57,056 nt of DNA from Salinivibrio proteolyticus (lineage in GTDB: Bacteria > Pseudomonadota > Gammaproteobacteria > Enterobacterales > Vibrionaceae), in assembly GCF_001996165.1 (NCBI RefSeq), contig NZ_MUFP01000003.1:117532-174587 (forward strand), in the 5' to 3' direction. The notes under the pieces were generated by a model, which saw only the letters and a list, made by a program, of their open reading frames with translations, was not told the origin of the DNA and did no database searches. Below are positions 1-57,056 of this stretch, piece by piece (the first letter of the stretch is position 1; each line of letters begins with the position of its first letter). The translations under genes and the position numbers were made by a program.

Positions 1-672
1 GCAAACATCGCCGACATAGACAAAATCACGTTTGAAGGTATCACTGCCTTCAAAAAGCTTGGGATTTTCACCATTTAGGATTTGTTGGTTAAGGTGGTAG
101 GCCACTGAGGCCATACTGCCTTTGTGCTGCTCGCGCGGGCCATACACATTAAAGTAGCGAAAGCCGGTGATAGGTGGCAGTGTTTCACCATGGGCTGCCG
201 CATCGTCCCATACGCGACGAACATAGTTATCGAATTGCTGCTTCGAATAGCCATAGACATTGAGTGCCCCTTCATAGTCGGGCGATTCAATGAAATCGCT
301 GTCGCGGCCGCCGTAAGTGGCTGCTGACGAGGCGTATAAGAATGGAATATCCCGCTCAATACAATAATGGAGTAGCTCTTTGGAGTACTCATAGTTATTG
401 AGCATCATGTACTTACCATCCCACTCGGTGGTGGCAGAACAGGCGCCTTGGTGGAAAACCGCTTCAATAGGACCAAAATCATCACCCGCCATAATTTGGG
501 TAAGGAAATCGTCTTTATCCATGTAGTCGGCGATATCGAGATCAACGAGGTTAGCGAACTTGGTGCCGTCTTTTAGGTTATCGACCACCACAATATCGCG
601 ATAGCCTTGCTGGTTGAGTGCTTTTACTAAGTTGCTGCCGATCATGCCGGCGCCACCTGTCACAATTATCAT
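1..672 (-). CDS. hldD: ADP-L-glycero-D-manno-heptose 6-epimerase (3' end cut by window edge)
   Basis: This is the final enzyme of ADP-heptose synthesis for the LPS inner core; it epimerises the D,D form to the L,D form. It starts at the ATG ending at 672 and the frame stays open to base 1, giving 224 of about 310 residues. The N-terminus has the Rossmann motif GGAGMIGSN (short-chain dehydrogenase/epimerase fold, NADP). Further on are the active-site Ser region YASSAATYG and the YGYSKQ motif carrying the catalytic Tyr and Lys. The start is fixed because an ATG 5 bases upstream runs straight into a stop. It is divergent from the TetR gene at 773. In E. coli hldD also sits next to kbl-tdh, which supports the call. 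Confidence 0.95.
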
Positions 673-772
673 ATCATTACCTAAATTTTTGCCTGACGAC
701 AGACGCCGTCGCCTTCGCTGTTGTCTGTGATAGTATGGTTTAGCATCAACCGGGCAGAGGACAGAACCATAC

Positions 773-1441
773 ATGAAAACCCGCGATCGAATTATCCATG
801 CTGCACTGGCTTTGTTCAATCAACACGGCGAGCCAAATATTACCACAAACCATATAGCGGCTGACCTCGGTATCAGCCCGGGCAACCTTTACTATCACTT
901 TCGCAATAAAGAGGCGATTATACACAGTATATTCGACCAATACGCGCAAGATCTCGCCTTGGCGTTTGATCCTCATCAGCCCCGCGACGATACCCAAGCC
1001 CTGTTGCAGCATTATTTAGACGCGACGTTTAGCCTGATGTGGCGGTATCGGTTTTTTTACGCCAACCTGCCCGACATCCTGCGCCGAGATGAAGCTTTGC
1101 AACAAAAGTACTTGGCCGCCCAGCAACAGCTGCAAGTTAATTTAATGACCATACTTCAACACTATAGCCAAGCAGGCTGGCTCGCGCTGGATGAAAGTGC
1201 CCTTAGTGCCGTTGGCGAAACCCTGAAGTTGGTGGCGTCGAGCTGGATTTTTTACCAAAGCGCCCAGGCTCCCCAAACGCAAATTCACGCGGGGGTGATT
1301 TATAAAGGCGTGCTGCAAATGCTAGAGCTCCTCAGGCCCTTAACTACCGCACAAGGGCAAGCCGCCATTGGTGTATTAATAGACCACTATCGCAAGCAAT
1401 TAGTTCGCCAAGATAAGCATGCTTTAGACACGCTGAACTGA
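773..1441 (+). CDS. TetR/AcrR family transcriptional regulator
   Basis: The protein has 222 residues. Residues about 5-50 form a TetR-type DNA-binding domain: a helix with [16 protein letters not shown], then the recognition part [21 protein letters not shown], ending in the family hallmark [10 protein letters not shown]. The remaining about 170 residues are an all-helical ligand/dimerisation region rich in Gln, Leu and aromatic residues; its ligand cannot be read from sequence. It lies between hldD (divergent, 100 bp) and kbl-tdh (same strand, about 190 bp downstream). It might control either neighbour, but nothing in the sequence proves that. A TetR gene in this position is not part of the E. 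coli locus. The family is certain and the target unknown. Confidence 0.85.
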
Positions 1442-1572
1442 GTAGCTCGACGGTTTGCCTGCCTAGCTGCGCGATATTCAAACAAGATGACAGCGATTAC
1501 ACGATATGAATCACTGTCTGACATCCCTTATTGGCACCCGGGTATTTAACGTGCCATGATAGCCGCCATCAT

Positions 1573-1594
1573 TCGCTGCCACTGTAGGCAGCGA
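1573..1594 (+). repeat. Hairpin upstream of kbl
   Basis: A perfect 8-bp inverted repeat (TCGCTGCC / GGCAGCGA) with a 6-base loop ends 36 bases before the kbl start codon. No T-run follows, so it is not an intrinsic terminator. It could be a structured leader or an operator for a dimeric regulator such as the upstream TetR protein; the role is inferred only. Confidence 0.45.
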
Positions 1595-1630
1595 CCTTCC
1601 TAAAGTAATCATCACAGCATGGAGATTGCG

Positions 1631-2827
1631 ATGACGGCTGCCTTCTATCAGCAAATTCGTCATCAGCTTGAGCAAGTAAAAGCTGATGGCTTGTACAAAA
1701 GTGAACGTCTTATTACCTCGCCACAAGCGGCCAGTGTCGCCGTTAATCATGAGCAGCAGGTACTGAACTTTTGCGCCAATAACTACTTGGGGTTGGCGAA
1801 TCATCCTGAGTTGCTCAAGGCTGCCAAGGCAGGGATGGATGAGCACGGTTTTGGTATGGCGTCGGTGCGGTTTATTTGTGGGACGCAAGATGCACACAAA
1901 ACCTTGGAAGCCAAGTTATCTGACTTTCTCGGGATGGAAGATACCATCCTATATTCCTCATGCTTTGATGCCAACGCGGGGTTATTCGAGACCATTCTCG
2001 GCCCTGACGATGCCATTATTTCTGATGCGCTAAACCATGCGTCAATTATCGATGGCGTACGCTTGTGTAAAGCGAAGCGATTCCGTTATGCCAACAACGA
2101 TATGGACGAACTGGAAGCCCAGCTTAAAGCCGCGAAAGCCGCCGGTGTGGCGAATATCTTGATTGTGACTGATGGTGTCTTCTCGATGGACGGCGTGGTG
2201 GCGAACTTACCAGCTGTGTGCGATCTGGCGGAGCAATATGGCGCACTAGTCATGGTGGATGATTCCCACGCGGTTGGTTTTATGGGCGAGCATGGCCGAG
2301 GTACGCACGAGTATCATCAAGTGATGGATCGTGTCGACATCATCACCGGCACCTTGGGTAAAGCCATGGGCGGCGCGTCAGGGGGCTACACGTCAGGCAA
2401 AAAAGAGGTGATCGATTGGCTGCGTCAGCGTTCGCGTCCCTACCTTTTCTCCAACTCGCTGGCTCCTGCGATTGTGTCTGCCTCTATTCGCGTACTGGAT
2501 ATGCTGGCCGAAAGTGACCACTTGCGTGAGCAGCTTTGGGACAACAGCAAGCACTTCCGTGCACGCATGACGGAAGCTGGATTTACGCTAGCAGGGGCTG
2601 ATCACGCTATTATTCCTGTGATGCTTGGCGATGCCAAAGTGGCCAGTGAGTTTGCCGAGCGCATGATGAAAGAGGGCGTCTATGTGGTTGGCTTCTCCTA
2701 CCCAGTGGTACCGAAAGGTCAAGCACGTATCCGCACCCAGATGTCAGCCGCGCATACGCGTGAGCAATTGGACCGAGCCATTGATGCTTTCATTAAAGTA
2801 GGCAAAGAGATGCAACTGATTGGGTAA
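1631..2827 (+). CDS. kbl: 2-amino-3-ketobutyrate coenzyme A ligase (glycine C-acetyltransferase)
   Basis: This PLP enzyme cleaves 2-amino-3-ketobutyrate, the product of threonine dehydrogenase, with CoA to glycine and acetyl-CoA. The 398 residues match the E. coli length. The motif [13 protein letters not shown] supplies the PLP lysine at residue 244, and [10 protein letters not shown] contains the conserved Asp and His of the alpha-oxoamine synthase family. I chose ATG 1631, not the in-frame ATG 1619, because GGAG lies 7 bases before it and the product then begins MTAAFYQQ, aligning with known Kbl N-termini. It stops 4 bases before the tdh start, so the two form a translationally close operon for threonine breakdown. 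Confidence 0.96.
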
Positions 2828-2831
2828 TGTT

Positions 2832-3875
2832 ATGACACAAACAACCATGAAAGCTTTGGCGAAACTCAAAGCGGAGCCCGGCATTTGGATGACGGAGACC
2901 GAGCTTCCCGAGCTGGGGCATAACGATCTACTGATCAAAATTCGCAAAACGGCTATCTGTGGCACCGACGTGCACATTTACAAATGGGATGAGTGGTCGC
3001 AAAAGACCATTCCGGTTCCTATGGTAGTTGGCCATGAGTATGTCGGTGAAGTGGTCGGCATTGGTCAAGAAGTGCGTGGCTTCTCTCTGGGCGATCGGGT
3101 TTCAGGAGAAGGGCATATCACTTGTGGACACTGCCGTAACTGTCGTGGTGGTCGCACTCACTTATGTCGCAACACCGTTGGTGTGGGAGTTAACCGTGAA
3201 GGTGCCTTCGCAGAGTATCTGGTGATCCCAGCGTTTAACGCGTTCAAAATTCCCGATGAGATCTCTGATGACTTAGCCTCGATTTTCGACCCATTCGGCA
3301 ATGCGGTGCATACGGCGCTATCCTTTGATTTGGTGGGCGAAGACGTGTTGATCACCGGCGCGGGGCCGATTGGCATCATGGCCGCTGCGGTGGCCCGTCA
3401 TGTTGGGGCGCGTCATGTGGTGATCACCGACGTGAATGAATATCGCCTCGAGCTTGCTCGTAAGATGGGTGTCACACGTGCGGTCAATGTGGCTGAGTCA
3501 TCTCTGGAGTCGGTGATGGAAGAGCTTGGCATGACCGAAGGTTTTGATGTTGGCCTCGAAATGTCTGGGGTGCCGACGGCGTTTAATAGCATGCTGGCAG
3601 CCATGAACCACGGTGGCAAGATTGCGCTTCTTGGCATCCCACCGAGTGATATGGGCATTGATTGGAATCAGGTGATCTTTAAAGGGCTCGTGATCAAAGG
3701 TATCTACGGCCGCGAGATGTTCGAAACCTGGTACAAGATGGCATCGTTAATTCAATCTGGCTTGGATTTAACCCCGATCATCACCCATCACTACAGCGTG
3801 GATGACTTCCAACAAGGCTTTGATGTGATGTGTTCAGGGCAATCAGGGAAAGTGATCCTCGATTGGCAGCGTTAA
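2832..3875 (+). CDS. tdh: L-threonine 3-dehydrogenase
   Basis: This zinc- and NAD-dependent medium-chain dehydrogenase oxidises L-threonine to 2-amino-3-ketobutyrate, the substrate of Kbl encoded just upstream. The catalytic zinc region reads AICGTDVH followed by GHEYVGE. The structural zinc loop has four cysteines in [15 protein letters not shown], and the Rossmann motif is GAGPIG. From ATG 2832 the protein has 347 residues, slightly longer than E. coli (341); an internal ATG at 2847 (MKALAKLK) would match the E. coli N-terminus exactly and is a possible alternative. I kept 2832 because it follows the kbl stop by 4 bases. A terminator follows. Confidence 0.96.
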
Positions 3876-3916
3876 TGCCTCTGGTGTAGCAGCGCTGAAG
3901 CGCGCAAAACACGAGC

Positions 3917-3943
3917 ACGCCCACTTATTTGGTGGGCGTTTTT
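3917..3943 (+). terminator. Intrinsic terminator after tdh
   Basis: The stem ACGCCCAC / GTGGGCGT has a 7-base loop and is followed by a T-run. It lies between the convergent tdh and envC genes and ends the kbl-tdh transcript; its 3' edge touches the envC stop codon. Confidence 0.85.
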
Positions 3944-5075
3944 AATTCAGCCAAGGGAGTGGATTGGTGGTGTTGCCTTTGCGGCGAATTTCGAAATACA
4001 AGGAAGGGGTGGATTGGCCACCGCTGTCGCCGACCAAGGCGATAGGCTCACCGGCGGTCACCGTATCGCCCACATCTTTTAGCAAAGCTTGGTTATAACC
4101 ATACAAGGTCATGTCACCTTTACCGTGGTCTACGGCAATCAATAGGCCATAGCCACGCAACCAGCTCGATAGAACCACTTTACCCGCATGCGCCGCTTTC
4201 ACTTCGGTGCCGCGCTTGGCGCCAATCACCACACCGTTCCAACTGACTTGGCCGGACTGACGTTCGCCAAAACGGTGTAATAACGTGCCTTTAACGGGCC
4301 AAGTGAGCTTGCCTTTGGCATTCGCAATCCCTGCCATCTTCACGGTGGCGCGTCGTGCCGCCGCGGCGATTTCTTCTTGTAAACGTTGTTTGTTCGCGTT
4401 GAGTTCCGCAAGGTAGGCACTGTCACTGGCAATTTGTGTGCGGATTTTTTTCGCCGTTTGACTTTGTGCGGTTTGCTCGCTTTCTAAATCCCGCTTTTTC
4501 TCTTGCAGTTCGGCCACCAAGGCAGCCTGCTTATCGCGTTGTTGTTTCAGCTGGTGCGCGGTTAACTGATATTCGGTGCGTGTCGCGGCGAGGGACTCAA
4601 TCGCAGCTTGACGAGACTGAGCCAAGGTTTCGGCATAGCGTGTGAGTCGGTCTAATTGTGCAATATCATCGCCACTGAGTAGGCGCTGGAGTTGATCGTG
4701 TTGGCCTTGGCGGTATTGTGCGTCCAGTAAGTCGGCCAGTAAGGCTTGCTGGCCAATCATCTCCTGTTGGAGACGGGACTGTTTTTTAGTGAGTGTCTCA
4801 ATCTCGGCTTCTGTATCACCAAGAACGCTCTGTGCAGAGCGAATCCGTTTCGATAGCGTTTCAATACGCGTGGCTTGCGCTTTTAAATCGCGTTGCAGGT
4901 GATTCAGTTTTTTGTTGTGTGCGGCCAATTGCGATTGTTGGCGAGCGATTTCATCACTGACGCCTTCCAACTGGGAATTGGCGCTAGTTGAAAAAGTGAG
5001 CAGGCACAGAAAAACGCCAGTGCACAAGGCACTGGCGCGGAGGGCTGTCAAAAAGCGTGTTCGTTTCTCCCGCAT
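3942..5075 (-). CDS. envC: Murein hydrolase activator EnvC
   Basis: This is a periplasmic activator of the AmiA/AmiB amidases that split septal peptidoglycan during daughter-cell separation. The 377-residue protein begins with a basic stretch and a hydrophobic signal segment (about residues 8-32). A long coiled coil rich in Gln, Leu, Lys and Glu follows (about 35-240), then a C-terminal LytM/M23 domain (about 255-375). The zinc ligands of active M23 enzymes are missing: WNGVVIGA replaces the HxxxD region and SLYFEIRR replaces HxH. This is as expected for EnvC, which activates rather than cuts. It follows gpmI by only 7 bases, the same pair as in E. coli; yibQ, which follows envC there, is absent. 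Confidence 0.92.
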   Translation of the reverse strand: MREKRTRFLTALRASALCTGVFLCLLTFSTSANSQLEGVSDEIARQQSQLAAHNKKLNHLQRDLKAQATRIETLSKRIRSAQSVLGDTEAEIETLTKKQSRLQQEMIGQQALLADLLDAQYRQGQHDQLQRLLSGDDIAQLDRLTRYAETLAQSRQAAIESLAATRTEYQLTAHQLKQQRDKQAALVAELQEKKRDLESEQTAQSQTAKKIRTQIASDSAYLAELNANKQRLQEEIAAAARRATVKMAGIANAKGKLTWPVKGTLLHRFGERQSGQVSWNGVVIGAKRGTEVKAAHAGKVVLSSWLRGYGLLIAVDHGKGDMTLYGYNQALLKDVGDTVTAGEPIALVGDSGGQSTPSLYFEIRRKGNTTNPLPWLN

Positions 5076-5082
5076 GAGGGGA

Positions 5083-6621
5083 TTATTTCAGATCGAACAC
5101 CGGCTTGCCAGTCATCTCTTCTGGAATATCCATACCGGTCAAGGCCAGCATGGTTGGGGCCAGATCAGACAGCTTACCGCCTTCTTTCAACGTGATGTCT
5201 TTGCTGCCCACATACATCAGTGGCACTGGCAAATTGGTGTGCGCGGTGTAAGCGCCACCAGTGTTTGGATCCACCATCATCTCGGCGTTACCGTGGTCGG
5301 CAGTGATCAGCATCTGACCGTCCACTTCGTTGATCGCTTCCAGCACGCGACCAATGCAATGGTCTACCGCTTCACATGCCTTCACCGCGGCATCGTACAC
5401 GCCAGTGTGACCGACCATGTCGCCGTTCGGATAGTTACAGATAATCATGTCGAACTTGCCAGACTTGATGGCCGCAACGAGCTTGTCAGTCAACTCTTCT
5501 GAACTCATTTCTGGCTGCAGATCGTAGGTTGCTACTTTTGGTGAAGCAACCAACGCACGCTCTTCGCCTTCAAACACGGTCTCGATGCCGCCGTTAAAGA
5601 AGAAAGTCACATGAGCGTACTTCTCAGTTTCTGAGATGCGCAGCTGGGTTTTGCCGTTTTTCGAGAGCCACTCACCCAAGGTGTTAGACAAGCTCTCTGG
5701 TGGGAATGCGACCGTGGTATCGATGTCGGCCGCATATTCTGTCAGCATCACAAAGTCAGACAGCTCGGCGTATTTTTTACGCGTAAAGCCATCGAAATCC
5801 GGCATAAAGGCGCGGGTCATTTGACGCGCACGGTCGGCACGGAAGTTCATGAAGATCACTGCATCGCCGTCGTTGATGGTCGCTTTGTTATCACCGTCGC
5901 GATAAATTTCGGTCGGCGCGACAAACTCATCATTTTCTTCACGGGCGTACGCAGCTTCTAGGCCCTCAACCGCGCTGGTGGCAGTGAACTCGCCGTGGGC
6001 TTGGGTAAGCACATCATAAGCGCGCTCAACACGATCCCAGTTGTTGTCACGGTCCATCGCGTAGTAACGGCCCACCAAAGACGCAATACGGCCTTTACCG
6101 AGTTTGGCAAATAGAGCATCAAAACGCTCAAGTGATGCTTTGGCGCTGCGTGGTGGCGTATCACGCCCGTCGAGGAAGCAGTGCAGGTAGATTTGGTCGG
6201 CACCGCGTTCAGCGGCAAGCTCAACCATAGCTGCAATATGGTCTTCATGACTGTGTACACCGCCTGGCGACATCAGACCCATAATGTGAACCGCTTTGCC
6301 TTTGTCTACCGCTTTATCAACCGCAGCAGTCAGCGCTGGCGTTTGGTTAAATTCACCATCTGCAATGGATTTGGTGATCCGAGTCAAGTCTTGGTAAACC
6401 ACGCGGCCGGCACCAATGTTCACGTGTCCCACTTCTGAGTTACCCATTTGCCCATCCGGTAGGCCCACATCGAAACCTGATGCAGAGATCAAGGTACTGT
6501 TAGCGGCCATTAGGCTATCGAGTACTGGAGTGTTGGCGTTGGTAATCGCGTTATCGCTTTGTGGATCGCGATAACCCCAACCATCGAGAATCACCAGTGC
6601 TAGTGGTTTTTTTGCAGACAT
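5083..6621 (-). CDS. gpmI: 2,3-bisphosphoglycerate-independent phosphoglycerate mutase
   Basis: This manganese enzyme of lower glycolysis interconverts 3- and 2-phosphoglycerate through a phosphoserine. The product has 512 residues. It begins [13 protein letters not shown] with the first metal Asp, and [11 protein letters not shown] holds the phosphorylated Ser. FLDGRDTPP and ITADHGNAE are further metal and substrate motifs. ATG 6621 was chosen over an in-frame upstream start because AGGA lies just before it and MSAKKP matches family N-termini. It is the first gene of the gpmI-envC pair. The 462 bases upstream separate it from divergent yibN. Confidence 0.96.
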
Positions 6622-7083
6622 ATTACGTCCTCTCAATTCAAGCTAAAGACTGACATTGGCTGCCATAAGACAACCACTGAGGCTTGATGCCGACCCGAGC
6701 TGAGTAGCAGCATGACTCAATGGTCATTGAATGAGCGTAATTTTACTACATTTTACGCCGCGATATGTAGGCTAAGATCAATTATCCCCGCTGACAAGTT
6801 GACCGTTAGACTTGCCAATGCCCCTTGAGTCCCCTCATTATGGCGAAGATCCAGTCTGCTTGCGAATGGCTTTGCTCGATTTCTGCTATTGGTGAAACCT
6901 TCTTTCTTTTCAAGTTATTGAGCAGGTGGGTAAAACCGTGCGAGTGATTCGGCAAGTGAGCGAGCGCGCGGATTTGCGCGGACAGGCTGTAAAACCATGG
7001 CGAGCAAGTTATACTCGACACCATTTTTCACCCCTTGATGGATTCTCGCGACGCGAGTCAGCAAGCAGTATAGAGCAAAGATT
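6622..7083. other. Divergent gpmI / yibN intergenic region (462 bp)
   Basis: No convincing gene is seen here. Short overlapping frames on both strands have no recognisable product and no good ribosome site. The part near yibN holds a TATACT hexamer at 7010-7015 that could be a -10 element for yibN, but the hexamer at the -35 distance is poor. The section near gpmI is AT-rich (about 6730-6790) and probably carries the gpmI promoter. Confidence 0.4.
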
Positions 7084-7545
7084 ATGCAGGAATATATCGA
7101 TTTCGTCTCCAACAACATGCTCCTCACTTTGGCATGGGTAGGTTTGGCCGCAGCACTGCTGATGTCCTTAATTAAGCAGAAAACCGCGGCATACAAAGTG
7201 GTTGTGCCGAACCAAGCGGCGATCATCACCAACCGTGAAAACGGTGTGTTTGTCGATATCCGTAGTCGTGATGAGTACCGTGCTGGCCACATCACCGGTG
7301 CGATCAACCTCTTGCCGAGTGAAATCAAATCGAACGCACTGGGTGAGCTTGAAAAACACAAAAATGACCCCATCATTGTGGTATGTAAAACAGGTCAAAC
7401 GGCGGCAGAAAGCGCTAACCAGCTAGTCAAAGCTGGATTTGACACTGTGTATGTACTGAAAGATGGTCTCACCTCTTGGAATGATGCCAATATGCCACTG
7501 GTTCGCGCCAAAAGCAGCAAGGGCAAAGCCAAGAAGAAAAAGTGA
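7084..7545 (+). CDS. yibN: Membrane-anchored rhodanese-like protein YibN
   Basis: The 153-residue protein has an N-terminal membrane segment (about residues 10-30, MLLTLAWVGLAAALLMSLI) followed by a single rhodanese domain (about 40-135). The domain contains DIRSRDEYRAGHITGAINL and the active-site loop CKTGQTAA, with the Cys present, so sulfur transfer is possible. The C-terminus is a run of Lys and Ser. In E. coli yibN is followed by grxC and secB; here a terminator and secB follow directly and grxC is absent. The precise substrate of YibN is not established. Confidence 0.88.
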   Translation: MQEYIDFVSNNMLLTLAWVGLAAALLMSLIKQKTAAYKVVVPNQAAIITNRENGVFVDIRSRDEYRAGHITGAINLLPSEIKSNALGELEKHKNDPIIVVCKTGQTAAESANQLVKAGFDTVYVLKDGLTSWNDANMPLVRAKSSKGKAKKKK

Positions 7546-7561
7546 TCATCAACTCAAATAT

Positions 7562-7597
7562 CGAGCGGTCGCATGACGCGGCGGCTCGCTTTTTTTA
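7562..7597 (+). terminator. Probable terminator between yibN and secB
   Basis: The outer stem CGAGC / GCTCG encloses a GC-rich interior that can fold further, and seven T residues follow. The stem is imperfect, so termination may be partial and secB may have its own promoter. Confidence 0.55.
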
Positions 7598-7642
7598 ATG
7601 TGCTGGGCACATTGAGCCAATTTAAAGTAAGGATTAACCATC

Positions 7643-8119
7643 ATGGCTGAAGCAGAAACCAATCAACAAGCCGAGCAAAACTTTGCAATCCAACGCGTGT
7701 TTTTGAAAGATGTGTCTTTCGAAGCGCCAAACTCGCCGGAAGTGTTCCAACAAGATTGGGCGCCAGACGTTAACTTGGATCTCGACACGCAAAGCCGTGA
7801 GCTAGGCGAAGGCATTTATGAAGTGGTTCTGCGTCTAACGGTGACAGTGAAAAACCAAGACAGCAATGCCTTCCTTTGTGAAGTGCAGCAAGGCGGTATT
7901 TTCTCGGTGACTGGCATGGAAGCGCCGCAATTGGCACATTGTCTGGGTGCCTTCTGCCCGAACATTCTTTTCCCGTATGCACGTGAAACCATTTCAAGCT
8001 TGGTCGTCAAAGGCACCTTCCCGCAATTGAACCTAGCGCCTGTTAACTTTGATGCGCTGTTCATGAACTACTTGCAACAGCAAGCTGACGAGCAAAAAAC
8101 CGAAGACGCACAAGCGTAA
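7643..8119 (+). CDS. secB: Protein-export chaperone SecB
   Basis: SecB is a cytosolic tetrameric chaperone that keeps preproteins unfolded and hands them to SecA. The 158 residues match the usual length. Recognisable family segments are [19 protein letters not shown], the beta-sheet region with [13 protein letters not shown], and [17 protein letters not shown]. The start is supported by TAAGGA upstream. The stop is 9 bases before the gpsA ATG, so secB and gpsA are probably cotranscribed. Confidence 0.96.
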
Positions 8120-8128
8120 GGATTGGCC

Positions 8129-9148
8129 ATGACCACGTTGGCACCGACACAAGACGCTGCAATCACCGTACTAGGCGCAGGCTCTTACGGCACAGCACTG
8201 GCGATTTCACTTGCCAGAAACGGTGCCAATGTCGTGTTGTGGGGCCATGATCCCCTGCATATCGCGCAGCTTGAAACGGATCGTGCCAATCAGGCGTTTT
8301 TGCCTGACATCGCGTTTCCGGACTCATTGATCTTGTGTGCTGACTTAGCGGTGGCAGTGAATGCCAGCCGCGATCTACTTGTTGTGGTACCCAGCCACGT
8401 CTTTGGTGATGTGCTGGGTAAGGTGAAGCCTTACCTACGCGCTGATTCTCGCGTGTGTTGGGCAACCAAAGGGCTTGAGCCAGAAACCGGACGCCTTTTA
8501 CAAGAGGTGGCTCGGGAACAACTGGGCGATAATATCCCGCTTGCGGTCTTGTCGGGTCCCACCTTCGCCAAAGAGCTGGCGGCGGGCTTGCCTACCGCGA
8601 TTTCGGTGGCCTCTCCGGATGCAACATTTGTGAGTGACTTACAAGATACCATTCACTGTCAGCACAGCTTTCGCGTCTATGGTAATCATGACTTTATCGG
8701 CATGCAGCTTGGCGGCGCGGTGAAGAACGTGATTGCGATTGGCGCAGGGATCTCCGATGGGATTGGCTTTGGCGCCAACGCGCGCACCGCACTGATCACC
8801 CGAGGGCTTGCTGAAATGACACGCTTGGGCGAGGCGCTGGGTGCGTCACGCGATACCTTTATGGGCATGGCTGGACTCGGTGATTTGGTGCTTACTTGTA
8901 CCGATAACCAATCTCGAAATCGTCGCTTTGGCTTAGCGCTCGGGCAGGGCGAGGGCGTTCAAGACGCGCAAGATAAGATTGGTCAAGTGGTTGAAGGTTA
9001 CCGCAATACCAAAGAAGTGTGGGCGCTGGCGCAACGCGCGGGCGTGGAAATGCCGATTGTCGAGCAGATCTATCAAGTCCTTTACCAAGGTAAAGCGGCT
9101 CAACAAGCAGCAAAAGACTTGCTCGCACGAGAGAAAAAGTCGGAATAA
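8129..9148 (+). CDS. gpsA: Glycerol-3-phosphate dehydrogenase [NAD(P)+]
   Basis: GpsA reduces dihydroxyacetone phosphate to sn-glycerol 3-phosphate, the backbone for phospholipids. The protein has 339 residues. The dinucleotide motif is [10 protein letters not shown] near the N-terminus, followed by [23 protein letters not shown] contains the catalytic Lys, and the helical domain has [15 protein letters not shown] 8129 is chosen over a TTG at 8123 because AAGGA lies at proper spacing. It is downstream of secB, as in E. coli. A terminator follows before cysE. Confidence 0.96.
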
Positions 9149-9169
9149 TCACCCAGCGAGTGCAGACAT

Positions 9170-9202
9170 AAACGCGCGGGGTGAGAACCGCGCGTTTTTT
9201 TT
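9170..9202 (+). terminator. Intrinsic terminator after gpsA
   Basis: A 9-bp GC-rich stem (AACGCGCGG / CCGCGCGTT) with an 8-base loop is followed by eight T residues. It separates gpsA from cysE, so cysE needs its own promoter or read-through. Confidence 0.88.
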
Positions 9203-9270
9203 ATACACTGGCAGTGGCACTGGACGTGTATGCGTCCTGGTTGTAGGTCATTTTTGTAAGGACGAAGGCA

Positions 9271-10104
9271 GTGAATAAGGCCAGAAAAGAATGCCAGCAA
9301 CACCGCGTATGGCAAGCGGTGAAAAAGGAAGCGCGCGAGCATGCTGAACGCGAGCCGATGTTGGCGAGTTTTTACCATGCCACCATTATCAAGCACGACA
9401 ACCTTGCCAGTGCGTTAAGTTATATTTTGGCGAATAAGCTATCGACCCCGTCGATGCCGTCGATGGCGGTGCGAGAGGTCATCGAAGAAGTCTATGCCAA
9501 TGATGCTTGCGTGACGGAGTCAGCCGCCTGTGATATTTGTGCAACGGTAGAGCGTGATCCCGCGGTTGAGCTTTATTCAACGCCACTTTTATACCTAAAA
9601 GGTTTTCATGCGTTGCAAGGCTTTCGCGTCGCGAATTGGTTATGGCGTCAAGGCCGCAAGGAGCTCGCGACCTATCTTCAAAACCAAATTTCGGTGACAT
9701 GCCAAGTCGATGTGCACCCTGCAGCCTGTATCGGGCGTGGTATTATGTTTGACCATGCCACTGGAATTGTGATCGGCGAAACCGCGGTGATTGAAGACGA
9801 TGTCTCTATCTTGCAAGACGTGACCTTGGGCGGTACTGGTAAAGAAGGTGGCGATCGCCATCCAAAAGTCCGCACAGGGGTGATGATTGGCGCAGGGGCG
9901 AAGATTTTAGGCAATATCGATATTGGCGAAGGCGCGAAAATCGGCTCCTGCTCTGTGGTGCTCAACCCTGTTCCGCCCCATACCACCGTGGCCGGTGTGC
10001 CGGCGAAAATTGTGGGTCGACCCAGCTCGCATATGCCGTCTTTGGATATGGACCAAGAGTTCAACGGCTCGCATAAAACCTTTATCTCTGGTGATGGGAT
10101 TTAG
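9271..10104 (+). CDS. cysE: Serine O-acetyltransferase
   Basis: CysE makes O-acetylserine from serine and acetyl-CoA, the committed step to cysteine. The 277-residue product has the N-terminal helical SAT domain (about 10-145, EPMLASFYHATI, STPLLYLKGFHALQ). The C-terminal half is a left-handed beta helix of hexapeptide repeats (about 150-255) containing DHATGIVIGETAVIE and GGDRHPKV, and the tail ends GDGI as in other feedback-inhibited SATs. The start codon is GTG, with TAAGGA upstream. In E. coli trmL follows cysE; here cysE is convergent with pfkA. Confidence 0.95.
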   Translation: MNKARKECQQHRVWQAVKKEAREHAEREPMLASFYHATIIKHDNLASALSYILANKLSTPSMPSMAVREVIEEVYANDACVTESAACDICATVERDPAVELYSTPLLYLKGFHALQGFRVANWLWRQGRKELATYLQNQISVTCQVDVHPAACIGRGIMFDHATGIVIGETAVIEDDVSILQDVTLGGTGKEGGDRHPKVRTGVMIGAGAKILGNIDIGEGAKIGSCSVVLNPVPPHTTVAGVPAKIVGRPSSHMPSLDMDQEFNGSHKTFISGDGI

Positions 10105-10114
10105 TCTGACCCAT

Positions 10115-10143
10115 AAAAAAACGGAGCCAGTGGCTCCGTTTTT
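10115..10143. terminator. Bidirectional terminator between cysE and pfkA
   Basis: The stem ACGGAGC / GCTCCGT with a 5-base loop is flanked by an A-run on the left and a T-run on the right, so it can stop both convergent transcripts. Confidence 0.85.
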
Positions 10144-10162
10144 GTTCGCATATTGAGCGAGA

Positions 10163-11125
10163 TTAAAACAGCTTTTCTGCTACTTCGTACAAATCTTGGC
10201 GGAATGGACGTTTCATGTTTTCAATAGCGTCGATGATGTCGTGATGCACCATTTTATCGTTCTGAATACCCACACAACGGCCACCTTCACCTTGCTGGAG
10301 AAGATCGACGGCATATGCACCCATGCGGGATGCCAAAATACGGTCAAAGGCACCCGGTTGGCCGCCACGTTGGATATGGCCCAAGATGGTTGCTCGGGTC
10401 TCGCGGCCGGTTTCGGTCTCGATAAACTTCGCCAGTTCGTTTACGTCGGTCATCAATTCTGTGATAGCGACAATGGCGTGTTTCTTACCCTTGTAGATCC
10501 CTTCTTTGATTTTCGACAGTAGTTTGTCTTTATCCAAACCAGTCTCTGGGGTAATGATGTATTCGCAGCCACCCGCAACGGATGCCATCAAGGTGAGGTC
10601 ACCACAATGGCGGCCCATCACTTCGACAATCGAGATACGTTGGTGAGAGGATGAGGTATCGCGCAGACGGTCAATCGCATCGATAACGGTGTTCAAGGCG
10701 GTCATGTAACCGATGGTGTAGTCAGTACCCGCTACATCGTTGTCAATGGTGCCGGGTAGGCCGATACAAGGATAGCCCATTTCAGTAAGCTTCTTGGCGC
10801 CCATGAATGAGCCGTCGCCGCCAATTACCACCAGTGCATCAATACCGTGCATCTTGAGGTTTTGGATCGCTTGTTCACGTACTTTCTCGTCCGCGAACTC
10901 AGGGAAGCGGGCTGAGCCTAAAAACGTACCGCCGCGGTTAATTACGTCGGAAACACTGGTGCGGTTAAGACGCTCAATTCGGTTTTGGTGTAAACCGAGA
11001 AAGCCATCATAGATGCCGTAAACTTCGAGTCCTTCGGTGAGTGCGCTACGTACCACTCCACGAATCGCTGCATTCATGCCCGGCGCATCGCCGCCACTGG
11101 TCAAAACACCAATTTTTCTAACCAT
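10163..11125 (-). CDS. pfkA: 6-phosphofructokinase I
   Basis: This is the ATP-dependent phosphofructokinase of glycolysis. The 320 residues match E. coli PfkA. Motifs are [15 protein letters not shown] (ATP site), [28 protein letters not shown] with the catalytic Asp, MGRHCGDLT, and GHIQRGG near the effector site. ATG 11125 is chosen over the longer frame because GAGGG precedes it and [12 protein letters not shown] matches the family start. It lies downstream of fieF and cpxP, the same arrangement as E. coli cpxP-fieF-pfkA. Confidence 0.97.
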
Positions 11126-11279
11126 GGTTACCCTCTGACTTTTGGTCACTTATTTCGCGCCGATTGCGGTAATGGCAACCTACTTGCCCCAGTGTACCCG
11201 CAATGACTATTGCTTAAACTGTAATTTTCCTACTTCTGTAATAGTATTACAATTACTGTCGCTAAAAAGTTGATACATG

Positions 11280-12206
11280 TCAGCCCAGTGGGCTTTTGTT
11301 CACCGCCGATGACGAGAATTGTGCGCGCTCTTTGTCCACCACGGACACGGGATCTTGGTGGATCATGATGTCCGCGCCGGGAAATGCAATGAGCAACCGG
11401 TCTTCCACTTCATCGGCAATCGTATGTGCATCTACTAAGGGTAGCTCGTCATCCAGCTCAATGTGCAGTTGGATAAACGTTGTCATCCCAGCTTGGCGTG
11501 TACGCAGCTGGTGGATCCCCCGCACACCCGCAACAGAGCTTGAAAGCACGGCGATGCGTTCCTGATCATCAAGCGGAATTTGCCGGTCGAGTAACGACTG
11601 GACTGCCTCGTAGGCCATTTTGATTGCTTGCCACAAAATAAAGCCACTGATCCCAATCGCGAACCAGGCGTCGGCTTGTGTCCATCCATACCAACTGAGG
11701 ACCAGTGCAACAATGATCGCCACATTCATCAGCAAATCTGACTGATAGTGCAGCGCATCGGCACGAATCGCGGGGCTCGCGGTTTTACGAATTACCCACT
11801 TTTGAAACAGCACCAACCCCAAAGTCACGAGCGTTGCCCCCACACTCACAGCGACCCCGAGTTCAGGGGCTGCAATGGGTACAGGCTTGAACAAACGTTC
11901 AAGCCCACTGAGCAGCAAAAATGAGGCCGAACCGACAATAAAGGTTGATTGGGCTAAGGCGGCCAATGACTCAGCCTTACCATGGCCAAAGCTGTGTTCA
12001 TTGTCAGCCGGTTGCACGGCATAACGCACCACGACTAAATTGGTTAATGAGGCGAGCAAGTCGAGTAGTGAGTCCACGAAGGAGGCGAGCACACTGACCG
12101 AGCCAGTCAGCCACCAAGCAATCAGCTTGGCGATCAGCAATAGGGTGGCTACGCAGGTTGCGGCCCAAGCAGCGGCCTCAACCCAGAAGGCATACTTTTT
12201 TGTCAT
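11280..12206 (-). CDS. fieF: Cation-efflux pump FieF (cation diffusion facilitator)
   Basis: This inner-membrane proton antiporter exports Fe(II) and Zn(II). The protein has 308 residues, six predicted membrane helices (about 12-215) and a cytoplasmic C-terminal domain (about 215-290). The transport-site residues are visible: two Asp in TM2 (FVDSLLDLLAS) and His plus Asp in TM5 (ALHYQSDLLMN). HSFGHGKAESLAAL is the conserved loop between TM3 and TM4. The C-terminal domain ends in a His/Asp-containing segment (IMIHQDPVS). The position between cpxP and pfkA is the same as in E. coli. Confidence 0.94.
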   Translation of the reverse strand: MTKKYAFWVEAAAWAATCVATLLLIAKLIAWWLTGSVSVLASFVDSLLDLLASLTNLVVVRYAVQPADNEHSFGHGKAESLAALAQSTFIVGSASFLLLSGLERLFKPVPIAAPELGVAVSVGATLVTLGLVLFQKWVIRKTASPAIRADALHYQSDLLMNVAIIVALVLSWYGWTQADAWFAIGISGFILWQAIKMAYEAVQSLLDRQIPLDDQERIAVLSSSVAGVRGIHQLRTRQAGMTTFIQLHIELDDELPLVDAHTIADEVEDRLLIAFPGADIMIHQDPVSVVDKERAQFSSSAVNKSPLG

Positions 12207-12282
12207 ACCGAGGGCAGCAGGTTAATCAAGTCTGCCCTCAGTATATATCTCATTCACAGCAAACGTATGACACGGCGCAGGT

Positions 12283-12720
12283 TTAACGTGAACAATCGCC
12301 TTTTTTACCGTGATGACGATGATGCCCTTTGCCTTGTTTGTCATGCTTTTTATGCATGGCGTCAAAGAACGCGGTTTGCTGCTCTGGGGTGAGCACCTGC
12401 ATCATCGCGTGTTGATGACGCGCATGGGCCACGCGGCGTTCAATATTCGGCTGTGGATTAGCCGACAATAAATCACGCACTGCCTGCTCATCAAAGGTGT
12501 CTTGGGTCAGTAAGGTTTTCATCTTTGCTTGAAAGTCGCCGCGTGCCTGCTGGCGTTGAGTGCGATACTCATCACGCAGTGCTTGGAATTGATTCTGTTG
12601 AGCCTCGGTTAAGTTCAGATCACGCCACATCCCGCGGTCCATACTATCGCCAAAGTGGGGAGCGGCGAGGGTGGGCAGGGCAATGGCGGCTATTGCTAGG
12701 CCGATCGTGAAACGTTTCAT
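12283..12720 (-). CDS. cpxP: Periplasmic Spy/CpxP-family stress chaperone (CpxP)
   Basis: The 145-residue protein has a signal peptide (about 1-19, cleavage near ALPTLAA). The alpha-helical domain has two LTxxQ motifs (NLTEAQQNQ and VLTPEQQTA), the hallmark of CpxP and Spy. CpxP damps the CpxA sensor in the periplasm and is degraded with misfolded proteins. The last 20 residues are very rich in His and Lys (HHRHHGKKGD) with a lone Cys, so metal binding is possible. It is divergent from cpxRA, and the shared intergenic region holds GTAAA-N5-GTAAA, the CpxR box, which strongly supports the Cpx assignment over Spy. Confidence 0.88.
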   Translation of the reverse strand: MKRFTIGLAIAAIALPTLAAPHFGDSMDRGMWRDLNLTEAQQNQFQALRDEYRTQRQQARGDFQAKMKTLLTQDTFDEQAVRDLLSANPQPNIERRVAHARHQHAMMQVLTPEQQTAFFDAMHKKHDKQGKGHHRHHGKKGDCSR

Positions 12721-12770
12721 GATTTTTCTCCGGTGGTGAGTGGTTACCTGTTTAGCTTACGGGCTGGGAT

Positions 12771-12805
12771 GTAAAGTCACGTTATTCGGTGTAAAGATGG
12801 GTAAA
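12771..12805. promoter_or_regulatory. CpxR binding sites between cpxP and cpxR
   Basis: GTAAAGATGGGTAAA at 12791-12805 is an exact GTAAA-N5-GTAAA CpxR box. Twenty bases upstream, GTAAAGTCACGTTAT (12771-12785) is a second, degenerate copy; the 20-bp step is about two helical turns, placing both on one DNA face. They sit between divergent cpxP and cpxRA, so they can serve both activation of cpxP and autoregulation of cpxRA. Confidence 0.85.
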
Positions 12806-12875
12806 GTCACTCACCCGCGGGCGTAGCTATGATAGAACTACGGCTAATTGATAATGGGCAGAGAGTCTGATTGCC

Positions 12876-13571
12876 ATGCAAGAGGTTTTGATCATCGATG
12901 ATGATACCGCACTGACGGATTTGCTCAGTGAGTTGCTCTCACTAGAGGGGTTTTCGGTGCGTTGTGCGGATAATGGCCAAACTGGCCTTGAGATGGCGAG
13001 TGCCTCGCCCCCTGACATTATTCTGCTGGATGTGATGATGCCGGTTTTGAACGGCATGGAGACCTTGCGTCAGCTGCGCGCAACATCCAACGTCGCGATC
13101 TTGATGCTCACGGCGCGAGGAGAAGAAGTAGACCGAGTGATGGGGCTCGAGCTAGGGGCAGATGACTATTTGGCCAAACCCTTTAGCGATCGCGAACTTT
13201 TGGCGCGAATGCGGGCCATTTTGCGCCGAACGCAGGTCGTAAGCGCAGAGTCGGCACCGCCTGAAGATGAGCCGGTACTGGCCCATCATGATGTGCGAGT
13301 GTACCCGCGTCGATTAGAGACGTTGTGCCAAGATAAACCCGTGGCGTTGACCGGTATGGAAACCGAAATGTTGGCCTGTTTGCTTCATCACCCCGGTGAA
13401 GTGGTAAGTAAAGCCTTGTTAAGTGAGCAGGTGCTAGGAAAGCGACTAATGCCCTTTGACCGTGCAGTCGATGTGCATATTTCCAATTTGCGTAAGAAGC
13501 TGCCAGAGCGCCTTGATGGCAAACCTAGGATTAAAACTCTAAGGGGTAAAGGCTATCTATGGGTCGACTAG
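12876..13571 (+). CDS. cpxR: Envelope stress response regulator CpxR
   Basis: This is an OmpR-family response regulator of 231 residues. The receiver domain (about 1-118) has the acidic pocket IIDDD, the phospho-acceptor Asp52 in LLDVMMPVLNG, and Lys about 101 in LAKPFS. The winged-helix domain (about 140-230) contains LTGMETEMLACLLHHPGEVVS, FDRAVDVHISNLRKKL and IKTLRGKGY, typical of OmpR/PhoB effectors. It activates envelope protein-folding factors when phosphorylated by CpxA. The gene overlaps cpxA by 13 bases. CpxR boxes precede it. Confidence 0.95.
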   Translation: MQEVLIIDDDTALTDLLSELLSLEGFSVRCADNGQTGLEMASASPPDIILLDVMMPVLNGMETLRQLRATSNVAILMLTARGEEVDRVMGLELGADDYLAKPFSDRELLARMRAILRRTQVVSAESAPPEDEPVLAHHDVRVYPRRLETLCQDKPVALTGMETEMLACLLHHPGEVVSKALLSEQVLGKRLMPFDRAVDVHISNLRKKLPERLDGKPRIKTLRGKGYLWVD

Positions 13572-14959
13572 GTCTCTGGCGTCGCCAGCTCGCCGAGCGC
13601 TGGTCACGGATGCCCTTTCTCGGAAGCTTATATGGTCGGGTTTTTATCATTTTCTGGCTGACGCTGCTGGCGGTGTTGGCGGCGGTTATCTGGGCTCAGC
13701 GAGAGGATCCGCGTAGCCTGCATGCCATTCCCTCGCCGGAAAAAGCCCGTATCCAAGCCCAACTGGACCAATTGGTGGCGATCGCACAACAGCGTGATAT
13801 CCCGATTGCTGTGATGGTTGCGCGTCAGAATCAACATCGCGGTCATCGTCGCACGCCCTATAAGTTGTATTGGGTGCCTGATAGCGCGACATTAGGATCT
13901 TTGCCACGCGAATTACGCCATTTTATATCGCAAACCACCGACACCGACGCGCCGATGCAGCGCCTTTATCACCGCAATATGTTAGCTGGCCCTTTCCCAG
14001 TCACTACCGCGCATGAAGCTGGAACCTTTTATCATGCTCGGCGTTGGCAACCTAAACTGCCGTTTGTGCTTAAAATTTTGGAAAAACCACAGCACTTATT
14101 AGTGGTGACCATGTTGGTCAGTACCCCTTTATTGCTGTGGTTGGCGTATACCTTGACGCGTCCCGCGCGGCGGTTTCAAACCGCGAGTCAGCGGGTCGCC
14201 AAGGGGCAATTGGTGATTGACCCTACCCTTGAGCAAGGCCCCAAAGAGTTTCGCGACGCAGGTCGAGGCTTTAACCAAATGGTGACTGCGCTTAATCAGA
14301 TGGTGACTGGGCAGCAACAACTGGTGTCAGATATTTCCCATGAGTTGCGCTCACCTCTGACGCGATTACAAATGGCACGCGCCTTGGCTGCGCGTGAATT
14401 GGGCGATAGCGAGGTATTAGCGCGGATTGAACGGGAAGCGAGCCAATTGGAAGCCTTGATCAGCGAGCTACTCACCTTGTCACGACTGCAATCGCAAGGA
14501 CACCTTGAACGCGAATCCATCAGTGCTCAAGTACTCTGGCAATCGGTCGTTGACGATGCCCAATTTGAAGCGGGGCAGCAAGGTAAACAGATCGAGGCGA
14601 CTCCCTTTCCTGATGTCGCATTAACCGTCAATGTGCGCTTAGCCCGCAGTGCGCTCGACAATGTGCTGCGTAATGCGATTCGCTACGCCAATAAACATGT
14701 CTGCCTATCGGTCACGAGCGAGCAAGCGGGGTTAAATATTGAGATTCAGGACGATGGCCCCGGCGTCCCTGAGACCATGCTGACTGATATTTTCCGCCCC
14801 TTTTATCGCGTGTCTGCCGCGCGAGACCGTCAATCGGGCGGTACTGGGCTGGGGCTGGCGATTACCGCACAAGCCGTACAGCAGCATGGTGGCCAAGTCA
14901 GTGCCGCGAACCATCCACAAGGTGGACTCGTGGTGAGCTTGCAATGGCCGAGTGGTTAA
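13559..14959 (+). CDS. cpxA: Envelope stress sensor histidine kinase CpxA
   Basis: This inner-membrane sensor kinase has 466 residues: TM1 about 27-46, a periplasmic sensor region about 47-178, and TM2 about 179-200 with VVTMLVSTPLLLWLAY, nearly identical to E. coli. Then come a HAMP linker, a dimerisation domain with phospho-acceptor His261 in SDISHELRSPLTRLQ, and the ATPase domain with N box VLRNAIRYAN, DDGPGVP, FRPFYR and GGTGLGLAI. The true start could be a little downstream, because E. coli CpxA begins close to IGSL (here LGSLYGR, residue 21). It phosphorylates and dephosphorylates CpxR. Confidence 0.94.
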   Translation: MGRLGLWRRQLAERWSRMPFLGSLYGRVFIIFWLTLLAVLAAVIWAQREDPRSLHAIPSPEKARIQAQLDQLVAIAQQRDIPIAVMVARQNQHRGHRRTPYKLYWVPDSATLGSLPRELRHFISQTTDTDAPMQRLYHRNMLAGPFPVTTAHEAGTFYHARRWQPKLPFVLKILEKPQHLLVVTMLVSTPLLLWLAYTLTRPARRFQTASQRVAKGQLVIDPTLEQGPKEFRDAGRGFNQMVTALNQMVTGQQQLVSDISHELRSPLTRLQMARALAARELGDSEVLARIEREASQLEALISELLTLSRLQSQGHLERESISAQVLWQSVVDDAQFEAGQQGKQIEATPFPDVALTVNVRLARSALDNVLRNAIRYANKHVCLSVTSEQAGLNIEIQDDGPGVPETMLTDIFRPFYRVSAARDRQSGGTGLGLAITAQAVQQHGGQVSAANHPQGGLVVSLQWPSG

Positions 14960-15022
14960 TATTGCGCAATCTACCAGCGGTTGCGACAATACCTGCCTTG
15001 CTTACTTTGGTAATGAACTCTC

Positions 15023-15487
15023 ATGTTTGATATAGCGCTTTACGAGCCTGAAATTGCCCCTAATACGGGGAATATCATTCGTCTTTGTGCCAACTGTGGT
15101 GCGAACTTGCATTTGATTGAGCCGCTTGGCTTTGATCTAGAAGAAAAGAAAGTCCGTCGTGCGGGACTGGATTATCACGATCTTGCCCGAGTGACACGTC
15201 ATAAAGACTATGCGGCGTTTGCAAACGCGATGGCGGGTCGTCGGATCTTTGCGTGTACCACCAAAGCCACCCAGTTTCATACGGAGGCGACGTTTGCGGA
15301 CGGTGATGTGTTGTTGTTTGGGCCAGAAACGCGCGGCTTGCCTGATGCGTTGATCCAAGCATTACCTGACGCGCAGCGTTTACGCATACCTATGCAGCCA
15401 GAGGCACGTAGCCTTAATCTGTCTAATGCCGTGGCCATTATTGGCTATGAAGCGTGGCGGCAATTAGGTTTTACCGGCGCACAATAA
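15023..15487 (+). CDS. trmL: tRNA (cytidine(34)-2'-O)-methyltransferase
   Basis: This SPOUT-fold, SAM-dependent enzyme methylates the 2'-O of the wobble base in tRNA-Leu isoacceptors. The 154 residues (E. coli 157) begin [26 protein letters not shown]. The knotted SAM-binding region contains [11 protein letters not shown] and the C-terminal [18 protein letters not shown]. In E. coli it follows cysE; here it lies between cpxA and a terminator shared with tpiA. Confidence 0.95.
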
Positions 15488-15514
15488 AAAACGTCCCCAG
15501 ATTGGGGACGTTTT
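15487..15514. terminator. Bidirectional terminator between trmL and tpiA
   Basis: The stem ACGTCCCC / GGGGACGT has a 5-base loop, with an A-run before it and a T-run after. It serves the convergent trmL and tpiA genes. Confidence 0.88.
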
Positions 15515-15537
15515 GTTAGACGTTTAGCGTCAGTCGC

Positions 15538-16305
15538 TTACGCTTTTTTCGCGTCAGCCGCTGCTTTAGCGATAGCGGCAAAGCCCGCTGCGTCAAGCGC
15601 GGCACCGCCAACTAGCGCGCCGTCGATATCCGGCATCGCAAATAACTCTGCAGCATTTCCTGCTTTTACTGAACCGCCGTACTGAATCACAACCTTGCTT
15701 GCGACGTCTTCGCTGTAAGACGCAATGTGCTTACGAATGGCCGCGTGGATTTCTTGAGCCTGTTCTGCAGTGGCTGCTTTACCAGTACCGATCGCCCAAA
15801 TAGGTTCATAGGCAATGATCGCACCGTTCAGCGCTTCAACACCTTGTGATTGGATCACTGCGTCAAGCTGACGTGCACAGACAGCAAGGGTTTCGCCCGC
15901 TTCGTTTTGCGCTTCGGACTCACCGATACAAAGTACTGGCGTGAGGCCATTTTCTTTCAAGAAAGCGAATTTCTGCGCGACAAATTCGTCAGATTCTTGG
16001 TGATATTCACGACGCTCTGAGTGGCCGATAATAATATGGGTTGCACCAAAGTCTTTCAGCATCTCTGCAGAGATATCACCGGTGAATGCGCCGCTGTTGT
16101 GTGTGTCGACGTTTTGCGCACCAAGCTTAATAGCGCTATCTGCCAGCAGTTGCTCGGCTTGTGCCAAATACATGACCGGTGGCGCGACAGCAACGTCCAC
16201 ACCTTCCACGCCTTTAAGTTCAGCGTTCAGGCCGTTAAGCAGTTCAGTGACCATGGCTTTGCTGCCATTGAGTTTCCAGTTACCCATTACCAATGGACGG
16301 CGCAT
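15538..16305 (-). CDS. tpiA: Triosephosphate isomerase
   Basis: TpiA interconverts glyceraldehyde 3-phosphate and dihydroxyacetone phosphate. The 255 residues match E. coli. Catalytic residues are visible: Lys in MGNWKLNG, His in IIIGHSERR, and Glu in [11 protein letters not shown]. The phosphate loop IQYGGSV is also present, and the C-terminus is rich in Ala and Lys. The ATG at 16305 is chosen because GGAGG lies 7 bases upstream and [11 protein letters not shown] matches the family; the frame is open for 58 more codons but those have no TIM similarity. Confidence 0.97.
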
Positions 16306-16565
16306 AGGAATTCCTCCGCGGTTTAGTTGATTTGAAGTCAAAAGATGTAAAGAAGGTAGTCTATTGTAGCGCGGCCTTCTCTGTTTAAAATCATAGAATG
16401 GCGAGAATGCCTTCGTTTTTACGCGTTTTATTGACAAAAGTGAACCGCTAAGTAGTAAATTTTCATCATTTTGTGGCACGTCTGGCCAGTGAACTGTGAT
16501 GGTCTCGCTAGAGTGGTGATGAAAAATCCGGCACCATAGCCTTTCTTAATGACAAGGAGCGTGTG

Positions 16566-16925
16566 ATGCCACATTTAATCATGGAATACACAGAATCGGT
16601 TTCTGAACGAGTAAACATTGATCAGGTGGTGGAGGCCTTGCATCAAGCTGCCATCGCCAGTGAGGTGTTTGAGCCGGCGGCGCTAAAGTCGCGAGCCGTG
16701 CCTTGCGGCGTATGGCGGGTTGGAGAACAAGCCGACCGTGGTGATTTTATTCATGTTGAATTTCGCTTGCTCGATGGGCGAACTGTGGCGCAAAAGCAAG
16801 CCATTAGCCAAGCGCTGGTTGACGTGTTATCCCGCCATGCTAGTCACGTGAGCAGTTTGACGGTTGAAATTCGTGATATGGAAACCAAAAGCTACAGCAA
16901 GCGGGTCGCGTCAGCGGTGGTTTGA
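16566..16925 (+). CDS. 5-carboxymethyl-2-hydroxymuconate isomerase family protein
   Basis: This small protein of about 119 residues resembles the trimeric CHMI/HpaF isomerases of the tautomerase superfamily. These use an N-terminal proline as base, so the start must leave Pro next to Met. ATG 16566 (MPHLIMEYTES) does this and has AAGGAG at good spacing, whereas the GTG at 16563 would add an extra Met. Family segments include FIHVEFRLLDGR and LTVEIRDMETKSYSKR. In aromatic degraders the gene sits in a homoprotocatechuate cluster; here it is alone between tpiA and DUF3135, so its real substrate is unknown. Confidence 0.8.
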   Translation: MPHLIMEYTESVSERVNIDQVVEALHQAAIASEVFEPAALKSRAVPCGVWRVGEQADRGDFIHVEFRLLDGRTVAQKQAISQALVDVLSRHASHVSSLTVEIRDMETKSYSKRVASAVV

Positions 16926-16976
16926 CCGATGATAAAGCGGTAACGGGTGGATGCTCCACCCGAGCCGGTTTGGACG

Positions 16977-17318
16977 TTATTCGCCAGCGCGTGCGCTTTG
17001 TCGTGCGGCTTGGCCGACGCGAAAGTCCATGATCTCAGCGTTGTGGCTACGTAGCGATTCGGGTGATTCAAAGGCGGTGGCAAAGCGTGAGTATTGCTTT
17101 GACAGCGCTTGAAATAACATCACATTCACGTGCAGTGGGTTTTTACCATGTTCTATCACGCGGTTGATGTGGCTTAGCATGGCGTGGAGCTGTGGTTGCG
17201 TGGCATGTGAGGCATTGGCAATCACTTCTTCACTCATCTTGAGGCGCAAAGCTTCTAAAGCTTTTGGATCGGACTGGGCCAAAGCGGCCAGTTCATCAAA
17301 AGAAGGTAGCGTCTTCAT
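16977..17318 (-). CDS. DUF3135 domain-containing protein
   Basis: This is a conserved hypothetical of 113 residues with no signal peptide or membrane segment. It begins MKTLPSFDELAALAQSDP, is mostly helical and charged, and contains LHAMLSHINRVIEHGKNPLHVNVMLF. I recognise it as the DUF3135 family common in Vibrio and relatives; function unknown. The start is certain, with a strong AAGGAG 6 bases upstream. It stands alone, convergent with the CHMI-like gene. Confidence 0.75.
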   Translation of the reverse strand: MKTLPSFDELAALAQSDPKALEALRLKMSEEVIANASHATQPQLHAMLSHINRVIEHGKNPLHVNVMLFQALSKQYSRFATAFESPESLRSHNAEIMDFRVGQAARQSARAGE

Positions 17319-17556
17319 AAGTTACTCCTTTGTACGCCGTCGGTCAGATGACCGCATTACCAAGGCGTATGAATAACTATGAGTCGGGGGCGTGGGGGGA
17401 TCAAATTCAGGGTGTCTGAGCCACTTGGCGCTCTGAACGGGAAAGCAGACTGTGGCACAAACAATTCCCTGAAAAATGACCGCTTTTTAGTGCTTATTTT
17501 TAACCATAAAAATACAACGGGTTACCGTATGCACCCCAGCAAAGAGGCGCAACGAC

Positions 17557-18300
17557 TTACCAATAGTGCTCGGTGGTAATATTACCGGGCTTACGGCGTA
17601 GGTTTTTGCTTAATCCTTTGCCTTCCAAAATACTCTTCACTTCTTTGACCATAGCCGGGTTCCCGCACAGCATCACTTGGCTATGTTCGGGCTGAAGCGG
17701 CAGCCCAACCACACGCTCGAGCAAGCCATCTTCCAACGCATGGGTGATTCGTCCAGAAAGAGCGCCCGCGGTGGGCTCGCGACTCACGAACGGTTGGACG
17801 ACTAACTGATCGGGGTATTTTTCTTGCAGTGCGTTGATGCGCGCTTGATAGGTCAGATCCGCCGCGAATCTTACCGCATGCACCAAGATAACCTTTCTAA
17901 ACCGCGACCAAACATCCCCTTGCTCCATAATCGACAGATAAGGACCAATGGCGGTACCGGTGGCGAGCATCCACAAGTGTTGGCCTTGCGGTACTTCATC
18001 CAAGGTAAAGTAGCCCGCGGTATCTTTGGTGATCATCACGGTTTCACCCGGCTCTAGCGCATGCAGTCGCGGCGACATCAATCCATCGGCGACACGCGTG
18101 GCATAGACTTCGTGATACTTACTTTGAGGAGGGTTTACAAATGAGTAGGCACGTTGAATGAGTTTACCGTCGATCTCCATCCCCAGTTTTGTAAACTGGC
18201 CGGCGGTAAAGGGTTCAATAGGGGCGGATAACACCAGGCTGAAGAGATCCTTCGTCCAATGTTGGTTCTCCACAACTTCAGCCTTGATCCAAGTGGCCAT
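17557..18300 (-). CDS. fpr: Ferredoxin/flavodoxin--NADP+ reductase
   Basis: The 247-residue FAD enzyme moves electrons between NADPH and ferredoxin or flavodoxin. The FAD-binding barrel has RAYSFVNPP, the NADP domain has MLATGTAIGPYLS, and the CGNPAMV motif follows. The C-terminus ends in EHYW, matching the E. coli ending and typical of the bacterial class with an aromatic terminal residue. AGGAGGT precedes the ATG. It starts 9 bases after the stop of a regulator gene on the same strand, so the two form a pair, and the regulator may control fpr. Confidence 0.94.
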   Translation of the reverse strand: MATWIKAEVVENQHWTKDLFSLVLSAPIEPFTAGQFTKLGMEIDGKLIQRAYSFVNPPQSKYHEVYATRVADGLMSPRLHALEPGETVMITKDTAGYFTLDEVPQGQHLWMLATGTAIGPYLSIMEQGDVWSRFRKVILVHAVRFAADLTYQARINALQEKYPDQLVVQPFVSREPTAGALSGRITHALEDGLLERVVGLPLQPEHSQVMLCGNPAMVKEVKSILEGKGLSKNLRRKPGNITTEHYW

Positions 18301-18309
18301 ATTACCTCC

Positions 18310-18975
18310 TCACGTCTTTTCTCCGATTCGATATGTACAGCGACGTTGCCCGGACACGATGTGCTCTTCGCGCTCGATACGGTAAGCGTTACCTAAAAGG
18401 CGTTGAAATAACTGTATTTCTGAACGGCAAAGCGCCGGACACGTTTTGGCTGCGTGGCAGATAGGGCAGTGATGTTCAATCAATATGTAGTCGGCGCCAT
18501 CCTGTTGGAGCTCGGCCATATACCCCTCGCTCTCTCTAAGATACGCCAAGGTTTGCAATTTAGCCTCTAAATTATCGCAATCTTTTAGTGCATCTTGATA
18601 TTGCGCAAGGGTTCGCGCTTCTCGTTGCGCGATTACTTTTTCGACGCCTTGTTCGCCAAACACGTCTTGGACGGAGTCAATCAAGGTGATCGACAGATCG
18701 TTATGACTATCTGCAAAACGGCTATGACCACTGGCGGTGAGCGACCAGTGGCGGGTGGGGCGGCCAACTTTGGCGCGCACATCTTCGAAATCAACCAGCC
18801 CGTCTCGCTCAAGGCTCTGTAAGTGTTGGCGCACGCCCATCGTGGTCATCCCCAGCGATTGCGCGAGGGTTTTTGCGCTGACACTGCCTTCTCGTTTAAG
18901 GGTATCGAGAATGCGATCGGTAGACTTGATGGTAGTGATAGTGATTACCCCAATACGCTGCCCAGCAGCACACAA
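18310..18975 (-). CDS. HTH regulator with a four-cysteine motif (SufR-like), partner of fpr
   Basis: From a TTG start the protein has 221 residues. Residues about 17-85 are a winged helix (STDRILDTLKREG, LAQSLGMTTMGVRQHL, GRPTRHWSLTASG) of the ArsR/DeoR type seen in SufR-like proteins. The C-terminal part has Cys at about 170, 173, 179 and 183 (C-x2-C-x5-C-x3-C), suitable for an iron-sulfur cluster or metal. It is followed by fpr after 9 bases, so redox or Fe-S control of fpr is a reasonable inference. No ATG or GTG is available before the HTH: TTG 18975 or an ATT at 18954 are the only candidates, so the start is uncertain. Confidence 0.72.
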   Translation of the reverse strand: MCAAGQRIGVITITTIKSTDRILDTLKREGSVSAKTLAQSLGMTTMGVRQHLQSLERDGLVDFEDVRAKVGRPTRHWSLTASGHSRFADSHNDLSITLIDSVQDVFGEQGVEKVIAQREARTLAQYQDALKDCDNLEAKLQTLAYLRESEGYMAELQQDGADYILIEHHCPICHAAKTCPALCRSEIQLFQRLLGNAYRIEREEHIVSGQRRCTYRIGEKT

Positions 18976-19059
18976 CTAAATAAAGCAAAGTGTTTATAAA
19001 AGGGTAATCGAAATCAATCCACTTGACCAGTCAGGACAGCACATTGGCTGCCCGCTGAT

Positions 19060-20067
19060 TTATAAGATGTGATGCTTGATGGCGTCGTCTTTACGGCTTA
19101 AATAGTGGGTCGAGCGGATGCGGCGTATGGTGCGACATTGACCGCGTACCACCAGGGTTTCTGTAGTGGCCAGATCGCCTTGGCGACTAATGCCATCTAG
19201 CAGGTCTCCTTTGGTGATCCCAGTGGCGGCAAAGACAACGTTATCGCTGCTCGCCATGTCGGACAACGTCAGTACTTGGTGGGCTTGGATCCCCATTTCC
19301 TGGCAACGCGCTAATTCTTGCTCACCAAAAGCACGGTTTTCTGGGGTATCGTCTTTGACTTCATGGCGAGGGAGCAAACGTCCTTGCATGTCGCCGCCTA
19401 AGGCGCGAATAACAGCGGCTGACACCACACCTTCCGGCGCACCGCCAATGCCGACCATCACATCCACCTCGCTTTCCGGCATGCAGGTAAGAATTGAGGC
19501 GGCCACGTCGCCATCGGGAAAGGCGAAAACTCGGATCCCGCGTTGTTGCATAGTGGCGATGATGGCGTCATGGCGAGGCTTTGCCAAGGTGGCGACGACC
19601 AGCGTATCTAGGGTTTTACCTAGGGCGATGGCGATATTTTCTAAGTTCTCGAGCAGGGGCTTGTGAAGGTCAATGGCACCTTTGGCGCACGGTCCCACTA
19701 CCAGTTTTTCCATATACATATCCGGCGCTTTTAAGAAGCTACCTTTCTCGCCGGCGGCCAGTACTGCCAGGGCATTCGCTTGCCCCATGGCCGTCATGCG
19801 TGTGCCTTCAATCGGATCGACGGCAATATCGACCGCGTCGCCGCCCAAGCCGACTTGTTCGCCAATATAGAGCATCGGCGCGTCGTCAATTTCGCCCTCG
19901 CCAATCACAATTTCACCATCAATCTCGGTGAGGTTCAGTAGGGTGCGCATCACGGCAACGGCTGCACCATCCGCTGCATTTTTATCGCCACGGCCTAGCC
20001 ATTTATAACCGGCAAGGGCGGCGCCTTCGGTGACACGAGAGAAAGCCAGTGCGAGATCGCGTTTCAT
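19060..20067 (-). CDS. glpX: Class II fructose-1,6-bisphosphatase
   Basis: GlpX is a manganese-dependent phosphatase that converts fructose 1,6-bisphosphate to fructose 6-phosphate in gluconeogenesis. The 335 residues match the family. Motifs are VIGEGEIDDAPMLYIGE and VDPIEGTRMTAMG (metal and phosphate sites), IPDGDVAA-type FPDGDVAASILTCMP, and GIGGAPEGVVSAA. ATG 20067 has TTGGAG upstream and gives MKRDLALAFSRVTE, the family start; the frame is open upstream without similarity. In E. coli glpX is in glpFKX followed by fpr; here glpF and glpK are not adjacent but the glpX-fpr neighbourhood remains. Confidence 0.95.
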   Translation of the reverse strand: MKRDLALAFSRVTEGAALAGYKWLGRGDKNAADGAAVAVMRTLLNLTEIDGEIVIGEGEIDDAPMLYIGEQVGLGGDAVDIAVDPIEGTRMTAMGQANALAVLAAGEKGSFLKAPDMYMEKLVVGPCAKGAIDLHKPLLENLENIAIALGKTLDTLVVATLAKPRHDAIIATMQQRGIRVFAFPDGDVAASILTCMPESEVDVMVGIGGAPEGVVSAAVIRALGGDMQGRLLPRHEVKDDTPENRAFGEQELARCQEMGIQAHQVLTLSDMASSDNVVFAATGITKGDLLDGISRQGDLATTETLVVRGQCRTIRRIRSTHYLSRKDDAIKHHIL

Positions 20068-20369
20068 GAGTACTCCAAGATAAAAGCCACAAAAACTGGT
20101 CAGCCCAGTGAGCGCGCGCCAGTTTATCAGAAATAGAAAACGTTTGCGTGCGCCTGTGAGCAGGGGATATGTGGAAATACACGTCAGGGGGATCAGGAAT
20201 AACACCAAATATGCTGGATTTTTGTGCACTTGTGCGTTGGCAAGGCGCGAGAACAGTGGCAGTCTAGCGTGCGCTCGGTACAATAACAGCGGGGTGCACA
20301 ATCACGTTGCACGGGTTGCTGCTGATGTCAGTAGTAACGGGATCAATCGTCAGAAATAAGGTGGCCTTG
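20068..20369. other. Divergent glpX / zapB intergenic region (302 bp)
   Basis: No gene is seen. It should hold both divergent promoters. TAGAAAACGTTTGCGT at 20134-20149, close to glpX, resembles a LacI-family operator: its right half fits the PurR consensus fully and its left half has two mismatches. It could equally be a Cra- or CytR-type site or chance. Confidence 0.35.
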
Positions 20370-20612
20370 ATGTCATTGGAAGTATTAGAACAACTCGAAG
20401 CAAAAGTACAAATGGCGGTGGATACCATTTCGCTGCTGCAAATGGAAATCGAAGAGCTGAAAGAAAAGAATGACGCGCTAGAGCGTGATGCAGCCTCGGT
20501 GAAAGAAAGCCGTGAAAGCCTCGAGCAAGAAAACGCCAAACTGCGTGAAGAGCAAGAAGCGTGGCAAAACCGTATTCGTAGCTTGCTGGGCAAGATTGAG
20601 AACGTCGAATAA
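20370..20612 (+). CDS. zapB: Cell division protein ZapB
   Basis: ZapB is a small coiled-coil protein that joins the Z ring through ZapA and stabilises it. The 80 residues are almost wholly coiled coil with heptads of Leu, Val and Ile ([33 protein letters not shown]), close to the E. coli protein of about 80 residues. ATG 20370 is chosen because AAGG lies upstream and the preceding open codons show no family similarity. The neighbours glpX and rraA match the E. coli order rraA-zapB-glpFKX. Confidence 0.93.
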
Positions 20613-20615
20613 ACA

Positions 20616-20642
20616 AAAACAGAGCCGATTGGCTCTGTTTTT
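20616..20642. terminator. Bidirectional terminator between zapB and rraA
   Basis: The stem ACAGAGCC / GGCTCTGT with a 4-base loop is preceded by an A-rich run and followed by T residues. It lies between convergent zapB and rraA. Confidence 0.87.
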
Positions 20643-20663
20643 CTATCCGCGTGAGGCGACGTA

Positions 20664-21182
20664 TTAGTCGTCGTCTTCCTCGTCATCAACGTCTACGCTG
20701 TCCATGGTGAGCGCGTCGGGTGAGAGGATCACGCCAGTCGTATCTGCATAGACATGATCGTCCGGGAGGAAAGTCACACCGCCAAAGTTGACGGGAACGT
20801 CGGTTTCCCCTGTGCCTTGTTCATCCGCGCCGACCGGAATCGATGCCAGTGCTTGAATACCGATATCAAGCTCATCAATAGTATCGACATCACGGACGCA
20901 GCCATACACAATCATACCTGCCCAATCGTTATCAGCAGCAAGCTGTGCAATTTCTCCATCAATTAACGCACGGCGCAGTGAGCCACCGCCATCAATCAAC
21001 ATGATCCGTTGCTGACCGTCTTGTTCAGCAAGCTCGCGGATAAGGCCATTATCCTCAAAGCATTTAACGGTTGTAATCTGGCCACCAAACGCACTGCGGC
21101 CCCCGTAAGAGCTAAACATTGGCTCCACGACATCCACTTGGTCAAGATACATGTCGCATAGTTCCGAGGTATTGTATTCCAT
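20664..21182 (-). CDS. rraA: Regulator of ribonuclease E activity A
   Basis: RraA is a trimeric protein that binds RNase E and restrains mRNA decay. It belongs to a fold once annotated as MenG methyltransferase, but it has no such activity. The 172 residues include [43 protein letters not shown] and [12 protein letters not shown]. The C-terminus is unusually acidic (eight Asp/Glu in the last nine residues). It lies downstream of menA on the same strand with about 120 bases between, as in E. coli. Confidence 0.94.
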
Positions 21183-21301
21183 AGTCTAACTTCTTGTTGA
21201 GGCAGAAAAAGGCTGACAACATGCGGTTGCCAACAAGGCTAGTCCAAGTATAACGGGCCGATAAGGCTTTGCAATGCAAAAGGGGACAATCTGTGCCCTG
21301 A

Positions 21302-22207
21302 TTACACCAACAGCATACCGGTCATAAAAAGGCCATTGGTGACCAGCGCACAACGTACCATGTTTCCCATCATGGGGCGCAATGCGGTGGCGCTTGCGGC
21401 TTGATACACTTCACGTCCATGGCGAATCAATAAGGGAACGCCGGCGAGAAACAACCATCCCAGCCAAGCTTGGAAGGTGAGCGCGGCAAACAGCGAATAG
21501 CAAACGACAGCACTGGCAAGCAAAATCACATGATACTGACGACCGCGATGCGGGCCTAACCGCACCACAAGCGTATGTTTGCCACAGGCGCGATCGTTAT
21601 CAATGTCGCGTAGATTATTGATGTTGAGCACTCCCACTGCGAGTAAGCCGCATGCGGTGGCGGGGAGGATCACCAGCGAGTCAATGTGTCCGACTTGTAA
21701 ATAGTAGGTCCCGGCGACACCCAGCCAACCGAAAAACATCAACACGGAGAGATCCCCCAGCCCACGATAGCCATAGGGTTTATTGCCCACGGTGTAGGTA
21801 ATGGCCGCCACAATGGCCATGACACCGAGTAGCAGAAAACTGACGATATCAGTGGGTTGTTGGCAGGCAATGGCAATTAAACTGCCGCCACTGATGAGCG
21901 TGAGCAGTACGTTGAGGATGAGTGCACGCCGCATGGTGGCAACACTCACGTGTCCTGACTGAATGGCGCGCATTGGGCCAAGGCGCGCAGCGTTATCTGT
22001 CCCTTTCACCGCATCGCCATAATCATTGGCGAGGTTAGACAAAATCTGCAGTAATAACGCAGTGACCAAAGCCATGGCGCTAATCGACCAAGAAAGACGC
22101 CCTTGTGAGGCGGCGACCGCGCTGCCACATAAAATAGAGGTAATGGCAAGGGGCAAGGTCTTGGGCCGAGCGGCATCAAGCCAAATAGCTAAAGTGGATT
22201 GAGTCAT
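21302..22207 (-). CDS. menA: 1,4-dihydroxy-2-naphthoate octaprenyltransferase
   Basis: This UbiA-family membrane prenyltransferase attaches the isoprenoid tail in menaquinone synthesis. The 301 residues carry about eight to nine predicted membrane helices. The prenyl-diphosphate/Mg motif is NLANDYGDAVKGTD near residue 60-75, and the second Asp motif is NNLRDIDNDRACGK near 195-210. It sits between hslU and rraA, as in E. coli. The presence of menA implies anaerobic or microaerobic respiration through menaquinone. Confidence 0.94.
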   Translation of the reverse strand: MTQSTLAIWLDAARPKTLPLAITSILCGSAVAASQGRLSWSISAMALVTALLLQILSNLANDYGDAVKGTDNAARLGPMRAIQSGHVSVATMRRALILNVLLTLISGGSLIAIACQQPTDIVSFLLLGVMAIVAAITYTVGNKPYGYRGLGDLSVLMFFGWLGVAGTYYLQVGHIDSLVILPATACGLLAVGVLNINNLRDIDNDRACGKHTLVVRLGPHRGRQYHVILLASAVVCYSLFAALTFQAWLGWLFLAGVPLLIRHGREVYQAASATALRPMMGNMVRCALVTNGLFMTGMLLV

Positions 22208-22318
22208 ACAGACACTCTCGACGAAAAGACAATATCGCCATTATCGCTTAAGCGTGTAAGTGGGCAACGGGCAGGGTGAGGAAATTCGACTTCCGTTTGC
22301 GTCAGCGCAAACTTTTAT

Positions 22319-22345
22319 GCAAAAAAGGGCAGCGTTTGCTGCCCT
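22319..22345 (-). terminator. Intrinsic terminator after hslU
   Basis: The stem GGGCAGC / GCTGCCC with a 4-base loop is followed, on the minus strand, by six T residues. It ends the hslVU transcript 16 bases past the hslU stop and separates it from menA. Confidence 0.87.
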
Positions 22346-22360
22346 CGATATCGGTGTGGA

Positions 22361-23692
22361 TTAGAGAATAAAGCGGCTGAGATCTTCGTCATCCACCAGC
22401 TCTTCAAGGTGGCTACGCACGTACTCGGCATCCACTGTCACGCTTTGACCGGCGCGCTCGCTGGCTTCGTACGAGACGTTTTCCATTAAACGCTCCATCA
22501 GTGTATGCAGACGACGAGCACCGATGTTTTCGGTTTTCTCGTTCACGCGCCAAGCGGCAGAGGCGAGCTCATCGATACCACTTTCTTCAAACGCCAGATC
22601 AATTTCTTCGGTTTTCAGCAAGGCGGTATATTGCTGGGTGAGCGAGGCGTTTGGCTCGGTGAGGATACGCTTGAAGTCATGAGTTGATAGGGCTTCAAGC
22701 TCAACACGGATGGGCAGACGGCCTTGCAGCTCTGGGATCAGATCCGATGGACGTGACACTTGGAATGCGCCTGAGGCGATAAACAGGATATGATCAGTTT
22801 TGATCATGCCGTGTTTGGTCGAGACCGTACTGCCTTCCACTAACGGCAATAGATCACGTTGCACCCCTTCGCGCGATACGTCACCGCCGCTGGTGTTACC
22901 GGATTTACAAATCTTATCGATTTCATCAATAAAGACGATGCCATTGTTTTCCACCGCATGAATGGCTTGCTCTTTGATGTCATCATGATTGACCAGCTTG
23001 GCTGCTTCCTCTTCGGTCAACACCTTCATCGCGTCTTTGATTTTCATCTTGCGCTTTTTGGTGGTGTTGCCTGCCAAGTTTTGGAACATGCCTTGTAGCT
23101 GGTTGGTCATTTCTTCCATGCCGGGAGGCGACATAATCTCAACGCCCATTTGTGGAGCGGCAACGTCGACTTCTACTTCTTTATCGTCAAGTTTGCCTTC
23201 ACGCAGCTTTTTGCGGAAGTTTTGACGGGTTGAAGAGTCTTCCTGACTGGCTTCATTTTGCCCCCAAGCGTCACGGGCGGGTGGCAGCAAGATATCGAGG
23301 ATACGCTCTTCCGCTTGCTCTTCAGCACGGAATTTCACTTTCTCCATCGCTTGCTGTTGGGTCATGTTCATCGCCACATCCGCGAGATCGCGAATAATGG
23401 TTTCCACTTCTTTACCCACATAACCGACTTCGGTGAACTTGGTCGCTTCGACTTTAATGAAAGGCGCATTGGCAAGGCGTGCCAGACGGCGAGCAATCTC
23501 GGTTTTACCCACACCCGTCGGGCCAATCATAAGGATGTTTTTCGGCGTGACTTCCGCACGCAGATCTTCTGGCAGCTGCATACGGCGCCAGCGGTTACGC
23601 AGTGCGATCGCCACCGCACGTTTGGCTTTATCTTGGCCGATGATATGGCGGTCAAGCTCATGCACAATTTCGCGTGGAGTCATTTCAGACAT
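22361..23692 (-). CDS. hslU: ATP-dependent protease ATPase subunit HslU
   Basis: HslU (ClpY) is an AAA+ unfoldase that feeds substrates into the HslV peptidase and also acts as a chaperone. The 443 residues carry Walker [10 protein letters not shown], the pore loop region [13 protein letters not shown], an I-domain (about 110-240), Walker [10 protein letters not shown], sensor [12 protein letters not shown], and a C-terminus ending DLSRFIL whose last residues dock into HslV. It lies 11 bases after the hslV stop and forms the heat-shock operon hslVU. Confidence 0.97.
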
Positions 23693-23703
23693 GACAAATC
23701 CTG

Positions 23704-24231
23704 TTATTTACTCTCGAGTTCTTCGATGGTGTGATGCTGGTTGGTGAACACACAAATGTCACCAGCGATCGCGAGGGCTTTTTCGGCAATTTCTCGGGCG
23801 CCTAGCTCTGTATTTTCGAGCATGGCGACGGCGGCGGCTTGGGCAAAGTTGCCACCTGAGCCAATCGCAATGAGATCACGCTCAGGCTCAACCACATCGC
23901 CGTTACCAGTGATGATCAGTGACGCGGTTTCATCCGCCACCGCCAATAAGGCTTCGAGTCGGCGTAGGGCGCGATCGGTGCGCCATTCTTTGGCGAGTTC
24001 AACTGCCGCTTTGGTGAGATGGCCTTGATGCAATTCGAGTTTGCGTTCAAAGCGCTCAAATAGGGTGAAGGCATCCGCCGTACCGCCAGCAAAACCAGCT
24101 AATACTTGGCCGTTATATAAACGACGAACTTTGCGTGCATTGCCTTTCATGACAGTGTTACCAAGGGAGACTTGGCCATCGCCAGCAATGACCACTTTAC
24201 CTTCGCGGCGAACGGAGACGATTGTAGTCAC
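23704..24231 (-). CDS. hslV: ATP-dependent protease peptidase subunit HslV
   Basis: HslV (ClpQ) is a proteasome-like threonine peptidase forming a double hexameric ring. The 175 residues begin (M)TTIVSVRR, so Thr2 becomes the N-terminal nucleophile after Met removal. Lys in [12 protein letters not shown] and the [15 protein letters not shown] region are family hallmarks. The start codon is GTG with AGAGG upstream. A heat-shock-like promoter and a short palindrome precede it. Confidence 0.96.
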
Positions 24232-24250
24232 GGGAACCTCTTTGTTTGTT

Positions 24251-24264
24251 TCTGGTGCACCAGA
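24251..24264 (-). repeat. Palindrome in the hslVU 5' untranslated region
   Basis: TCTGGTGCACCAGA is a perfect 14-bp palindrome about 20 bases before the hslV start codon; as RNA it folds into a 5-bp stem with a 4-base loop. The E. coli hslVU leader also carries an inverted repeat that stabilises the mRNA; the sequence differs but the position is similar. Confidence 0.55.
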
Positions 24265-24281
24265 TGGGTGATTACCTTAAG

Positions 24282-24310
24282 AGTTTGGGCCGCGGACGAG
24301 GGTTTTCAAG
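24282..24310 (-). promoter_or_regulatory. Probable sigma-32 (heat-shock) promoter of hslVU
   Basis: On the minus strand CTTGAAA (24310-24304) is followed after 14 bases by CCCAAACT (24289-24282). This fits the RpoH consensus CTTGAAA / CCCCATnT in the -35 part and partly in the -10 part. The distance to hslV gives a leader of about 45 bases. Confidence 0.5.
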
Positions 24311-24349
24311 GGGAGCGGTAATATTTCCTCGCGCTGTCTTACCACCGAT

Positions 24350-24387
24350 GCACTACCGGTCCGACTCATAAAGCGGACCGGTAGTGC
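24350..24387. repeat. Perfect 14-bp inverted repeat between ftsN and hslV
   Basis: The arms GCACTACCGGTCCG and CGGACCGGTAGTGC flank a 10-base loop 12 bases past the ftsN stop. The stem is long and GC-rich but has no T-run on the ftsN side, so it is not a classical intrinsic terminator. It may protect or end the ftsN mRNA with a factor, or be a dispersed palindromic element. Confidence 0.6.
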
Positions 24388-24399
24388 AGGACAAACGGA

Positions 24400-24951
24400 T
24401 TATTCCCAATACCAGATGGCGCAGGGTTCGATACCCGCACGGCGTAGCATGTTGCGATCCCGCTCAGCTTGACGTTTACGCGGGTAGGGGCCGAGCACCA
24501 CACGGTACCACGCGCCTTTTTCGCCTTGGCTGACCTTGATTTGGCTTTCAAGACCTTGAAACGCAATCATCGCTTTACGCTCACTGGCTTGTTCGCGACT
24601 GCGATACGCGCCACATTGCATCAGATATGGACGGGTTGATTGGGGGATTTCCTTCGCTTCAACCTCTACCTTTTTGCTTTCCAGCTCTTCGATGTAGCTC
24701 CATTTTTCTTTGGGCTTTTCAGGCAAGGTGCTCTTCGGTTGCGGCTTCGCCGGCGCAGTGGGTTGCTGAGGTTGCGCTGGCGCCGGCGTATCGGTTTGGC
24801 TCAAAAGGTATAAACCATAGCCAAACGCGCCCACTAACGCGATCGCAAGCAGTGCCCATTTAAGTGGGAAACCTTTACGAGCCGGTGGTTGGCGACGGGA
24901 AGTTTTTTTGCGTGGCGCTTTGCCACGTTTGACGTAATCACGAGTTGCCAC
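24400..24951 (-). CDS. ftsN: Cell division protein FtsN
   Basis: FtsN is a late divisome protein that triggers septal peptidoglycan synthesis. The 183-residue product has a short basic cytoplasmic tail (TRDYVKRGK), one membrane helix (about 32-52), a Pro/Gln/Lys-rich periplasmic linker, and a C-terminal SPOR domain (about 105-180) that binds denuded glycan. Two Cys (in YLMQCGAY and PCAIWYW) match the disulfide pair of the E. coli SPOR domain. It is much shorter than the E. coli protein, mainly in the linker. The start is taken as GTG 24951 because it gives VATRDYVKRG, like E. coli MAQRDYVRR; TTG 24969 is the alternative. No good Shine-Dalgarno is visible. Confidence 0.85.
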   Translation of the reverse strand: MATRDYVKRGKAPRKKTSRRQPPARKGFPLKWALLAIALVGAFGYGLYLLSQTDTPAPAQPQQPTAPAKPQPKSTLPEKPKEKWSYIEELESKKVEVEAKEIPQSTRPYLMQCGAYRSREQASERKAMIAFQGLESQIKVSQGEKGAWYRVVLGPYPRKRQAERDRNMLRRAGIEPCAIWYWE

Positions 24952-24969
24952 AGCAAATAATCGAATCAA

Positions 24970-25001
24970 GAAGCCAGTAAAGCGCTCATGTTACTGGCTT
25001 C
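24970..25001 (-). repeat. Hairpin between cytR and ftsN
   Basis: Perfect 11-bp arms (GAAGCCAGTAA / TTACTGGCTTC) with a 10-base loop lie in the 71-base cytR-ftsN gap and end 19 bases before the chosen ftsN GTG. Only a weak T-rich stretch follows. It may be an imperfect cytR terminator or a structure controlling ftsN translation. Confidence 0.55.
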
Positions 25002-25022
25002 AACCCGTGCTGACTAGTCTTA

Positions 25023-26027
25023 CTATCGAGACGGGGGCGCGACACTCTCACGGATCACCAATTTGGCATCCAGTAAGCGAGAGCCGGCGTTCACATCTCG
25101 TCCGCGTAAGATACTGAGTAACATCAGCATTGCTTGACGACCAATGTCATAGCGAGGCTGTGATACCGTGGTAAGCGGTGGATCGCAGTACTCAGCGAAT
25201 TGAATGTCATCAAAGCCGACAATAGAAATATCTTGCGGCACACGCATGCCCAAGCGTTTTGCCTGCTGCATGGCACCCACTGCCATCACATCACAATGAC
25301 AGAATACAGCAGTGGGGGGTTCGGGCAGGGATAACAGGCTTGTCATGGCGCGAGCACCAGATGCAAAACTGAAATCCCCAGTCACACTGTAGGCGGGGTT
25401 AACCGTGATCCCAGCTCGGCGCAGTGCTTGCTGGTAGCCTTGGGTGCGGAACTGTGTCAGTGCCGTATGAGTTGCACCGGTAATGTTGGCAATACGGGTA
25501 TGCCCCACTTGGGTGAGGTAGTTGACTGCCTCGAACGCCGCGGTGAGGTTATCGATATGCACGGTGGGCAACTCGAGCTCTGGCGCATATTCACAGGCCA
25601 TCACCAAGGGGGGAAGATTTTTTTGCTCTGGCTTGCTGACATCAAATGGGACATCCGTGCCCAAGAGCAGCATGCCGTCGGCTTGCTTGGTAAAAACTAA
25701 ATTCACAAAGGAGTTTTCACGGTTTTGCTGCTGGGCACTGTCGCCAAGCAAGACCAAGTAGCCGTGTTCCATCGCCGCTTCTTCGATACCACGAATGATC
25801 TCACTAAAGTAGGGATCGCAGATATCCGGAATGATCGCGACAATGGTCTTAGACTCATTGCGGCGAAGATTGCGCGCGAGTGAATTGGGGGAATAGCCAG
25901 CTTCAACCACAGCCTGTTCGACCTTCTTTCGCGTGGATGCTGACACCTTTTCAGGGTTCATCAGTGCGCGCGAGACCGTGGCAGTAGATACACCGGCAAT
26001 GTGGGCAACGTCCTTCATTGTCGCCAT
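25023..26027 (-). CDS. cytR: LacI-family transcriptional regulator CytR
   Basis: CytR represses nucleoside uptake and catabolism genes together with CRP and is induced by cytidine. In Vibrio it is also linked to chitin response and competence. The 334 residues have the LacI HTH (about 4-25, MKDVAHIAGVSTATVSRALMN), a hinge, then a periplasmic-binding-protein-like core with VAIIPDICDPYFSEIIRGIE, LPTVHIDNLTAAFEAVNYL and PPTAVFCHCDVMAVGA. These segments are close to E. coli CytR. The gene order priA-cytR-ftsN matches E. coli. Confidence 0.93.
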   Translation of the reverse strand: MATMKDVAHIAGVSTATVSRALMNPEKVSASTRKKVEQAVVEAGYSPNSLARNLRRNESKTIVAIIPDICDPYFSEIIRGIEEAAMEHGYLVLLGDSAQQQNRENSFVNLVFTKQADGMLLLGTDVPFDVSKPEQKNLPPLVMACEYAPELELPTVHIDNLTAAFEAVNYLTQVGHTRIANITGATHTALTQFRTQGYQQALRRAGITVNPAYSVTGDFSFASGARAMTSLLSLPEPPTAVFCHCDVMAVGAMQQAKRLGMRVPQDISIVGFDDIQFAEYCDPPLTTVSQPRYDIGRQAMLMLLSILRGRDVNAGSRLLDAKLVIRESVAPPSR

Positions 26028-26206
26028 AATGACAGTCCTCTTGTTGTCTGAGTTAGTCAGATCAGTAAGTTATTCACTCCTCTGACCTGTCTAGGATGCG
26101 TCAATTTGCGAAGGTATTCTACCTAGGCTTGGCCCATATAAATACGAACAAGCTAACACTTATTGCAAAGAAACCGTGATCTACGTCGCTTTAATGCAAG
26201 GGAATG

Positions 26207-28402
26207 TTAAGAAAGGTCTTGCGGCTCAACATCTAATGACCATCTGACTTTACGCGACAAAGGCAATTGTTGGATGACGGGCAAGGCAACGGTGAGCCAT
26301 TGTTGCATCACTTTTCGTGACGGTGCTTGGATCAGCAGTTGCCAGCGATAACGCCCTGCGCGTCGCGCCATCGGCGCAGGCATCGGCCCCATAATGTGTA
26401 CCTCATCATGTTGAATGGGTGAGGCGGCCAAGGTTTGTCGGACTTGCTGTAAAAATTGCTGCACGCTGTTGTCCTCATGCCCTTCGGCACGAAACAGGCT
26501 TAAGAAGGTGTAAGGGGGCAGCCACGCTTGGCGACGTTCCGCCAAGGCAGAGTCAGCAAATGCCTGATAACCCTTGTGGATCAGCGCTTGAATCAGACTG
26601 TGCTCAGGGTGGTGGGTTTGCAAAATCACCGTGCCGGGTTTGCTGGCGCGGCCAGCTCGTCCCGCGACTTGTACCATTAGTTGGGCGAGACGCTCTGGGG
26701 CACGGAAGTCATTACTGAACAAGGCGCCATCCACATCGACAAGCGCCACCAAGGTGACATTGGGAAAGTGGTGACCCTTCGCAAGCATTTGGGTGCCGAG
26801 TAAGATTTGGTACTCACCTTTTTCGATGCCAGCGAGATAGCTCTCTAAGCTGCCTTTGCGTCGGGTATTGTCGCGATCGATACGGACTGTATTGTAGTCG
26901 GGAAACAATTCGGCCAGTTGAGCTTCGAGTTGCTCGGTCCCCACGCCCACACTGATTAGCTGTGTCGAACCACAATCCCCACATTGGGGCGGCACGCGTT
27001 TTTGATGCCCGCAATGGTGGCAGCGTAACTCTTGATGCTGTTGGTGGAGGGTGTAGTAGGCATCACAGCGTTGACAACTGGCGAGCCAGCCACATTCGTG
27101 ACACATCATTGCAGGCGCATAACCACGGCGGTTTAAAAACAACATCACCTGATTTCCCTGCTGAAGGTGCTGACGCATTTCGGCAATTAAGGGTGCCGAT
27201 AAGCCCGCCTCAAGATGGTGGCCTTTGATGTCGAGCACCCCTTGGCGGGCGGTGACTGCATTGCCCGGACGTTGGGTCAAGCGTAAGTATTGGTATTTTC
27301 CCGTTTGTGCATTGTGCAGCGTTTCCAGCGACGGTGTCGCCGAACCGAGCACCACAGGTATCTTTTCTTCATGACCGCGCATCACTGCCAGATCGCGTGC
27401 ATGGTAGCGAAAGCTGTCTTGTTGTTTATATGAGGGGTCGTGCTCTTCATCAATAATGATGATGCCAAGGTTTGCCATCGGGGTGAAAAGTGCTGAGCGA
27501 GTTCCAATCACAATTGCGGCGTGATTGTCGCGAGCCGCCAGCCACGCGTTCAGTCGCTCGGTATCATTAAGTCCCGAATGCATCACGGTAACTGGGACGT
27601 TAAAGCGACGTTCGAATCGGCGGATGGTTTGCGGGGTGAGACCAATTTCTGGCACCAAAATTAACGCCTGCTCGCCGCGGGATAATACCGGCTCTAAGAC
27701 GTTTAAATACACCTCGGTTTTGCCTGAGCCAGTAATACCTTCTAAAAGTACACAGGCAAAGCCATCGCTGGCGTTGATGGTAGCAACGGCCATGGCTTGC
27801 TCATGATTCAGTGATGGCTTGTCTTCACTGATGGCAAAGTGCCGTGCCCAAGCTTTGCTTTCAAGCGGTGGGGTATAAGGCGCGATCCAACCCTTATCGA
27901 CCAAGGCGTTAATCACAGCGGGGGTAATGTCTTGCTCCACGAGGTCGGCATGTGGGGCCGGGCCGTGGGTGAGGAGGGTTAATACACGCGCTTGCTTTGG
28001 CGCGCGGGTAAGCCCGGTTACCGGTTGATTCTGTCCGGCTTCGGTCAGTTGCCACCATTTTTGCTGCTTAAGCGCTGCGGGTCGACCTTTACGCAGCAGC
28101 GTTGGCATCACGGCGCCCATCGCATCGCCAAGTGGATGATGATAAAAGCGGCTTGCCCATTGCAAAAGGTGATAGACGGCGGGAGTCCAAAGTGGCGCAT
28201 CATCCAATACCTCAGTGATCGTCTTGACTTGATGGGCGGCAACACTGGGGCTGGTGGTGATGGCAGTAACAATGCCGACCTTGTGCTGGCGACCAAAAGG
28301 CACCTTCACACGCGCTCCCACCACAGGGACGTGTTCGGTAATCCGGTAATCAAATGTTTTCGCCAGCGGGACCGGTAAGGCCACTTGTGCAAACTGTTCC
28401 AT
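26207..28402 (-). CDS. priA: Primosomal protein N' (replication restart helicase PriA)
   Basis: PriA recognises stalled forks and reloads the replisome. The product has 731 residues. The N-terminal 3'-DNA-binding domain (about 5-105) is followed by Walker A GITGSGKTEVYL, the box IIIDEEHDPSYKQQ, and a zinc module with eight Cys (CHECGWLASCQRC and CHHCGHQKRVPPQCGDC). The helicase motif VAGRAGRASKPG comes next. ATG 28402 is preferred over the adjacent GTG 28405. The ribosome site is weak. It is divergent from rpmE, as in E. coli. Confidence 0.96.
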   Translation of the reverse strand: MEQFAQVALPVPLAKTFDYRITEHVPVVGARVKVPFGRQHKVGIVTAITTSPSVAAHQVKTITEVLDDAPLWTPAVYHLLQWASRFYHHPLGDAMGAVMPTLLRKGRPAALKQQKWWQLTEAGQNQPVTGLTRAPKQARVLTLLTHGPAPHADLVEQDITPAVINALVDKGWIAPYTPPLESKAWARHFAISEDKPSLNHEQAMAVATINASDGFACVLLEGITGSGKTEVYLNVLEPVLSRGEQALILVPEIGLTPQTIRRFERRFNVPVTVMHSGLNDTERLNAWLAARDNHAAIVIGTRSALFTPMANLGIIIIDEEHDPSYKQQDSFRYHARDLAVMRGHEEKIPVVLGSATPSLETLHNAQTGKYQYLRLTQRPGNAVTARQGVLDIKGHHLEAGLSAPLIAEMRQHLQQGNQVMLFLNRRGYAPAMMCHECGWLASCQRCDAYYTLHQQHQELRCHHCGHQKRVPPQCGDCGSTQLISVGVGTEQLEAQLAELFPDYNTVRIDRDNTRRKGSLESYLAGIEKGEYQILLGTQMLAKGHHFPNVTLVALVDVDGALFSNDFRAPERLAQLMVQVAGRAGRASKPGTVILQTHHPEHSLIQALIHKGYQAFADSALAERRQAWLPPYTFLSLFRAEGHEDNSVQQFLQQVRQTLAASPIQHDEVHIMGPMPAPMARRAGRYRWQLLIQAPSRKVMQQWLTVALPVIQQLPLSRKVRWSLDVEPQDLS

Positions 28403-28505
28403 CACAACATCTTATCGGCTAACAAGATGCTCAGTGTAACGGCTTGACTCAGGGAGGCAAAGCCTTGTCGTGGGATACAAGTAAAAGGGAGATTGCACAA
28501 AAAAG

Positions 28506-28534
28506 TTGCGAAATCGAGGTCGCTTGATTAGAAT
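28506..28534 (+). promoter_or_regulatory. Sigma-70 promoter of rpmE
   Basis: TTGCGA at 28506-28511 and TAGAAT at 28529-28534 are separated by exactly 17 bases, with an A-run just upstream like an UP element. It predicts a leader of about 80 bases before rpmE. Confidence 0.72.
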
Positions 28535-28623
28535 TGCGCGCCTTAGAAAATGTTTGTTAACGACGTGTGGTGCCCGGCTTAGGATCGGGAGAGCGACACG
28601 GCCTTTAATATGAGGTTATCCCT

Positions 28624-28839
28624 ATGAAAGCTGGTATCCATCCAGAGTACAAAGCTGTCAATGCTAAGTGTTCTTGCGGCAACGAATTCGCGTTCAACAC
28701 CACTCTTGGTAAAGACATCAACCTAGACGTGTGTGACAAATGTCACCCATTCTACACTGGTAAGCAACGTATCGTTGACACCGGTGGCCGTGTTGACCGC
28801 TTTAAGAAGCGTTTCGGTGCCCTTAGCAGCAAAAAATAA
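28624..28839 (+). CDS. rpmE: 50S ribosomal protein L31, zinc-binding form
   Basis: The 71-residue ribosomal protein is the C+ type: Cys at 16, 18, 37 and 40 (AKCSCGNEF and [13 protein letters not shown]) can bind zinc. [24 protein letters not shown] is the conserved core and the C-terminus is lysine-rich. Under zinc starvation bacteria often replace this form with a Cys-free paralog; no such paralog is in the window. A strong promoter precedes it and a strong terminator follows. Confidence 0.97.
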
Positions 28840-28860
28840 GCCGCTAACAGCCGAATGCGA

Positions 28861-28888
28861 AAAAGGGGTGCGAAAGCGCCCCTTTTTT
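28861..28888 (+). terminator. Intrinsic terminator after rpmE
   Basis: An 11-bp stem (AAAAGGGGTGC / GCGCCCCTTTT, one G-T pair) with a GAAA tetraloop ends in a T-run. Confidence 0.88.
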
Positions 28889-29091
28889 GATCCCGTCGTC
28901 ACCTTTTTAACGTCGAGAGGTCGGAGGTTAACGTTCGGGACCGTTTTGGACTGGTGGACCTTTAGCCACTGCGTTAACATCTTCTATCTTGCTTGAATCT
29001 ACCCTGTGGTTTGAGTATAGCGTTGCTGATATCAGCAGCCTTCCCAGCTGATATTGGTGCACCCCTTCACGATAATAACTAGGAACACTAC

Positions 29092-30345
29092 ATGTCGGAC
29101 GATAAACGCCAGCAAGCGCTGGATTATCATGCATACCCTACTCCCGGAAAAATCTCTGTTGAATTGAGCAAGCCTGCTGACTCGGCGGCGGATCTGGCGT
29201 TGGCATACAGCCCTGGCGTTGCAGAGCCGGTCCGTGAAATCGCTCAGAACCCAGACGCTGTGTATCAATACACCGCAAAGGGCAACATGGTTGCGGTGAT
29301 CTCAAACGGTACCGCCATTTTGGGATTGGGTAACTTAGGGCCAATGGCCTCAAAGCCCGTCATGGAAGGTAAAGCTTTGTTGTTCAAGCGTTTTGCTGGC
29401 TTGGACTCGATCGACATTGAAGTCAAACACCGTACTATCGATGAATTCGTGGATACCGTCGCGAACATCGCGGATACCTTTGGCGGTATCAACCTAGAAG
29501 ACATCAAAGCGCCGGATTGCTTTGAAATTGAAAAGCAGCTGATTGAACGTTGTGAAGTGCCTGTTTTTCACGATGATCAGCACGGTACCGCGATTGTTAC
29601 CGCAGCGGGTATGCTGAATGCCCTTGAGCTGCAAGGCAAAGATATTGGTGAAGCCACCATTGTGTGCCTCGGTGCTGGTGCCGCGGCCGTTGCCTGTATG
29701 GAGCTATTGATCAAATGCGGCGCGCAACGCGAAAAAATCTACATGCTGGATCGCAAAGGCGTGATCCACACCCGTCGCGACGACATCAATAAGTACAAGC
29801 AATTGTTTGCTAACAATACCGACAAACGTACCCTCGAAGATGTGATTGAGGGCGCCGATTTGTTTGTGGGTGTGTCAGGGCCAGACTTGCTTTCGCCAGA
29901 GGCATTAAAACTGATGGCCGATAAGCCGGTTGTTTTTGCCTGCTCGAACCCAGATCCTGAGATTAATCCAGAGGTCGCGCATAAAGTCCGTGATGATTTG
30001 ATCATGGGGACAGGGCGCTCTGATTATCCAAACCAAGTCAACAACGTACTCTGCTTCCCGTTTATTTTCCGTGGCGCGTTGGATGCGCGTGCCAGTGAAA
30101 TTAATGATGCAATGAAACTGGCGGCCGTCGAGGCGATCCGTGGTTTGGCGAAAGAGCCTGTCCCACAGTCGGTATTGGACGCGGCAGGTGTTGATGCGCT
30201 GCATTTTGGCCCGGATTACATTATTCCTAAGCCAATGGATGCACGCTTATTGCCACGCGTAGCTCGTGCGGTGGCACTTGCAGCGGTTGAAACTGGCGTC
30301 GCCCGTATCGAGATGCCAGACAACTATATGCTCGACAAGGCGTAA
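29092..30345 (+). CDS. Malic enzyme, short form (oxaloacetate-decarboxylating malate dehydrogenase)
   Basis: The enzyme decarboxylates malate to pyruvate, producing NADH or NADPH. At 417 residues it corresponds to the catalytic half of MaeB-type enzymes and lacks the C-terminal phosphotransacetylase-like domain of E. coli MaeB. Motifs: LAYSPGVAEPVREI, GLGNLGPMASKPVMEGKALL with the catalytic Lys, the metal site IKAPDCFEIE and VFHDDQHGTAIV, and the dinucleotide fold CLGAGAAAVACMEL. Cofactor preference cannot be read with certainty. It lies between rpmE and metJ, as in Vibrio. The final codons and stop are duplicated (see the repeat at 30328). Confidence 0.9.
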   Translation: MSDDKRQQALDYHAYPTPGKISVELSKPADSAADLALAYSPGVAEPVREIAQNPDAVYQYTAKGNMVAVISNGTAILGLGNLGPMASKPVMEGKALLFKRFAGLDSIDIEVKHRTIDEFVDTVANIADTFGGINLEDIKAPDCFEIEKQLIERCEVPVFHDDQHGTAIVTAAGMLNALELQGKDIGEATIVCLGAGAAAVACMELLIKCGAQREKIYMLDRKGVIHTRRDDINKYKQLFANNTDKRTLEDVIEGADLFVGVSGPDLLSPEALKLMADKPVVFACSNPDPEINPEVAHKVRDDLIMGTGRSDYPNQVNNVLCFPFIFRGALDARASEINDAMKLAAVEAIRGLAKEPVPQSVLDAAGVDALHFGPDYIIPKPMDARLLPRVARAVALAAVETGVARIEMPDNYMLDKA

Positions 30346-30365
30346 TATGCTCGATAAAGCGTAAT
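30328..30365 (+). repeat. 19-bp tandem duplication spanning the malic enzyme stop codon
   Basis: Two adjacent 19-bp units (30328-30346 and 30347-30365) each read ATG CTC GA(C/T) AA(G/A) GCG TAA T. They differ at two positions, both third codon positions. The first unit encodes the C-terminus MLDKA plus stop; the second repeats it outside the gene. Confidence 0.85.
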
Positions 30366-30434
30366 GCATGAGCGTTAGGAAAAGCGCGGTGCTATAAAGC
30401 CTGAGAAGGCTGTACCGAGCACCTATGATGACAG

Positions 30435-30461
30435 AAAACCCGCCAATCGGCGGGTTTTTTT
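30435..30461. terminator. Bidirectional terminator between malic enzyme gene and metJ
   Basis: The stem AAACCCGCC / GGCGGGTTT has a 4-base loop, followed by T residues; an A-run on the other side lets it also serve metJ. Confidence 0.88.
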
Positions 30462-30777
30462 AGTATTCGCTATCGTCGAACTCGATACCTAATTCTTTCA
30501 TGATCTGACGCGCTTCAGCAGGAATGCTGTCAGGCTTGTCTTTGCGAATATCGTCATCGGTTGGCAATGGCTGGCCGGTATAAGCATGCAAAAATGCTTC
30601 ACACAGCAGCTCACTGTTGGTCGCGTGACGCAGATTATTAACCTGACGGCGTGTCCGCTCGTCAGTGAGAATTTTTAAAACTTTAAGTGGGATAGAAACG
30701 GTGATTTTTTTCACCTGCTCCTTTTTCTTACCATGCTCGGCATACGGATTAATGTAATCGCCGTTCCACTGCGCCAT
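30460..30777 (-). CDS. metJ: Methionine repressor MetJ
   Basis: MetJ is a ribbon-helix-helix repressor that binds tandem 8-bp met boxes with S-adenosylmethionine as corepressor. The 105 residues equal the E. coli length. The DNA-contacting beta strand is in [20 protein letters not shown], followed by [30 protein letters not shown], nearly invariant in the family. It is divergent from metB, with met boxes between, so it regulates both metB-metL and itself. Confidence 0.97.
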
Positions 30778-30823
30778 GTCTCACCTATCTTGATTATTGA
30801 ATACCCAGAATGATGCTGCGGAG

Positions 30824-30852
30824 ATTCTAGCTATATTAACCGCCACATGCAA
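30824..30852 (-). promoter_or_regulatory. Promoter of metJ
   Basis: On the minus strand TTGCAT (30852-30847) and TAGAAT (30829-30824) are spaced by 17 bases. The met boxes begin 9 bases behind the -35 element, so MetJ bound there could also modulate metJ. Confidence 0.65.
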
Positions 30853-30860
30853 AGCTGTAT

Positions 30861-30884
30861 AGACGTCTAGAAGTGTTGACGTCT
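30861..30884. promoter_or_regulatory. Three tandem met boxes (MetJ operator) between metJ and metB
   Basis: The 8-bp units are AGACGTCT (perfect), AGAAGTGT (6/8) and TGACGTCT (7/8), directly abutting. A metB promoter candidate overlaps the last box: TTGACG at 30876-30881, then 17 bases, then TAAGGT at 30899-30904. MetJ binding would block it. Confidence 0.9.
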
Positions 30885-30949
30885 CAAAAAGTGCAGGGTA
30901 AGGTGAGGATAACAACGCTGGCTCGCGCACCACATCGCAAGGATGAACC

Positions 30950-32107
30950 ATGACCCGAAAAAAAACTGACACCATCGCTGTAAGAACTGGCATTGGCACC
31001 GACACGCAACATCATGCGGTGGTCCCCCCTTTATATCTCTCGACCAATTATCGCTTTCCTGCGTTTGGGGATGTGCCCACCTATGACTATGCACGCGGAG
31101 GGAATCCGACCCGCGCGCAGTTAGAGCAAGCATTGACTGATCTAGAAGGGGGCGCAGGTGCGGTGGTAACCAACTGCGGGATGGCCGCGATTAATTTGGT
31201 GTTATCGCTATTGAATGCGGGTGACAAAATTGTGGCCCCACATGACTGTTATGGTGGCACGTACCGGTTGCTTGAGTCCCGAGCCAAGCAGGGAATTTGG
31301 CAGGTTAAATTTGTCGATCAATCCGATCCAGACGCCTTGGCGAGCGCCTTGGCAGAATCGCCAAAGTTGGTACTGGTGGAAACCCCATCGAACCCCTTGC
31401 TGCGCGTGGTCGATATTGCTGATATTTGCCAGCAAGCGCATCAAGTCGGCGCTTGGGTGGTGGTCGACAACACTTTTTTATCTCCCGCTTTACAGCAACC
31501 TCTTGCGCTAGGAGCCGACATGGTGGTGCATTCGACCACCAAATTTATTAATGGCCATTCTGATATTGTCGGTGGCGCGGTGATCGCAGCAACCAGTGAA
31601 CTCGCCGAAACCTTAGCTTGGTGGGGCAACTGTATAGGCGCCACGGGCAACGCGTTTGACAGTTATATGACATTGCGAGGGTTGCGTACCTTAGGCGCAC
31701 GGGTTAAACAACACCAGCAAAACACGCAAGCGGTACTCGCCTATCTGCAAACGGTTCCTGCTGTGCGCCAACTCTATTATCCGGGACTCGCTACCCATCC
31801 GGGTCACGAAATTGCTGCCCGTCAGCAATCAGGCTTTGGTAGTATGCTGAGCTTGGAATTGGATACCGACAGTGACGGGGTGGCGCGCTTTATCGCAGGC
31901 CTTTCGCTATTTGCTTTAGCAGAGTCGTTAGGCGGTGTAGAAAGCTTGGTCACACACCCAGGCTCCATGACACATCGGGCGATGAGTGATGCGGCGCAAG
32001 CGGAAGCGGGTATCGCACCGACTTTGCTGCGCTTTTCAATCGGACTGGAAGATGCGGATGATCTCATCGCTGATTTGGCCCACGCTTTTGCGGCATTAGC
32101 CGCGTAA
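30950..32107 (+). CDS. metB: Cystathionine gamma-synthase
   Basis: This PLP enzyme joins an activated homoserine ester with cysteine to give cystathionine. The 385 residues equal the E. coli length. Motifs: IAVRTGIGTDTQHHAVVPP, TYDYARGGNPTRAQLE, CYGGTYRL, VVDNTFLSPALQQPL, and the PLP lysine in HSTTKFINGHSDIVGG. The N-terminal activity region and SNPLLRVVDI are typical of the Cys/Met-metabolism family. It leads the metB-metL operon under MetJ control. metY elsewhere in the window offers a parallel direct-sulfhydrylation route. Confidence 0.95.
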   Translation: MTRKKTDTIAVRTGIGTDTQHHAVVPPLYLSTNYRFPAFGDVPTYDYARGGNPTRAQLEQALTDLEGGAGAVVTNCGMAAINLVLSLLNAGDKIVAPHDCYGGTYRLLESRAKQGIWQVKFVDQSDPDALASALAESPKLVLVETPSNPLLRVVDIADICQQAHQVGAWVVVDNTFLSPALQQPLALGADMVVHSTTKFINGHSDIVGGAVIAATSELAETLAWWGNCIGATGNAFDSYMTLRGLRTLGARVKQHQQNTQAVLAYLQTVPAVRQLYYPGLATHPGHEIAARQQSGFGSMLSLELDTDSDGVARFIAGLSLFALAESLGGVESLVTHPGSMTHRAMSDAAQAEAGIAPTLLRFSIGLEDADDLIADLAHAFAALAA

Positions 32108-32176
32108 CTCGAACAACGTTACGGCGCTGTTCCTTGCTTTACCCTGATATTTGGTTAGACAAAGAGAGACCTTGTC

Positions 32177-34618
32177 ATGCATGCGCAATCGACGGAGACG
32201 TCCCCTGAATCACAACGACAACTTCATAAATTTGGCGGCAGCAGCTTGGCGTCGCCCGCCTGCTATCGTCGGGTTGTCGATGTATTGACCGCCCACGCGG
32301 GCCGCCAAGATTTGATTGTGGTCTCCGCGGCAGGCAAAACCACTAACCAATTGATTGCCTATTTGGCTCAGCTCAACAAAGACGGTCGCCTCGCCCATGA
32401 AACGCTACAGACCTTGCGCGGCTTTCAGCAAGATTTAATTGAAAATCTGATTGATGGTGAAGATAAGCAGCGCCTTGTCGATGCCTTGTATACAGACATC
32501 GCCACGATTGCGACCTTGGGTGAGGGCGCGCTGACTGACGCAGATAAGGCGCGTATTCAAGGGTTTGGCGAGGTATGGTCGGCACGCTTACTGGCGAGCT
32601 TGCTTAGCCAGCACCAGCAACCGGCTGTGATGTTGGACTCACGTCTGTGTCTACGTGCCGAGCGGGCAGCGCAGCCGGAGGTTGATCGGGGAGCGTCTTG
32701 GCCATTGCTGAACAACCAGTTATCCCAATATGCCCACACCCATGTGGTGATCACGGGCTTTATGGCACAAAACCAAGCGGGAGAAACCGTGCTGCTTGGC
32801 CGCAATGGGTCCGATTACTCGGCAACCATTTTAGGCGCACTGGCAGGGGTGAGTCGGGTGACGATTTGGAGTGATGTGGCTGGGGTGTACAGTGCCGACC
32901 CGCGTCACGTGGACAATGCTTGTTTGTTGCCTTTGATTCGATTGGATGAGGCGGCTGAGCTGGCACGTCTTGCTGCCCCTGTGCTACATAGCCGCACCTT
33001 ACAACCGGTCGCGCAGAGTGCCACCGATCTCACCTTGCGCTGCACGCATGCACCTGATAGTGGCTCAACCCGTATCGAACGTGTGCTCGCCTCTGGGCGT
33101 GGTGCAAAGATCATTACTGCGCTAGATGATGTCTGCCTGTTGCAGTTTGATGTCGCACGCGGCCTCGACTTTCAGGCGTTTAAGCAGGAGCTAAGCCGCA
33201 CCCTGACTCAGCTCAAGCTGCAACCTCTAGCTGTCGATTACCGTGATGACCAGCATCGCATTCAATTGGCATTCAGTGCAGAAGTGATCGATACCGTGAT
33301 GGCACAGATTCAGGACGCGGGCTTGTCTGCGGAATTGCGTTTGCGTGAGGGCTTTAGCATGGTGGCGGCGGTGGGGGCCGGTGTGGTCAATAACCCCGTC
33401 CATTGCCACGGCTTTTACCAACAGCTGAAAGCACACCCTGTCGAGTTTATGAGTGAGTCGGCGTCTGGGCTTAGCTTGGTTGCGATTTTGCGTCAAATGC
33501 AGACCCAAGCCTTGGTGGCGGGGATGCACGATGCCCTGTTTCAGGCTCAGCGGCGCATCGGTTTGGTGTTAGTGGGAAAAGGCAACATTGGTACCCGCTG
33601 GCTCAGCCTCTTTGCCGAGCAAAAAACAGCGTTGGAGAAGCGCCATGGTAAAGGGGTCTCATTGATCTCTGTGGTGGATAGTCGCAACCAATGGCTGGAT
33701 TTTGCCGGTATCGATCCTAGCCGTGTGTTAGACGGATTCGATGACAAAAGCGAGCCCTATTTTGATGACGAGTGGCTTACCAGCCTGCTCAATCATCCCT
33801 ATGACGATGTGATTGTGTTGGACGTCACTGCCAGTGCGTCACTCGCGTATTTGTATCCTCGGCTTGCTGAACATGGCTTTCATTTGATCTCGGCGAATAA
33901 AGAAGCGGGAGCGGCACCGGCAGAGCAATATCATGCTATTCAGCAGGCCTTTGCCAAAACCGGACGGCATTGGCTTTACAACGCGACCGTCGGGGCAGGG
34001 TTGCCGATTAACTACGCGGTGCAAGATTTACAGGAAAGTGGCGATCAGATCCTAGCCTTATCCGGCATTTTCTCCGGCACACTCTCGTGGCTATTTTTAC
34101 AATTTAGCGGCGAGGTTCCGTTTAGCGTGTTGCTTGAGCAGGCTTGGCAGCAAGGATTAACCGAGCCTGATCCGCGTGAAGATCTCTCCGGCGCGGATGT
34201 GGTGCGCAAGCTGGTGATATTAGCGCGTGAGGCCGGTATGGCGTTAGAGCCGGAGCAAGTGAAAGTGGAGTCGTTAGTGCCAGAGACGCTGCAAGCACTT
34301 TCTTTGGACGGTTTTTTAGATAACGCCAGCCAAATGGATGAGGTGCTGCATGAGCGTTTAATGAAAGCACAACGCGACCGCTCGGTGCTACGTTATGTGG
34401 CGCGTTTAGACGGCCAAGGTAAAGCGCAAGTCAGTTTAGAAACCCTGCCGGTTGAACACCCGCTGGCGCATCTGCTGCCGTGTGACAATGTATTTGCGAT
34501 TGAAAGCCAATGGTATCGCGAAAACCCATTAGTCATTCGTGGCCCTGGCGCGGGGCGTGATGTCACTGCAGGCGCGATTCAATCCGATCTTAACCGTTTG
34601 ATTGGACGTCTCCACTAG
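32177..34618 (+). CDS. metL: Bifunctional aspartokinase / homoserine dehydrogenase II
   Basis: MetL catalyses the first and third steps from aspartate to homoserine for methionine. The 813-residue fusion has the aspartokinase domain (about 15-300, LHKFGGSSLASP and LLGRNGSDYSATILGAL), a divergent regulatory linker (about 310-450), and homoserine dehydrogenase (about 460-810, VLVGKGNIGTRWL, NKEAGAAPAEQYH, YNATVGAGLPI, LSGIFSGTLSWL, RKLVILAREAGM). E. coli MetL has 810 residues. It follows metB by 69 bases with no terminator between. A terminator follows. Confidence 0.95.
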   Translation: MHAQSTETSPESQRQLHKFGGSSLASPACYRRVVDVLTAHAGRQDLIVVSAAGKTTNQLIAYLAQLNKDGRLAHETLQTLRGFQQDLIENLIDGEDKQRLVDALYTDIATIATLGEGALTDADKARIQGFGEVWSARLLASLLSQHQQPAVMLDSRLCLRAERAAQPEVDRGASWPLLNNQLSQYAHTHVVITGFMAQNQAGETVLLGRNGSDYSATILGALAGVSRVTIWSDVAGVYSADPRHVDNACLLPLIRLDEAAELARLAAPVLHSRTLQPVAQSATDLTLRCTHAPDSGSTRIERVLASGRGAKIITALDDVCLLQFDVARGLDFQAFKQELSRTLTQLKLQPLAVDYRDDQHRIQLAFSAEVIDTVMAQIQDAGLSAELRLREGFSMVAAVGAGVVNNPVHCHGFYQQLKAHPVEFMSESASGLSLVAILRQMQTQALVAGMHDALFQAQRRIGLVLVGKGNIGTRWLSLFAEQKTALEKRHGKGVSLISVVDSRNQWLDFAGIDPSRVLDGFDDKSEPYFDDEWLTSLLNHPYDDVIVLDVTASASLAYLYPRLAEHGFHLISANKEAGAAPAEQYHAIQQAFAKTGRHWLYNATVGAGLPINYAVQDLQESGDQILALSGIFSGTLSWLFLQFSGEVPFSVLLEQAWQQGLTEPDPREDLSGADVVRKLVILAREAGMALEPEQVKVESLVPETLQALSLDGFLDNASQMDEVLHERLMKAQRDRSVLRYVARLDGQGKAQVSLETLPVEHPLAHLLPCDNVFAIESQWYRENPLVIRGPGAGRDVTAGAIQSDLNRLIGRLH

Positions 34619-34645
34619 CTGGCGCATTTGTATTCGACGTTTACT

Positions 34646-34679
34646 AGGCTGCTCAATGATGCGTTGAGCAGCCTTTTTT
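34646..34679 (+). terminator. Intrinsic terminator after metL
   Basis: Perfect 11-bp arms (AGGCTGCTCAA / TTGAGCAGCCT) with a 7-base loop and six T residues. Confidence 0.92.
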
Positions 34680-34794
34680 CTGCCACGCATCAACGGCTTT
34701 TCCACCATACTGATCTCGACGGCCTGATTCATAACGTTATGAGTTTTTTTCATTAATGTATCGTTGACATTCTCGCCGGATAACGCCAATCTTT

Positions 34795-35769
<975 letters not shown>

Positions 35770-35794
35770 AAAAACGCCCACAATGGGGCGTTTT
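35770..35794 (+). terminator. Terminator after metF
   Basis: The stem AACGCCC / GGGCGTT with a 6-base loop is followed by four T residues and preceded by an A-run, so it may also serve aphA from the other side. Confidence 0.8.
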
Positions 35795-35821
35795 GAGGTT
35801 GCGTGTTGTGTGGTTTGCAAT

Positions 35822-36382
35822 TTATGCCGAGCAAGGTTCGCGAGGGGCTAGCATAGCCAATTCGTCGCGTACCTCTTGTGCCCAAGCCAGCCAAGCGCGG
35901 CGTTGATGAATGGTACGACGCAAGGCTAAACGCAGCAGGCGCTGCTGATTGGTAAGCGGGTTGGCTTGACCAAATTCGCGTTGCTCAATCATGGCGTAAT
36001 GGTTGAGGAGTTGCTGCGATTCGGCAATTAACTGATTAACATGACCCAGCATAGGGGACGGGTCGAGCACCTCGCAGCTTAACAGGCGTGCGACATACTC
36101 ATCCCGCTCGGGGGCAAGTCTTGGCTCACTGAGTAACCAAGCTTGCAACATGTCAGTGCCGATCGGCGTAATGGCATACACCTTTCGATCGGGCTTACCC
36201 ATCTGTGGCTCCAATCGGCAGCTCACCGCCCCTTTTTCTGCGAGCTTGGTAAGCTCGCGATACACTTGCTGATGGCTGGCTTTCCATACATAGCTAATGC
36301 TAGTGGAAAACGCCTTGGTAATATCGTAACCCGTGGCCTCGCAGTTGCTTAGCACCGTCAGTATTACATGGGGTAGTGACAT
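35822..36382 (-). CDS. aphA: PadR-family regulator AphA (quorum-sensing / virulence regulator)
   Basis: AphA is the low-cell-density master regulator of Vibrio quorum sensing and, in V. cholerae, activates virulence genes with AphB. The 186 residues begin MSLPHVILTVLSNCEATGYD and contain YVWKASHQQVYREL and the wing GKPDRKVYAIT, nearly identical to V. cholerae AphA as I recall it. The C-terminal half (about 95-180) is the antiparallel coiled-coil dimerisation part. The chosen ATG has AGAAGAG directly before it. It lies near ppc and metF as in Vibrio, but here metY is placed just upstream on the same strand, 64 bases away. Confidence 0.88.
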   Translation of the reverse strand: MSLPHVILTVLSNCEATGYDITKAFSTSISYVWKASHQQVYRELTKLAEKGAVSCRLEPQMGKPDRKVYAITPIGTDMLQAWLLSEPRLAPERDEYVARLLSCEVLDPSPMLGHVNQLIAESQQLLNHYAMIEQREFGQANPLTNQQRLLRLALRRTIHQRRAWLAWAQEVRDELAMLAPREPCSA

Positions 36383-36446
36383 CTCTTCTATCCACAATTA
36401 GTCGTACAACAATAGGTCGGCCCGGAATGCGATAACCTTCTTTGGG

Positions 36447-37724
36447 TTATTTCGCCAAACTCAAGGCCTGCTCAAGGTCGGCAATGATGTCATCAATATG
36501 CTCAATGCCGACACAAAGACGGATCATTTCTGGTGTGACGCCGGCCGCGGCCTGCTCCTGCTCGTTTAACTGACGATGAGTGGTCGAAGCAGGATGACAC
36601 GCGAGCGACTTGGCATCGCCAATGTTCACCAGACGTTTAAATAAATTCAGTGCATCGTAAAAGCGCACACCCTCATCAAAGCCACCTTTCAAGCCAAACG
36701 ACAACAATGACGCGGGCAATCCACCGCGGATCAGCGTTTGGGCGCGAGAATAATGCGGATGCGTTTCAAGGCCGGCATAGTTCACCCACGCCACGGCAGG
36801 GTGATTGGCTAGGTAATCGGCCACGGCTTTGGCGTTCTCGCAATGGCGCTCCATTCGCAGGCTCAAGGTTTCTAACCCCTGCATCAACATAAAAGCATTC
36901 ATCGGTGAGAGTGCCGCGCCACTGTTACGTAGCGGCACCGTACGTGCGCGGGCAATAAATGCGGCTGGGCCAAAGGTCTCACTGTAAACCACGCCGTGAT
37001 AGGCCGGCTCCGGTTGTGAGAATTGCGGGAAGCGGGCTTGATGTGCCACCCAGTCAAAGGTGCCGCCATCGACAATCATACCGCCAAGGGTGGTGCCATG
37101 GCCGCCAATGTACTTGGTGAGTGAGTGCACCACGATATCGGCCCCATGCTCAATCGGTTTACACAAAACCGGTGTGGCCACGGTATTGTCGACCACCAAC
37201 GGGACCCCATGCGCATGGGCAACCTTGGCTAAGCCTTCAATGTCGGCGATATTACCGGCCGGGTTACCAATCGACTCGCAATACACCGCTTTAGTATTGG
37301 CATCGATCAGCGCCTCAATGGCACTGGCGTCGTCACTCGCGGCAAAACGCACCTCAATGCCTTGCTCAGGGAGCATGTGGGCAAACAAGGTATAGGTGCC
37401 ACCGTAAAGCTGTGGTGTGGCGACGATGTTATCACCGGCCTTGGCGAGGGTTTGAATCGCATAGGTGATGGCAGCCGCGCCGGCACTGACGCAAAGCCCC
37501 GCAATACCGCCTTCTAGTGCCGCCACGCGTTGTTCCAACACGTCGTTGGTCGGGTTCATTATCCGTGAGTAGATATTGCCCGGTACATCAAGATTGAACA
37601 GGTCAGCACCATGTTGGGCATTATCAAACTCGTAAGCGACGGTTTGATAAATGGGCGTTGCCACCGATTTGGTGGTGGGGTCGGTCTGGTAGCCGTGATG
37701 AATCGAGAGGGTTTCGTCTTTCAT
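36447..37724 (-). CDS. metY: O-acetylhomoserine aminocarboxypropyltransferase (O-acetylhomoserine sulfhydrylase)
   Basis: This PLP enzyme incorporates sulfide directly into O-acetylhomoserine to give homocysteine. The 425 residues (longer than MetB) fit MetY: TLSIHHGYQTDPTTKSVATP, YSRIMNPTNDVLEQRVAALEGG, LYGGTYTLF, VVDNTVATPVLCKP, and the PLP lysine in HSLTKYIGGHGTTLGG. Two routes to homocysteine (metB and metY) are therefore encoded in this window. No met box is obvious upstream. It is not part of the ppc-aphA neighbourhood I know from Vibrio cholerae, so it may be an insertion. The AAAGGA ribosome site is good. Confidence 0.92.
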   Translation of the reverse strand: MKDETLSIHHGYQTDPTTKSVATPIYQTVAYEFDNAQHGADLFNLDVPGNIYSRIMNPTNDVLEQRVAALEGGIAGLCVSAGAAAITYAIQTLAKAGDNIVATPQLYGGTYTLFAHMLPEQGIEVRFAASDDASAIEALIDANTKAVYCESIGNPAGNIADIEGLAKVAHAHGVPLVVDNTVATPVLCKPIEHGADIVVHSLTKYIGGHGTTLGGMIVDGGTFDWVAHQARFPQFSQPEPAYHGVVYSETFGPAAFIARARTVPLRNSGAALSPMNAFMLMQGLETLSLRMERHCENAKAVADYLANHPAVAWVNYAGLETHPHYSRAQTLIRGGLPASLLSFGLKGGFDEGVRFYDALNLFKRLVNIGDAKSLACHPASTTHRQLNEQEQAAAGVTPEMIRLCVGIEHIDDIIADLEQALSLAK

Positions 37725-37865
37725 GGCAATTCCTTTGCGTTGTTGGGTCGCGTCAGTGCGACCTTCAATAGTAATAATATTATCAATGCAACAGCAAGCA
37801 TTAGCTGCGGCTTTGCATAAAAAAGTCTGTGGTTAGGATTTCCTCAGCGTCGTCTGTGTGCCAAG

Positions 37866-37893
37866 ACAAAAAAGCCGCACCCTAGGGTACGGC
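37866..37893 (-). terminator. Terminator after ppc
   Basis: On the minus strand GCCGTACCC / GGGTGCGGC forms a stem with one G-T pair, and a run of T residues follows. It separates ppc from metY on the same strand. Confidence 0.75.
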
Positions 37894-37907
37894 TCTACTA
37901 TCAAGGA

Positions 37908-40541
37908 TTAACCGGTATTGCGCAGCCCCGCGGCAATTCCCGCAATGGAAATCATCAAGGCATCGTCGAGTGACTGATCGCCTTGTTCCGATTGCCGTGT
38001 ACGGTATAAAAGCTCGGCTTGCAGCATATTGAGCGGCTCGACATAAATATTACGTAAGCGAATCGCTTCAGCGCCCCACGGGTTTTGCTCCATCAGGTTA
38101 TCGCTATTTTCTACTGCCAGCACAACCTGAATATCTTGGCGTAATTGCTCACGTAAGGATTCACCTAGCGGCCAGAGGTTTTCATCGACCAAGCGCTGAT
38201 CATAGTACTTGGCAATGTCTAGGTTGGTTTTGGTAAACACCATTTCCAGCATCCCGAGACGGGTAGAGAAAAACGGCCATTCGCGACACATTTCTTCCAG
38301 TTGGGCTTTATGGCCTTTTGCAATGGCGTGATCGATAGCCTGTCCAGCCCCCAGCCAAGCTGGCAGCAATAAACGGTTTTGACTCCAGGCGAAAATCCAA
38401 GGAATTGCCCGTAAGCTTTCCACACCACCGTTGGGGTTACGTTTGGAAGGGCGCGATCCCAGTGGCAGTTTGCCTAACTCAAGCTCAGGCGTGGTGGAGC
38501 GGAAGTAAGGCACAAATTGCTCATGGCCGCGCACCACATCGCGGTAGGCTTGGCAGGAGATGTCACTTAAGGTGTCCATCAGCTGACGCCATTCTTGCTT
38601 AGGCTCTGGTGGTGGCAGCAAGTTCGCTTCCAAAATGGCGCTGGTGTAAAGGTTTAAGCTGTTGACGGCAACGTCGGGTAGCCCCAACTTAAAGCGGATC
38701 ATCTCGCCTTGTTCGGTCACCCGCAAACCGCCTTTTAAGCTGCGCGGAGGTTGTGAGAGCAATGCCGCATGCGCGGGTGCACCACCGCGACCTACGGTGC
38801 CACCACGACCGTGGAAAAGTACCAAGTCGACGCCTTGGTCATCGCATAAATTGACTAGCGCTTCCATGGCGCGATATTGCGCCCAACCGGCGGCCATCAC
38901 TCCAGCGTCTTTGGCGGAATCCGAGTAACCGATCATCACCATTTGGAAGTTCTGGGTAAAGCCTCGGTACCAATCAATGGCCAGCAGCTCACCAATCACT
39001 GCCTCGGCATTGTTCAGATCGTCCAAGGTTTCGAATAACGGGCACACGTCCATACGGAATGGACAACCGGCCTCTTGCAGCAATAGGTGGACAGCCAGCA
39101 CGTCGGAAGCGGTACGTGCCATCGAAATGACATAGGCGCCCAAGGCTTCACGCGGCTGCTCGGCAATCACTCGGCAAGTGTCGATCACCTCTTGGACGTC
39201 AGGCGAGGGTGACCAATCACGTGGCAACAACGGACGCTTAGACGCCAGCTCGCGGGTTAAGAAGGCTTGCTTGTCTTGCTCGCTCCATTGGGCGTAATCG
39301 CCCATCCCCAAATAACGGGTCACTTCTGAGAGCACATCGGCATGGCGGGTACTTTCTTGGCGAATATCGAGTTTGATCAGGTGCACGCCAAAGCATTGCA
39401 CGCAGCGGAGTAAGTCAAGCAATTTGCCGTCGGCAATAATGCCCATGCCACATTGATGGAGCGACTGGTAACACGCCAATAATGGTTGCCACAATTGCTG
39501 AGTATCGGTCAGGATCCCTTGTGAGGAGGCGCGTTCGCCTTTCAGTTTGGCGTCCAAATAGCTCAAGGTATGAGTTAGCTGGCTGCGCAAGGTTTTGAGG
39601 ATAGCGCGATACGGTTCGTGCGCCTCGCCGGCCATCTCACGCACAGTGTCATCACACTGTGTCATTGACAGTTCACTGATCAAATCCTGCACATCGCGCA
39701 AATACAAATCCGCTGCTTTCCAGCGTGATAACAGCATCACTTCACGGGTAACCTCGCTGGTGACATAGGGGTTACCGTCGCGGTCGCCGCCCATCCACGA
39801 GGAAATTTGTACCGGTTTGGCATCAATGGGTAAGTTGATATCGAGATGGCTTTCAAGCTGCTGATCAAATTGGCGTAAAAACGCCGGTACTGCTTGCCAC
39901 AGTGAATTTTCAATCACCGCGAAGCCCCATTTGGCTTCATCAAGTGGGGTAGGTCGCTCTTGGCGGATCACATCGGTGTGCCATGCTTGTGCAATCAACT
40001 GCTCAAGACGTTTCTCTGTTTTGGCACGCTCTGCCGCCCCCAAATGTTCACTGAGCTCTAACTTCGATAAGCACTTATTAATCTGCACCAAGTTATGAAT
40101 GGTGGTGCGGCGTGCGATTTCGGTCGGGTGAGCGGTCAGGACTAACTCAATTTTTAAATCGGCGATCGCTTGTTGCGCGTCATTGGCATTAATCTCACCT
40201 TGGCTGACACGGCGGAGTAAATCGTCGATAGCATCCGGGCTGCACTCCAGCGCGTCGCATTGACGCGAGACGGTGTGATATTGCTCGGCGATATTAGTCA
40301 GATTCAAAAATTGGCTAAAGGCGCGGGCGACCGGAAGCAGTTGGTCAGCCGGCAAGTTTTGCAGCACGGTTTTCAGCTTAGCATGATCGTCCTGATTGCC
40401 AGCGGCAGCCGATTTTGAGAGCTGACGAATTTCCTCAACTTTTTCTAAGAGTGCTGGACCATGGGCATCTTGGATGGTGTTACCCAGCAGACGGCCAAGC
40501 ATACTGACATTGCTTTTTAAGGCAGAGTACTTTTCGTTCAT
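37908..40541 (-). CDS. ppc: Phosphoenolpyruvate carboxylase
   Basis: This anaplerotic enzyme forms oxaloacetate from PEP and bicarbonate. The 877 residues (E. coli 883) begin [20 protein letters not shown]. Catalytic motifs: His138 in [59 protein letters not shown], the glycine-rich [14 protein letters not shown], and the C-terminal RNTG that contributes to the aspartate inhibitor site. ATG 40541 is chosen over an in-frame start 7 codons upstream because it matches the family N-terminus. Confidence 0.97.
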
Positions 40542-40592
40542 AGCGTATCCATTCTGTAACAAAGTTACATCCTACTGTGACTGTAAAGAACC

Positions 40593-40622
40593 AATCTAGC
40601 GAATATTGCGCGATCGGGTCAA
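40593..40622 (-). promoter_or_regulatory. Probable sigma-70 promoter of ppc
   Basis: On the minus strand TTGACC (40622-40617) and TAGATT (40598-40593) are separated by 18 bases, giving a leader of about 45 bases before the ppc ATG. Confidence 0.55.
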
Positions 40623-40679
40623 CTTAACCGCAAATTAGCGCGAAAACTGGCCACCGGATTTGATGCTTATCATAGCACC

Positions 40680-40716
40680 ACCCTAAAAGCTGAAAAAAAG
40701 TTTCAGCTTTTAGGGT
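40680..40716. repeat. Perfect 16-bp inverted repeat in the ppc-argC intergenic region
   Basis: The arms ACCCTAAAAGCTGAAA (40680-40695) and TTTCAGCTTTTAGGGT (40701-40716) flank a 5-base AAAAG loop. No T-run follows on either strand, so it is not an ordinary terminator. It occupies the position where Vibrio carries argE. Confidence 0.85.
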
Positions 40717-40860
40717 TGCCAGCCCTCCGAGGGTTTCTCCGCGCCCGCTATATCGCGACTTTCTCGTGAATGGCGACAGGGTGATTTGCATGATTAGATA
40801 GAATTATTGCTCTTTTATGAATGAATATACATAAAAAGTGGCTTTTTACGCTTTTAGGAC

Positions 40861-40889
40861 TTGACGTCCAAACGGGAATGCGATAAAAA
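40861..40889 (+). promoter_or_regulatory. Probable sigma-70 promoter of the arg operon
   Basis: TTGACG at 40861-40866 and TAAAAA at 40884-40889 are spaced by 17 bases. The -10 element overlaps the first ARG box, so bound ArgR would block RNA polymerase. Transcription would start near 40896. Confidence 0.6.
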
Positions 40890-40923
40890 ATAACCATTCA
40901 CTATTTATGAATAAAAATATCCT
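40885..40923 (+). promoter_or_regulatory. Tandem ARG boxes (ArgR operator) upstream of argC
   Basis: Two 18-bp sites fit the ArgR consensus wnTnAATwwwwATTnAnw: 40885-40902 (ATTCACT right half intact, left half partial) and 40906-40923 (TATGAAT left half intact, right half partial). They are separated by exactly 3 bp, the spacing used by hexameric ArgR. A further single-box-like sequence lies at 40816-40833. Confidence 0.75.
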
Positions 40924-40936
40924 TGAGAGTTGACCC

Positions 40937-40987
40937 ATGATGCCACTCGCCACCAAATACAACGCCCTTTCTGCTCGACGACGCTAG
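40937..40987 (+). CDS. Putative arginine leader peptide upstream of argC
   Basis: A 16-codon frame reads MMPLATKYNALSARRR and then TAG. GAGAG lies 7 bases before the first ATG, a usable ribosome site, and the predicted arg transcript starts about 40 bases upstream. The last three codons before the stop are CGA, CGA, CGC, all arginine; CGA is slowly decoded in many gammaproteobacteria and consecutive CGA codons stall ribosomes. Two hairpins follow before argC. The arrangement resembles amino-acid leader peptides (his, trp, leu), where pausing at codons for the pathway product controls the genes behind. No similarity to a known peptide is claimed; the function is inferred from codons and position. 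Confidence 0.55.
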   Translation: MMPLATKYNALSARRR

Positions 40988-40995
40988 CCTGCCTT

Positions 40996-41040
40996 GCGTG
41001 GCTATTGGCTACGCCCTCGATACTCTGCTGCACCGCAGCA
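40996..41040 (+). promoter_or_regulatory. Leader hairpins between the arginine peptide and argC (putative attenuator)
   Basis: Hairpin 1 (40996-41014) pairs GCGTGGC with GCTACGC (one G-T pair) around a 5-base loop. Hairpin 2 (41026-41040) pairs TGCTGC with GCAGCA around 3 bases. TAGCC at 40985-40989, which includes the leader stop codon, could instead pair with GGCTA at 41007-41011 and break hairpin 1. No T-run follows, so any control would be Rho-dependent, translational or by mRNA stability, not a classical intrinsic attenuator. Confidence 0.4.
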
Positions 41041-41070
41041 CACCGTAAACACCCATAAAGAGAGACACCC

Positions 41071-42081
41071 ATGACCCTTAACACCATTATTGTCGGTGCC
41101 AGTGGCTACACAGGAGCCGAGCTTGTCGCCCTTGTCCATCGCCATCCGCAACTGCACTTGGCCGGTTTATATGTCTCGGCAGGCAGTGAAGACGCTAATC
41201 GTCCTGTGAGCGCGTTGCACGGTCAACTGCGTGGCGTGGTGGATATGCCACTGATGCCTTTGACCTCGCCACAGGATTTGGCCAAGCAAGCCGATGTGGT
41301 GTTTTTAGCCACTGCGCATGCGGTTAGTCATGAATTGGCGCCGATTTTTCTGGCTCAAGGTTGCGTGGTGTTTGATTTGTCGGGGGCGTATCGGGTCAAT
41401 CAAGCGGATTTTTATCCTACCAATTACGGCTTTTCGCACCAGTCACCGGCATGGCTGGCGCAAGCCGTGTATGGCTTGGCGGAGTGGCAACAGGAAGCAT
41501 TATCTGCAGCGCAGCTGGTAGCCGTGCCGGGATGTTACCCGACCGCCAGCCAATTAGCGCTCAAACCTGTGCTGGATGCAGGCTTGTTGGATAAACAAAT
41601 GTGGCCGGTGATCAATGCCACCAGTGGCGTAACGGGCGCGGGGCGAAAAGCGAGCCTGACCAATAGTTTTTGCGAAGTGAGCCTGCATGCCTACGGGGTG
41701 TTTTCTCACCGTCATCAGCCAGAGATTGCCGCACACCTAGATACGCCGGTGATTTTCACCCCACACCTTGGCAGTTACAAACGCGGCATTCTTGCCACCA
41801 TTACCGCCAAATTAGCGCCAGGTGCTAGTGAGGCCGAGGTGGGGCAGGTACTGAACCAGGCTTATCAAGATGCGCCGCTGGTACGGGTACTTCCTGCCGG
41901 TGAGGTGGCCAAGCTGCAAGCGGTGCAACATACCGGCTTTTGCGATATTGGCTATCAGGCCGCGCATGGGCATCTGATCCTTACCAGTGCGATCGATAAC
42001 TTACTTAAAGGCGCGGCCAGCCAAGCCGTGCAGTGTTTAAACCTTAAGTTTGGCTTTGCCGAAACCACAGCGATTGTCTAG
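41071..42081 (+). CDS. argC: N-acetyl-gamma-glutamyl-phosphate reductase
   Basis: This NADPH enzyme is the third step of arginine synthesis. The 336 residues begin [21 protein letters not shown] with the dinucleotide motif. The catalytic Cys is in [15 protein letters not shown], followed by the conserved [11 protein letters not shown] and [11 protein letters not shown]. It is the first gene of argC-argB-argG-argH, with 9-54 bases between genes. AGAGAG upstream is the ribosome site. ARG boxes and a possible arginine leader precede it. Confidence 0.96.
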
Positions 42082-42090
42082 GAGAAACGG

Positions 42091-42870
42091 ATGAAAACGC
42101 CATTAGTGATTAAATTAGGCGGCGCAGCACTGAGCTGCAGCGAGACCCTCGCCAAGGTTTTCGGCGCGATGAACACCTATCGCAGTGAGGCTGAGCGCCC
42201 GCTAGTGCTGGTGCACGGTGGCGGCTACTTGGTTGATCAACTGCTGAAAAAACTCGCCCTCACCAGTGTGAAAAAACAAGGCTTGCGGGTCACGCCAGCC
42301 GACCAGATTGATTATGTCACCGGTGCTTTAGCTGGCACGGCCAATAAGCTGCTGTTAGCTGAGGCGCGTAAGGCGAAGATTAAAAGCTGTGGCTTGAGCT
42401 TGGCCGATGGCGGCTTGTGTCAGGTCAGCCAACTGGACCCCGAGCTTGGGGCAGTGGGGGAAGCCAGCGCCGGTGATCCGAGTCTGCTGCAAGCGGTACT
42501 GGCCGCGGATTGTGTTCCTATTATTAGCTCGATTGGCATCAGTGACCAAGGTGAGCTGATGAACGTCAATGCCGACCAAGCGGCGGTAGCGGTGGCAACC
42601 ACTCTCGGGGCGGAGCTGGTGTTGCTGTCGGATGTCAGCGGCGTGTTAGACGGCAAAGGGCACTTGCTGCCTTGCCTCACCGAGTTAGATGCGCAGCACT
42701 TAATGGAAAAAGGCGTGATCACCGATGGCATGGTGGTCAAGGTCAACGCGGCGTTTGCCGCTGCCCGTGAACTGGGTAAACCAGTGGAGATTGCCACCTG
42801 GCGTTACCCAGAAAAACTCACGCAATTATTCGATGGCCAGCAAATCGGCACCCGGTTTAGCGCCAGTTAA
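42091..42870 (+). CDS. argB: Acetylglutamate kinase
   Basis: ArgB phosphorylates N-acetylglutamate in arginine synthesis. The 259 residues (E. coli 257-258) carry [11 protein letters not shown] at the N-terminus, [48 protein letters not shown] and [14 protein letters not shown]. These are the amino-acid kinase family nucleotide and substrate motifs. The short length without an N-terminal extension suggests the non-allosteric, E. coli-like dimer. It lies 9 bases after argC. Confidence 0.96.
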
Positions 42871-42924
42871 TTAGACGTATAACGACGCGACGACACCGTC
42901 GATTTAGGATTTAAGGAGAGCAAG

Positions 42925-44136
42925 ATGAGCAAGGTAAATAAAGTTGTACTGGCCTATTCGGGTGGATTGGATACCTCGGCCATCATTCCGTGGCTAAAAG
43001 AGAACTATGACTGTGAGGTGGTGGCCTTTGTTGCCGACGTCGGTCAAGGCGAACAAGAGCTCGAAGGCATTGAGCAAAAAGCGCTCGCTTCCGGGGCATC
43101 CCAGTGTTTTATCGCCGATCTGAAACACGAAATGGTGGCGGAGTATATTTACCCCAGCCTGAAAACCGGTGCGGTGTATGAGGGCAAATACCTTCTAGGT
43201 ACCTCGATGGCGCGTCCGATCATTGCCAAAGCGCAGGTCGAGTGCGCCCTAGAGGTTGGAGCGGATGCACTTTGCCACGGCTGTACCGGCAAGGGGAACG
43301 ATCAAGTCCGTTTTGAGAGCACCTTCTCCGCGTTGGCGCCGCAACTGAAAGTGATTGCGCCGTGGCGGGAGTGGGATCTTACCAGTCGTGAAGCCTTGCT
43401 CGATTACTTGGCCGCCCGTGACATTCCTTGTACGGCGAGCCTTGAGAAAATTTATTCACGTGATGCCAATGCTTGGCACGTTTCGACCGAAGGCGGTGTG
43501 CTGGAAGATACTTGGACCGCGGCCAACCAAGATTGCTGGGTATGGACAGTGGCACCGGAAGAGGCGCCCAATACGCCTGAGTTTGTCACCTTGGGAGTAC
43601 AAAGCGGAGAGGTGGTCTCGGTCGATGGTAAGTCCATGTCGCCTTATGACGTGCTGACGCTGCTGAACGACAAAGGCGCCCAGCATGGCGTGGGACGGAT
43701 TGATATTGTTGAGAACCGTTTGGTGGGGATGAAATCCCGCGGCTGTTATGAAACCCCAGGTGGCACCATCATCATGGAAGCGCTGCGTGGTGTTGAGCAA
43801 TTGGTGCTGGATAAAGAGAGTTATCAGTTCCGTGAGGAGCTCGGTTTAAAAGCGTCTCACCTGATTTATGATGGTCGTTGGTTTACCCCGCTTTGCCAGT
43901 CCATTCTTGCCGCGGCCAATTCTCTTGCCGCGCCGGTATCGGGCGAGGTGGTGGTCAAGCTCTATAAAGGGCAAGCGACTGTGATCCAAAAGCGTTCAAC
44001 CAATAGCCTGTACTCGGAAGACTTTGCCACCTTTGGTGATGATGATGTCTACGATCACAGCCATGCCGAAGGTTTTATCCGTTTGTATTCGCTGTCGAGC
44101 CGGATTCGGACGCTGAACAAACAAAAACAATCCTAA
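42925..44136 (+). CDS. argG: Argininosuccinate synthase
   Basis: ArgG condenses citrulline and aspartate with ATP. The 403-residue product is the shorter bacterial type: [18 protein letters not shown] (P-loop), [32 protein letters not shown], and [14 protein letters not shown]. It is in the arg operon between argB and argH, with AAGGAG upstream. It resembles the type in Vibrio and many other bacteria, not the longer E. coli form (about 447 residues). Confidence 0.96.
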
Positions 44137-44170
44137 TTAAAATGCATCGTGAGCAGTAAGGAGAGACAGC

Positions 44171-46051
44171 ATGGCATTATGGGGCGGACGCTTTAGTCAG
44201 GCAGCAGACAAACGGTTTCAAGCGTTTAACGATTCACTGCGCTTTGACTATCGCCTAGCAGAGCAAGACATTGTGGGCTCCATTGCTTGGTCCAAAGCCT
44301 TGCGTTCGGTGGGCGTGCTGAGTGATAACGAGCAACAGCAATTGGAGCTCGCGCTCAATGAGCTCAAGCTGTCGGTGATGGAAAACCCAAAGCAAATCTT
44401 ACGCTCAGAGGCTGAAGACATTCACAGCTGGGTCGAGCAGCAACTGATCGACAAAGTCGGGGATTTGGGCAAAAAGCTGCACACCGGACGCTCGCGTAAC
44501 GATCAGGTCGCTACGGATCTCAAGCTCTGGTGTCGCCAACAAGGCCAGCAAATCTTGCTGTCTCTCGACAAGCTTCAGCAGCAGCTGGTGGATGTGGCCA
44601 GCCAACACCATGATACCGTGCTGCCCGGCTATACCCACTTGCAGCGTGCGCAGCCAGTGACCTTTGCCCATTGGTGTTTGGCCTATCTGGAGATGTTTGA
44701 GCGCGACACCACCCGCTTACAAGATGCGCTTAATCGTCTTGATACCTGTCCGTTAGGATCCGGCGCGCTGGCGGGCACGGCGTACCCGATTGATCGCGAT
44801 GCCTTGGCGCAACAACTGGGCTTTGAACGGGCCACCCGTAATAGCCTTGACTCAGTCTCAGACCGTGATCATGTGATGGAGATGCTGTCTGCGGCGTCGA
44901 TATCAATGCTGCATTTATCACGGATGGCCGAAGATATGATCTTCTATAACTCGGGCGAATCCGGGTTTATCGAGCTGGCCGATACGGTGACGTCAGGCTC
45001 CTCGCTGATGCCACAAAAGAAAAACCCCGATGCGCTAGAGCTTATCCGCGGTAAAACCGGCCGCGTCTATGGCACCTTGTCGGCGATGATGATGACGGTG
45101 AAAGCCTTGCCACTGGCCTATAACAAGGATATGCAAGAAGATAAGGAAGGGCTCTTCGATGCCATGGACACTTGGCATGATTGCTTGGATATGGCCGCCT
45201 TGTGTTTTGAAGGTATCACCATTCACAAAGATAAAACCTTGCAGGCGGCGCAGCAAGGTCATGCCAACGCCACCGAGCTCGCGGATTATTTGGTGAGCAA
45301 AGGGATCCCGTTCCGTGAAGCACACCATATTGTGGGCGTGGCGGTGGTATCCGCCATTGAGCAAGGTTGTGCATTAGAAGCGCTGCCGCTTGCCACCTTG
45401 CAGCAATTCTCACCAGTGATTGAAGACGATGTGTATGCGATGCTCACGATTGAATCCTGCTTGGCCCAACGTCGGGCGCTGGGTGGGGTGGCGCCCGAGC
45501 AGGTCAGCTTTGCCATTCAAGAGGCGCAAAAGCGTTTAGATAAGCGCTTTACCCCCAAAGTCACGGTGCGCTCGGCAAGGCTCACTGACCTCGATACCAT
45601 CGAAGGCATGGTGGTGTATTGGGCAAAATTGGGGGAGAACTTACCTCGTGATCGCCATGAATTGGTGCGTAATATCGGCCTATTTGCGGTATCCGAGCAT
45701 CAAGGCGATCTCACCGGCTGCGGATCGCTGTATATTTACGACTCAGGACTTGCAGAAATCCGCTCCTTAGGGGTTGAAGCAGGCTGGCAGCGCCAAGGTC
45801 ACGGTACCGCGCTGATGATGCACTTGATTAAAAAAGCCAAGCAAATGGCGATTGAGCAAGTCTTTGTCCTCACCCGAGTGCCCGAGTTTTTCACTCAATT
45901 AGGCTTTACCCCGGTGTCGAAATCGCAACTGCCTGAGAAAGTGATGAAAGATTGTGAAATCTGTCCGCGCTTTCACGCCTGTGACGAAGTGGCACTGACC
46001 TATAACATTGCCGGGCCAGCCACGATTTCGACCTTCTCTACGCTGGAGTAG
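44171..46051 (+). CDS. argH: Argininosuccinate lyase fused to an N-acetylglutamate synthase-like GNAT domain
   Basis: The 626-residue fusion has an argininosuccinate lyase part (about 1-455: [47 protein letters not shown], signature [19 protein letters not shown]). The C-terminal GNAT acetyltransferase domain (about 460-620) contains [16 protein letters not shown], the acetyl-CoA loop [28 protein letters not shown], and [12 protein letters not shown] typical of the short ArgA. Such ArgH(A) fusions are known in Vibrio, Moritella and relatives. The C-terminal part would make N-acetylglutamate, the first step, so this operon encodes the pathway's start and end but not argE, argD or argF. Confidence 0.94.
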
Positions 46052-46102
46052 GGTGACATCGTCTATTGCCTGACGCTATCAGCGTCGTCGTTATCCCTCC
46101 TT

Positions 46103-46135
46103 AAGGCTGTGTGCTGACTAAGTCGCAGCCTTTTT
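46103..46135 (+). terminator. Terminator after argH
   Basis: The stem AAGGCTGTG / CGCAGCCTT (one G-T pair) with a 12-14-base loop is followed by five T residues. Confidence 0.78.
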
Positions 46136-46143
46136 ACCTATCG

Positions 46144-46216
46144 GTGTCATAAAAACTTCATCAAATTGAGTGGCTTACAAATTGTTACATTGTACGGTTT
46201 GTCACAGAAGCGTCAC
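46144..46216 (+). promoter_or_regulatory. PHO-box-like repeats upstream of the alkaline phosphatase gene
   Basis: Two sites show the 7-4-7 layout of PhoB boxes: GTGTCAT-AAAA-ACTTCAT (46144-46161) and TTGTCAC-AGAA-GCGTCAC (46199-46216). The left halves match CTGTCAT/C at 6/7 and 6/7; the right halves are weaker. Placement 49-120 bases before the phosphatase start suits PhoB activation. Confidence 0.55.
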
Positions 46217-46264
46217 GTGCAATGACCATCATGCCCGCGTTTTCTCGTTAATGATGGAGATTTT

Positions 46265-47734
46265 GTGGTGAAAACAACTGTGACGGCCGCAGTGGCCTCA
46301 GCCTTATTAGCGGCAACTGCACACGCAGCAGTGCCTCAACAAAACGATGTCTGGTACCAAGACGCGCAAGCCGCCTTGGCGGCCGCTAAAGCGAACCCAC
46401 CTATTACGGGCAAAGCCAAAAACGTGATCCTCTTTGTCGGTGATGGCATGAGTGTGGGGACAATCACCGCGGCGCGGATTTATCAGGGCCAGAAGCAAGG
46501 ACAAACCGGTGAGGAAAACCGCCTTGGCATGGAAAGCCTGCCGCATGTTGCGCTAGCCAAAACCTATAACACCGACATGCAAACCCCTGACTCGGCCGGG
46601 ACCGCGACGGCGATGGTCACTGGGGTGAAAACCAAAGCCGGGATCATCAGTGTTGACGATAACGTTCAGCGTGGTTTTTGTAGCACCGCCAAAGGTAACG
46701 AAGCGAAAACCTTATTTGAAATGGCGGGCGAGAAGGGCAAAGCATTAGGTTTAATCTCAACCGCCCGTTTAACCCACGCCACCCCAGCCACCACCTACGC
46801 GCACAGTGCGGATCGCAATTGGGAGAACGATAGCAAGTTACCCAATATTGCCAAAAACCAAGGCTGTACTGATATCGCCAGCCAATTTGTCGACTTTGAT
46901 GCTGGGGAGGGTTTTCAGGTGGCGTTCGGCGGTGGGCGGCGTGAATTTATTCCTGCCGATAGCGTCGATCCTGAGGGCAAAAAGGGCAAGCGTAAAGATG
47001 GACGCAACCTGATTGAGGCATGGCAAACCCGTCACCCTGATGGGCAATACATTTTCGATAAATCCGGTTTTGATGCCATCGATCCGGCGACCACCTCACG
47101 CGTGTTTGGTTTGTTTGAAAGCAGCCACATGAAATATGAAGCGGATCGCCGTGAAAGCCAAGATGAGCCGTCATTGGCGGAAATGACCAGCAAGGCGATC
47201 GATATGCTCAGCCGCGACAAAGACGGCTATGTGATGATGGTGGAAGCCGGACGTATCGACCATGCTCACCATGCGGGCAACGCCGCGCGAGCATTAGAAG
47301 ATACGTTGGCTTACGACGATGCCATTAAAGTGGCCTTAGAGAAAACCAACCCAGAAGATACCCTGATTATTGTCACCGCCGACCATGCCCATACCATGGT
47401 GATGAACGGCTATGCGGAGCGGGGCAATCCGATTCTCGGTTTGTCACGTCAAAAGGGGCGCTTGAATCAGGATGATTTTGGTAAAACCTATACCACCATC
47501 ACCTATGGTAACGGCCCGGGAGCGGTGAAAGGTGAGCGTGAAAACTTGCAAGAAGGGCAGGTGCGTGCGCTGGATTACAAACAGCAATCCTTGATTAAGC
47601 TCGGTTCGGAAACCCACTCCGGTGAAGATGTGGCCATCATGGCGCGTGGGCCGATGGCGTGGTTATTCCAAGGTGCCGTGGAGCAAAACTACATTTTCCA
47701 TGTGATTAACGAAGCCACGGATCTGGCCGATTAA
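46265..47734 (+). CDS. phoA: Secreted alkaline phosphatase (PhoA family)
   Basis: The 489-residue protein has a signal peptide (about 1-21, cleavage after ATAHA). VILFVGDGMSVGT and TPDSAGTATAMVTG follow; Ser110 is the phosphorylated nucleophile and Asp and His metal ligands appear in MVEAGRIDHAHHAGN, VTADHAHTMV and ETHSGEDVAI. It hydrolyses phosphate monoesters in the periplasm or outside the cell. Relative to E. coli PhoA it has extra loops (for example RREFIPADSVDPEGKKGK), as in the Vibrio/Shewanella branch. The start is GTG (46265 or the adjacent GTG 46268) behind GGAG. Pho regulation is suggested by upstream repeats. Confidence 0.9.
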   Translation: MVKTTVTAAVASALLAATAHAAVPQQNDVWYQDAQAALAAAKANPPITGKAKNVILFVGDGMSVGTITAARIYQGQKQGQTGEENRLGMESLPHVALAKTYNTDMQTPDSAGTATAMVTGVKTKAGIISVDDNVQRGFCSTAKGNEAKTLFEMAGEKGKALGLISTARLTHATPATTYAHSADRNWENDSKLPNIAKNQGCTDIASQFVDFDAGEGFQVAFGGGRREFIPADSVDPEGKKGKRKDGRNLIEAWQTRHPDGQYIFDKSGFDAIDPATTSRVFGLFESSHMKYEADRRESQDEPSLAEMTSKAIDMLSRDKDGYVMMVEAGRIDHAHHAGNAARALEDTLAYDDAIKVALEKTNPEDTLIIVTADHAHTMVMNGYAERGNPILGLSRQKGRLNQDDFGKTYTTITYGNGPGAVKGERENLQEGQVRALDYKQQSLIKLGSETHSGEDVAIMARGPMAWLFQGAVEQNYIFHVINEATDLAD

Positions 47735-48003
47735 TCGTCTGGTATGTCTGACGACCCGCGCTCTGGCGCGGGTTTTTTATTGCGCCGAAACGGATAAATC
47801 ACCACATGTAGTGTGAGTAGCACACTGGCACTGCCGGCGGCGAATAACAAGGCAATCGACTCCACTTGCCGTGGCGTATCGGCATAGCCCCACCACCAAA
47901 GCGGCCAAAGTAGCGCGCACATGGCGGCCAGTTGCTTCATGCAACGGGTACAGCGTCCCAGTTTTTGTTGCCAAATCGCGGACTGACAGTATTTGCAAGC
48001 CAT
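47731..48003 (-). CDS. DUF3624 domain-containing protein
   Basis: The 90-residue protein has two CxxC pairs near the N-terminus (MACKYCQS and RCTRCMKQ, residues 3, 6, 18, 21), probably one zinc-ribbon-like site. Two hydrophobic segments follow (about 25-40 and 48-70) and then a basic, Pro-rich tail, so it is likely a small membrane protein. I recognise the DUF3624 family of Vibrio; function unknown. ATG 48003 fits the family, with AAGAGAC upstream; the frame is open further upstream without similarity. Its stop overlaps the end of the alkaline phosphatase gene by 4 bases on the other strand. Confidence 0.78.
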   Translation of the reverse strand: MACKYCQSAIWQQKLGRCTRCMKQLAAMCALLWPLWWWGYADTPRQVESIALLFAAGSASVLLTLHVVIYPFRRNKKPAPERGSSDIPDD

Positions 48004-48063
48004 GCGGTGTCTCTTGGTCGGTAGTAGCGATAGCTTATTGTGGCTCAGTGGGCCGCCGGATAC

Positions 48064-48090
48064 AAAAAAGCCCTCCAACGAGGAGGGCAA
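48064..48090 (-). terminator. Terminator after the flavin disulfide reductase gene
   Basis: On the minus strand GCCCTCC / GGAGGGC with a 5-base loop is followed by six T residues, about 75 bases past the stop codon at 48165. Confidence 0.85.
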
Positions 48091-48164
48091 AAGGTAAGCA
48101 AGTGCTTGGGGAAGCAACAGGCAGCGCCTGTAAAGCGCCGAGTGTCGGCGAAAAGGGCAGTGGG

Positions 48165-49616
48165 TTAGCAGCCTGGGCCGCAGTCCATGCAGTGTTTGAT
48201 CATTTCAGGGCCGAGTTTGAGCTTGGCATTCACATCCCGCAATGCGGTACGTACCCCCTCCTCAATCACTGGGTGATAGAAGGGCATATCTAGCATTTGC
48301 GAAATGGTCATTTGATTTTGATGTGCCCATGCCAACAAGTGGGCCAAGTGCTCAGCGTTCGGACCAATCATTTCAGCGCCAAGAAAGCGGCCAGTCCCTT
48401 GCTCGGCATAAACGTGTAACAAGCCCATGTTGCGCAGCATCACCCGTGAGCGGCCTTGGTTTTCGAACGACACCACGCCGGTTTCAAAGCAGCCACAGGG
48501 GCCGAGACGGTCGGTAATCGCTTTGTAGCTTTCGCCGACCATTGCGATTTGTGGGTCGGAGAAAACCGCAGAGAGTTTGCTGCGGCGCAATCCGGCACGA
48601 ATATCTTTGCCGCGTCCGGCGTTGTCACCGGCGATACGCGCTTGGTCAGCCGCTTCGTGCAGCAACGGAATTTGGTTACTGGCATCACCGGCAATAAAAA
48701 TGTGCGGTGCCGTGGTTTGCAGGGTGTAACTATCGGCAACTGGCACGCCGCGGGCATCCACTTTGATGCTGGTCGCATCGAGGTTTAGCTTGTCGACATT
48801 GGGACGACGACCGGTGGCGGCAACCACATAGTCGACCCAGCGCAGTTGGCTCTCGCCCTCTTTATCACGATAACGGATTTGTACCTTATCGCCTTCACGC
48901 ACCATCTCTTCCACCTTGGCATCGGCGTCGAGATAAAACTCCTCGCTAAAGGTTTTATCCGCATAGGCCATGATGTCCGGATCGGTCAGCGGGCCCACTT
49001 GGCCGCCGACGCCAAACATGGTCATCTCGACCCCGAGGCGATGCAGCGCTTGTCCTAGCTCAAGGCCAATCACGCCCGGGCCAAATACCGCAACTGAGTC
49101 AGGCAGATCGTCCCATTCGAAAATATCATCATTGACCACTAAACGATCACCAAGGTGATCCCAATCAGACGGCCAGCTTGGACGAGATCCTGTCGCGATC
49201 ACGATACGATCAGCGTGGATGGTGGTGTGATCGTCAACCATTAAGGTGTGATCATCTACAAAGCGCGCATAGCCGTCAATTTTGTCTTGGGCGGGAATGT
49301 CATCGACACTTTCCAGTACAAAGCCGACAAAGCGGTCACGCTCGCGTTTCACCCGATCCATCACCTCACGGCCATTAATTTCCGTGGTGCCGCCGGGATA
49401 CACACCGAAGCCGGGCGCTTTGTCGATATGATGCGCCGCTTCAGCCGCCGCAATTAACAGTTTGGAAGGCATGCAGCCAACCCGCGCGCACGTGGTGCCA
49501 TAGGGGCCGCCTTCAATCATCACCACGTTATCCGTATGCGCTTTGGCTGCGCGATAAGCACCGAGTCCGGCGGTTCCGCCACCAATCACAGCCACATCAA
49601 CCGTTAATGTTTTCAT
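48165..49616 (-). CDS. FAD-dependent pyridine nucleotide-disulfide oxidoreductase (dihydrolipoyl dehydrogenase-like)
   Basis: The 483-residue flavoprotein begins with the FAD motif VAVIGGGTAGLGAYRAA. It has the redox-active disulfide in CARVGCMPSK, a second dinucleotide motif VFGPGVIGLELGQAL, ATGRRPNVDKLNL, IFIAGDAS and a dimerisation domain with YHPVIEEGVRTALRDV (His-Pro and Glu of the partner active site). The C-terminus ends HCMDCGPGC, an extra three-cysteine tail. It follows the Prx/Grx gene by 52 bases. In some bacteria such a pair is glutathione (amide) reductase plus peroxidase, so it may recycle the reductant of the hybrid peroxiredoxin; the true substrate is not shown by sequence. 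SD is AGGAGAAA. Confidence 0.85.
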   Translation of the reverse strand: MKTLTVDVAVIGGGTAGLGAYRAAKAHTDNVVMIEGGPYGTTCARVGCMPSKLLIAAAEAAHHIDKAPGFGVYPGGTTEINGREVMDRVKRERDRFVGFVLESVDDIPAQDKIDGYARFVDDHTLMVDDHTTIHADRIVIATGSRPSWPSDWDHLGDRLVVNDDIFEWDDLPDSVAVFGPGVIGLELGQALHRLGVEMTMFGVGGQVGPLTDPDIMAYADKTFSEEFYLDADAKVEEMVREGDKVQIRYRDKEGESQLRWVDYVVAATGRRPNVDKLNLDATSIKVDARGVPVADSYTLQTTAPHIFIAGDASNQIPLLHEAADQARIAGDNAGRGKDIRAGLRRSKLSAVFSDPQIAMVGESYKAITDRLGPCGCFETGVVSFENQGRSRVMLRNMGLLHVYAEQGTGRFLGAEMIGPNAEHLAHLLAWAHQNQMTISQMLDMPFYHPVIEEGVRTALRDVNAKLKLGPEMIKHCMDCGPGC

Positions 49617-49668
49617 TGCTTTCTCCTGGGAAAATAACGGGCGGCAAGGAGGCCGCCCAAACAGCGGA

Positions 49669-50400
49669 TTACTGATTCAGATAGGTATCGAGCTCTTCAC
49701 TGCCACCGATATGACGGCCACCGATAAATACTTGTGGCACGGTGGCGCGACCGCTCACCGCGCGCAAAGAAACCGTGGTGGCGTCTTTACCGAGGATGAT
49801 TTCTTCAAACTGAAGACCTGCGTCGATCAGGGCTTGTTTGGCCTTGGCACAGAATGGGCAGCCTGGCTTACTAAACACAGTGATCGAATCTTGCAGTTTG
49901 TGCTCAGGGGCGATGTAGCCCAGCATGGTGTCAGCATCAGAGACCTTGAACGGGTCGCCTGGCTCGTTGGGTTCGATAAACATTTTCTCGACCACGCCGT
50001 TTTTCACCAGCATGCTGTAGCGCCATGAGCGTTTGCCAAAGCCAAGATCGTTTTTGTCGACCAGCATTCCCATGCCATCAGTGAACTCGCCGTTACCATC
50101 AGGCAGGACATGAATGTTGTCAGCGTCTTGGTCGGCTTTCCATGCATTCATCACAAAGGTGTCGTTGACGGACACACAGACAATGTCATCAACGCCGTAC
50201 TGTTGGAACACCGGGTATAGCTCGTTATAGCGCGGCAGGTGCGAGGATGAACAGGTCGGTGTAAACGCACCCGGCAGGCTGAATACAATCACGGTTTTAT
50301 TGGCAAAAATGTCATCGGTGGTAACGTCTTTCCACTGGTCGCCTTCGCGAGTTCGGAAGGTAACTTGTGGTACTGGTTGGCCTTCTTTTGATGCAAACAT
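49669..50400 (-). CDS. Hybrid peroxiredoxin-glutaredoxin (Prx5-Grx)
   Basis: The 243-residue fusion reduces peroxides with glutathione. The peroxiredoxin part (about 1-160) has the peroxidatic Cys in [18 protein letters not shown] (PxxxTxxC). The glutaredoxin part (about 170-243) has [11 protein letters not shown] and [19 protein letters not shown], the GSH-binding TVP and GG motifs. The same architecture is known from Haemophilus influenzae and Vibrio. It lies divergent from oxyR across an OxyR operator and leads a two-gene operon with the flavin reductase. Confidence 0.95.
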
Positions 50401-50499
50401 GGTTTCCCCTTTTGATTTGGTCGTTAACTGTCGACGGCATGTGTCTGACTCGCCGTGTCTTGATGGATGTAGTATCGCGAAAGAAGATTGATAGCTCTA

Positions 50500-50536
50500 A
50501 TCGCTTGATGCTATGGTTTTGATAGTTTTCTCCTAT
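50500..50536. promoter_or_regulatory. OxyR operator between prxgrx and oxyR
   Basis: Four OxyR contact tetramers lie on an 11-bp repeat: ATCG (50500-50503, one mismatch to ATAG), CTAT (50511-50514), ATAG (50522-50525) and CTAT (50533-50536), each separated by 7 bases. This is the full 37-bp consensus with 15 of 16 key bases. It ends 13 bases before the oxyR ATG, which suits autorepression of oxyR and activation of the divergent prxgrx gene. Confidence 0.88.
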
Positions 50537-50549
50537 AGAAGAGACCGCA

Positions 50550-51482
50550 ATGAATATTCGTGATTTGGAATACCTGGTGGCGCTGGCCGAACACCGCCAC
50601 TTTCGCAAAGCGGCCGAAGCGTGTTTTGTTAGCCAACCCACCTTGAGCGGACAGATTCGTAAGCTGGAAGATGAGCTGGGCGTGAGTTTGTTAGAGCGCA
50701 CCAGTCGTCGTGTGTTGTTCACGGATGCGGGTATGAGGTTAGTACAGCAGGCACGTAACGTATTGCGAGAAGTCACAATTTTGACCGAATTGGCCAGTGA
50801 ACAAGGGGAAAGTATGACGGGCCCCCTACATATTGGCCTGATCCCGACTGTCGGCCCTTATCTGTTGCCGAAGATCATTCCCATGCTGCGCGACCGTTTT
50901 CCAGAGTTGGAGCTATTCATTCACGAAGGACAGACGCAGCAGTTAGTGCAGCAACTGGAAGAGGGCAAACTCGATTGCATCATCTTGGCTTCTGTGGAAG
51001 AAACCCAGCATTTGAAAGAGCTGCCATTGTATGAAGAGCCAATGTTATTAGCGGTCAGTGAGGCGCATAAGCTTGCGGGGTGTGCTGAAGTGGCGTTAGA
51101 TGTCCTACAAGGGGAAACCTTGTTAATGCTGGGCGATGGTCATTGCTTACGTGACCAAGCGATGGGCTTTTGTTTTAAAGTGGGGGCGCGTGAAGATCAG
51201 CGTTTTCGTGCCACCAGTTTAGAAACACTCCGTAATATGGTCGCGGCGGGCAGTGGTATCACCTTACTCCCTCGCTTATCCGTCCCGGCACAGCGCCGTG
51301 ATGGCGTGGCCTATATTCCCACCACGTCACCAACACCGACACGGCAGATCACCTTAGACTATCGCCCCGGTTCACCATTGCGAGGGCGCTATGAACAATT
51401 GGCTGAAGTGATCCGTGAGCATATGGTCTCGGTCATGGACACGCCGTTAAGTGCTGAGCCTGCCGCATTAAACGCAGGATAA
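50550..51482 (+). CDS. oxyR: Hydrogen peroxide sensor and regulator OxyR
   Basis: This LysR-family regulator has 310 residues. The N-terminal HTH (about 1-60) has MNIRDLEYLVALAEHRHFRK and LSGQIRKLEDELG. In the regulatory domain the two redox cysteines fall exactly at 199 and 208 (GDGHCLRDQAMGFCFK), the pair that forms the activating disulfide in E. coli OxyR. SLETLRNMVAAGSGITLLP follows. GAGAC precedes the ATG. It is divergent from the Prx/Grx operon and convergent with mrcA. Confidence 0.96.
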   Translation: MNIRDLEYLVALAEHRHFRKAAEACFVSQPTLSGQIRKLEDELGVSLLERTSRRVLFTDAGMRLVQQARNVLREVTILTELASEQGESMTGPLHIGLIPTVGPYLLPKIIPMLRDRFPELELFIHEGQTQQLVQQLEEGKLDCIILASVEETQHLKELPLYEEPMLLAVSEAHKLAGCAEVALDVLQGETLLMLGDGHCLRDQAMGFCFKVGAREDQRFRATSLETLRNMVAAGSGITLLPRLSVPAQRRDGVAYIPTTSPTPTRQITLDYRPGSPLRGRYEQLAEVIREHMVSVMDTPLSAEPAALNAG

Positions 51483-51520
51483 AAAGAACCCCCAGTGCTG
51501 GATATCCAACACTGGGGGTC
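51482..51520 (-). terminator. Long palindromic terminator between oxyR and mrcA
   Basis: A near-perfect 32-base palindrome (51489-51520) has outer arms ACCCCCAGTG / CACTGGGGGT and an inner TGGATATCCA. On the minus strand it is followed by a T-rich run, so it mainly serves mrcA; for oxyR the T-run is lacking. Confidence 0.78.
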
Positions 51521-51546
51521 ACTTCAATCGTCACGAACACTGTCGA

Positions 51547-54039
51547 TTAAAACAAAGATTCGGTCTCTGTTTCATAGATGGTGCCGCTCGGCTGAGACGA
51601 GACGTATTCGGTTGGCTCTGTCCCTTTAATAAAGTACTCGAACATCGAGGTGTGGTCGGTTTTGCGGGTGAGCAAACCTGTTTCACGATCAATGCGTACC
51701 TTGACGATACCCGGTGGCACCACCTTGCTTTGTTCTGGCACATCCGCGAGCGCTTTTTGCATAAAGTCTATCCATGCGGGCCCAGCGGTTTTGGCGCCAG
51801 ACTCGGCCCCACGAATCGGTTGCTGTTCGTCATTCAGGTTGCTGTTGCGGGTTGTGCGCCCTAATTCACGTGAGTGGTCATCAAAGCCGACCCATACCGT
51901 GGTGACGATACCCGGGCCATAACCTGTGTACCAAGTGTCTTTAGAGTCGTTGGTGGTCCCTGTTTTACCGCCAATATCCCGTCGTTTGAGCGCTTGCGCG
52001 CGCCAGCCAGTGCCATTCCAACCGGTGCCATAGCGCCAGTCGCCGCCGCCCCAAATATTGCTCTGCATCATTTCGCGCACCAAGAACGCATTTTGCTCGT
52101 CAATAACTTGTTTTGCGGGCTGTGGCGATTCTTCGCTGTTATCGGTCAGCAAATTCTGCTCGTTGAAGGGGTCAGCCTTCTCCATCGGCTTTTCGCAGTC
52201 ATCGCAAATCACCGATGGGTTAGCACGATAAATTTCCTCACCGAAGGGCGTTTCTACCCGATCGATGATGAAAGGCTCCATAAAGTAGCCGCCATTGGCA
52301 AATACGCTAAACCCTTGCGCCATTTCAACCGGCGTTAAGCTGCCTGCGCCGAGTGCAATGGCTTCGGCGCGAGGAAGATCATCACGTTTAAAGCCAAAGC
52401 GAGTCAGATAATCTAGAGTATCGTCCAACCCAACACGACGCAGGACACGCACGGCCATCACGTTTTTCGATTGTGCCAACCCAAGGCGAGCACGCAGTGG
52501 CCCTTCATAACGTGGCGGCGAGTTTTTCGGACGCCACGCCACGCCTTGACTGCGATCCCAGCGGTTGATGGGGGCGTCATTGATCAAGGTGGCGAGGGTC
52601 ATGCCTTCATGGATGGCCGCCGAATAGATAAAGGGTTTGATGCTCGAACCCACTTGGCGCACCGATTGGGTGGCACGATTAAATTTGCTATGCACAAAGT
52701 TAAATCCACCCACTAAGGCTTTGATAGCCCCCGTGGTAGGCGACATGGATACCAAGGCGGTATTAGCATTAGGCACTTGTGCCAAGTGCCATTGATCGGC
52801 AACGCGACGAATCCACACCTGCTCACCACTTTGTAAAATATCACTGGCGTGTTTGGGCGCGGGGCCTTGACGATTATCGGTAATGTAAGGGCGCGCCCAG
52901 TCCATCCCCGCCCAATCGAGTGTAATTTCTTGGCCATTAGGACCAATCACTAAGGCGGATTGGTCACTCACTTCGGTCACGATGGCAGGCTCTAGTGGAC
53001 CATAGCTAGGCTGCTTGGCAAGATAATCGACAATACGCTGGTGTTGCCAGCGGTCGCTTGCGGCTTGCCATAAGGTCGCGACTGGACCGCGGAAGCCGTG
53101 GCGACGATCGTAAGCTAGGATGTTATCCATCGCCGCATCATCGGCCGCGCGTTGCATATCGGAGTCGACACTGGTGTATATGCGAATGCCCGATGTGTAA
53201 GCATCGTCGCCAAAGTGTTCTACCGCCCATGCACGCGCCATTTCTGCGACATAAGGGGCATCGAGCTCAATTTCAGCGCCGTGATAACGCGCGACAATCG
53301 GCTCATTCTTCGCTTGGCTATACTCGGCTTGCGAAATGTAGCCTTCTTTAAGCATGCGAGCTAGCACCACGTTACGGCGTTCAGTAGCACGAGACAAGGA
53401 GTACAACGGGTTCATGGTGGATGGCGCTTTAGGGAGGCCGACAATCACCGCCATTTCACTTAAGGTCAGCTCGTCTAATGTCTTACCAAAGTACACTTGG
53501 GCGGCGGCACCGACGCCATAGGCGCGGTAGCCGAGAAAAACCTTGTTAAAGTACAGCTCAAGGATTTCGTCCTTATTCAGCAATTGCTCGATATGCACCG
53601 CGATAAAAATCTCTTTTATCTTGCGCATAATGCGTTTTTCGTTAGAAAGGAAGAAATTTCGCGCCAACTGTTGGGTAATGGTACTGGCCCCTTGCTTCGC
53701 ACTGCCTGACATGGCTACCACCACCGCGGCCCGAACGATACCAATTGGGTCGATCCCCGGGTGTTGATAGAAGCGACTGTCTTCAGTGGCGATCAGCGCA
53801 TCAATCATTTGCGGTGGGATGTCTTCCAGCTTAACGGGAATACGTCGCTTCTCACCAAATTGGGAGATCAGCTTGCCGTCAGCACTGTATACCTGCATTG
53901 GGGTTTGTAGCTCGACATCTTTCAGTGTCGCCACATCGGGGAGGTCTGGTTTTACGTACAGGTAAAACCCGAAAATTGTAGTGACTCCCAGCACTGTGCA
54001 AACCAGTGCAAAGATAAGCAGACGCTTTATGAACTTCAC
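51547..54039 (-). CDS. mrcA: Penicillin-binding protein 1A (bifunctional transglycosylase/transpeptidase)
   Basis: PBP1a polymerises and crosslinks peptidoglycan. The 830-residue protein has an N-terminal membrane anchor (about 5-28) and glycosyltransferase domain GT51 (about 50-225) with catalytic ATEDSRFYQHPGID, KQGASTITQQLARNFFL and RKIKEIFIAVHIEQ. An OB-like domain follows, then the transpeptidase domain with Ser-x-x-Lys in VGSSIKPFIYSA, Ser-x-Asn in AQSKNVMAV and KTGTTNDSKD. The start is taken as GTG 54039, giving VKFIKRLLIF as in E. coli MKFVKYFLIL; TTG 54063 is the alternative. It is divergent from pilM, the usual arrangement in gammaproteobacteria. Confidence 0.94.
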   Translation of the reverse strand: MKFIKRLLIFALVCTVLGVTTIFGFYLYVKPDLPDVATLKDVELQTPMQVYSADGKLISQFGEKRRIPVKLEDIPPQMIDALIATEDSRFYQHPGIDPIGIVRAAVVVAMSGSAKQGASTITQQLARNFFLSNEKRIMRKIKEIFIAVHIEQLLNKDEILELYFNKVFLGYRAYGVGAAAQVYFGKTLDELTLSEMAVIVGLPKAPSTMNPLYSLSRATERRNVVLARMLKEGYISQAEYSQAKNEPIVARYHGAEIELDAPYVAEMARAWAVEHFGDDAYTSGIRIYTSVDSDMQRAADDAAMDNILAYDRRHGFRGPVATLWQAASDRWQHQRIVDYLAKQPSYGPLEPAIVTEVSDQSALVIGPNGQEITLDWAGMDWARPYITDNRQGPAPKHASDILQSGEQVWIRRVADQWHLAQVPNANTALVSMSPTTGAIKALVGGFNFVHSKFNRATQSVRQVGSSIKPFIYSAAIHEGMTLATLINDAPINRWDRSQGVAWRPKNSPPRYEGPLRARLGLAQSKNVMAVRVLRRVGLDDTLDYLTRFGFKRDDLPRAEAIALGAGSLTPVEMAQGFSVFANGGYFMEPFIIDRVETPFGEEIYRANPSVICDDCEKPMEKADPFNEQNLLTDNSEESPQPAKQVIDEQNAFLVREMMQSNIWGGGDWRYGTGWNGTGWRAQALKRRDIGGKTGTTNDSKDTWYTGYGPGIVTTVWVGFDDHSRELGRTTRNSNLNDEQQPIRGAESGAKTAGPAWIDFMQKALADVPEQSKVVPPGIVKVRIDRETGLLTRKTDHTSMFEYFIKGTEPTEYVSSQPSGTIYETETESLF

Positions 54040-54182
54040 CTGAGATTTCCCGTTCTGTTGCAATTGAGCCGTTCAACAACCATACGTCAGTAGTATAAAG
54101 GCACCAGCAAGAAAAATAACCCGCCGTGAAGGGCAGTTTTCTAAATGCTGACCTCACGCTGACGTTGGGAGCCTAACACGAA

Positions 54183-55097
54183 ATGGTTCGAAATTCGGTA
54201 GTTTTAGGTATCGATATTGGCCGAGATACCATTCACGCCATTGCGGTTCGTGCACATCGACAAGGCATTCAGGTCGCAGGGCATCATGAGGTGCACTATC
54301 GCGCGACTGACGATCTTTTCACCCCGATGACCGAGATAAAAAAACGATTACTCGCATGTTTACCTTGGTATCAGCGCTTGCGCGTTCCTGTGGTGGTGGG
54401 TGTGGATGAAGATGCTGTGATCACCAAGCAAATTACGGCACCGCTTATTGACGATGAGATTGAGCAAGAAGCCTTGATTGGCCAAAAGCTGAGTGCTGCC
54501 CTCAATATGGATATCGCTACCTTGTATTACGATTTTGAGGTCATGAGCGGTATTTCCGTTCAGCCGGGACAAGCCTGTTATCAAGTAGTGGCGTGTCGGC
54601 GTCATGCGCTCACTCCAGCCCTAGATGCGCTCAAGCATGTCGGTTTATCGCCCTCGGTGGCAGACATTAACAGCCAAGCGTTAGTCGGGGTCTATCAAGC
54701 GATTCGACCTGTTGCGCAGGCTAATCACTGGCCGCTGTGGCTGCATTATCACGGTGGCTTGATCACCGCGATTCGTCTTTATCCGGATGGTCAGGTTTAC
54801 CAGCATCGCAGCCGTTTGGGGGAGGGAGAGCGCTACGAAAACCGTGAGTTAGCTACCAACACCTTGGTGCAGCAGCACTTTGATCAGGCTTGTCATCGTG
54901 CGCGTGAGCATAATCGACTCTTACCACTGAGCACGGTTTGGATCAGCGGCGTCTGGCCTACCACACTGACGTCTGAGCATCTTGCCATCACACGCTTAAA
55001 TCCAGTGGCGATGTTGGATCAAACTGCTCCCACCATCAGTGACGAGGCCAGTATTGCGTTGGGATTAGCGCTGCGTGGAGGGTATTCATGCGTATAA
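54183..55097 (+). CDS. pilM: Type IV pilus assembly protein PilM
   Basis: PilM is a cytoplasmic actin/FtsA-like protein that binds the N-terminus of PilN and links the pilus alignment complex to the inner-membrane ring. The 304 residues begin SVVLGIDIGRDTIHAIAV, an ATPase-fold phosphate loop, and contain PALDALKHVGLSPSVADINSQA typical of the family. It overlaps pilN by 10 bases and leads the pilMNOPQ cluster. The product is slightly shorter than Pseudomonas PilM (354 residues), as in Vibrio. Confidence 0.9.
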   Translation: MVRNSVVLGIDIGRDTIHAIAVRAHRQGIQVAGHHEVHYRATDDLFTPMTEIKKRLLACLPWYQRLRVPVVVGVDEDAVITKQITAPLIDDEIEQEALIGQKLSAALNMDIATLYYDFEVMSGISVQPGQACYQVVACRRHALTPALDALKHVGLSPSVADINSQALVGVYQAIRPVAQANHWPLWLHYHGGLITAIRLYPDGQVYQHRSRLGEGERYENRELATNTLVQQHFDQACHRAREHNRLLPLSTVWISGVWPTTLTSEHLAITRLNPVAMLDQTAPTISDEASIALGLALRGGYSCV

Positions 55098-55666
55098 ATC
55101 TACTCCCTTGGCGGGAAAAAGCGCGCCGTGCTCAGCGTAACACCTTTATGGTTCACACTGGTTTGGTGGTGCTGGGCGTGGTGCTGGTGGTTAGTGCCGT
55201 GAACGCGGTCCAGCAGCACTGGCTGACTGAGCAACAGGCACGTAATCAACGCTTAACCGCCGGGGTGAACGATTTTCGTGCCACCTTACAGGCTTTTAAG
55301 CGCGAAGATAAAAAGCGTGCTGCGCTGCAATCGCGCTTACAACTGGTCAACGCATTACAGCAACAGCGCAATAATGTCACCGCATTACTGAATTTCATTC
55401 CAACCGTGATGCCTGAAGGGGCGTATTTGAGTCGTGTGGCGCAGCAACACGGACGTGTCACGGTCGAAGGCTGGGTAACATCTAATGCGGAGATGGCAAG
55501 CTTGTTGGCAGCGTTAGAGCAAAGTGCATTAGCCACCGAGGTTGATATTGACACTGTGATCACCGAATCCGGATCGCAACGCGCCAACAAACGCTTCACG
55601 TTAAGCTTTCGCTTGACCGACTACGTCACACCGCAGCTACCGAAGCCCAAAGGAGTGCAGTCATGA
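55088..55666 (+). CDS. pilN: Type IV pilus assembly protein PilN
   Basis: PilN is a bitopic inner-membrane protein of the pilus alignment subcomplex. The 192 residues begin MRINLLPWREKARRAQ, the conserved INLLPWR motif that docks into PilM. One membrane helix follows (about 24-42), then a coiled-coil segment and a periplasmic ferredoxin-like domain (about 95-180) with LLNFIPTVMPEGAYLS. The gene overlaps pilM upstream and pilO downstream (ATGA). Confidence 0.93.
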   Translation: MRINLLPWREKARRAQRNTFMVHTGLVVLGVVLVVSAVNAVQQHWLTEQQARNQRLTAGVNDFRATLQAFKREDKKRAALQSRLQLVNALQQQRNNVTALLNFIPTVMPEGAYLSRVAQQHGRVTVEGWVTSNAEMASLLAALEQSALATEVDIDTVITESGSQRANKRFTLSFRLTDYVTPQLPKPKGVQS

Positions 55667-56274
55667 TCGCACCCTCTGAGTGGGATTGGCAAAAACTCCC
55701 CAGTGCGCCACTCGCCACCCGCGCTATCGTTTGGGCGGTGGTCGCGTTCGCGCTACTCGTTCTCGCAGCTTTGCTGATTTGGCTACCCAACCAAGAGGCG
55801 CTGAAGGCAGCGACACAGCGCGAAGCACAACTTAAAGCCGAGTATCGATTGTTGGCCAATCGTGTGGCGGCTCTGCCCGATGTGGAGGCACAAATGCGCG
55901 CGTTAAATCAGCAATATGCCACTTTGATTGCCCAATTGCCGGAAGAAGAAGAGCTTTCGGGATTACTCGCTGGGGTCAATGAAGTTGGGATCCGTCATCA
56001 GTTGCGCTTCAAAACACTGAAATGGCAACCAAGAAAGCATGGCAGCTGGCTCGATGCTATTCCGATGACGGTTGTGCTGAGCGGTGATTATGCCTCTATC
56101 GGTGCATTCAGCGCGGATATTGCTGCCATGACGCGCTTGGTGTCGCTGCAAGATTTTGTCTTAACCCGTACTGAAACCGATGACATTCATGCGCCCTTGC
56201 TGCTGTCTGTGTCTGCGACCACATATCGTTATACCGGTGAACGCATTGCCACCGACAAGGAGGCCTTACAGTGA
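55663..56274 (+). CDS. pilO: Type IV pilus assembly protein PilO
   Basis: PilO forms a heterodimer with PilN in the periplasm. The 203 residues have a short cytoplasmic tail, a membrane helix (about 22-42), a coiled coil (about 45-90) and a ferredoxin-like periplasmic domain (about 90-195). Recognisable segments are AQLPEEEELSGLLAGVNEVG and DYASIGAFSADIAAM. The stop overlaps the pilP GTG by 4 bases (GTGA), so translation is coupled. Confidence 0.92.
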   Translation: MIAPSEWDWQKLPSAPLATRAIVWAVVAFALLVLAALLIWLPNQEALKAATQREAQLKAEYRLLANRVAALPDVEAQMRALNQQYATLIAQLPEEEELSGLLAGVNEVGIRHQLRFKTLKWQPRKHGSWLDAIPMTVVLSGDYASIGAFSADIAAMTRLVSLQDFVLTRTETDDIHAPLLLSVSATTYRYTGERIATDKEALQ

Positions 56275-56783
56275 AGCGTCTTTTGGTGTTGTTATTTGGG
56301 TTGAGTTTGGTCGGCTGTGATAGATACCACAGTGATATCGAACGCTTTATGCAACAAACCCAAGCCAGTGCGCAAGTCACGGCGACCCGCATTCCCCCTC
56401 CGCCAAGTTACCAATCGATAGCCTTTGTCGCTGATCAGCGGGATCCCTTTGTGCTGCCAGCCATCAATACAGGTGGACAGGCTTCAACGGGTGACTGTTG
56501 GCAGCCCAATTTACAACGGCCTTTAGAGCCACTTGAGCAATTTCCACTGGCAAGCCTTGCCATGAAAGGCAGCTTAACCAAAGGCGCAGAGCAACAAGCC
56601 TTAATTGCACGTCCTGATGGCACCATCACTCAAGTCAGTGAAGGTGCGCATTTAGGCGAGAACCGTGGCCGTGTAGTGGCCGTGAATGCACACCAGGTCG
56701 CCATTGAAGAAGCCCTGCCGGATGGCTTGGGGTGTTGGCAGCTTCGCACTGTTACCTTGTCGATGGAATCAACTTTGCCGTAG
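56271..56783 (+). CDS. pilP: Type IV pilus assembly lipoprotein PilP
   Basis: PilP is an inner-membrane-anchored lipoprotein that bridges PilN/PilO and the PilQ secretin. The 170 residues start at GTG with a strong AAGGAGG. The signal peptide has a lipobox LSLVGC, acylated on Cys16. A disordered Pro-rich linker and a C-terminal beta domain with RDPFVLPA, LEQFPLASLAMKGSL and ARPDGTITQVSEGAHLGEN match the family. Confidence 0.92.
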   Translation: MKRLLVLLFGLSLVGCDRYHSDIERFMQQTQASAQVTATRIPPPPSYQSIAFVADQRDPFVLPAINTGGQASTGDCWQPNLQRPLEPLEQFPLASLAMKGSLTKGAEQQALIARPDGTITQVSEGAHLGENRGRVVAVNAHQVAIEEALPDGLGCWQLRTVTLSMESTLP

Positions 56784-56797
56784 TTAGGATACCAATA

Positions 56798-57056
56798 TGA
56801 TGATACGCCCTTACCTTTCCCGCACGTTCTCGCAAAGCGTTCGCCCAGTCTGGTTCATACTGCTGGTACTGATGTTCAGCCTAGGTTCAGTGCAGGTTGC
56901 CGCAAAAAGTATGCTGACTGATATTGCAGTGAAGCGTTTAGATAATGGTGATGCTCAGGTCTCGCTGACGTTTTCCGATGCCGCGGTAACGGCTGACTTT
57001 CGTCAACCCATCCCTCAGCAAGTCACGTTACGCCTACCGAACGTGCAGCTTAAACA
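56798..57056 (+). CDS. pilQ: Type IV pilus secretin PilQ (N-terminal part, cut by window edge)
   Basis: Only the first 86 codons are present. The frame begins ATG ATG (56798 or 56801) behind AGGA and encodes a basic N-terminus, a hydrophobic signal segment (about 18-35), cleavage near VQVAA, then KSMLTDIAVKRLDNGDAQVS, which fits the AMIN domain that binds peptidoglycan in PilQ. PilQ forms the outer-membrane pore for the pilus. It follows pilP by 14 bases. Confidence 0.88.

Follow-up and report, generated by a model that had tools for sequence, protein, structure and literature searches.

The argCBGH(A) operon of Salinivibrio proteolyticus is preceded by a putative arginine leader peptide, and from its sequence and that of its counterparts we conclude that this leader very probably adds ribosome-mediated attenuation by charged tRNA-Arg to the control exerted by ArgR. 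In such a mechanism, transcription would begin upstream of a small open reading frame (ORF) that ends in the codons CGA CGA CGC. With ample charged tRNA-Arg, the ribosome would clear these codons, reach the adjacent stop and depart, and many transcripts would terminate before argC or early within it. Under arginine shortage, the ribosome would stall on the CGA pair, where it would alter pairing in the RNA just downstream and shield that RNA, and polymerase would continue into argC. Comparison of sequences shows that the ORF is conserved together with its position, Arg run and CGA pair, as are hairpins past the stop within the genus. From this we infer that the leader is translated and in which direction the response runs.

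The leader ORF and its surroundings

The DNA analyzed here (the window) is a stretch of 57,056 nucleotides in which all features of the leader and the operon lie on the + strand. The leader ORF (40937..40987) has 16 codons, reads ATG ATG CCA CTC GCC ACC AAA TAC AAC GCC CTT TCT GCT CGA CGA CGC TAG and encodes MMPLATKYNALSARRR. Its ATG at 40937 lies 7 nt downstream of a Shine-Dalgarno-like GAGAG (40925..40929), and 83 nt separate its stop from the ATG of argC at 41071. An earlier note on this DNA had described the same frame, and we read it at the same coordinates. The ORF is kept without indels in all eight species of the genus of the window (g1), and ORFs of the same kind occur in other genera and families. 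No change is seen among the eight species in the start, the stretch TCGACGACGCTAGCCTGC, the regulatory codons CGA CGA CGC (40976..40984) or the stop, while the middle codons vary; in the Shine-Dalgarno-like element AGAG is invariant and the first G differs in one species. The first ATG is likewise invariant and the second is ACG or ATA in two species, thus identifying 40937 as the start.

The earlier note had proposed that this operon carries a second, ribosome-based arginine sensor and that an alignment of argC upstream regions would bear on it. Such an alignment clearly retains the frame and its Arg codons; the genus has kept the start, the Arg run and the stop, and all three recur in several families. 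Conservation of these parts while the middle of the peptide drifts supports the proposal. The third-position drift that the note expected at the Arg codons did not appear, as the first two stay CGA CGA and the codon itself is conserved.

Upstream of the leader is a promoter-like element (40861..40889), judged against the usual consensus. It consists of TTGACG (40861), a 17-nt spacer and TAAAAA (40884), the latter a weak -10; in the eight-species alignment the first hexamer is altered or cut by the edge in two species and one species has a deletion in the A-run. Two ARG-box-like 18-mers are also present, judged by the usual ARG-box consensus and 3-nt spacing. The first (40885..40902) is invariant in the eight species save for one deleted A, and the second (40906..40923; TATGAATAAAAATATCCT) is invariant over its first 15 nt and varies over its last 3. 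The plausible promoter and ARG boxes of the earlier note can therefore both be read and the ARG-box part is nearly invariant, but a simple promoter scan of the window does not list the promoter at 40861..40889. Since the ARG-box part of this region is nearly invariant in the genus, a transcript that includes the leader ORF is expected.

The genes downstream are, judging from their sequences, argC, argB, argG and argH(A). The first gene of the operon, argC (41071..42081), would encode N-acetyl-gamma-glutamyl-phosphate reductase, and the remaining genes occupy 42091..46051. The last of these (44171-46051, 626 aa) is an argH fused to an acetyltransferase-like domain, a fusion already described for marine gammaproteobacteria (PMC1382215). 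The upstream neighbor of the operon is a divergent ppc. Between the divergent ppc and the argC promoter is a perfect inverted repeat of 15 bp around a 5-nt loop (40681-40715; CCCTAAAAGCTGAAA ... TTTCAGCTTTTAGGG), which resembles a terminator stem yet lies upstream of both ppc and argC. Rfam covariance models gave no match up to an E value of 5 in the region 40800-41120. Elsewhere in the window, positions 28564-28616 match the Rfam L31-Gammaproteobacteria ribosomal protein leader (RF03157) with 55.7 bits.

An argR gene is encoded in all eight genomes tested, which comprise seven with the leader, that of the window (G000) among them, and one Vibrio without it. The genome of the window additionally has two ornithine-carbamoyltransferase genes above the cut-off, on contigs C34 and C48, and a second, weaker ArgR-family match (C34:9078) adjoins one of them, which is suggestive of a separate arginine-related locus.

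Distribution and codon choice of the leader

Upstream regions were collected for 230 argC loci, of which 217 were grouped and 13 ungrouped. A fixed test, which asked for an ATG ORF of 8-26 codons with RRR within its last seven residues and no more than 250 nt from argC, was positive at 83 of the 217 grouped loci, where dinucleotide shuffles predict 0.66; these counts are of genomes rather than independent events and include duplicates such as L100/L200 and L105/L217. Positives comprise 8/8 loci of g1, 37/37 of the Photobacterium-like g8, 14/14 of g3 and 3/7 of other genera of the family, which also includes g10 and g12. Outside these groups the test was positive at 5/13 loci of the Aeromonas-like f25, 3/4 of f13, 7/8 of the Psychrobiaceae-like f17, 1/3 of f6, 3/3 of Oceanisphaera/Zobellella and 2/2 of Ferrimonas. 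No positives occurred among 20 Vibrio-type loci (one of them a Vibrionaceae MAG), 5 of Aliivibrio, 42 of named enterics and relatives and 3 of Pasteurellaceae, nor in f2 (2 loci), f3 (5), f7 (7), f10 (4), f11 (2), f12 (3), f19 (6), f21 (5), f27 (6) and a mixed set of six further families (8).

The g8 and g3 loci in this test are those with the better argC matches. The remainder, together with one g13 genome, were examined later without shuffles, and a leader was found in 15 of these 17 genomes (14/14 in g8, 0/2 in g3 and 1/1 in g13). Thus, all 51 g8 genomes and 14 of 16 g3 genomes have the leader, which is absent from the g3 genomes L333 and L335. The g13 leader, MDFCFTARIFTYRRRLS, is intact and stands before an argC (G019:C19:52390-53394) that matches as four overlapping pieces in different frames, perhaps owing to frameshifts or sequencing errors.

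The word CGACGA occurs on the sense strand of 107 of the 230 upstream regions and the antisense word in 6; in 102 regions CGACGA is in frame within a short ATG ORF. This looser in-frame test adds the peptides MLLFRRR (L223, f7) and MNRFSWFRRDSI (L229, f2), one in f11 (L027) and the Aeromonas peptides MFCHLIYNRRHTPA. A six-codon leader in Pseudoalteromonas (L107), MKIMRR followed by a stop, lies about 119 to 98 nt before the start of the argC match and may be this sensor in its shortest form. Another 20 Vibrio loci, with at least one species in common with the first sample, contained no such leader by a looser test. Three Vibrio-type candidates were rejected: CGACGA in L301 and L314 is on the argE side, upstream of a promoter-like TTGACAG, and an RR frame in L313 is without CGACGA and overlaps the TTGACAG hexamer. 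Outside the order, none of the 26 loci long enough to score among the 28 best has CGACGA; two RR frames found there (L278, L299) were set aside, both being without it.

This survey contradicts the view that the leader is a chance ORF in a conserved non-coding leader. The ORF is short and the eight members of the genus are closely related, as that view would have it, but peptides of differing sequence and similar ending occur in several families at far above the expected number, and we regard chance as extremely improbable. Between genera, no conservation is seen in the peptide before the Arg run; among g8 leaders, identity to the leader of the Photobacterium frigidiphilum locus L095 is seen. 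ORF lengths differ by whole codons in few members (34 of 15 codons and 4 of 14 in g8; 13 of 15 and 1 of 16 in g3), while the spacing from the stop to the downstream helix in g8 and g3 varies by single bases, which speaks for a maintained reading frame. Leaders are found both with ppc and with argE upstream, so that a tie to the loss of a divergent argE was discarded.

The Arg run is composed largely of one codon. Among 243 Arg codons in leader runs, counted over 78 distinct ORFs with L156, L180, L181, L229 and L027 left out beforehand, there are 177 CGA, 50 CGC, 12 CGT, 2 CGG, 1 AGA and 1 AGG; in seven neighboring genes of the window CGA accounts for 7 of 159 Arg codons. Two of the ORFs left out, L229 and L027, carry in-frame CGACGA. 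The count includes L065, L080 and L221, all excluded from the later sets of 97 leaders; L065 and L080 are without CGACGA and are probably chance ORFs, and the AGA and AGG codons both come from L065. Theory holds that sensitive attenuators require a particular choice among synonymous codons (PMC1183508), and in the Salmonella his leader Arg pairs that contain CGA strongly de-attenuate, as do AGA and AGG (PMC4046918).

The de-attenuation of the his leader by CGA pairs occurs without starvation, a result that, like the C-rich RNA downstream of the leader, would also suit a constitutive roadblock or insulator. Here slow CGA codons would hold the ribosome and block premature Rho termination with no sensing of arginine. 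This seems unlikely, as the leader was found at the head of the arginine operon and at none of the argF-type or carA loci, a pattern drawn from a survey confined to Arg runs. CGACGA precedes none of 19 ornithine-carbamoyltransferase (argF-type) or 15 carA loci in 15 genomes; 4 of the 19 loci lie inside the argC operon. A loose RR filter returned frames at 6 of the 19 argF-type and 2 of the 15 carA loci, with one RRR (L231, inside the upstream gene), and these were judged to be chance.

Arrest by the nascent peptide in the manner of TnaC or SpeFL would likewise leave a ribosome stalled where the ORF ends, with the peptide in the tunnel sensing free arginine or ornithine. The Arg run is at the extreme end of the ORF in many leaders and SpeFL provides a precedent for ornithine (PMC7815308), but the strong codon bias points to decoding by tRNA. 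Moreover, the peptides before the Arg run are diverse between genera and even within g8 (MNQASLTKTYS, MNQATIHNLNS, MDKFSTPLLQ and MNQIYTSAFIS), and two leaders of merely 6-7 codons are short for a tunnel sensor. We therefore consider such arrest quite improbable.

RNA structure and the output step

Two hairpins that the earlier note had placed after the leader were read at 40996..41014 (hairpin 1, GCGTGGC/GCTACGC, which starts 9 nt past the leader stop) and at 41026..41040 (hairpin 2, TGCTGC/GCAGCA). The same note's alternative pairing of the strand that holds the stop was also recovered: TAGCC (40985..40989) pairs with GGCTA in hairpin 1 (41007-41011) in the ribosome-free minimum-energy fold, as an alternative to that hairpin, and is also able to pair with GGCTA at 41000-41004. 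In the eight species, 98.2% of the cells of hairpin 1 are paired, with one two-sided change (U-A to C-G) and one mismatch, both in the same species; for hairpin 2 the figure is 95.8%, with one two-sided change (G-C to A-U) and two mismatches of the outer pair. Both double changes come from one species. Support for the g1 hairpins is modest because 7 of 500 shuffles match these counts and a control slid by two columns (+2) scores higher on covariation, at 44% paired. A ribosome at the stop should hinder the folding of hairpin 1, but at the first CGA it should leave that hairpin unhindered. This position matches the arrangement that has been proposed for orf34, with a hairpin downstream of its stop.

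The RNA structures are not the same in all clades. Across 36 distinct g8 leaders, the first codons of the ORF and the strand past the stop are joined in a helix with standard pairs in 98.9% of cells. Fifteen cells are changed on both sides (A-U to G-C in 14 sequences and G-C to A-U in one), and the double changes in columns 9 and 12 fall on third positions and are silent. Of 500 shuffles, none reaches the helix's paired percentage, its double-changed cells or its covariation score, and 14 attain its count of double-changed pairs; slid by +1 column, the covariation score is 0.131 versus 0.138, at 38% paired. This helix across the ORF is not general even in g8, being present in 4 of the 14 g8 genomes added later and missing from the other 10 (out of 51) and from g1. 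The ten genomes without it (L322, L325-L332 and L334) are a sub-clade that has kept the Arg leader. All 14 later g8 genomes, read from their folds and sequences, have a local hairpin past the stop, for example AGGTGC/GTGCCT, and a second one, GCTG/CAGC. In the sub-clade and a few other g8 species, T-rich sequence (several with TTTTCT or similar) follows the local hairpin; this hairpin could still form with a ribosome waiting at the Arg codons, which would be the wrong direction for a terminator. In Aeromonas, whose first CGA precedes the stop by six codons, the sequences hint at alternative pairings in succession, GCCCCT/AGGGGC and then AAGGGG/CCCCTT.

The family most informative on the output step is f17. 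Here a hairpin followed by TTTTC or TTTTTT has the Arg codons and the stop as its 5' arm. In six of the eight members (L162, L100, L201, L202, L203 and L216) this terminator has a dG of -13.2 to -21.4 and a z of -4.0 to -6.3, values from test segments that ended at the stem, a choice that favors low z; the hairpins of L199 (z -1.8) and L105 (z -0.9) are weak. A ribosome on the f17 Arg codons excludes the terminator hairpin, so that arginine shortage would lead to read-through, a direction fixed without recourse to physiology. Over all leaders, a terminator-like site after the stop was found for 14 of 97 versus 3.4 expected, scattered over clades with six in g8. One leader that ends in RRR (L207, f6) is followed, 12 nt after its stop, by a 12-bp terminator-like hairpin and then TTCTTTCT.

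In contrast, no intrinsic terminator was found before argC in the genus of the window, and no T-run follows the leader in the window, as the earlier note had remarked. A general scan for simple intrinsic terminators lists one weak site, which lies inside argC. The output in this genus would thus be Rho-dependent or structural, and the earlier note had named a translational or a Rho-dependent mechanism. The Rho-dependent half of that proposal fits a C-rich, G-poor stretch (40988..41070; C 0.37, G 0.20), a possible region of Rho loading and termination, without amounting to proof. After the stop, C/G fractions are 0.38/0.20 in g1, 0.29/0.18 in g8, 0.32/0.22 in f25, 0.26/0.21 in g3 and 0.18/0.15 in f17, as against 0.11/0.16 in Vibrio, 0.15/0.20 in Aliivibrio and 0.20/0.23 in enterics over the 100 nt before leaderless argC genes, a contrast that is confounded because the leaderless stretches hold promoter sequence and come from different genomes. 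Rho-dependent termination in the C-rich stretch past the stop is, tentatively, the likeliest candidate for the output in the genus of the window.

The translational half fared less well. In the style of ermC, a stalled ribosome would expose an argC ribosome-binding site that is otherwise paired with leader codons. The ribosome-free fold of the window does pair CTTTCT (40967-40972) with AGAGAG of the argC Shine-Dalgarno sequence, and AGAGAG is released when the Arg codons are blocked; the mean unpaired score of this element in g1 rises from 0.59 to 0.71. However, two of the eight g1 species are unchanged, and a ribosome at the stop gives a nearly equal 0.69, so that the effect would not report arginine. 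For 32 g8, 12 g3, 9 f25 and 7 f17 leaders the mean fails to rise or moves only from 0.48 to 0.52. Masking of the argC Shine-Dalgarno sequence is thus not conserved across leaders and was rejected as a general mechanism, which counts against the simple translational form; we consider translational attenuation improbable.

Returning to attenuation at the level of transcription, it is conceivable, though somewhat doubtful, that one sensor, an in-frame CGA-CGA near the leader stop, is common to many marine gammaproteobacterial families and has differing outputs. In f17 the ribosome would sit on the 5' arm of the terminator with no separate antiterminator, and elsewhere hairpins past the stop would be used, probably with Rho. 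CGA would have been chosen as the poorest codon of the inosine-bearing tRNA-Arg, thereby gauging the charging of that tRNA. The parts of the attenuation model that are specific to CGA and to Rho are weakened by Salmonella orf34, where rare and frequent Arg codons are equally effective and translation through to the stop protects from Rho (PMC6386406).

Relation to known systems

Like the his, trp, leu, ilv, thr and phe attenuators, the argC leader places a short ORF with clustered codons for the product between the promoter and the operon, and hairpins come after this ORF. It is distinguished from the his/trp/leu type by its specificity for arginine and by a near-invariant CGA-CGA close to the stop. 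Additionally, the intrinsic terminator of that type is shared by six of the eight f17 members but was not found in most clades, including the genus of the window. ArgR controls transcription at the level of DNA in response to free arginine, and accounts of gammaproteobacterial arginine synthesis usually place it under ArgR alone, which was also the premise of the earlier note. Repression by ArgR at ARG boxes would act on the same operon in response to the same signal, as an ARG-box-like pair and an argR gene are both present, while the leader would read tRNA charging after initiation. The arginine attenuator peptide of fungi (arg-2/CPA1) is likewise a leader peptide on an arginine-synthesis gene, where arginine causes the nascent peptide to arrest in a eukaryotic setting; we claim no sequence relation to it.

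A further bacterial parallel is orf34/SpeFL, the leader of speF in Salmonella and E. coli, which also has consecutive Arg codons in a leader ORF and for which a hairpin just past the stop is proposed to form with the ribosome waiting at the Arg codons, with Rho involved (PMC6386406). It differs in its length of 34 codons, in its control of ornithine decarboxylase and in a conserved core, HIRRT*HIMM (DUF2618). The argC leaders are shorter and stand before arginine-synthesis genes rather than speF, and this core is absent from their peptides as read by eye. In Pseudomonas aeruginosa, carA is reported to have a leader peptide and attenuation linked to pyrimidines (PMC4997734). Within the open literature searched, we recognized no earlier description of a leader peptide for arginine on any bacterial operon of arg biosynthesis; the accessible portions of a survey of premature terminators (PMC2965389) and of a survey of Shewanella cis-regulatory RNAs (PMC2659441) name none. 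By its anatomy the leader appears to be a ribosome-mediated attenuator, and what appears to be new, among the operons that we found described, is its use for arginine, a regulatory codon that is nearly fixed and the fact that most members have no recognizable intrinsic terminator.

With the leader present in several families, many gammaproteobacteria would read the charging of tRNA-Arg at this operon as well. This raises the testable questions of why Vibrio and enterics manage without the leader and why CGA is used rather than a frequent Arg codon. The leaders also lend themselves to comparison as a natural series, with a single sensor that may be coupled to different modes of termination.
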